A DNA stretch of 36,781 nt, taken from the NCBI RefSeq assembly GCF_004403515.1, contig NZ_SOHH01000038.1:1-36781 (forward strand). Direction: 5' to 3'. This document shows, one piece after another, positions 1-36,781 of the stretch. A model generated the notes under the pieces. That model ran no database searches. It was not told the DNA's origin and saw only the letters and a list, made by a program, of their open reading frames with translations. Each line of letters starts with the position of its first letter. Within the stretch, counting starts at the first letter, position 1. Both the position numbers and the translations under genes were made by a program. This stretch comes from Cryobacterium fucosi (GTDB lineage Bacteria > Actinomycetota > Actinomycetes > Actinomycetales > Microbacteriaceae).

Positions 1-486
1 GGCACCGCCGCGCGAGCGCTCAGCCGGGCCGCGCTGGCCGGCCTCGCCGTCGCGACGCTCCTCCCTGCCCTCGGCGGGTGCTCCTCTCCGCCCGCTCCGG
101 TGGTCACCGCCACCGTGCTCGTCACGCCGACGCCGACGCCGACACCCACGCCGACGCCGACCCCCACGGTCCCCGAGGTGATCATCCCCAACCCGCCGGC
201 GCCGGCCACGACCCCGAACGCGGAGGCCGGGCCGGCCGTGCCGCTCCCGGAGGGACCGGCAATCGACTTGGGTGCCACCGCGGGCGCCCGGGGCGCCCCG
301 GCCCAGGATGCCGCCGGTGACCTGAGCACCTACACGGTCGTCGAGGACGACGACTTCTTCGCCATCGCCCAGCGCTTCGACCTGCCCGTGCAGCAGCTGC
401 TGCGGATGAACCCGTCGGTCTCGGGCCTCGGCGAGGACATCTACATCCGGGACATCATCAACCTCGACTGGACCGCCAAGCGCTGA
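1..486 (+). CDS. LysM-domain lipoprotein, 5'-truncated
   Basis: The reading frame is open from the first base, so the true start lies upstream of the window. The visible 161 residues begin with an alanine/leucine-rich hydrophobic stretch ending in a lipobox (LGGC, Cys codon at 79-81), the mark of a lipidated, membrane-anchored exported protein. A Thr-Pro repeat (124-168) and a Pro/Ala-rich linker follow. The last ~50 residues, starting YTVVEDDDFFAIAQRF and containing LLRMNP and INLDW, match a LysM peptidoglycan/glycan-binding domain. The layout (lipid anchor, rigid stalk, LysM) fits a cell-envelope protein presenting LysM to peptidoglycan. No catalytic domain is visible. A GTG at 100 is in frame but lies after the lipobox and is unlikely to be the start. 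Confidence 0.82.
   Translation, partial: GTAARALSRAALAGLAVATLLPALGGCSSPPAPVVTATVLVTPTPTPTPTPTPTPTVPEVIIPNPPAPATTPNAEAGPAVPLPEGPAIDLGATAGARGAPAQDAAGDLSTYTVVEDDDFFAIAQRFDLPVQQLLRMNPSVSGLGEDIYIRDIINLDWTAKR
124..168 (+). repeat. Hexanucleotide repeat encoding Thr-Pro
   Basis: Imperfect ACGCCG units encode seven consecutive Thr-Pro pairs just after the lipobox of the LysM lipoprotein. Gain or loss of a unit would stay in frame and change stalk length. Confidence 0.8.
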
Positions 487-499
487 CACCCGCACACCC

Positions 500-667
500 G
501 GTCTCGACAAGCTCGACCACCGGTGATTGAGCCCGTCCGGCGACTGAGCCCGCCGAAAACCTGGTCTCGACAAGCTCGACCACCGATGATTGAGTCCGTC
601 CGGTGATTGAGCCCGTCGAAAACCTGGCCTCGACAGGCTCGACCACCGGCGATTGAGCCCGTCGAAA
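500..667. repeat. REP-like cluster of GGTCTCGACAAGCTCGACCA type
   Basis: Three similar 20-nt copies occur at 500-519, 563-582 and 626-645. Each is followed by an oppositely oriented relative of the form GATTGAGCCCGTCGAAAACC, so the unit can fold as a hairpin. The cluster fills the gap between the stop of the LysM gene (+) and the stop of the Gfo/Idh gene (-). The same family recurs at 24117-24226 inside the ATP synthase operon, so it is dispersed. I recognise this type as common between genes in Microbacteriaceae. Here it could serve as a bidirectional terminator or mRNA stabiliser (inference). Confidence 0.8.
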
Positions 668-675
668 ACCTGCCC

Positions 676-1725
676 TCAGTGCGTGAGCAGGTTGATCCGC
701 TCGATGATGCTGATCACCTTGAGCGATTCCTCGGGGTCGACCGGCACCGGCGCACCCCGGAGCAGGGCATCCGCCAACCCGGTGTAGAACGAGACGTAGC
801 TGCCCCGCTCGGCAGGCACCGGGGTGAGGTCACCGTCGAGTCCCAGCACGCCCCAGGTCGACTCGTCGTCGACGCCGAAGCCGGGGTCGGTCGGCCGCGC
901 GCCGGCCTTGAGCGCCTCCTCCTGGCCGTCCAGGCCCCACTTCGTGTACCCGGATTCCGAGCCGAGCACGTGGAACCGCGGGCCGACCTGCGCCGCGATC
1001 CCGTTCATCCAGAGGTGCGAGCGCACCCCGGAGCCGTGGTGCAGTGACACGAAGGTGTCGTCGTCCGCGGTTCCGCCCGGGCGCCGGGTGAGGGTTTCAG
1101 CGTAGATGTCGTCGACTGGGCCGAACAGCACCAGGGCCTGGTCGATCAGATGCGCTCCGAGGTCGAAGAGCACGCCGCCTCCCTCCCGGATCGTCGCGGC
1201 GGCCTTCCAGGATTTCGACTGCTCGGGCTTCCACCATTCGAACCGCGACTCGAACCGGCGCACCGTGCCGAGCCTCCCGGCGTCCAGCAGGGACTTCAGG
1301 GTGAGGAAGTCGCCGTCCCAGCGCCGGTTCTGGAAAACGGTCAGCGGGAGGCCCAGCCGGTTGGCCTTCTCGATCAGTGCGCGGCCGTCCCTGCTCGTCA
1401 CCGCGAAGGGCTTGTCGACGACGACGGCCAGTCCGGCGTCGAGTGCCGCGTGCGCGAGCGGCACGTGGGTGGCCGACGGCGAACCGATCACGACCAGGTC
1501 GAGGTTCGCGGCCTCCGCGAAGAGATCGTCCGGGCCGTCCACCAGGCGGGCCTGCGGGTGGCGTTCGCCGGCCAGCTCGCGCCGGGCCGGGTCTTTTGTC
1601 ACGATCAGGTCGAGGGAGAACTCGGGGTTCGCATCGATGAACGGGCTGTGGAAGAGCCGGCCGGAGGTGCCGAAACCGATCAGTCCGGTGCGGATCGGGG
1701 CGTCGGAGACATGGGTCGATGACAT
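676..1725 (-). CDS. Gfo/Idh/MocA-family NAD(P)-dependent oxidoreductase
   Basis: A 349-residue protein, the usual length for the family. The N-terminal Rossmann fold carries the nucleotide-binding motif GFGTSG (residues 17-22). The conserved catalytic-lysine motif appears as VDKPF with Lys105. The stretch FQNRRWDGDF and the later DLGAHLIDQ resemble the YvaA/IolW-like subgroup, which contains scyllo-inositol dehydrogenases. The substrate is therefore probably a polyol or sugar, but this is inference. The ATG at 1725 was chosen because it sits just before the Rossmann fold and because TACGGT lies exactly 6 nt upstream, fitting a leaderless transcript. The frame stays open further upstream, but that extension is Arg/Pro-rich and not protein-like. 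Confidence 0.88.
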   Translation of the reverse strand: MSSTHVSDAPIRTGLIGFGTSGRLFHSPFIDANPEFSLDLIVTKDPARRELAGERHPQARLVDGPDDLFAEAANLDLVVIGSPSATHVPLAHAALDAGLAVVVDKPFAVTSRDGRALIEKANRLGLPLTVFQNRRWDGDFLTLKSLLDAGRLGTVRRFESRFEWWKPEQSKSWKAAATIREGGGVLFDLGAHLIDQALVLFGPVDDIYAETLTRRPGGTADDDTFVSLHHGSGVRSHLWMNGIAAQVGPRFHVLGSESGYTKWGLDGQEEALKAGARPTDPGFGVDDESTWGVLGLDGDLTPVPAERGSYVSFYTGLADALLRGAPVPVDPEESLKVISIIERINLLTH

Positions 1726-1731
1726 GCATCC

Positions 1732-1737
1732 ACCGTA
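1732..1737 (-). promoter_or_regulatory. Putative -10 element, leaderless
   Basis: Minus-strand TACGGT is separated by 6 nt from the ATG of the Gfo/Idh gene, placing the transcription start on or next to the start codon. No convincing -35 was seen. Confidence 0.4.
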
Positions 1738-1811
1738 CTCCGGTGCTGGCGGATGCCGGCCGGCCCGCCCGGTCGATCGCCCCGCCGACGGTCGACCCGC
1801 GGCCGGTTCGG

Positions 1812-4343
1812 CTACAGCCGGTTGACCTCGGTGACCCGCAGCACGGCGGCGCCGAGTTCGTCGGAGGCGGCCAGGTCGACCGTCGCGCTGATGCCCCAGT
1901 CGTGGTCGCCGGCCGGGTCGTCGAAGATCTGCCTGGCGGTCCAGACGGTGGCGCCCTCGTCGAGGATCAGCAGGCCGGCCCCGCGGGCATTCGGTCCGGC
2001 GAGCAGCTCCTCGTGCTCGGCGAAGTAGCCGTCCATGGCGTCGGCCCAGGCATCCGCGGTGAAGCCGTGTTCGCGGTCGAGTTCGCCGAGCTCGTCGTAG
2101 TGCTCGAGCGCCGCCAACTGCACCCGGCGGAAGAGTTCGTTGCGCACGAGGATGCGGAAGGCCCGGGTGTTCGTCGTCAGGCGGCGCGGAGCGGGCGGCA
2201 GCACGGAATGGGCTCCGGCCTCGTGCGCGGCGAGGTCGGGGTGGATGAGCTCCTCCCACTCGTCGAGCAGGCTGGAGTCCACCTGGCGCACGAGTTCGCC
2301 CAGCCACTCGATCAGGTCGAGCAGGTCCTCGGTCTTCGCCTCGTCCGGGATGGTCTGCCTGGCCGCCCGGTAGGCGTCCGACAGGTAGCGCAGCACGACG
2401 CCCTCACTGCGGGCGAGCTTGTAGAAGGCGATGAACTCGCCGAACGACATGGCCCGCTCGTACATGTCACGCACGACCGTCTTCGGGCGCAGCTCGAAGT
2501 CCGCGATCCACGGCTGCGATTCCCTGTACGTCTCGAACGTGTAGGTGAGCAGTTCCTCGAGCGGCTTGGGCCAGGTGATCTCCTCGAGCAACGCCATCCG
2601 CTCGTCGTATTCGATGCCCTCCCGCTTCATCGCGTTCACGGCCTCGCCGCGGGCGGCGAACTGCTGGCCCATCAGCACCGGGCGCGGGTCGTCGAGGGTG
2701 GCCTCGACGACCGAGATCATGTCCAGGGCGTAGTTGCCGGTGCCCGTTCCGGCCGCCGGGTCAGGGTCGAGCAGGTCGAACGCGGCGAGCGCGAACGGCG
2801 ACAGGGGCTGGTTGAGGGCGAAGTTCGGCTGCAGGTCGACGGTCAGGCGAATGCGGGGCCGGTGGTCGGGCGTGTCGGGACCCTGTTCCACGATCCCCGC
2901 CGCGCGCAGCGTCTTGTAGATCCCCAGCGCCCGCCGGGCGTGCGCGAGCTGGCGCTTCCACGGCTCGTGGTTGTCGAAGACCAGCGAGTGGACGTGGGCG
3001 TACGCGTCGCCGCCGCGCCCGATCACGTTGATCAGCATCGCCGCGGTCATCTGCATGCTCGACTGCATGGTTTCCGGCTCGGCCGCGACGAGGCGCTGGA
3101 ACGACGGCTCGCCCCAGGACACGAATCCCTCCGGCGCCTTCTTGCGGATGATCTTGCGCTTCTTCTTCGGGTCGTCGCCGGCCTTCAGGATCGCCTTGAG
3201 GTTGTCGGTCTCGTGGTCGGGCGCCTGCACCGCGACCGTCCCGGCGGTGTCGAAGCCGGCCCGGCCGGCCCGGCCGGCGATCTGGTGGAATTCGCGGGCG
3301 TTGAGCTGGCGCATCTTCACGCCGTCGTACTTGGTGAGCGCCGTGAACAGCACGGTGCGGATCGGCACGTTGATGCCCACGCCGAGCGTGTCGGTGCCGC
3401 AGATGACCCGGAGGAGGCCTTGCTGGGCGAGCTGCTCGACCAGCCGGCGGTACTTGGGCAGCATCCCGGCGTGGTGCACGCCGATGCCCATCCGGATCAG
3501 CCGGGACAGAGTCTTGCCGAAGCTGGTGGTGAAGCGGAACTCGCCGATCAGCTCGGCGATCGCCTCCTTCTGCTCCTTGCTGGCCACCTTCACGCTGCTC
3601 AGCGCCTGCGCGCGTTCCAGGGCGGCGGCCTGTGCGAAGTGCACGATGTAGACCGGCGCCTGCCCGGTCTTCAGCAGGTCCTCCACGGTCTCGTGCACCG
3701 GCGTGGTCTCGTAGAAGTAGTGCAGCGGCACGGGCCGTTCCACGCCGGTGACGACCGCGGTGGGCCGGCCGGTGCGCCGGGTCAGGTCGTCGGCAATGAA
3801 GGTGACGTCGCCCAGGGTCGCCGACATCAGGATGAACTGCACCCGCGGCAGCAGGAGCAGGGGCACCTGCCAGGCCCAGCCGCGGTCGGGGTCGCCGTAG
3901 AAGTGGAATTCGTCCATCACGACCTGGTCGACCTGCGTGTCCTCGCCGCTGCGCAGGGCCAGGTTGGCGAGGATCTCCGCCGTGCAGCAGATGATCGGGG
4001 CGTCGGAGTTCACAGAGGAATCGCCGGTCATCATGCCCACGTTCTCGGCGCCGAAGATGTCGACGAGCGCGAAGAACTTCTCGCTGACGAGCGCCTTGAT
4101 CGGGGCGGTGTAGAAGGTGCGCCGGCCGGCGGACAGGGCGGCGAAGTGCGCGCCGACCGCCACCAGGGACTTGCCCGTGCCGGTGGGCGTGGACAGAATG
4201 AGATTCGCCCCGGACACGATCTCGATCACGGCCTCTTCCTGGGCGGGGTAGAGCGCCAGGCCCTGCTCCCCGGCCCAGAGTTCGAACGCCTCGAACAGGA
4301 TGTCCGGGTCGGTGACGTGCGGGAGCGCGGTGAGAGTAGCCAT
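1812..4343 (-). CDS. Ski2-like DEAD/DEAH-box helicase (DUF3516 type)
   Basis: An 843-residue superfamily-2 helicase. Walker A is TPTGTGKS (52-59), motif II is DEFH (144-147), motif III is SAT (174-176), and motif VI appears as IAGRAGRAGF. The order and spacing match Ski2/Mtr4-like RNA helicases. The long C-terminal half resembles the actinobacterial DUF3516 extension, making a helicase widely kept in Actinobacteria and usually annotated only as DEAD/DEAH box helicase. Expected activity is ATP-driven unwinding of RNA, or of RNA/DNA duplexes, in the cytoplasm; the physiological substrate is unknown. The ATG at 4343 has AGGA about 9 nt upstream. It lies 60 nt downstream of the GH81 stop on the same strand and could receive read-through from the glycan operon. 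Confidence 0.9.
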   Translation of the reverse strand: MATLTALPHVTDPDILFEAFELWAGEQGLALYPAQEEAVIEIVSGANLILSTPTGTGKSLVAVGAHFAALSAGRRTFYTAPIKALVSEKFFALVDIFGAENVGMMTGDSSVNSDAPIICCTAEILANLALRSGEDTQVDQVVMDEFHFYGDPDRGWAWQVPLLLLPRVQFILMSATLGDVTFIADDLTRRTGRPTAVVTGVERPVPLHYFYETTPVHETVEDLLKTGQAPVYIVHFAQAAALERAQALSSVKVASKEQKEAIAELIGEFRFTTSFGKTLSRLIRMGIGVHHAGMLPKYRRLVEQLAQQGLLRVICGTDTLGVGINVPIRTVLFTALTKYDGVKMRQLNAREFHQIAGRAGRAGFDTAGTVAVQAPDHETDNLKAILKAGDDPKKKRKIIRKKAPEGFVSWGEPSFQRLVAAEPETMQSSMQMTAAMLINVIGRGGDAYAHVHSLVFDNHEPWKRQLAHARRALGIYKTLRAAGIVEQGPDTPDHRPRIRLTVDLQPNFALNQPLSPFALAAFDLLDPDPAAGTGTGNYALDMISVVEATLDDPRPVLMGQQFAARGEAVNAMKREGIEYDERMALLEEITWPKPLEELLTYTFETYRESQPWIADFELRPKTVVRDMYERAMSFGEFIAFYKLARSEGVVLRYLSDAYRAARQTIPDEAKTEDLLDLIEWLGELVRQVDSSLLDEWEELIHPDLAAHEAGAHSVLPPAPRRLTTNTRAFRILVRNELFRRVQLAALEHYDELGELDREHGFTADAWADAMDGYFAEHEELLAGPNARGAGLLILDEGATVWTARQIFDDPAGDHDWGISATVDLAASDELGAAVLRVTEVNRL

Positions 4344-4403
4344 GATGCTTCGATCCTGCCCTATTCCACTGGGCGTCCGCTCCGGCCGCTGCCGGGTCGG
4401 CTC

Positions 4404-6464
4404 TCAGCCGCGGCTGTAGAGCCAGGCGAGCAGGTACGCGCGGCTGTTGCCGTCGTCGATGCGGTCGGCCGGCAGCGCCGCGACGGCGGCCAGCGCGGCG
4501 GCGGCCTCCTCCGCCCCGGCGAGCGCCGAGTACATCAGCAGGTAGTCGCCGAAGAGAACGTCGAACCCGTTCGGAGCCGCGTCGGCGAGGTTGGCGCGCA
4601 CCCGGTCCGGGTCGCCGCCGAGGTAGCCGGCGACCGGGCTCATCGGCAGCACGAGGATGCCGAGCATGGCGCTCGGCTCAGGGCTGAACCAGGTCGCGTA
4701 GTCGCGCTTGCCGCCCCAGACCAGCGAGGTGACCGGGTGCCCGAACCCGGCGTAGACGGGATCGTCCCGCGGGAAATCGGTCCAGTAGGCGCGGGCGGAT
4801 GCCGCCTCGGCCGACAGCAGCCAGGTCGCCTCGGTGCGCAGCCCGGCCTGTCCGCTCGCCGCGGCCCAGAGGGCGAGGCCGTTCCAGGCCGTCACCGCCT
4901 CCGAACTGGACTCCTGGTTGTTGCCGTCGCCGAACGGGGCGGTGCCGCTGGCCCAGGAGTGGCCGGCGTAGGCGTCGAACACCCGGCGTTCGGGGAACCA
5001 GTCGCTCGGCCCGCTCGTGGCGAGGTCGGCGGCGAGCAGGTTGAGCACGGGCGCCCACCGGGCGGCGAGCTGCGGGTCGTCCGCGGCGGCGACCCCGGCC
5101 GCGTAGAGGAAGTAGCCGTAGTGGAAGTGGTGGTCGTTGAACGAGTCGGACCCGAACGACGCGGCCAGGCCGACCAGGCCACGTGCGGCCGGGTCGTACA
5201 CGAAGCAGCGGGTGCTTCGGACCGAGCATCCGGTCGGCTCCAGCCACCGGCTGAGCTCGTCGACCAGGCGCTTCCGGATCGTCTCCGCCGCCTGGTCGGC
5301 GCCGACCTGGTCGGCGACGCGGAGCAGGTTCGCCGCCCGGTACAGCGCCTTGCCGCCGAAGTAGGTGTCCTCGGGGAACGCGCCGGTGCCGTCGACATCC
5401 GCCCCGACCTGCGCGGCCAGCCGTTCCGTCGCGGCGGCGGCCAGCCCGGACAGGTCGAGCGAGCCGGCCGCGTCCCGCCGGGGCACCGACCAGGTCAGGG
5501 CCGTCCCGGCGCACAGCACCAGCTCGCCGTAGACGCTCGGGTAGCTGCCGAGCGAGCACTCGCTGCCGGCCTCGCGATCCGACTGGTGCGGCATCGCCGC
5601 GACGAGGGTCTGGCCGCCGTCCACGGTACGGTATCGCAGGCTGGTCGTCGCCCGGTCGGCGGTCACCGAGTAGTCCAGGCTCGTTCCCACGAGCGGATGC
5701 CGGGCCGCCTCGGCGAATCGGTCCGGCGACCCTCCCCGGGCGATCGCGTACCAGGTGGCGGTCTGCCCGGCCCGAAGCGAGAGCGTCGTTCCGCTCTCGT
5801 CCAGGGTGCCCGCGCCGGCCAGGCCGTACCGGGTGCCGGCGACCTCGGCCGTCCAGGGTCCGCCGCTCGCGCCGACGTCGTCCGTTGCGATCATCGCGGC
5901 GCCCAGGCGCACGTCGACATCCCGGGTGGCGGTGAAACTCACGAACGGGGATCCCTCGGCGATCACGGTGCGGCCGATCTCGCCGTCGTCACCCCGCTGC
6001 GAGATGGTGACCGAGGCAGCGTCATAGCCGGTGACGACCTGCCGGCGGGCGCCGACATCCGCCGTGACCGCCGCGGTGAAGCCGCCCATGATCGCCTTCG
6101 GCGTGGTCGTCACCGTGGGCACCCCGAACGCGAACCCGCCCCCGGTCAGCTGGAACGACAGCGGCAACGGGAAGACCGGCATCGACACCTCCCCGAAGAC
6201 CAGGCCGGAGAACCACCGGTTCGTCGGCGGGATCAGGCCCTCCGCCAGCCGCGCCGCCGGCAGGGCCGCGACGGTGCGTTCCGGCATCCCCGCGACCAGC
6301 GGGGCGATCGTGTCACCCGCGAAAATGTCGCCTCCCCCACTGGCGGAGGCGTCCCCGGTCGCCGCCTGCCTCGCGCCGGCCGCCGAACACCCGGAGAGGA
6401 CCAGCAGCACGAGCGCGAGGCCCGCGGCGAGCCGCCCGACGGCACCCGGCCGATGCGCCGCCAC
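4404..6464 (-). CDS. GH81-like endo-beta-1,3-glucanase lipoprotein
   Basis: A 686-residue exported protein. The N-terminus has a short basic segment, a Leu/Ala hydrophobic core and a lipobox LSGC with Cys26, so it should be lipid-anchored on the outer face of the membrane. The body shows family GH81 signatures: PPTNRWFSGL near the start, then NDHHFHYGYF (about residues 439-448) and GHSWASGTAPFGDGNNQESS followed by SEAVTAWNG (about 500-530), where the acidic catalytic residues of GH81 lie. Known GH81 enzymes cleave beta-1,3-glucan internally. The GTG start at 6464 shares one base with the TAG stop of the HlyD-like gene, giving a TAGTG junction that suggests translational coupling. It is the last gene of the GT2-HlyD-GH81 operon, so trimming or releasing the operon's own product is more likely than foraging (inference). 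Confidence 0.85.
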   Translation of the reverse strand: MAAHRPGAVGRLAAGLALVLLVLSGCSAAGARQAATGDASASGGGDIFAGDTIAPLVAGMPERTVAALPAARLAEGLIPPTNRWFSGLVFGEVSMPVFPLPLSFQLTGGGFAFGVPTVTTTPKAIMGGFTAAVTADVGARRQVVTGYDAASVTISQRGDDGEIGRTVIAEGSPFVSFTATRDVDVRLGAAMIATDDVGASGGPWTAEVAGTRYGLAGAGTLDESGTTLSLRAGQTATWYAIARGGSPDRFAEAARHPLVGTSLDYSVTADRATTSLRYRTVDGGQTLVAAMPHQSDREAGSECSLGSYPSVYGELVLCAGTALTWSVPRRDAAGSLDLSGLAAAATERLAAQVGADVDGTGAFPEDTYFGGKALYRAANLLRVADQVGADQAAETIRKRLVDELSRWLEPTGCSVRSTRCFVYDPAARGLVGLAASFGSDSFNDHHFHYGYFLYAAGVAAADDPQLAARWAPVLNLLAADLATSGPSDWFPERRVFDAYAGHSWASGTAPFGDGNNQESSSEAVTAWNGLALWAAASGQAGLRTEATWLLSAEAASARAYWTDFPRDDPVYAGFGHPVTSLVWGGKRDYATWFSPEPSAMLGILVLPMSPVAGYLGGDPDRVRANLADAAPNGFDVLFGDYLLMYSALAGAEEAAAALAAVAALPADRIDDGNSRAYLLAWLYSRG

Positions 6465-7195
6465 TACAGCCCGATCTTCCGGAGGAAGTCGCTCACGCCG
6501 TCGCCCAGACCGGCGAGCACGCCGTCGTCGCGGAGCATGATCGTGGCGGTGACCGGGGTGCCCCGGGCGACCAGACCGTTGTTGTCGCCGTCGACCAGCT
6601 GGTCGCTGGCCACCCGCACGGTCGTCTCGGCCCTGCCGTCGGCGGTCTGCACCTCGATCGACTCGATCCGCCCGCTGACCTGCCGCTGGTTGGGCAACAG
6701 GATGTCGACGGTGGCACCGTCTTCGACCCTGGCATAGTCCCGCGGGGGCAGCGCATAGTCGGCCGAGACGAACAGCGACCCGGCCCGGTCGATCGTAGCG
6801 AGCACCTGGCCGGCCTGCACGAACGACCCGCGCTCGGTGGTGAGGTCCGAGATTGTGCCGTCGACCGAGGCCTTGAGCGTGATGATGCCGTCGTCGGCCA
6901 CGCTGTACGCGACCGTGTCCGGCTTGATCAGTCCCTCGGCGAGGTCGGCCTGGAGTGAGGAGCTCTGCAGGGAGAAGAGGTCCTGGCCGGCGTGGACCCG
7001 GTTTCCGGCGTCGACGAACCGGTCGACCACCGTTCCGCCGTAGTCGATCCCGACGGGGTAGCGTTCGGCCTGGATCGATGCCGAGGTGCTCGCCACCTGG
7101 GCCTGCCGCTGGTTGAACACGATCGTGAGACCGGCCACCAGGACGAGCACGGCCGCAAGCCCGGCCAGGAGCCTGAACCGGTTGCGCCAGGTCAT
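6464..7195 (-). CDS. HlyD/Alg44-like membrane-anchored adaptor
   Basis: A 243-residue protein with one N-terminal transmembrane helix (about residues 8-25, LLAGLAAVLVLVAGLTIVF), so the rest lies outside the membrane. Two lipoyl-like half-motifs are visible: YGGTVVDRFVDAGNRVHAGQ, then DGIITLKASVDGTISDL continuing to FVQAGQVLATID. Only about 40 residues separate them, too few for the long coiled-coil hairpin of true efflux adaptors. A beta-barrel-like region follows. This compact form resembles the periplasmic part of Alg44-like proteins that accompany polysaccharide synthases. Its ATG overlaps the TGA of the GT2 gene by 4 nt (ATGA), and its stop overlaps the GH81 start by 1 nt. A role guiding or stabilising nascent glycan outside the synthase is inferred from context. 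Confidence 0.8.
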   Translation of the reverse strand: MTWRNRFRLLAGLAAVLVLVAGLTIVFNQRQAQVASTSASIQAERYPVGIDYGGTVVDRFVDAGNRVHAGQDLFSLQSSSLQADLAEGLIKPDTVAYSVADDGIITLKASVDGTISDLTTERGSFVQAGQVLATIDRAGSLFVSADYALPPRDYARVEDGATVDILLPNQRQVSGRIESIEVQTADGRAETTVRVASDQLVDGDNNGLVARGTPVTATIMLRDDGVLAGLGDGVSDFLRKIGL

Positions 7196-8913
7196 GAGGC
7201 GACCGCGATTCCGCGGCCCGGACGGTCGTGTCCCGGCACCCGCACGCCCCGTGCCTCGGCCCGGGCGAGGCGCCCGGCCGAACGCCGGGCGAGCCGCTGC
7301 CCGCTCGCCTCCCGCAGCGCCACCACGACGAAGACGCCGAGGATGACCGTGTTGGTGACATTCCAGGCGGTCGCGAGGGTGGGCGCGCCGTTGCCCAGGT
7401 CGCGCCAGACCGCGACCATCGAGGTCAGGGAGAGGAAGACGAAGAACAGCACCTGCGGGACCATGAAGTTGAACGGCGAGCTCGCCGCCGTGCGATTCCC
7501 GGTGGCGTGCCAGTGCTGTTCCTTGCCCACGATCACATTGCCCAGCGCGGCCAGGTAGATCGGGAAGGAGATGGTCGCCAGCATCAGCGTCTCCCAGCGG
7601 AACGAGCCCATCGTGTAGAAGGCGAGCACGATCTGCAGCAGGTAGAACCCGGCGTAGTAGACCAGCCAGGTGACGACCGTGGTGGAGAGGTTCATCGGGC
7701 GCAGGTCGAAGTAGATCTCCAGCGGCGGCACCAGGAGCAGCAGGAGCGGGCAGATCCCGGTCAGGTAGAAGGATGCCGTGACCAGGTATTGCAGCCGCTG
7801 GTCCAGGGTCAGTCGCCGGCGGGGGCTCAGCGGGTTGTGCCGGAGGAGAATCTCGAAGCCGCCGGTCGCCCAGCGGAGCTGCTGTTTGGTGTACGCCTCG
7901 ACCGTCTCCGGTGCCTGCCCGATCGCGAGGGAGAGCGGGATGTAGATCGTGCGCCAGCCGCGCTCGTGCAGCATGAGCGACGTCCAGACGTCCTCGGACT
8001 TCGAGTCGGTGTAGATGCCGCCGACCTCGTCCACGGCGCTGCGGCGGAAGATCACGTTCGTGCCGACACAGAACGCGGCGTTGAAGCGATTGCGCCCGGG
8101 CTGGATGAACCGGTAGAAGACGGCCTGCATGTAGCCCGCACCACGGGCGATCACGGTGTGCAGGTTTCCATAGGTCTGCGGGGTCTGCACGAACGCGACG
8201 TTCGCGTCGGCGAAAAACGGCACGGTCTCGACCAGGAATGCGGGGTCCGGCACGAAGTCGGCGTCGAAGATGACGAAGAAGTCGCTCCGGGTCAGGCTCA
8301 GGGCATGGTTGACGTTGCCGGCCTTGGCACCGCCGTTGCCGAGGCGGCGCAGGTAGCGCGCGCCGAGTTCGACGGCCACGCTCCGCACGGCATCCGAATC
8401 ACCGTCGTCGAGCACCCAGGTGGTGTGCTCGCCCCGAATATTGCGGGCGGCGGCGACGGTGCGGCGGATGACGTCCGGGTCTTCCCCGTACGTGGTGATG
8501 AACACGTCCACGGACACCCGGGAGTTGGCCAGGTGCAGCGGCCAGTGCTCCGGTGACGAGCTCCACCCGTCCCTGGCGATCTCGCGCGAGTGGAACAGGG
8601 CCGTTTTGGCCTGGTGGAACGCGAAGTCGCGAGGGTCCTGGGAGCCGGAGAGGATCGTCCACATCGACAGCAATGCCTGGCCGATCAGGATCGACTCCGC
8701 GAGGATGACCATCGAGTACGGCAACCAGTCGCCGCGGCTGGCCGGGTTCAGGAGGAAGTTCGCGTAGGCCAGGATTCCGAGCGTCGCGACCAGCACGAGC
8801 ATCACCAGCGACGGCGATTGCGCCTTCGTGGCCTCGGCGGGGCGGGGCGCCGGCTCCGGCTCGATCTCCAGCGGCGGAACGAGGATTTGGGGTCGCACAT
8901 GAAGGGTAGTCAT
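7192..8913 (-). CDS. Processive family-2 glycosyltransferase (beta-glucan synthase-like)
   Basis: A 573-residue polytopic GT2 enzyme with the full processive set: VLDDG (D169/D170), FDAD (217-219), SED as the acceptor-base motif (306-308) and QQLRW (344-348). FCVGTN (281-286) corresponds to the acceptor-side motif of cellulose synthase-like enzymes. Two helices precede the catalytic domain (about 36-55 and 67-88) and about five follow (about 377-400, 411-435, 441-463, 481-503, 517-533). That is the topology of BcsA and CrdS, which couple polymerisation from a UDP-sugar to transport across the membrane. There is no C-terminal PilZ domain, so direct c-di-GMP control through a BcsA-like PilZ is not expected. 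The tail is Arg-rich. It is the first gene of an operon ending in a GH81-like glucanase, which makes beta-1,3-glucan or a related polymer the favoured product (inference). The ATG at 8913 has AAAGAG upstream. Confidence 0.88.
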   Translation of the reverse strand: MTTLHVRPQILVPPLEIEPEPAPRPAEATKAQSPSLVMLVLVATLGILAYANFLLNPASRGDWLPYSMVILAESILIGQALLSMWTILSGSQDPRDFAFHQAKTALFHSREIARDGWSSSPEHWPLHLANSRVSVDVFITTYGEDPDVIRRTVAAARNIRGEHTTWVLDDGDSDAVRSVAVELGARYLRRLGNGGAKAGNVNHALSLTRSDFFVIFDADFVPDPAFLVETVPFFADANVAFVQTPQTYGNLHTVIARGAGYMQAVFYRFIQPGRNRFNAAFCVGTNVIFRRSAVDEVGGIYTDSKSEDVWTSLMLHERGWRTIYIPLSLAIGQAPETVEAYTKQQLRWATGGFEILLRHNPLSPRRRLTLDQRLQYLVTASFYLTGICPLLLLLVPPLEIYFDLRPMNLSTTVVTWLVYYAGFYLLQIVLAFYTMGSFRWETLMLATISFPIYLAALGNVIVGKEQHWHATGNRTAASSPFNFMVPQVLFFVFLSLTSMVAVWRDLGNGAPTLATAWNVTNTVILGVFVVVALREASGQRLARRSAGRLARAEARGVRVPGHDRPGRGIAVAS

Positions 8914-9250
8914 CCGGGTTCTCTTTCGGGGTGAAGAGGATGCGGGGTGTCAGGTCGAAGGCGGGCAGGGCAGCCCGGTGAACGGCCGAAGGACCCAACG
9001 ACGCTGCAGCGGGTGGTCTGCGTTCCGCACGGGTCTTCGCGGCGGCGTCATTGGCGTTCGGTGCCGGCACGACCCCAGAGGGGGTACCGGTGATTTCACC
9101 CTACGAGCCGCAGGCCGGACGGAGGTGTCGGGCAGGTTTCCGGTTCGTGAATTGCTGACGGTCGTGGGCGTCCTGCGCCTGCCGAAAGGCGCAGCGAATC
9201 GTAAGGACTTCCCCGGCGCGGCGCGGCGTCGCCGAATCTATGCTGAACGA
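8914..9250. promoter_or_regulatory. Divergent intergenic region with palindrome and hairpin
   Basis: This 337-nt gap separates the minus-strand glycan operon from the plus-strand molybdopterin oxidoreductase. I see no gene in it. It holds a small dyad GGTGATTTCACC (9089-9100) overlapping a possible minus-strand -10, TAGGGT (9098-9103), which would give the GT2 mRNA a leader of about 180 nt. A hairpin with 8-bp arms CTGCGCCT/AGGCGCAG lies at 9173-9194. No good -35 was found for the TAGGGT candidate, and no riboswitch class was recognised. Confidence 0.4.
9239..9244 (+). promoter_or_regulatory. Putative -10 element, leaderless
   Basis: TATGCT lies exactly 6 nt before the ATG of the molybdopterin oxidoreductase, so transcription would begin at or beside the start codon. 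No Shine-Dalgarno sequence is present and no clear -35 was seen. Confidence 0.45.
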
Positions 9251-10816
9251 ATGGCAAGCCCCGACGCCCTTCCCCGATCCCGCACCGCCTCGAGCGCGTC
9301 CCGGCTGTCGCGCCCCGCCGCGGCCGGTGTCGCCGCGGCGCTGGCCGGACTGGGCGCGGCCGAGCTTGCCGCCGCGATCCTCGCCCCCGCGGGCAGCCCG
9401 ATCCTGGCCGTCGGCGCCCTCGTGATCGATCTCGTCCCTGCCTGGGTCAAGGAGCTGGTCATCGGCCTGTTCGGCACGGGCGACAAGGCCGTGCTGATCG
9501 TCTGCGTCGCCCTGGGGACGCTCGTGCTGGCCGCCATCGCCGGCGTGCTGGAGTTCCTGCGAGCGCCGTTCGGGCGCGCGCTCGTCGTGGCGGCGGGTGC
9601 CCTGGCCGTGCTCGCGGTGCTGACCCGGGCCGGCACCGCACCCTTCGACGCGCTGCCCTCGGTCAGTGCGATGGTGGTCTCTGCGGTGCTGCTCACGGTG
9701 CTGATCACCCGCCTGCCGCGCACCGTGCCGGTCTCGGACGGCGCCGGCGTCGACCGCAGACGGTTCCTGGCCTGGACCGGCGCGAGCGCCGGCCTCGGCG
9801 TCCTGGCCGTGATCGGCGGCCAGCTGGTGTCGGCGGGCACCCGGGCCACGGATGCCGCCCGCGCCCGGTTCACCCTGCCCGCCCCGGCCACCGCGTCGGC
9901 CCCGATCCCGGCCGGAGCCGACCTCGCCGTCGACGGCCTCTCCCCCGTGATCACGCCGAACCTCGGCTTCTACCGGATCGACACGGCGCTGCAGGTGCCC
10001 CGGATCGATCCGGCCGCCTGGACTCTGAAGATCACCGGCATGGTCGAGAACGAGGTCGAGTTGACCTTCGCGGAGCTCCTCGCCCTGCCGCTGGAAGAGA
10101 GCACGACCACGCTCACCTGCGTGTCCAACCCCGTCGGCGGCGACCTGATCGGCAACGCCACCTGGCTGGGCTACCCGATCCGGCTGCTGCTCGCCCGGGC
10201 GAGGCCGCTCCCCGGCGCCGACATGGTGCTCTCCCGCAGCGAGGACGGCTGGACCGCGAGCACCCCGCTGGAGGTGCTCACCGACGACCGGAACGCGATC
10301 CTCGCCGTCGGCATGAACGGCGTCCCGCTCCCCCTCGAGCATGGCTACCCGGTGCGGATGGTCGTGCCGGGGCTCTACGGCTACGTCTCGGCCACCAAAT
10401 GGCTGGTCGAGCTGGACGTGACCCGGTTCGACCGGGAGACCGCATACTGGACCAGCCGCGGCTGGACCGAACGCGGCCCCGTGAAACTGTCTTCCCGGAT
10501 CGACGTGCCGCGGGCCGGCTCCCGGGTGACGGCCGGGCCGGTCACGGTCGCCGGCGTCGCCTGGTCGCAGCATGTGGGCATCCGTTCGGTGCAGGTGCAG
10601 GTCGACGACGGCCCCTGGGACGACGCGACCCTGGCCGACGCGATCTCGGCCGACACGTGGCGCCAGTGGAGCTGGCAGTGGACGGCCCCCGCCGGCCGGC
10701 ACACCCTCCGGGTGCGGGCGACGGACGCCGCCGGGCTCGTGCAGACCTCGGTCGTGCGCGATGTGGTCCCCGACGGGGCCACCGGGCTGCACCGGGTGCC
10801 GGTGACCGTCGGCTGA
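9251..10816 (+). CDS. Polytopic molybdopterin-dependent oxidoreductase
   Basis: A 521-residue protein. The first ~155 residues contain about five hydrophobic helices (around 23-45, 50-65, 79-100, 109-125 and 138-153). A twin-arginine-like motif DRRRFLAW follows at 168-175, then a further hydrophobic segment to ~193. The rest is a sulfite-oxidase-family molybdopterin domain; the Cys in LTCVSNPVGG (Cys290) is the expected molybdenum ligand. The C-terminal part resembles the Mo-co dimerisation domain. The architecture suggests Sec insertion of the first helices, then Tat transfer of the cofactor-loaded domain to the outside. The substrate is unknown. The ATG at 9251 is supported by the -10 hexamer 6 nt upstream; the frame stays open further upstream but that part is not protein-like. 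Confidence 0.85.
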   Translation: MASPDALPRSRTASSASRLSRPAAAGVAAALAGLGAAELAAAILAPAGSPILAVGALVIDLVPAWVKELVIGLFGTGDKAVLIVCVALGTLVLAAIAGVLEFLRAPFGRALVVAAGALAVLAVLTRAGTAPFDALPSVSAMVVSAVLLTVLITRLPRTVPVSDGAGVDRRRFLAWTGASAGLGVLAVIGGQLVSAGTRATDAARARFTLPAPATASAPIPAGADLAVDGLSPVITPNLGFYRIDTALQVPRIDPAAWTLKITGMVENEVELTFAELLALPLEESTTTLTCVSNPVGGDLIGNATWLGYPIRLLLARARPLPGADMVLSRSEDGWTASTPLEVLTDDRNAILAVGMNGVPLPLEHGYPVRMVVPGLYGYVSATKWLVELDVTRFDRETAYWTSRGWTERGPVKLSSRIDVPRAGSRVTAGPVTVAGVAWSQHVGIRSVQVQVDDGPWDDATLADAISADTWRQWSWQWTAPAGRHTLRVRATDAAGLVQTSVVRDVVPDGATGLHRVPVTVG

Positions 10817-10842
10817 GTTTTCCACCGGCCTCCGCCAGCCCC

Positions 10843-10871
10843 GCGACAGGCAGGCCCGCCGGGCGTATCCT
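10843..10871 (+). promoter_or_regulatory. Putative promoter of the TraR/DksA-type gene
   Basis: GCGACA (10843-10848) and TATCCT (10866-10871) are separated by 17 nt, a reasonable sigma-70-type pair upstream of the TraR/DksA-type gene. The predicted leader is about 57 nt. Confidence 0.4.
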
Positions 10872-10934
10872 CAACAGCACAATCCTCGCGGCGCGGCGTT
10901 CCGGCCCCGCAGCGAGCCGCTCGAAAGGACAGCC

Positions 10935-11327
10935 ATGCGCACCCAGACAACGCTCTCCCCCGCCGACCTGCGGCACTTCGAGAACCTGCTGCTGGAGGAA
11001 CGCCGCGACCTCGACATCGCCCTCGGCCGGATCACCCACACGCTCGACGACGTGATCGAGGCCAGGAACAACGGCACCGCCGACGACGAGCACGATCCGG
11101 AGGGTCCGACGCTCACGATGGAGTGGTCGAGGATCTCGGGTGTACACAGCGAATTCGAGGCGAAGGCGGCCACGATCGACCGGGCGCTCGCCCGGATCAG
11201 CGACGGCAGCTACGGGCTGTGCGTGCGCCGCGGCGAACCGATCGGGCTGGCACGGCTCGAGGCCAGGCCCGCCGCCGAGCTGTGCATCGACTGCGCCCGC
11301 GACGCGGAGGCGCGCCTGCGGGCCTGA
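10935..11327 (+). CDS. TraR/DksA-type zinc-finger protein with incomplete finger
   Basis: A 130-residue protein. The N-terminal two-thirds is helical and acidic/charged (LLLEERRDLDIALGRITHTL), followed by the DDEHDPEGPT segment typical of small actinobacterial DksA/TraR proteins. The C-terminal finger reads YGLCVRRGEPIG and later LCIDCA. The family normally has four zinc cysteines as CxxC and CxxC. Here Cys96, Cys117 and Cys120 are present but the second position is Arg99, so zinc binding may be weak or use another ligand. Family members act on RNA polymerase through its secondary channel; that role is inferred. A good ribosome site, GAAAGGA, precedes the ATG. Confidence 0.85.
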   Translation: MRTQTTLSPADLRHFENLLLEERRDLDIALGRITHTLDDVIEARNNGTADDEHDPEGPTLTMEWSRISGVHSEFEAKAATIDRALARISDGSYGLCVRRGEPIGLARLEARPAAELCIDCARDAEARLRA

Positions 11328-11346
11328 CCGGCCAGCCCGCCTGACC

Positions 11347-11362
11347 GGCGAACCGGTTCGCC
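11347..11362. terminator. Palindrome between convergent genes
   Basis: The perfect 16-nt palindrome GGCGAACCGGTTCGCC occupies the short gap between the TraR/DksA-type stop (+) and the stop of the ABC transporter (-). Its position suits a bidirectional terminator, but there is no T-tract. Confidence 0.35.
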
Positions 11363-13342
11363 CTACACCTCGTCGGCGACCGGCGCCGCGAACTGGGCGT
11401 TGTGAAGCGCGTGGTAGGCGCCATTCGCCGCGAGCAGCTCCTCGTGCGTGCCCAGCTCCACGATCCGGCCGGCCTCCATCACGAGGATGAGGTCGGCGTC
11501 GCGGATCGTGGAAAGACGGTGCGCGATCACGAAGCTGGTGCGGTCGGCGCGCAGTGCGCTCATGGCCTTCTGCACGAGCACCTCGGTGCGGGTGTCGACG
11601 GAACTGGTCGCCTCGTCCAGGATGAGCACACTGGGCCTGGCCAGGAAGGCGCGAGCGATGGTGAGCAGCTGCTTCTCGCCGGCGCTGACGTTTCCGCCCT
11701 CGTCGTCGAGCACCGTGTCGTAGCCGTCCGGCAGCGAGTGCACGAACCGGTCGACGTAGGTCGCCCGCGCGGCGGCCTGGATGTCCTCCTCCGAGGCATC
11801 CGGACGCCCGTAGGCGATGTTCTCCCGGATGGTGCCGCCGAACAGCCAGGTGTCCTGCAGCACCATGCCCATCCGGCCGCGCAGGTCGTCGCGGGTCATC
11901 CTGGCCACGTCGACGCCGTCGAGGGTGATCCGGCCGGAGTCCAGCTCGTAGAAGCGCATCATCAGGTTGACCAGGGTGGTCTTGCCCGCGCCGGTCGGCC
12001 CGACGATCGCGACCGTCTGGCCTGGCTCCGCGATCAGGCTGATCTGCTCGATCAGCGGCTGGTCGGCGGCGTAGCGGAACGAGACGTCCTCGAAGGCGAG
12101 GCGGCCGTGCACGGTGGGCGGGGTCTCGGCCGGTTCCGGGTCGGGGCTCTGCTCCTCGGCGTCGAGCAGGTCGAAGACGCGCTCGGCGGATGCGACGCCG
12201 GACTGGAGCAGGTTGGCCATCGAGCCGAGCTGGGCCAGCGGCTGGGTGAACTGCCGGGAGTACTGGATGAACGCCTGCACATCGCCGAGCTGCATCGCGC
12301 CGGACGCCACCTGCAGCCCGCCGACCACGGCGATGCCGACGTAGACAAGGTTGCCGATGAACGTCATCGCCGGCATGATCATGCCGCTGATGAACTGGGC
12401 GCCGAAGCTGGCCTGGTAGAGCTCCTCGTTCTTGGCCGCGAAACGCTGCTCGACCTCCCTCTGGCGCCCGAAGACCTTGACCAGGGCGTGGCCGGTGAAC
12501 GTCTCCTCGATCTGGCCGTTCAACTCGCCCGTGTTCTTCCACTGGCCCACGAAGAGCTTCTGCGAGCGCTTGGCGATCAGCATCGTGGTCACCAGGGTGA
12601 GCGGCACCGTGACCAGGGCGATCACGGCGAGCAGCGGCGAGAGAAGGAACATCATCACGATGACGCCGATCACGGTCAACAGCGAGGTGACGATCTGGCT
12701 GAGCGACTGCTGCAGGCTCTGCGACACGTTGTCGACGTCGTTGGTGACCCGGCTGAGCAGCTCGCCCCGCTGCACGGTGTCGAAGTAGCGCAGCGGCAGG
12801 CGGTTGATCTTCGCCTCGATCTCGTCGCGCAGGCGGAACACTGTGCGCTGCACGACCCCGTTGAGCACGAAGGCCTGGATCCAGCTGAATGCGGAGGACA
12901 GCACGTAGAGGATCATCGCCCAGAGCAGCACGGTGGACAGCGCGGCGAAGTCGATGCCGAGCCCCGGCGTGAGGGTCATCCCGCTGAGCATGTCCGCCCG
13001 GGTGGTATCCCCGCTCGCCCGCAGCCCGGCGATGACCTCGGTCTGGCTGGCTCCGGCCGGAAGCGCCTTCGAGACGATGCCGGAGAAGATGAGGTTCGTG
13101 CCCTGGCCGAGCAGGCGCGGGCCGATCACCGAGAAGGTGACACTGACCACGGCGAGGACCAGCACGAGCAGGAGCCAGAGCCGTTCGGGCCTGAGCGTGC
13201 CGATCAGCCTCCTGGCTGACGGGCCGAAGTTCATGGCCTTCTCGGCGGGGGCGCTCATTCCGCCGAACGGGCCGTGCCCGCCACCGGGTCCCCGCGCCGG
13301 CGGCCGGTCCGCCGCGGGCCGCTCCCTGATTGCCCCGCTCAT
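11363..13342 (-). CDS. Heterodimeric ABC exporter, half with the active Walker B
   Basis: A 659-residue fused membrane and ATPase subunit. An ~40-residue Gly/Pro-rich cytoplasmic extension precedes a six-helix exporter domain. The ATPase domain has Walker A GPTGAGKTT (448-456), Walker B LILDEATSSVD with catalytic Glu577, and switch His608 in IAHRLST. Its signature motif is degenerate, VSAGEKQ (552-558), instead of LSGGQ. It overlaps its upstream partner by 4 nt (ATGA). In heterodimeric exporters of the TM287/288, BmrCD and LmrCD type, this subunit supplies the Walker A/B of the active site and pairs with the partner's intact signature. Substrates of the family are drugs, lipids or peptides; the one here is unknown. 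Confidence 0.92.
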   Translation of the reverse strand: MSGAIRERPAADRPPARGPGGGHGPFGGMSAPAEKAMNFGPSARRLIGTLRPERLWLLLVLVLAVVSVTFSVIGPRLLGQGTNLIFSGIVSKALPAGASQTEVIAGLRASGDTTRADMLSGMTLTPGLGIDFAALSTVLLWAMILYVLSSAFSWIQAFVLNGVVQRTVFRLRDEIEAKINRLPLRYFDTVQRGELLSRVTNDVDNVSQSLQQSLSQIVTSLLTVIGVIVMMFLLSPLLAVIALVTVPLTLVTTMLIAKRSQKLFVGQWKNTGELNGQIEETFTGHALVKVFGRQREVEQRFAAKNEELYQASFGAQFISGMIMPAMTFIGNLVYVGIAVVGGLQVASGAMQLGDVQAFIQYSRQFTQPLAQLGSMANLLQSGVASAERVFDLLDAEEQSPDPEPAETPPTVHGRLAFEDVSFRYAADQPLIEQISLIAEPGQTVAIVGPTGAGKTTLVNLMMRFYELDSGRITLDGVDVARMTRDDLRGRMGMVLQDTWLFGGTIRENIAYGRPDASEEDIQAAARATYVDRFVHSLPDGYDTVLDDEGGNVSAGEKQLLTIARAFLARPSVLILDEATSSVDTRTEVLVQKAMSALRADRTSFVIAHRLSTIRDADLILVMEAGRIVELGTHEELLAANGAYHALHNAQFAAPVADEV

Positions 13343-15072
13343 GCCGCTTCCTCCGCCGTCAGCTGTGACGACACGATTTCCTGGTAGGTCTCACTGCTCT
13401 CGAGCAGCTCGTGGTGGGTGCCCGCGCCGACGATGCGGCCGTCTTCGAGGACGAGGATCTGGTCGGCGTCGACGATGGTCGACACCCGCTGAGCCACGAT
13501 GATCATCGTCGCCCCGTCGGTGCCGGTCTTGAGGGCGGCCCGCAGCCGGGCATCCGTGGCTAGGTCGAGCGAAGAGAACGAGTCGTCGAAGATGTAGATC
13601 TCGGGGCGCTTCACCAGGGCGCGCGCGATCGCGAGCCGCTGTCGCTGGCCGCCCGACACGTTGGTGCCGCCCTGGGCGATCGGGGAGTCGAGTCCCTCGG
13701 GCATCTCCGAGACGAAGTCCCTGGCCTGGGCGATGGTGAGCGCCCGCCAGAGTTCCTCCTCCGTGGCATCCGGCTTGCCGTACTGCAGATTGCTGCGCAC
13801 GGTGCCGGAGAACAGGTAGGGCTTCTGCGGCACGAGGCCGATCTGCCCCCAGAGCAGGTCGGGGTTCAGCTCGCGCACGTCGACCCCGTCGACGAGCACC
13901 CCGCCGCTCGTTGCGTCGAAGAGCCGGGGCAACAGGTTGACCAGGGTGGTCTTGCCGGAGCCGGTGCTGCCGATGATCGCGGTGGTCTGGCCGGAGCGGG
14001 CCAGGAAGCTCACATTGCTGAGCACCGGCTGCTCGGCGCCCGGGTAGGCGAAGCCCACGTCGAGCAATTCGAGCTCACCGTGGCCGACGGTCGTGTTCAC
14101 CGGGTTGGCCGGCGGCACCACGCTCGAGGCTGTGCCGAGCACCTCGCCGATCCGGTCGGCCGAGACGGTCGCGCGCGGGATCATCACGGCCATGAAGGTG
14201 GCCATCATCACGGCCATCAGGATCTGCATGAGGTAGGAGAGGAAGGCGATCAGGGTGCCGACCTGCATCGAGCCGTCCTGGATCCGGAACGCCCCGAACC
14301 AGATCACGGCCACGCTGGAGACGTTGAGCACGAGCATCACGATCGGGAACATCAGGGCCATCAGCCGGCCGGCGCGCAGCGCGTAGTCGGTGACGTCCTC
14401 GTTGGCCGCGGCGAAGCGGGTCTGCTCACGGTCCTCGCGCACGAACGCGCGGATGACCCGGATGCCGGTGAGCTGTTCGCGCAGCACCCGATTGATCGTG
14501 TCGATCTTCTCCTGCATCACCCGGAACAGCGGCACCATCCGCACGATGATCAGGCCGACGGCGACGAGCAGCACCGGCACGCTCACCGCGATCAGCCAGG
14601 ACAGTTCCAGGTCCTGGCGAATGGCCATGATCACGCCGCCGATGGAGAGGATCGGCGCGGAGACCATCAGGGTGGAGGTCATCAGCACGAGCATCTGCAC
14701 CTGCTGCACGTCGTTGGTGGAGCGGGTGATCAGTGATGGGGCGCCGAAGCGGGTGACCTCCTGCTCGGAGAACACGCCGACCCGCGAGAAGACCGCGCCG
14801 CGCAGGTCACGCCCGAACGCCATGGCCGCCTTCGCGCCGAAGTAGACCGCGATGACCGAGCAGACGATCTGCGCGAAGGTGATCAGCAGCATCATCCCGC
14901 CGACGCGGAGGATGTAGCCGGTGTCGCCCCTGGCGACGCCCTCGTCGATGATGTCCGCGTTGAGGGTGGGCAGGTAGAGCGACGCGATCGACTGCGCCAG
15001 CTGGAAGACGACGACCGCCGCCAGAAGGCGCCGGTAGGGCCGCAGGTAGTGCACGAGCAGTTTCCACAACAA
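13339..15072 (-). CDS. Heterodimeric ABC exporter, half with the degenerate Walker B
   Basis: A 577-residue exporter half-transporter with six membrane helices followed by an ATPase domain. Walker A is GSTGSGKTT (368-376) and the signature VSGGQRQR (472-479) is intact. Walker B reads IYIFDDSFSSLD, so Asp497 replaces the catalytic Glu, and Gln528 (IIVAQRVST) replaces the switch His. These are the usual marks of the non-hydrolysing site in a heterodimeric exporter and complement the neighbour at 11363-13342. Translation probably starts at TTG 15072: AGGAGA (15084-15079) lies 7 nt upstream and overlaps the stop codon of the TetR gene, which suggests coupling. A second TTG directly follows. Confidence 0.92.
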   Translation of the reverse strand: MLWKLLVHYLRPYRRLLAAVVVFQLAQSIASLYLPTLNADIIDEGVARGDTGYILRVGGMMLLITFAQIVCSVIAVYFGAKAAMAFGRDLRGAVFSRVGVFSEQEVTRFGAPSLITRSTNDVQQVQMLVLMTSTLMVSAPILSIGGVIMAIRQDLELSWLIAVSVPVLLVAVGLIIVRMVPLFRVMQEKIDTINRVLREQLTGIRVIRAFVREDREQTRFAAANEDVTDYALRAGRLMALMFPIVMLVLNVSSVAVIWFGAFRIQDGSMQVGTLIAFLSYLMQILMAVMMATFMAVMIPRATVSADRIGEVLGTASSVVPPANPVNTTVGHGELELLDVGFAYPGAEQPVLSNVSFLARSGQTTAIIGSTGSGKTTLVNLLPRLFDATSGGVLVDGVDVRELNPDLLWGQIGLVPQKPYLFSGTVRSNLQYGKPDATEEELWRALTIAQARDFVSEMPEGLDSPIAQGGTNVSGGQRQRLAIARALVKRPEIYIFDDSFSSLDLATDARLRAALKTGTDGATMIIVAQRVSTIVDADQILVLEDGRIVGAGTHHELLESSETYQEIVSSQLTAEEAA

Positions 15073-15081
15073 CGGGTTCTC

Positions 15082-15702
15082 CTAGGTGACGGGGTGCGGG
15101 GTCGAGGTGACGGGTTGCGGGGCGGGCGGGGCCATGATGCCGTGCAGGATCAGGGCTGTGATTTCTGCGTCGTCGAAGTCGGGGCCGTTGCGGATCTGGG
15201 GCACGGATGCCGCGAGCGTCACCAGTCGGATGATCTGGCCGACCCGTTCGGCCGGAACGAGGAACCGCTCGAGGTCCTCGGCGAGGATGACGGACATGAT
15301 CCCGGCGAACTCGCCGGCCCCGTTGTGACCCTTCTCGTGCCCGGGCGGAGGGCCGTGCCGGCCGAGCGCGGTCATCAGGGTGAACATCGTCGTGAACCGG
15401 GCGCGCATCAGGGCGACGATCGCGCGGATCCGATCCTCGAGCGGCAGGAGCGGGTCGATTCCCCGCAACTGCTGCCGGAACGGCTCCGGGTCGAGGTGGC
15501 GGGCCACGGCGGCCTGGATCAGCTCGTCCTTGCTGCCGAAGGCGCGGAAGATCGTGCCCTCGGCGATTCCGGCGCAGTCCGCGATCTGCCGGGTGGTGAC
15601 GGCCTGTCCGTGCTCGAGCAGGAGCGGCGTGACGGCATCGATCAGCATGGCCTGGCGGTCCTCGACGGACAGTGCCTTCGCTCGTGCGGGTTTGTGGGCC
15701 AT
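15082..15702 (-). CDS. TetR-family repressor of the ABC exporter
   Basis: A 206-residue regulator. The N-terminal helix-turn-helix is clear (TTRQIADCAGIAEGTIFRAF, about residues 36-55, then GSKDELIQAAV). The ligand-binding part is less conserved, as usual. It is the first gene of a three-gene operon with the heterodimeric ABC exporter; the exporter's ribosome site overlaps its stop. Its own promoter contains an 18-nt perfect palindrome, so autorepression with induction by an exporter substrate is the natural model (inference). The ATG at 15702 sits 6 nt after TAGAGT, indicating a leaderless mRNA. Confidence 0.9.
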   Translation of the reverse strand: MAHKPARAKALSVEDRQAMLIDAVTPLLLEHGQAVTTRQIADCAGIAEGTIFRAFGSKDELIQAAVARHLDPEPFRQQLRGIDPLLPLEDRIRAIVALMRARFTTMFTLMTALGRHGPPPGHEKGHNGAGEFAGIMSVILAEDLERFLVPAERVGQIIRLVTLAASVPQIRNGPDFDDAEITALILHGIMAPPAPQPVTSTPHPVT

Positions 15703-15708
15703 GCCTAC

Positions 15709-15737
15709 ACTCTAAATGAGTGAGCGCTCACTCACAA
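15709..15737 (-). promoter_or_regulatory. tetR-ABC operon promoter
   Basis: On the minus strand, TTGTGA (-35, 15732-15737) and TAGAGT (-10, 15709-15714) are separated by exactly 17 nt. The ATG of the TetR gene follows the -10 after 6 nt, so the transcript should start on or beside the A of the ATG. Confidence 0.7.
15717..15734. promoter_or_regulatory. TetR-type operator palindrome
   Basis: TGAGTGAGCGCTCACTCA is a perfect 18-nt palindrome lying mainly in the -35/-10 spacer and touching the -35. It is typical of TetR-family operators and is the likely binding site of the adjacent regulator. Confidence 0.8.
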
Positions 15738-15756
15738 GCTTCTGCGCCACGCCCGC

Positions 15757-15845
15757 CCGTCGAATTCGACGGAGATTCTGCCCGAATCGGCCGAAAACCT
15801 GGCTACAGGGCGCGATAACGCCAAAATGTCCGTCGAATTCGACGG
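15757..15845. repeat. Paired 16-nt palindromes
   Basis: CCGTCGAATTCGACGG, a perfect palindrome, occurs at 15757-15772 and again at 15830-15845, with 57 nt between. Short GCCCGC/GCGGGC flanks outside the pair are inverted relative to each other, so the element has two-fold symmetry at a larger scale too. It lies between the tetR promoter and the 3' end of the aldo/keto reductase gene. It could be an operator pair or a small repeat element; I cannot decide. Confidence 0.7.
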
Positions 15846-15878
15846 GAGTAAGTGCGGGCGGCGGCGCGGGGTTGGGGT

Positions 15879-16847
15879 TCAGGTCGGGGCGAACAGGTCG
15901 GAGATCCAGGCGACCTCAACCGCGCTGGGTCGCCAGGCGGTGGCGGCATCCGCGTTCTGCCTGATCTGCTCCGGAGTGGTCGCACCGGCGATGACGCTGG
16001 TCAGTCCGGGCTGCGCGAGCAGCCAGGCGAGCGTGGCCGCGAGCATGGTCACGTCCCGCTCGTCGCACCAGTCCTGGTAGGCCTCCAGCAGATCCCAGGG
16101 CGCGTCCTCCACGAGGTGGCGCCTGAGCATCATGATCCGGCTGTCGGTTGGGCCGCCGTCACGGGAGAACTTGCCGGTGAACAGGCCGTTGTAGAGCGGG
16201 AAGAACGGCAGGAAGCCCAGGCCGTACGCGTTGACGGCGGGCAGCACCTCGTCTTCCGCGTCGCGCACGAGCAGGCTGTATTCGTTCTGAGCGGAGATGA
16301 ACCGCGGATGCGACGCGAGCCTGGCCGTGAACTCGGCCTCGGCCACCTGCCAGCCGGCCAGGTTGGAGTGGCCGATGTAACGGATCTTGCCCTCGCCGAT
16401 CAGGTCGTCGAGGGCGTCGAGCGTCTCCTCGATCGGCGTGTTGGGGTCGGGCTGGTGCAGCTGGTACAGGTCGATCCAGTCCGTCTGCAGGCGCCGGAGC
16501 GACCCCTCCACGGCACGGCGGATGTAGCGGCGGGAGCCCCTCGCGTTCCAGTCCGGCCCGTTCAGGCCGTTCATGTCCATGCCGAACTTGGTGGCGAGCA
16601 CAATCTTGTCCCGGTTGCCGCGCAGCGCGTGCCCCATCAGTGTCTCGCTGAGGCCCCGCTCGGCGCCGTAGATGTCGGCCGTGTCGAACAGGGTGACGCC
16701 CGCCGCGATGGCGGCCTCGATCACCGCGGTGGTGCCGGCCTGATCGGCCGTGGCGGTTCCGGCTCGGCCGAAGTTGTTGCAGCCGAGTCCGATCGTGGAC
16801 ACCATGAGTCCGGACTTGCCGAGTGAGCGGTACTCGATCTCTGCCAT
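15879..16847 (-). CDS. Aldo/keto reductase
   Basis: A 322-residue single-domain NADPH-dependent reductase of the AKR superfamily. The catalytic tetrad is intact: Asp55 and Tyr60 in FDTADIYG, Lys87 in LATKFG and His131 in YQLHQPD. The C-terminal cofactor-binding motif reads VIAGATTPEQIRQN. It belongs to the broad group resembling YghZ and the potassium-channel beta-subunit enzymes, which reduce aldehydes and ketones; the substrate is not evident. ATG 16847 was chosen over the GTG one codon upstream because TAGTCT lies exactly 6 nt before it, the same leaderless spacing seen at other genes here. The gene is divergent from the AlaDH/PNT-like gene. Confidence 0.9.
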   Translation of the reverse strand: MAEIEYRSLGKSGLMVSTIGLGCNNFGRAGTATADQAGTTAVIEAAIAAGVTLFDTADIYGAERGLSETLMGHALRGNRDKIVLATKFGMDMNGLNGPDWNARGSRRYIRRAVEGSLRRLQTDWIDLYQLHQPDPNTPIEETLDALDDLIGEGKIRYIGHSNLAGWQVAEAEFTARLASHPRFISAQNEYSLLVRDAEDEVLPAVNAYGLGFLPFFPLYNGLFTGKFSRDGGPTDSRIMMLRRHLVEDAPWDLLEAYQDWCDERDVTMLAATLAWLLAQPGLTSVIAGATTPEQIRQNADAATAWRPSAVEVAWISDLFAPT

Positions 16848-16853
16848 CACCCC

Positions 16854-16859
16854 AGACTA
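16854..16859 (-). promoter_or_regulatory. Putative -10 element, leaderless
   Basis: Minus-strand TAGTCT is followed by 6 nt and then the ATG of the aldo/keto reductase. No strong -35 is visible. Confidence 0.4.
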
Positions 16860-16904
16860 GGGCCGCACGCCTGTGCTAGACAGGAAACAATCAAAGGGGT
16901 GCCC

Positions 16905-18047
16905 GTGAGTCGACTCACGCTCGGAATAATGTCTCGTTCCGGCAAGCCGAACGAACGTCGGCTGCCCATTCATCCGCAGCACCTGGACCGGATCGACCCC
17001 GCCGTGCGGAAGCAGATCTTCCTCGAGGCAGGCTACGGCGAGCAGTTCGGCGTGCCTGACGCCCACCTCGCGCCGCTGGTGGGCGGGCTGCGCCCGAGGG
17101 AAGAGCTCATCCGGGACTGCGACGTCATCCTCCTGGCCAAGCCGCTGCTGCGGGACGTCGCCGAGCTGCGCGACGGTCAGGTGCTCTGGGGGTGGCCCCA
17201 CTGCGTGCAGGATGCCGCGCTCACCCAGCTCGCGATCGACAAACGACTGACCCTGATCGCGTTCGAGGCAATGAACCACTGGACCGGCGGCGGCGACTTC
17301 CATCTGCACGTGCTGCACAAGAACAACGAGTTGGCCGGCTACTCTTCGGTGCTGCACGCCCTGGCGCTGACCGGCTCGACGGGTGACTACGGCCGCAGGC
17401 TCCGGGCCGCGGTGATCGGCTTCGGCGCGACGGCCAGGGGCGCGGTGACGGCGCTGAACGCCCTCGGAGTCTACGACGTGACGGTGCTGACCAGTCGCGA
17501 CGTCACCGCGGTCAGTTCCCCGATCCACTCCGCCCTGATCGTGCGACTCGAACACGGGTCGAGCCCGCACGAGAACTTCGCCCTCCCCGACGGCGGGCGG
17601 GTGCCCCTGCCCCATTACCTCGCCGGCCATGACATTATCGTCAACTGCGTGCTCCAGGACCCGAACGCCCCGCTCGTCTTCCTGGCCGGCGACGACCTGC
17701 CGCTGATCATGCCCGGCTCCCTGATCATCGACGTCTCCTGCGACTCCGGCATGGGCTTCACCTGGGCGAAGCCCACCTCGTTCGACCACCCGACCTTCCC
17801 GGTCGCCGACAACGTGACCTACTACGCGGTCGACCACAGCCCCTCCTACCTGTGGAACTCCGCCACCTGGGAGATCAGCGAGGCGTTGCTCCCGTACCTG
17901 CCGGAGCTCCTCGGCGGGCCCGCGGCCTGGGACGCGAACGAGACTCTCCGGCGGGCGATCGAGATCCGCGAGGGGGTCATCCAGAACCCCGACATTCTCG
18001 CCTTCCAGCAGCGCTCGGGTGACTACCCGCATCCGCGTCTGGCCTGA
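16905..18047 (+). CDS. AlaDH/PNT-family opine-type dehydrogenase
   Basis: A 380-residue protein related to alanine dehydrogenase/transhydrogenase, closest in appearance to N5-(carboxyethyl)ornithine synthase-type proteins. The N-terminal KPNERRLPIHP matches the family's substrate-side motif. A Rossmann segment AAVIGFGATARGAVTALNAL lies mid-protein, and IIDVSCDSGMGF is a typical C-terminal block. The reaction would be NAD(P)H-dependent formation or oxidation of an amino-acid/keto-acid adduct; the true substrate is not deducible. The GTG at 16905 is preferred over the GTG at 16899 because AAAGGGG (16893-16899) is correctly spaced for it and the protein then begins close to the conserved LTLGI strand. 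Confidence 0.75.
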   Translation: MSRLTLGIMSRSGKPNERRLPIHPQHLDRIDPAVRKQIFLEAGYGEQFGVPDAHLAPLVGGLRPREELIRDCDVILLAKPLLRDVAELRDGQVLWGWPHCVQDAALTQLAIDKRLTLIAFEAMNHWTGGGDFHLHVLHKNNELAGYSSVLHALALTGSTGDYGRRLRAAVIGFGATARGAVTALNALGVYDVTVLTSRDVTAVSSPIHSALIVRLEHGSSPHENFALPDGGRVPLPHYLAGHDIIVNCVLQDPNAPLVFLAGDDLPLIMPGSLIIDVSCDSGMGFTWAKPTSFDHPTFPVADNVTYYAVDHSPSYLWNSATWEISEALLPYLPELLGGPAAWDANETLRRAIEIREGVIQNPDILAFQQRSGDYPHPRLA

Positions 18048-18137
18048 CGCGCCTGCGACGGCCATCCCTCCCCAGGCCAGGCCCGGACGCGTTCACGCCG
18101 TGTCCGAAACCCGCCAGATCAGGGCCGCGCCGCCGAC

Positions 18138-18143
18138 TACAGT
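18138..18143 (+). promoter_or_regulatory. Putative -10 element, leaderless
   Basis: TACAGT is followed by 6 nt and then the ATG of the ogt-like gene. No strong -35 was seen. Confidence 0.4.
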
Positions 18144-18149
18144 CGAGAC

Positions 18150-18725
18150 ATGACCAGCATCGCACCCTCGTTGATTCGTCTGCCCAGCCCGATCGGCCGG
18201 CTCGAACTCACCGCCGATTCGGAGAGCATCCTCTCGCTCTCGATCGAACGCGCCGGCCACCTTCCGCTCGAGCAATCGCCGGAGTCGCCGTCTCCACTGC
18301 TCGAGCGCGCGGCAACCGAGCTCGCGGAGTATTTCGCCGGCACCCGCACCGGCTTCGACCTCCCCATCCGCCTCACCGGCGGCACCGCCTTCCAACGGAG
18401 CGTGTGGCAGGGGCTCGCCGGACTCGGGTTCGGCGAGGTCATCTCCTACGGCGACCTGGGCGCGTCGATCGGACGGCCGGGCTCCGGCCGGGCCATCGGC
18501 GGCGCGGTCGGCGCCAATCCGGTGCCGATCCTGATCGGCTGCCATCGGGTGCTCGCCGCCAACGGGCGGATCACCGGGTACAGTGGCGGCGACGGCATCC
18601 CCACCAAGGCCTGGCTGCTCGACCACGAGGGCATCGAGCACGGGGGAACCGGGCCTGTGGACGCCGGGCCTGTGGAAACCGGGCCTGTGGAAACCGGGCC
18701 TGTGGCCATGGAGCCCGTCGCGTGA
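18150..18725 (+). CDS. ogt: Methylated-DNA-[protein]-cysteine S-methyltransferase
   Basis: A 191-residue suicide repair protein that transfers the methyl group from O6-methylguanine to its own cysteine. The DNA-binding domain is recognisable (FQRSVWQGLAGLGFGEVISY, then IGRPGSGRAIGGAVGANP). The acceptor is Cys131 in ILIGCHRVLAANGR. The family motif is PCHRV, so Gly130 replaces the usual proline. After the domain there is a 25-residue GPV-rich tail encoded by a 15-nt tandem repeat, unusual for the family. The stop overlaps the GTG start of tag by 4 nt, forming a two-gene alkylation-repair operon. The ATG at 18150 is supported by TACAGT 6 nt upstream. Confidence 0.9.
   Translation: MTSIAPSLIRLPSPIGRLELTADSESILSLSIERAGHLPLEQSPESPSPLLERAATELAEYFAGTRTGFDLPIRLTGGTAFQRSVWQGLAGLGFGEVISYGDLGASIGRPGSGRAIGGAVGANPVPILIGCHRVLAANGRITGYSGGDGIPTKAWLLDHEGIEHGGTGPVDAGPVETGPVETGPVAMEPVA
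18651..18710 (+). repeat. 15-nt tandem repeat in the ogt 3' end
   Basis: Four tandem copies of GGGCCTGTGGAAACC and close variants encode GPVDA/GPVET units in the C-terminal tail of the Ogt-like protein. The unit length is a multiple of three, so copy changes stay in frame. Confidence 0.85.
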
Positions 18726-19306
18726 CTGCCTCGGTACCAGTCCCGGCCGTCGTCGACGATGGGCTCCCCCGGTGCGGCTGGGCCGGCTCGGACCCGGAAT
18801 ACCGCCGGTACCACGACGAGGAATGGGGCCGCCCGCTCCGGGACGACCGGCTCCTGTTCGAGAAGCTGTGCCTGGAGGGGTTCCAGGCCGGCCTGTCCTG
18901 GCTCACCATCCTGCGGCGTCGCCCTGCTTTCCGCGCCGCGTTCTTAGACTTCGACGTCGATCGGGTGGCCGCCATGGACGAAACGGATGTCGCCCGTCTC
19001 GTCACCGATGCGAGCATCATCCGTCACCGCGGCAAGATCGAGGCGACCATCGGGAACGCCAGGGTCACCCGGAATCTCGGCGGGAGCCTCGCCGAGCTGA
19101 TCTGGAGTTTTGCGCCAGAGCCCCGCACTGCGCGGCTGTCCGGGCTCGGCGACATCCCCGCGGTGACGCCGGAGTCCACGGCGCTCAGCCGGGAACTGCG
19201 CGCCCGCGGCTACCGTTTCGTCGGGCCGACGACCGTGTACGCGCTGATGCAGTCGGCCGGGCTGGTCGACGACCACGTCGTCGGCTGCCACCGTGCCGCC
19301 GACTGA
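18722..19306 (+). CDS. tag: DNA-3-methyladenine glycosylase I
   Basis: A 194-residue base-excision glycosylase removing 3-methyladenine. CGWAGSDPEYRRYHDEEWG is the family start motif, with zinc ligands Cys18 and His31. The catalytic Glu52 sits in LEGFQAGLSW. The C-terminal DDHVVGCHR provides His185 and Cys189, completing the zinc snap with the same four-residue spacing as the E. coli enzyme. The GTG start at 18722 overlaps the ogt TGA (GTGA), consistent with coupled translation and one alkylation-repair operon. The frame continues upstream through ogt but the coded sequence there is not protein-like. Confidence 0.93.
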   Translation: MTASVPVPAVVDDGLPRCGWAGSDPEYRRYHDEEWGRPLRDDRLLFEKLCLEGFQAGLSWLTILRRRPAFRAAFLDFDVDRVAAMDETDVARLVTDASIIRHRGKIEATIGNARVTRNLGGSLAELIWSFAPEPRTARLSGLGDIPAVTPESTALSRELRARGYRFVGPTTVYALMQSAGLVDDHVVGCHRAAD

Positions 19307-19421
19307 ACTTCGGATCGTCCTCGCTCGGCGCTGAGCGGCCGGCCGCGGCATCCAATGGGCGGCGCGTGCTCGGCCGGCGCGCAGTCGACGGCGCGAGCTC
19401 GGCGGCGCAGTCCTTCGCGAA

Positions 19422-19481
19422 CGCGCCACTTCCGCCGCTACGCACCAGGCGCACCGGCAGCGCGGCGGCGGAATTGGCGCG
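19422..19481. repeat. Imperfect hairpin, first copy
   Basis: CGCGCCACTTCCGCCGCT pairs imperfectly with AGCGCGGCGGCGGAATTGGC further right. The left arm and loop start are nearly identical to the copy at 19575-19632, so this is a decayed duplicate. Confidence 0.65.
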
Positions 19482-19483
19482 GT

Positions 19484-19576
19484 CAGCGGCACCCGTCAGC
19501 GGCACCCGTCAGCGGCACCCGTCAGCATCCGCCCACCCGCGAGGGCACGCGTCAGCATCCGCCCACCCGCGAGGGC
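19484..19576. repeat. Two adjoining tandem repeats
   Basis: CAGCGGCACCCGT is repeated three times exactly (19484-19522). A 30-nt unit beginning CAGCATCCGCCCACCCGC follows (19523-19552), and its first 24 nt are repeated (19553-19576). Confidence 0.85.
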
Positions 19577-19632
19577 GCCACTTCCGCCGCTACGCACCAG
19601 GCACACCTGGAGCGCAGCGGCGGAAGTGGCGC
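19575..19632. terminator. Perfect 17-bp hairpin, possible bidirectional terminator
   Basis: GCGCCACTTCCGCCGCT (19575-19591) is perfectly complementary to 19616-19632, with a 24-nt loop. It lies 9 nt beyond the mdh stop and between convergent genes, so it could end both transcripts. There is no T-tract, and its partial duplicate nearby also fits a REP-like repeat. Confidence 0.55.
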
Positions 19633-19641
19633 GGTCGGCCG

Positions 19642-20659
<1,018 letters not shown>

Positions 20660-20663
<4 letters not shown>

Positions 20664-21430
20664 GCCTGAGACGCGCCGACCAGCTGGTCGACGACCAGGT
20701 CGACTTCCCCGGCCGCCCCGGGGCGCAGTGTGAACCCAGCCGACTCGGCCCAGTCAAGCAGGGCGATCACGCCGTCGAACGACTCTGCGTGCTCGATCAG
20801 GGCGCGGCTGAAGGCACCCTTGGCAGTCTTGTTGAAATGGTTGAGCGCCCGGGTGCGGCCGTCGGATGCCTGGGTGACGACCCGCAGGAAGAGGGAGTCC
20901 GCCCGCACCGGGGCGGGCCCGAGGGCCGCGTAGCCGGCCGAGCGGAGGTCCAGCAGGAGCCCGTCTGTTCCGCGCAGGGCCTTCTCGACCGGGCCGCTCC
21001 AGTGCTTCTTCAGGGGGAGGTCCGGCAGCCGGGAATCGTGGGACAGCCGGTAGGCCGGGATCAGGTCGAGCGCGCCGACCGGGCCGAAGAGCGCGGAGTG
21101 CACCCGCACGTGCTCACCGGCCCAGGCACGCCCGGCCGAGGTCAGGGTCGCGGCGTCGAGGGCGTCGTAGAGCACGCCGGTGTAGCGGTCCAGCACCGGC
21201 ATCGTCGCCGACGTCGCCAGGGTGCGGTTGCGACCGATCTCCCCAGCCTGGGTGCGGCCGAGCTTGAGGGCGGCCATCATGGCATCCGGATGCTTGGCCA
21301 GACCCACCAGCGCACGCACCAGTACCCGCCGGCTGGAGTGCAACGACGGGTACGTGAGGGTGCGCAGGTCAAGCGGTTCGCCGGTGCCGCCGAGACGCTT
21401 GGTCTCGGACGGCGGCAGCAGGACTAGCAA
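20660..21430 (-). CDS. yaaA: YaaA-family peroxide-stress protein (DUF328)
   Basis: A 256-residue protein of the YaaA/DUF328 family. The N-terminal LLPPSETKR is the family hallmark. RVHSALFGPVGALDLIPAYR and LNHFNKTAKGAFSRAL are further conserved blocks. In E. coli YaaA limits intracellular iron and oxidative DNA damage under peroxide stress; the biochemical activity is not settled here. The only reasonable start is TTG 21430, four nt after the atpC stop, which makes it the likely last gene of the ATP synthase operon. The frame extends upstream through atpC but not as a plausible protein. Confidence 0.85.
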
Positions 21431-21434
21431 TCGG

Positions 21435-21698
21435 TTAGACGAGCCCCGCCTTGCGGGCGACGATGGTGACCAGGTTGTTGGCCACCGAGAGGAATCCGTC
21501 CGCCGCCTCGGCGACGATCTTCTTCCCGTCGGGCAGGGTGAGGCGAACCTCACCGCTGGCCAGGATCGCGAGCATCGGCTCGTGACCGGCGAGGATGCCG
21601 ATCTCGCCTTCCACGGTGCGGGCAACGACCATGGTTGCCTCGCCGGACCAGACTTCCTGGTCCGCCGAGACGACGCTGACGTTGAGGGCCGCAGCCAT
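21435..21698 (-). CDS. atpC: F1Fo ATP synthase epsilon subunit, short form
   Basis: An 87-residue subunit containing only the N-terminal beta-sandwich (LNVSVVSADQEVWSGEA, then GEIGILAGHEPMLAIL). E. coli epsilon has about 139 residues and ends in a two-helix domain that can insert into F1 and inhibit ATP hydrolysis. That domain is absent here: the gene stops right after the sandwich. The protein sits on the central stalk with gamma. The ATG at 21698 lies 2 nt after the atpD stop, and AAGGAGA upstream overlaps the end of atpD. Another ATG 11 codons earlier lies inside atpD and is not preferred. Confidence 0.93.
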   Translation of the reverse strand: MAAALNVSVVSADQEVWSGEATMVVARTVEGEIGILAGHEPMLAILASGEVRLTLPDGKKIVAEAADGFLSVANNLVTIVARKAGLV

Positions 21699-21700
21699 GG

Positions 21701-23182
<1,482 letters not shown>

Positions 23183-24085
23183 TTAGTTCTTGGCGGATGA
23201 GAGCGCGTCGGCTCCACCCACGATCTCGGAAATCTGCGAGGTGATCTCGGCCTGCCTGGCGTTGTTCGACAACCGGGTGAAGTCCTTGATGAGCTTGTCC
23301 GCGTTGTCGGAGGCCGACTGCATGGCCTTCTGACGTGCGGCGTGCTCTGCGGCGGCCGACTGCAGCATGGAGTTGAAGATTCGGCTCTCGATGTAGACGG
23401 GCAGCAGCGCGTCGAGCACCGTTTCCACGTCGGGTTCGAACTCGTACAACGGCAGAATCTGCCTTTCACCGGGTTCTTCGACTCCTTCGACGACCTCGAG
23501 CGGCAGCAGGCGCACGACCTGGGGGGTCTGGGTGACCATGCTCACGAAGCGGTTGAAGACCACGTGGATCTCATCGACTCCGCCGTCGTCGGCGTCCCGG
23601 AGGAATGCCTCGAGCAGGGCGTCGCTGATCTCGCGAGCCGTCTCGAACTGCGGCTGGTCTGTGGAACCGGTCCAGACCCGTTCGGACGGGCGCCGACGGA
23701 AGTTGAAGTACGCCGCCGCCTTTCGTCCGACCAGGAAGTAGACGACATCCTTGCCCTGGGCCCGCAGAAGCTGGGTCAGGGACTCGGCCTCACGCAGCGC
23801 CTGGGAGCTGAACGCACCCGCGAGGCCACGGTCGGACGTGAAGATGACAACCGCGGCCCGTTCGATCTTTTCCGGCTCCGTGGTGAGCACGTGCGCGACA
23901 TTCGAATACGTCGCGACGGCCGACACCGCCTGGGTGATCGACCGGGCGAACGGGGTCGACGCCGCAACGCGCGCCTTGGCCTTCTGGATGCGCGAGGCGG
24001 AGATCAACTCCATGGCCCGAGTGATCTTCTTGGTCGTCTGGGCAGCCTTGATCTTCTGCCGGTAGACCCGAAGTTGCGCTCCCAT
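23183..24085 (-). CDS. atpG: F1Fo ATP synthase gamma subunit
   Basis: A 300-residue rotor subunit. The N-terminal helix starts [20 protein letters not shown] and the C-terminal helix includes [20 protein letters not shown]; together they form the coiled coil turning inside the alpha/beta head. ATG 24085 is preceded by AGGAGA. The frame runs on upstream into the repeat cluster, where it codes for repetitive [11 protein letters not shown] sequence that is not part of gamma. The 141-nt gap to atpA, unusually wide for this operon, holds that repeat. Confidence 0.97.
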
Positions 24086-24116
24086 GTGTCTCCTGTGCTT
24101 CCTTGTCAGTGTTGTC

Positions 24117-24226
24117 GGTGGTGGAGCCTGTCGAGACCCGGTGGTCGAGCCTGTCGAGACCCGGTGGTCGAGCCTGCGGCGTGGTTTCGACAGGCTCAAC
24201 CACCGGTGGTCGAGCCTGTCGAGACC
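24117..24226. repeat. REP-like cluster inside the atp operon
   Basis: Copies of TGGTCGAGCCTGTCGAGACC occur at 24119-24138 (one change), 24142-24161 and 24207-24226. A partial copy starts at 24165. An inverted copy, GGTTTCGACAGGCTCAACCA, lies at 24183-24202 and can pair with its neighbours. The cluster directly abuts the atpA stop codon (24227-24229) and ends about 30 nt before atpG. It is the same family as 500-667. Confidence 0.88.
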
Positions 24227-25864
24227 TTAGCGCCGGTGCTTCACGATCTTTTCCTGGTTGACGTCTTCGGCGGCGATCGCCACGAACTCTTCCTTGCCGA
24301 CCGAGGCGAGCGGCTTGCCCTCGCCGGTCTGGAATTCACGCTTGAACTTGTCGACCTCGAGCTCGAGGGTCGCGATGGTGGCGTCGTCGAGCACATTCGT
24401 CTCGCGCAGCGTCTTGAGGACGTCGGTGCCGCGGCCGAGGTGGTCGAGCAGACCGCGCTCGAACCGGAGCACGTCTTCCACGGGGACCTCGTCGAACTTG
24501 CCGTTGGTGCCGGCCCAGATCGAGACGACCTGGTCCTCGACCGGGTACGGCGAGTACTGCGGCTGCTTGAGCAGCTCGGTCAGCCGGGCGCCACGGGCGA
24601 GCTGGCGACGGCTGGTCGCGTCGAGGTCGGAGGCGAACATCGCAAAGGCCTCGAGCGACCGGTACTGCGCCAGCTCGAGCTTCAGGGTTCCGGAGACCTT
24701 CTTGATCGACTTCACCTGGGCGTCGCCGCCGACTCGCGAGACCGAGATACCCACGTCGACCGCGGGGCGCTGGTTGGAGTTGAAGAGGTCGGACTGCAGG
24801 AAGATCTGGCCGTCCGTGATCGAGATCACGTTGGTCGGGATGTACGCGGAGACGTCGTTGGCCTTGGTCTCGATGATCGGCAGGCCGGTCATCGATCCGG
24901 CGCCGAGCTCGTCGGAGAGCTTGGCACAACGCTCGAGCAGGCGGGAGTGCAGGTAGAACACGTCGCCGGGGTAGGCCTCGCGTCCCGGCGGGCGGCGCAG
25001 CAGCAGCGACACGGCACGGTAGGCCTCGGCCTGCTTGGACAGGTCGTCAAAGATGATGAGGACGTGCTTGCCGGCGTACATCCAGTGCTGGCCGATGGCC
25101 GAACCGGTGTACGGGGCGAGGTACTTGAAGCCGGCCGGGTCGGAGGCCGGGGACGCGACGATGGTCGTGTACTCCATGACTCCGGCGTCCTCGAGCGCAC
25201 CCTTGACGGCGGCGATCGTGGAGCCCTTCTGACCGATGGCGACGTAGATGCAGCGCACCTGCTTGTTCACGTCGCCGGAGGCCCAGTTGGCCTTCTGGTT
25301 GATGATGGTGTCGATCGCGATGGCGGTCTTGCCGGTCTGGCGGTCACCGATGATCAGCTGGCGCTGGCCGCGGCCGATCGGGATCATGGCGTCGATGGCC
25401 TTGATGCCGGTCTGCATCGGCTCGTGAACGGACTTGCGGCTCATGACGCCGGGAGCCTGCAGTTCGAGGGCGCGGCGGCCTTCGGTCTCGATCGGGCCGA
25501 GGCCGTCGATCGGGGCGCCGAGCGGGTCGACGACACGGCCGAGATAGCCGTCACCGACGGGCACGGACAGCACCTCGCCGGTGCGGTGCACCTCCATGCC
25601 CTCCACGATGCCGGCGAACTCGCCGAGCACGACGACGCCGATCTCGTCTTCGTCGAGGTTCTGGGCCAGGCCCAGGGTGCCGTCGGCGAACTTGATGAGC
25701 TCGTTCGCCATCACGCTGGGAAGACCCTCGACGTGGGCGATGCCGTCGCCCGCCGTGGTGACGTAGCCGACCTCGGTGGTTGCGGTCTTGCTCGGCTCGT
25801 AGGACTTGACGAAGTCCTGGAGAGCGTCGCGGATCTCATCGGGGCTGATCGTTAGTTCTGCCAT
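24227..25864 (-). CDS. atpA: F1Fo ATP synthase alpha subunit
   Basis: A 545-residue regulatory/nucleotide-binding subunit of F1. The P-loop is GDRQTGKT (173-180), and the block [20 protein letters not shown] is strongly conserved. The C-terminus ends in a basic VKHRR after a ~30-residue extension typical of actinobacteria. Two adjacent ATGs exist; 25864 is preferred because AGGGA lies 5 nt upstream, against only 2 nt for 25867. An 84-nt gap separates it from atpH. Confidence 0.98.
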
Positions 25865-25951
25865 CATCTTCCCTTTCCCGTACGGGGTGTACAGGTTCTG
25901 TCTGAAACGAAACGTTGCCGCTTCGAGGTTGTCGTTCCGGTTGACCGTAGG

Positions 25952-26749
25952 TCAGCCGGCAAGCTGGAGTCTCAAATCCTTGAGGCGGGTGGCGATGCTG
26001 CCGTCGATGACATCGTCGCCGATCTGCACGCGCACTCCGCCGACGAGCGACGGGTCAACGACCAGGTTGATCGTGAGCCTGCGCCCGTAACGCGCGGACA
26101 GGTTGGTACGCAGCCGATCGAGCTGGGCCGGCGCCAGCGACGACGCCGATGTGACGGTCGCGACCCTGGTGCCCGATTGGTCGGCCACCACGGATGCCGC
26201 GTAGCGCAACAATTCACCGATCCGGCGCCCGCGCGGCTGCTGCACGAGGTGCCGCACGATCACGAGGGTCTGGTCGGTCACCTTGCCGGTGAGGATGGCG
26301 TCGACGAGTCCGACCTTGGCCTGGGGCAAGCCGAGCTTGCTCGCGAGAGCCAGCTCGAGTTCCGCGTTCCCGGCGACGGTCGCACCGAACGAGAAGAGTT
26401 CGGCCTCGACCACTCCGGCAACGGCGGCCGAGGATGCGGCACAACGCAGGCCCAGGTCTTCGATCCCCGCGAGCAGGTCGGTGTGGCTCGACCAGCGCGC
26501 CGCGGTCACTGCCTGCAGCAGGTCGAGTGCGAAGGGCGTGACGGCGGGGCCGAACACCTTGGCGATGAGGACCGCCTTGGGTGCGGCATCCGCTGCCGGG
26601 TCGACGAGGGCCGACAGGAGCTGCGAGGACTCGCCGATCACCCGGCCCGCGCTGAGCAGGCTTTCCCCGGTCGCCAGATCGGCCGTGCCGCCGTGGGCGG
26701 CCAGTGCCGCTCGCGACGAGGCCAAAGCTTCTCTGGTGGCGCTTCCCAT
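25952..26749 (-). CDS. atpH: F1Fo ATP synthase delta subunit, long form
   Basis: A 265-residue peripheral-stalk subunit, longer than the ~177 residues of E. coli delta, as is common in actinobacteria. The conserved C-terminal block VVDPSLVGGVRVQIGDDVID followed by GSIATRLKDLRLQL is clear. It links the b subunits to the top of F1. The b subunit is a separate gene, so there is no b-delta fusion as in mycobacteria. Its ATG shares one base with the TAA of atpF (TAATG). Confidence 0.95.
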   Translation of the reverse strand: MGSATREALASSRAALAAHGGTADLATGESLLSAGRVIGESSQLLSALVDPAADAAPKAVLIAKVFGPAVTPFALDLLQAVTAARWSSHTDLLAGIEDLGLRCAASSAAVAGVVEAELFSFGATVAGNAELELALASKLGLPQAKVGLVDAILTGKVTDQTLVIVRHLVQQPRGRRIGELLRYAASVVADQSGTRVATVTSASSLAPAQLDRLRTNLSARYGRRLTINLVVDPSLVGGVRVQIGDDVIDGSIATRLKDLRLQLAG

Positions 26750-27300
26750 TACTTAGCTGCTTTCTCCGAGGCCTCAAGGTCGGCCAGGAAACGGTCGACA
26801 ATGGCGCTGGCCTTCGCATCGTCGGTCAGGCTCTCGCCGATGACACCCGATGCAAGGTCGATGGCCAGGGTGCCGACTTCGGAGCGCAGGGACACGACGG
26901 CCGCCTGACGCTCTGCTTCGATCTGGACCTTGGCGCTCGCGGTGACGCGGGCGGCTTCGGCAACGGCCTGTTCCCGGTGCTCGGCGACGATCTTCTGGCC
27001 GTCCGCTCGGGCGACCTCGCGGATCTTGCCTGCCTCGGCGCGGGCGTCGGCAAGCTGGGCCGTGTACTGCTCGAGAGCGGCTTCGGCCTTTCGCTGGGCG
27101 TCGTCGGCCTTGGCGATGTTGCCTTCGATGGCTTCGGCGCGCTCGTCGAGGAGCTTCTGCATTCTCGGAAGCACGAGCTTCCAGAAGAAGAACAGAATGA
27201 CCACGAAAATGACCGACGACCAGACAATGTCGTAGATTTCCGGCAGGAGCGGGTTGCGGGCCTCGCCCTCCGCTGCAGCTGCAATCACTGCGTTAAACAT
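26749..27300 (-). CDS. atpF: F1Fo ATP synthase b subunit
   Basis: A 183-residue peripheral-stalk subunit with one transmembrane helix (about residues 25-42, IVWSSVIFVVILFFFWKL) followed by a long charged helix suited to a dimeric coiled coil (LLDERAEAIEGNIAKADDAQ and onward). Only one b gene is present, so a homodimer is expected. AGGAGG sits 4 nt before the ATG, one of the strongest ribosome sites in the window. Confidence 0.96.
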   Translation of the reverse strand: MFNAVIAAAAEGEARNPLLPEIYDIVWSSVIFVVILFFFWKLVLPRMQKLLDERAEAIEGNIAKADDAQRKAEAALEQYTAQLADARAEAGKIREVARADGQKIVAEHREQAVAEAARVTASAKVQIEAERQAAVVSLRSEVGTLAIDLASGVIGESLTDDAKASAIVDRFLADLEASEKAAK

Positions 27301-27329
27301 CGTGCCTCCTGACTAGAGAGAAAAGAGGA

Positions 27330-27611
<282 letters not shown>

Positions 27612-28400
27612 TTAGTGTTCCTCAGCCAGCGCGAGCTGGATGTAGACAGCGGTGAGCAGGGCGAAAATGTAAGCCTGGAGGAGGGCGATCAGCACTTCGA
27701 AGAGCGTGAACGCGAACCCGAAGACAAGGGTGCCGGCTCCGAAGAGCTTGAAGCCGCCGTCTGCGGTGAAAAAGAAGAACTGGGTGGCGCTGAAGAAGAG
27801 CACCAGAAGGAGGTGGCCGACGATCATGTTCATCAGCAGTCGCAGGGTCAGTGTGACCGGGCGGACCAGGAAGGTCGAGATGAACTCGATCGGGGTCACG
27901 ATGATGTACAGGAATGGGGGCACGCCTGGGGGGAAGAGGGCGTTGCGGAAGAAGTTGCCCGGGTTCTTCTTGACGCCGGCGTAGATGAACGCGACGTAGG
28001 CGATGACGGCGAGCACGAGCGGCACGCCGATCACGCTGGTTCCGGCGATGTTCAGGAACGGCAGCGGGCCGGTGATGTTCAGGAACAGCACCATGAAGAA
28101 GATCGTCGTGATCAACGGCAGGAATCGCTTGCCGTCCTTCTTGCCGAGGATGTCTTCGGCGATGTTGACCCGGGCGAAGTTGAGCCCCAGTTCCACGATG
28201 CTCTGGAAGCGAGTCGGGATGACCTGCATCCGGCGGGTGCCGAGCCAGAAGACGAGCAGCAGCACGGCCACCGCGAGAAAGCGGATGAGCATGATGCGGT
28301 TGATTTCGAACGGTGAGCCCGCGAAGAGAATAGCTTCAGGGAAGAATTCGTTGATCGACGGACCCTTGAACTGGCCGTCCTCGGTGGCAGACGGGAGCAT
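27612..28400 (-). CDS. atpB: F1Fo ATP synthase a subunit
   Basis: A 262-residue polytopic subunit forming the proton half-channels. The essential arginine lies in VTLTLRLLMNMIVGH, and the C-terminal helix FEVLIALLQAYIFALL is typical. NEFFPEAILFAG is the usual actinobacterial N-terminal block. ATG 28400 has no ribosome site near it. The only good one, AGGAG (28431-28435), is 6 nt before an in-frame CTG at 28424, so translation may begin there and add eight residues. Confidence 0.95.
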   Translation of the reverse strand: MLPSATEDGQFKGPSINEFFPEAILFAGSPFEINRIMLIRFLAVAVLLLVFWLGTRRMQVIPTRFQSIVELGLNFARVNIAEDILGKKDGKRFLPLITTIFFMVLFLNITGPLPFLNIAGTSVIGVPLVLAVIAYVAFIYAGVKKNPGNFFRNALFPPGVPPFLYIIVTPIEFISTFLVRPVTLTLRLLMNMIVGHLLLVLFFSATQFFFFTADGGFKLFGAGTLVFGFAFTLFEVLIALLQAYIFALLTAVYIQLALAEEH

Positions 28401-28575
28401 CAGGCTTACGGCGGTTTCTAGCAGCGCTTTCTCCTGGTTCGGGGCGGGGAGCTCTGCTCTCGCGATGACGAATAGTGGGCTGGGCTGCCCGGCACGAAGG
28501 CACGAGCAACGCGGGGCGAACCGGTCATTACCCTACCAAGGAATGGGCCCGGCGGGCGAATCGTGAAGTGACATT

Positions 28576-29049
28576 TCAGTCCTCGGTGGACGCGCCGGGC
28601 AGGGTCACGTCGCTCACATAGCTCATCCGGCTCTTCAGAACCACGATCGCGTCGACGACGAGGGAACCGATCACCCCGGCGATGATGCTGAGGAACAGCA
28701 CCACGGGCTGGATCCAGGGCTGATCCTTGAGCAGCACCACGAGCACGAGGAAGACGACGAACTTCACCAGCCAGCCCCCGAGGACGATCGCGAAGAACGC
28801 GCCGATGGCCCCCTGGCTGCCGGCGAAGCGGTTGGCGAGCAGGATGCTGCCGGCCGTGATGCCCATGAAGACCACGGACATCCCGGTGCCGATCAGGGCG
28901 CTCACGACACCGGTGCCGCCGGCGACGAGACCGCCGACCACGGCCCCGACCACGCCGATGCCGCCGGCGAGGAACCCGCCGAGCACGAGGATGCGCCGGA
29001 AAACGGGGACCGAGGTCGGCTGGGTGGACCGGGGCGGCGTGATGCTCAT
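28576..29049 (-). CDS. AtpI-like membrane protein
   Basis: A 157-residue protein with about four hydrophobic helices and a long Gly/Val-rich first segment. It matches by position and size the small membrane protein preceding atpB in actinobacteria (AtpI-like), which in other bacteria helps c-ring assembly. Sequence similarity to AtpI itself is weak by eye. Its ATG overlaps the stop of the WecA-like gene by 4 nt (ATGA). A 150-175-nt gap to atpB holds no gene, and I found no convincing promoter there. Confidence 0.75.
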   Translation of the reverse strand: MSITPPRSTQPTSVPVFRRILVLGGFLAGGIGVVGAVVGGLVAGGTGVVSALIGTGMSVVFMGITAGSILLANRFAGSQGAIGAFFAIVLGGWLVKFVVFLVLVVLLKDQPWIQPVVLFLSIIAGVIGSLVVDAIVVLKSRMSYVSDVTLPGASTED

Positions 29050-30262
29050 GCGTTCTCCTCTGCCGTGGCCGACGCCTCGTCGAGAGGGTCCAGCCTGGCG
29101 ATTTCGGGTTGGTCGATCGGGCGGGCGAGCTGGCTGGCGGCCTCGACGGCCTTGCGGCGGCTCAGCGGCGCGAGCGTCACCAGCGCGCACACGATCAGTG
29201 CGACGACCAGGAAGATCGTGGCGTACCAGGTCGGCAGCCCGAAGTAGACGGGCAGCACGAAGTAGAGCAGGCAGCCGACGGCCGCGGCCGCGGTCCAGCC
29301 GTAGAAGATGAGCACGGCGTGGAGGTGGGAGTGGCCCATGTCCAGGAGGCGGTGATGCAGGTGCTTGCGGTCGGCGCTGAACGGTGACTTGCCTGCCCGC
29401 ACCCGGCGGAACACGGCCAGCCCGAAGTCGAGCAGCGGGATGATCAGGATCGCGACCGGCAGGATGATCGGGATGAACGCGGGGAAAAGCTGGGACCGGT
29501 TCACGGCGGTCGGGTCGACCTGGCCGGTGATGGCGATCGCGGAGGTCGCCATCAGCAGGCCGACCAGGAGAGCCCCGGCGTCGCCCATGAAGAGCTTCGC
29601 CGGGCGCCAGTTCAGCGGCAGGAAGCCGAGGCAGGCGCCGACGAGGATGGCCGCGATCAGCGAGGCCAGGTTGAAGTAGTTGCTCGGGGAGGTGTCCCGC
29701 ACGAGGAGGTAGCTGTAGAGGAAGAACACGCCGTTGGCGATGAGGGCCACCCCGGCGACCAGCCCGTCGAGACCGTCGATGAAGTTGATCATGTTCATCA
29801 CGATCACGATCGTGATCACCGTGATCAGGATCGACATCCAGGACGACCCGACGGTGAGGCCGCCGATCGGCAGCGACAACACCTGCACCCCCTGCCAGGC
29901 CACCAGGCCGGCGGCGATGAACTGCCCGGCCAGCTTGGTCATCCAGTCCAGGTCCCAGAGGTCGTCGGCCACACCGAGCAGCACGATCAGGAGGGCCGCC
30001 CCGAGGATCGCGAGGATCTGCTGGGGGTCGGAGAAGATCAGCCGGAGCGGTGCGAACTGCCCCGCGATCAGGTACGAGACGCCGAAGGCCGCGACGACGC
30101 CGACGAAGATGGCGATCCCGCCGAGCCGGGGCGTCGGGCGGGTGTGCACATCGCGGTCCCGGATCTTCGGGTAGAGCCGGTAGCGGTGGCTGAGCCGGAG
30201 CACGACGAAGGAGCATCCGAAGGTGACGATGGCGGAGACGAAGGCCAGGATGACGAATATGG

Positions 30263-30266
<4 letters not shown>
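29046..30266 (-). CDS. wecA: WecA/TagO-type undecaprenyl-phosphate sugar-1-P transferase
   Basis: A 406-residue polytopic enzyme of the MraY/WecA superfamily that loads a sugar-1-phosphate from a UDP-sugar onto undecaprenyl phosphate, or decaprenyl phosphate in some actinobacteria. The expected motifs are present: ADDLWDLDW (metal-binding Asp pair), NMINFIDGLDGL, LFMGDAGALL and the HxxHHR block KHLHHRLLDMGH. The cytoplasmic tail is charged. It starts envelope glycan linkage or arabinogalactan-like polymers. It overlaps sua5 by 4 nt upstream and the atpI-like gene by 4 nt downstream, an arrangement known across actinobacteria. Confidence 0.92.
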
Positions 30267-31057
<791 letters not shown>

Positions 31058-31214
31058 TTCGACCGATTCTAGCGCAGCCGCCCTCCCGAGGGCTGGCAGC
31101 CCGCCCTGTCCGCCCTCGCCCGGCATCCGCCGAACCAGGTGTGCGGCCGCCATTGCGACGCCGCGGAATCAGTCGGTTGACGTCGTCTGATTCGATCCAT
31201 CGCTTCCGCCGTGG

Positions 31215-31277
31215 CGGAGATTTTCGCGACACACCGACCCTGCGGGCGGCGCTCGCGGCGTGTTGCGAAAATCTCCG
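31215..31277. repeat. Long inverted repeat, 22-bp stem
   Basis: The arms 31215-31236 and 31256-31277 are complementary over 22 positions except for two that are wobble or mismatch depending on strand. The core is GGAGATTTTCGC. The loop is 19 nt. Confidence 0.8.
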
Positions 31278-31354
31278 GCTGTGCGACGCTGTGGGCGCCC
31301 AGGCGGAAGCCCGGCGCCGCATCCGTCTCCCACCCGGGCTGCCCGCCCGCCGAC

Positions 31355-31451
31355 GTGGCTAATTCAGGAGATTTCCCGCGGAGGCTCCGCCAACTCCGCG
31401 GACCAGTGCGGCCCGCTCGGGAACCCCGGACGGATCTCCTGAGTTGGCCAC
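31355..31451. repeat. Compound inverted repeat with inner hairpin
   Basis: The outer arms 31355-31373 and 31433-31451 pair over 19 positions, with three G-T wobbles on the plus strand. Inside lies a perfect 8-bp hairpin CCGCGGAG/CTCCGCGG (31376-31383 with 31394-31401). The result is a branched fold about 97 nt long. Confidence 0.75.
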
Positions 31452-31521
31452 GGATGCGTCGGCCACCGTCGCTGGCTTGGGCCCCGTCGATGAGCGGCGC
31501 GGCCGTCCTCCCGCGCGGCGG

Positions 31522-32454
31522 TCAGTGGGGCGCGGCAGGGGCGAGGGCGGCAGGTGTGAGGGAGGCAGGGGCGAGGGCGGTGGTCGCGCGGTCGCGCGTG
31601 GTGTAGTCGCGGTGGGTGGCCGGGGAACGCCAGCCGTCGGCGCCGAGGAGCGCCCTGATCTCCGTCCCCTGCAACTCGCCGTGCTCGATCACGAGTACCC
31701 CGCCGGGCCGGAGCAGGCGCAGCGCGGTGCGGGAGACGCGGCGCACCACGTCGAGACCGTCCGGCCCGCCGAACAGGGCGTGGGCCGGGTCGAAGAGGCG
31801 CACCTCCGGGTCGCGCGGGATCGCGTCGGCCGGGATGTACGGCGGGTTGGAGATGACAACGGCGACCATGCCGTCGAGCTCGGCGAAGGCGTCGGCCAGG
31901 TCTCCGAAGACGAGGGTGGCATTGCCCGCTCCGACCTGGGCGAAGTTGCGGGTGGTCCACGGGAACGCCTCCGGCGAGTTCTCCACCGCGAAGACCCGCG
32001 CGTGCGGCACCTCGACGGCCATCGCCAGCGCGATGGCGCCACTGCCGGTGCCGAGGTCCACCGCGATCGGCTCCGGGTCGGGCATCGCCCGCAGCGCGTC
32101 GATCGCGAACTGGGCCACCTGTTCGGTCTCCGGCCGGGGCACGAAGACCCCGGGGCCGACCAGCAGTTCGATCCCGCGGAACGGCGCCCGGCCGGTGATG
32201 TGCTGGAGCGGTTCGCGCAACGCACGGCGCCGCACGAGCGCCAGGATGGCGGAGGCATCCGTCTCGGTCAGGCCGGTGCGCAGGATGCCGGCGGCCTGCA
32301 CCTGGCCGCGGCTCTGGCCGAGCACGTGTCCGATCAGCAGGTCGGCGTCGACGTGCGGGTCGCCGATACCGGCCCGGCCGAGTGTTTCGATCGCCCACTG
32401 CCGGATTTCGTCGACGGTGGCGGGAATGGAATGGTCGCTCGGCGGAGTTGTCAC
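31522..32454 (-). CDS. prmC: Release-factor glutamine methyltransferase
   Basis: A 310-residue SAM-dependent enzyme that methylates the Gln of the GGQ motif in peptide-release factors. The SAM site is DLGTGSGAIA (133-142) and the catalytic motif is NPPY (203-206). The N-terminal helical domain recognises the release factor. The last ~20 residues are a low-complexity Ala/Pro/Leu tail. GTG 32454 begins just before the conserved N-terminal helices; the frame upstream runs antisense through cysK/cysE and is spurious. Its partner substrate gene prfA lies nearby but is separated by cysK-cysE. Confidence 0.93.
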   Translation of the reverse strand: MTTPPSDHSIPATVDEIRQWAIETLGRAGIGDPHVDADLLIGHVLGQSRGQVQAAGILRTGLTETDASAILALVRRRALREPLQHITGRAPFRGIELLVGPGVFVPRPETEQVAQFAIDALRAMPDPEPIAVDLGTGSGAIALAMAVEVPHARVFAVENSPEAFPWTTRNFAQVGAGNATLVFGDLADAFAELDGMVAVVISNPPYIPADAIPRDPEVRLFDPAHALFGGPDGLDVVRRVSRTALRLLRPGGVLVIEHGELQGTEIRALLGADGWRSPATHRDYTTRDRATTALAPASLTPAALAPAAPH

Positions 32455-32496
32455 TCTTTGGAATGTAATGCACTCGCACGCCCAATGCCGTGGCCG

Positions 32497-32502
32497 TAGG
32501 CT
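32497..32502 (+). promoter_or_regulatory. Possible -10 of cysK
   Basis: TAGGCT lies 36 nt before the cysK ATG in the divergent prmC/cysK gap. No good -35 was found, so this is a weak call. Confidence 0.3.
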
Positions 32503-32538
32503 AGGCGAGGTCCCAGACCCCGATTGAAAGGCTCCCCG

Positions 32539-33477
32539 ATGCCCGCAAAGATCCACTCCGACATTACCGCTGCTGTTGGCGGGACGCCGCTGGTCAAGCT
32601 GAACCGCCTCACCGTCGGCCTCGACGCGACCGTGCTGGTGAAGCTCGAATTCTACAATCCCTCGGGCAGTGTGAAGGACCGGATCGGGATCGCGATCGTC
32701 GACGCGGCCGAGGCCTCGGGAGAGCTGGCCCCCGGCGGAACCATCGTCGAAGGCACCAGCGGCAACACCGGCATCGCCCTCGCGATGGTCGGCGCGGCCC
32801 GCGGCTACAAGGTCATCCTGGCCATGCCGGACACCATGAGCAAGGAGCGTCGCCTGCTGCTCCGCGCCTACGGCGCCGAGATCGTGCTGACCCCCGGCGC
32901 CGAGGGCATGCGCGGCGCCGTCACGAAGGCGGAGGAAATCGCCGCGAACACGCCGGGCGCCGTCCTCGCCCGCCAGTTCGACAACCCCGCCAACCCCGCC
33001 ATCCACCGCGCGACCACCGGCGTGGAGATCTGGGACGACACCGACGGCGCCGTCGACATCCTCGTCGCGGGCATCGGGACCGGCGGCACCATCACGGGCG
33101 CCGGACAACTGCTCAAGGAGCGCAAGAGCTCCGTGCGGGTGATCGCCGTCGAACCGATCGACTCCCCCATCCTCACCGGCGGCAAGCCTGGCCCGCACAA
33201 GATCCAGGGCATCGGCCCCAACTTCGTGCCCGCGGTCCTCGACACCCACGTCTACGACGAGGTGACGGATGTGACCCTCGCCGACTCGCTCGCCACGGCA
33301 CGCAGCCTCGCCACCGACGAGGGCATCCTCTCCGGCATCTCCGGCGGATCGGCGGTCTGGGCCGCGATCGAACAGGCGAAGCGGCCGGAGAACGCCGGCA
33401 AGGTCATCGTGGCGATCCTGCCGAGCTTCGGCGAACGGTACCTCTCCACCGTTCTCTACGAAGACCTGCTGGACTAG
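32539..33477 (+). CDS. cysK: O-acetylserine sulfhydrylase (cysteine synthase A)
   Basis: A 312-residue PLP enzyme making cysteine from O-acetylserine and sulfide. The PLP lysine is Lys46 in [11 protein letters not shown], the phosphate/substrate loop is [10 protein letters not shown] (71-80), and GTGGTITG is the PLP phosphate-binding Gly-rich loop. ATG 32539 is preceded by GAAAGG at proper spacing. It is followed after 30 nt by cysE, whose product supplies O-acetylserine; the two proteins form the cysteine synthase complex in many bacteria. Confidence 0.96.
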
Positions 33478-33507
33478 GCCGGGAAACAGGGCAGGCCGAA
33501 GCCGACA

Positions 33508-34086
33508 ATGGGCGTCATCTCCACCATCCGCGAGGACATTGCGATGGCGCGCGCCCACGACCCGGCCGCGCGCAGCAACATCGAGGTCTTCCTCGCCTAC
33601 AGCGGCCTGCACGCGGTCTGGTCGTACCGTCTCTCGCACCGGCTCTGGACGTCGGGCCTCCGGCTGCCTGCCCGGCTGGTTTCCCAATTCACCCGGTTTT
33701 TGACGGGGATTGAGATCCACCCGGGCGCCACGATCGGCCGACGCCTGTTCATCGACCACGGCATGGGCGTCGTGATCGGCGAGACGGCCGAAATCGGCGA
33801 CGACGTCATGCTCTACCACGGTGTCACCCTCGGCGGAAAGACCCGCCACGGCGTGGTGCGCGGCGAGAAACGCCATCCGACCCTGCGGGACGGCGTGACC
33901 GTCGGCGCCGGCGCGAAGATCCTGGGGCCCGTCACGATCGGGGCATGGAGCACGATCGGCGCCAACGCCGTCGTCACGAAGGATGCCCCGGCCAAGTCGC
34001 TGCTCCTGGGCATCCCCGCAGTGATCCAACACGTCAAAACGGAAACGATCGAGGCCGCCCGCGGCCTCCCCCTCACCGGCGACTGA
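33508..34086 (+). CDS. cysE: Serine O-acetyltransferase
   Basis: A 192-residue enzyme acetylating serine with acetyl-CoA, the first step of cysteine synthesis. The left-handed beta-helix hexapeptide repeats are clear ([20 protein letters not shown], then [20 protein letters not shown]), with the catalytic His in DHGMG. It is the short form of the family, as in other Gram-positives. The C-terminus does not end in the Ile that E. coli CysE uses to dock into CysK (it ends in LTGD), so formation of a cysteine synthase complex is uncertain. Confidence 0.95.
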
Positions 34087-34115
34087 GCCGCCCCACGGCA
34101 TCCCTCGCCGAGATA

Positions 34116-34169
34116 GACCTTTCCGGTCGAGGTCGACCCGCGCACCGGGCGACCTCGACCGGAAGGGTC
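34116..34169. terminator. Bidirectional terminator hairpin
   Basis: Arms 34116-34135 and 34150-34169 form a 20-bp stem with one G-T position and a 14-nt loop. The core is CCGGTCGAGGTCG. It sits between the convergent cysE and prfA stops. There is no long T-tract, as usual in high-GC genomes. Confidence 0.7.
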
Positions 34170-34184
34170 GAACTCGAGGGGCTG

Positions 34185-35263
34185 CTAGTCGTGGTCGCCG
34201 ATCTCGGCCAGGCGGGTTGCCTCGTCGGCGGTGATGCAGGAGTCGATCACGGCGTCGAGGGCGCCGTTCATGACGGTGTCCAGGTTGTAGGCCTTGTAGC
34301 CGGTGCGATGGTCGGCGATCCGGTTCTCCGGGAAGTTATAGGTGCGGATGCGCTCGGACCGGTCCATGGTGCGGATCTGGCCCTTGCGCACGAGCGACGC
34401 GGCCGCGTCGATCTCTTCCTGCTGGCGGGCGAGCACCCGGGCGCGCAGCACTCGCATGCCCGCTTCCTTGTTCTGGAGCTGGCTCTTCTCGTTCTGCATG
34501 GCCACGACGATGCCGGTCGGGAGGTGGGTGATCCGCACGGCGGAGTCGGTGGTGTTGACCGACTGCCCTCCGGGCCCACTGGACCGGTACACGTCGATCT
34601 TGAGGTCGTTGGCGTTGATCTCGACTTCTTCGGGCTCGTCAACCTCGGGGAAGACCAGCACGCCGGCCGCCGAGGTGTGGATGCGGCCCTGGGACTCGGT
34701 CGCGGGCACACGCTGAACGCGGTGCACTCCACCCTCGTACTTCAGGTGCGCCCAGACGCCCTCGGCGGGGTCGCTCGACGAGCCCTTGATCGCAAGCTGG
34801 ATGTCCTTGATCCCGCCGAGGTCGCTCGTGGTCTGCTCGATGATCTCGGTCTTCCAGCGCTTCGACTCGGCGTAGTGCAGGTACATCCGGAGCAGGTCGG
34901 CGGCGAACAGCGCGGACTCCGCACCGCCCTCCCCCATCTTGATCTCCATGATCACGTCGCGCGCGTCGAGCGGGTCGCGTGGGATCAGCAGGCGCCGCAG
35001 CTTTTCGGCCGCGGTTTCCAGCTGTTCCGTCAACCCGGGGATCTCCGCGGCGAAGTCGGCGTCTTCGTCGGCGAGTTCTTGGGCGGCCTCGAGGTTGTCG
35101 CCAATCTCCTTCCACTCGTTCCAGGCCGCGATGATGCGGCTGAGCTCGGCGTAGCGCCGGTTCACCTTCTTCGAGCGGGCCGGATTCGCGTGCAGTTCCG
35201 GATCCGCCAGCTGGGACTGCAGCTCATCGTGCTCAGCCAGCAGAGTCAGAACGGACTCGAACA

Positions 35264-35264
<1 letters not shown>
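34185..35264 (-). CDS. prfA: Peptide chain release factor 1
   Basis: A 359-residue class-I release factor reading UAA and UAG. The stop-codon-reading motif is PAT (187-189, [10 protein letters not shown]), which marks RF1 rather than RF2. The catalytic GGQ is at 232-234 in [14 protein letters not shown], the target of PrmC. Its ATG shares one base with the TGA stop of rho (TGATG), so translation of the two is likely coupled. Confidence 0.97.

Positions 35265-36781
<1,517 letters not shown>

Follow-up and report, generated by a model that had tools for sequence, protein, structure and literature searches.

A conserved GT2-HlyD-GH81 operon of actinobacteria as a candidate beta-1,3-glucan synthesis system

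The window, a 36,781-nucleotide stretch of Cryobacterium fucosi DNA, carries a compact operon coding for a processive family-2 glycosyltransferase (GT2), an HlyD-type membrane-fusion adaptor and a GH81 beta-1,3-glucanase-like lipoprotein. The three-gene observation is real and concerns a conserved module. The best reading is that in these one-membrane actinobacteria the operon probably serves synthase-dependent production of a curdlan-type beta-1,3-glucan and includes a glucanase dedicated to this polymer. Computation shows the order of the genes and their overlaps, the folds and active-site motifs of the proteins, their co-inheritance and the tethering signals. No paper listed by full-text literature searches describes the GT2-HlyD-GH81 unit.

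Layout and conservation of the operon

All features described here lie on the minus strand. The GT2 gene (7192-8913, 573 aa) is followed by the genes for the adaptor (6464-7195, 243 aa) and the GH81 protein (4404-6464, 686 aa, GTG start). The earlier note had pointed out overlaps of 4 nt and 1 nt, and both are evident from the open reading frames: the GT2 stop and the HlyD start share bases 7192-7195, while base 6464 is common to the TAG stop of HlyD and the GTG start of GH81. Of 82 loci, 76 have a GT2-HlyD overlap of precisely 4 nt.

In the best 80 of 551 relatives, all from named actinobacterial loci, HlyD invariably follows GT2 (80/80), and GH81 comes next in 78 loci with the same order and strand. 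Operon-bearing genera in this set include Cryobacterium, Curtobacterium, Frigoribacterium, Demequina and Microlunatus. The nearest GT2s among the matches listed (90 and 92% identity) mark the organism of the window as Cryobacterium-like. All three genes were also present in each of six additional class members examined. HlyD accompanies all 26 GT2 loci of the family sample, and GH81 accompanies 25 of them; the odd locus, L014, has no GH81 in its short stretch, and the same genome has one just past it (G110:C1:37162-38178). At the genome level, GH81 is present in 24/24 GT2-bearing genomes versus 7/175 others (199 genomes in the family sample; Fisher 4.7e-25, a value that ignores both kinship and the linkage itself). 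The linkage of the three genes is more than chance. The spacing between HlyD and GH81 ranges from -5 to 152 nt except at five loci, four of which have a script-assigned GH81 start inside HlyD or upstream of it and one of which (L102) has a duplicated GT2-HlyD pair. Locus L083 has no detectable GH81 within the approximately 550 nt past HlyD, where the contig ends, an observation that counts against the beta-1,3-glucan reading.

Clustering of ORFs of at least 110 aa around 81 loci revealed no consistent fourth neighbour. The largest cluster covers at most 30 of the 81 loci, with mixed position and strand, and a fourth conserved gene was rejected on these grounds. Next to outgroup GT2s (9 of 19 weaker matches, taken with wider flanks), tblastn detected HlyD and GH81 at none of nine loci; this result speaks for close relatives of the two proteins only, as the same search missed the HlyD-type partners at the crd and bgs reference loci even though Pfam recognises them.

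The synthase, its adaptor and known systems

The GT2 matches five Pfam GT2/cellulose-synthase families (best 2.1e-27, weakest 4e-11) and belongs to the BcsA superfamily. The earlier note had described a processive enzyme with D, DxD, ED and QxxRW motifs but no PilZ domain, and this description holds. The motifs DDG, DADF, QTPQ, SED (residues 306-308; 7990-7998) and QQLRW (residues 344-348; 7870-7884; the QxxRW motif) are all present, SED being invariant in 83/83 aligned family rows. Pfam found no PilZ match in the window GT2, nor was there one at E <= 0.01 in the 56 family members of the alignment (56 of 72 qualifying sequences). The motifs, together with the BcsA-like channel fold of the predicted model, are those expected of the GT2 of a synthase-dependent exopolysaccharide system. 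Moreover, the operon encodes a membrane accessory protein and a glycoside hydrolase alongside the GT2, as synthase-dependent exopolysaccharide systems do.

Two phylogenetic trees were based on 22 chosen family members (the window, 17 of the 82 loci, L108, L112, L113 and L114). The first leaves out L144; the second also lacks L129 and L123 (long outgroup rows) and one DUF3131 glycosyltransferase, and includes three additional second-type GT2s. In both trees the operon GT2 lies outside the CrdS-like clade, which counts against the beta-1,3-glucan reading, and membership in the CrdS-like, BgsA or BcsA clades was ruled out. Since NodC and PgaC, both on long branches, were imposed as the outgroup, the trees alone are no test of affinity to these two enzymes. 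The reference that we call CrdS-like comes from the crd-like operon of pAspH13-3a (H13-3) and is not the characterised CrdS itself; the label is based on gene order and on the start of crdA, the one site at which the primers of PMC4327974, with 2 mismatches of 18, do not match the H13-3 operon poorly. The DADF, FCVGT and SED motifs of the operon GT2 match this reference, an agreement spotted after the fact. At the positions of BcsA His249 and Ser320 the family is likewise CrdS-like (Phe, Thr), these being few positions that were also spotted afterwards. At the position of BcsA His351 the family is BcsA-like rather than CrdS-like, a further observation against the beta-1,3-glucan reading.

The earlier note had described the second protein as single-pass with two lipoyl-like halves, and that is what we found: it matches HlyD_3 (Pfam, 1.3e-14), and its predicted model comprises one N-terminal helix, a split lipoyl domain and a beta-barrel. 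A lipoyl domain and a beta-barrel on a membrane anchor identify it as a membrane-fusion protein. In place of an alpha-hairpin, the model has just one helix (79-86) between the two lipoyl halves. Such hairpins are usual in membrane fusion proteins but not universal, Borrelia BesA being an exception. BesA, itself a membrane-fusion protein, is part of an efflux pump and not of a glucan synthase. The 'Alg44-like' label in the earlier note is therefore loose: the GT2 does have an HlyD-type partner, yet there is neither a PilZ domain nor an alpha-hairpin.

Of the known systems, Agrobacterium crdASC is also a three-gene unit with a GT2 and an HlyD-matching protein (HlyD_3 5.7e-05 for the reference partner), and the two GT2s have FCVGT and SED in common. 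However, these GT2s belong to separate clades, the HlyD-matching partner has 484 aa versus 243 aa here, and the third gene is CrdC-like instead of GH81. The rhizobial bgsBA genes for mixed-linkage beta-glucan likewise combine an HlyD-type partner with a GT2 without PilZ, but they form a two-gene unit with HlyD first and no GH81 gene in the pair, a GT2 from another clade and a partner of 412 aa versus 243 aa. BgsA also has a C-terminal region that binds c-di-GMP, a property for which the operon family was scanned with PilZ. The bcs cellulose synthase has a PilZ domain, which the operon GT2 lacks, and have GH8 where the actinobacterial operon has GH81. In addition, the operon GT2 scores 241.5 bits with the UDP-forming cellulose synthase equivalog TIGR03030, below the cut-off of 699.1. 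Clostridial ccsZABHI (PMC7710045) resembles the operon in its one-membrane host and in having a GT2 and a dedicated hydrolase in one unit, but features GH5, a CBM11-like CcsB and acetylation genes in place of the HlyD-type protein and GH81.

The GH81 protein and the product of the operon

The third protein had been put forward as a lipobox-bearing GH81-like protein. Its lipobox LSGC (residues 23-26; 6387-6398) is apparent from the sequence, the Pfam match to Glyco_hydro81C is strong (1.7e-53, 182.5 bits versus a cut-off of 25.6; the N-terminal GH81 model reaches only 0.22), and phmmer aligns residues 75-649 with the solved GH81 structure 6fop at 2e-60. The predicted active site includes the motifs NDHHFHYGY with D444 (5112-5138) and NNQESSSEA with E518 and E522 (4896-4922). 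D444, E518 and E522, which we take to be the GH81 catalytic residues, are invariant across the 45 aligned GH81 rows (45 of 76 references). As GH81C was also detected in 45/45 operon members, the alternative raised by the earlier note, a hydrolase outside GH81, does not hold.

The GH81 family acts on beta-1,3-glucan. We infer a linear beta-1,3-glucan product from just two observations, the presence of GH81 in the operon and that of the operon in Cellulomonas flavigena. In this system the GT2 would polymerise UDP-glucose at the inner face of the membrane and pass the chain across via a transmembrane channel of its own. Anchored next to the synthase, the HlyD-like protein, which lacks the hairpin typical of Gram-negative adaptors, might stabilise the GT2 or take up the chain outside. 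GH81, whose membrane tether would be either a lipid or a signal anchor, could cleave beta-1,3 bonds at the chain exit, thereby releasing or trimming chains, and might later reclaim the polymer as carbon. The earlier proposal of a curdlan-like operon is borne out in part, as to a conserved unit of a BcsA-superfamily synthase, an HlyD-type partner and a GH81 with active-site motifs; the position of the GT2 outside the CrdS-like clade and the presence of the operon in C. gelida, discussed below, count against it.

The C. flavigena genome contains the complete operon. According to the 2013 genome paper (PMC3544764), this species produces curdlan, how it reutilises the polymer is unclear, and each species has two GT2 genes with 35-39% identity to the Agrobacterium curdlan synthase. 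Native C. flavigena curdlan is not stained by aniline blue until it has been extracted (PMC10819609). By interpolation, the operon GT2 lies at about the position of one of the published genes, Cfla_3154. The operon GH81 is a candidate for the missing curdlan-reuse step. A more far-reaching version, to which we give somewhat less than an even chance, is that the operon supplies the curdlan system so far missing from Gram-positive bacteria, comprising the synthase of the C. flavigena coat and a dedicated, membrane-tethered GH81 that recycles this coat to carbon; the system would be as yet uncharacterised, common to several actinobacterial families, of an origin apart from CrdS and with a hairpin-less adaptor suiting one membrane. 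If the beta-1,3-glucan reading is right, beta-1,3-glucan synthesis, anchoring and recycling could be tested in one three-gene unit, a glucan coat would be predicted in all the genera named above and in other operon-bearing ones, and some GH81 annotations would shift from fungus attack to coat metabolism.

Alternatively, the polymer could be a different beta-glucan, such as one with mixed 1,3/1,4 linkage, and Cellulomonas curdlan could come from a second GT2; we regard this as rather unlikely. A second candidate GT2 does exist in C. flavigena (at about 2.926 Mb, next to HATPase_c_2, an anti-sigma-type ATPase, and SpoIIE/MASE1 proteins) and in C. fimi, and rhizobial HlyD-GT2 pairs make mixed-linkage glucan (PMC9495663). 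C. gelida, reported to lack curdlan exopolysaccharide (PMC3035266), has the operon but no second GT2 at E <= 1e-15, which also speaks against the beta-1,3-glucan reading. However, other Cellulomonas are said to make small amounts of curdlan (PMC3544764), so the C. gelida report is not the sole evidence on this point. Furthermore, the second GT2 has BcsA-like motifs (FFCGS, TED) whereas the operon GT2 has CrdS-like ones (FCVGT, SED), and it is the operon GT2 to which GH81, a beta-1,3-glucan family, is tied.

Another explanation is that GH81 serves in scavenging or in attack on fungi and is merely co-transcribed with an unrelated polysaccharide synthase. Frigoribacterium GH81s have been discussed as degradative or antifungal (PMC12823222), and GH81 was detected in the C. 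fimi secretome (PMC4780727), although C. fimi carries two GH81 genes and the secreted protein is therefore not assignable to one of them. We find this explanation improbable in view of the near-constant linkage (78/80 named loci) and of the distinctness of the operon enzymes. In a GH81 tree (23 of the 81 operon copies and 13 free GH81s; SH-aLRT support only), the operon copies and one free copy are split from the other 12 free ones with a support of 100. Apart from GH81C, the 45 scanned operon GH81s show only one weak porin match, whereas CBM6, F5/8C or Fn3 modules occur in 5/7 free GH81s scanned (7 of the 13). Tethering signals were found in 75/81 operon GH81s, namely a lipobox in 57 and an N-terminal hydrophobic anchor in 18.

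Least probable of all is a non-glucan product, for instance a polymer resembling hyaluronan, chitin or PNAG. No fourth gene is consistently conserved. Grouping of the GT2 with the corresponding synthases, an outcome that the earlier note had named as refuting its proposal, is not supported either: the BLAST scores of the window GT2 are 199 bits with BcsA and 169 with the CrdS-like protein versus 78 with PgaC and 68 with NodC, and its predicted model is fitted better and over a longer region by BcsA (34.5 over 478) than by hyaluronan or chitin synthases among the families in the matches listed; on these grounds a hyaluronan, chitin or PNAG synthase was rejected.

Conservation of the three-gene operon

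In the window, the genes for GT2 (8913-7192), the HlyD-like protein (7195-6464) and GH81 (6464-4404) follow one another on the minus strand, and their ORF coordinates confirm the 4-nt and 1-nt overlaps claimed in the earlier note. Sequence comparison identifies GT2-HlyD-GH81 as a real, conserved three-gene synthase system. The neighbourhood survey proposed earlier, which included Cryobacterium and Cellulomonas, bears this out: among the named loci of the best 80 of 551 relatives, HlyD was present in 80/80 and GH81 in 78/80. One of the two loci missing GH81 (L073) stops 43 nt past HlyD; in the other (L083), six closer queries found none in the ~550 nt between HlyD and the sequence end. The GT2/HlyD overlap is exactly 4 nt in 76/82 loci, and the HlyD-GH81 spacing is -5 to 152 nt in 75/80. 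Both partners were also present in all six further class members, and no close relatives of either were found at nine outgroup GT2 loci. The best 80 relatives include members of Cryobacterium, Curtobacterium, Frigoribacterium, Cellulomonas, Cellulosimicrobium, Sanguibacter, Isoptericola, Oerskovia, Demequina and Microlunatus; the two closest to the window GT2 (90 and 92% identity) are both from Cryobacterium.

The GT2 occurs in 24 of 199 Microbacteriaceae genomes (E 1e-60 or better) and in 14 of 57 Cryobacterium genomes. Among 81 Cellulomonas genomes, 53 have a match (51 strong, 2 weak); one counted as strong (G637:C1:360118-361688) lies in two overlapping frames, either because the copy is broken or through a sequencing error. 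In a class-wide draw of 394 genomes, a strong member (E 4.8e-252 or better) was found in eight, spread over five families, after which matches drop to 3.6e-95 and weaker.

Comparison of the loci around the operon revealed no consistently conserved neighbour beyond the three genes. In the window, a divergent oxidoreductase-like ORF lies upstream and a helicase-like gene (1812-4343, same strand) downstream of GH81, both named by eye; relatives of the latter adjoin the operon in 9/81 loci. Demequina sp. NBRC 110055 carries the GT2-HlyD pair twice in tandem, ahead of one GH81.

Association of GH81 with the synthase

The window genome carries a single copy of this GT2 and one GH81. Across the 199 Microbacteriaceae genomes GH81 is present in 31, namely in 24/24 with the GT2 and 7/175 without it (Fisher 4.7e-25, kinship ignored). 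With 23 GH81s from operons and 13 free ones placed in an unrooted tree, a split with 100 SH-aLRT divides all operon copies and one free copy from the other 12 free copies. This free copy (L202, G084:C1:16000-21500) is 57% identical to the window GH81 and lies outside the two GT2 operons of its genome. Apart from one weak porin match, no accessory Pfam modules were found in 45 operon GH81s, and CBM6, F5/8C or Fn3 modules occur in 5/7 free GH81s scanned, some of these ORFs being cut by the fetched stretch.

A lipobox is present in 57/81 operon GH81s (58/81 under a looser rule), and in 18/81, 17 of them from Cellulomonas, an N-terminal hydrophobic stretch replaces it; thus, the tethering signal is kept while its form varies. 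The remaining six have uncertain starts, one with a hydrophobic stretch upstream. Such tethering fits work at the synthase exit, and on these data we consider GH81 a dedicated, tethered part of the synthase unit. In Naasia aerilata (L087, about 11456-13475), the GH81 match is in three pieces and the called protein has only 517 aa, perhaps reflecting a frameshift. Four Cellulomonas loci (L059, L062, L076 and L080) have a second GH81 match downstream of the operon on the same strand, up to about 16.1 kb.

Relationship of the GT2 to known synthases

Phylogenetic analysis (IQ-TREE, 54 rows, NodC and PgaC chosen as outgroup) placed the 22 family GT2s in one clade (100/100), and the CrdS-like, BgsA, BgsA-like and BcsA references in a separate one (100/99). 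The tree does not group the family with CrdS; the set nearest to it comprises other actinobacterial GT2s and one cyanobacterial (77/94; 98/98 in a second tree). The window GT2 is identical to the CrdS-like references at three motifs (DADF, FCVGT and SED), whereas BgsA and BgsA-like proteins share only DADF (FCCGS or FCCGT, and TED), and BcsA differs at all three (DADH or DCDH, FFCGS, TED). According to the available part of PMC6821405, CrdS lacks two BcsA contacts, His249-Ser320 and Tyr410-His351. The first pair corresponds, in our numbering, to the DADF and FCVGT positions of the family; at the His351 position the family retains the BcsA-like His. The residue likeness to CrdS is thus a mixed signal and only suggestive. 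For the three-gene system as a whole, a beta-1,3-glucan is the most likely candidate product.

The CrdC-like protein of the crd-like reference operon (L135:7704-8984) matched no Pfam family and is weakly similar to a solved endo-beta-1,2-glucanase (E 0.003); CrdC may be a glucanase-fold protein.

We found no published description of the GT2-HlyD-GH81 operon in open-licence PMC full text.

The operon and curdlan in Cellulomonas

The complete operon is present in genomes taken as C. flavigena and C. fimi. The accessible part of PMC3544764 reports two CrdS-like GT2s for each (Cfla_3154 and Cfla_2615; Celf_3456 and Celf_3585), and we found two GT2 genes per genome, at 3.505 and 2.926 Mb and at 3.862 and 4.010 Mb, respectively. 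These positions agree with interpolated tag positions, so Cfla_3154/Celf_3456 is the probable identity of the operon GT2. The same part of PMC3544764 names GH81 only among beta-glucan-degrading enzymes, leaves the operon unmentioned and calls the reuse of curdlan unclear. In nitrogen-rich medium without carbohydrate, C. flavigena curdlan vanishes (PMC10819609, in the part available); a tethered GH81, made together with the synthase, would account for this loss.

An alternative is that the curdlan synthase of Cellulomonas is the second GT2, not that of the operon. Against the favoured reading stands C. gelida: the available part of PMC3035266 describes it as producing no curdlan EPS, yet it has all three operon genes (L098), and no second GT2 was found there. 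The C. gelida operon may otherwise be silent or make a different product. The reports themselves, as far as accessible, disagree, because PMC3544764 mentions small curdlan amounts from other Cellulomonas species. The second GT2 differs from the window GT2 at all three motifs (DADQ, FFCGS, TED) and groups, in the second tree, with the DUF3131-neighbour type outside the family. In C. flavigena (L210:9177-13897) it is cellulose-synthase-like, the QTPQ motif being separated from TED by an insert (L211 and L144 have a similar GT2); a HATPase of the anti-sigma type and a SpoIIE/MASE1/PAS protein adjoin it.
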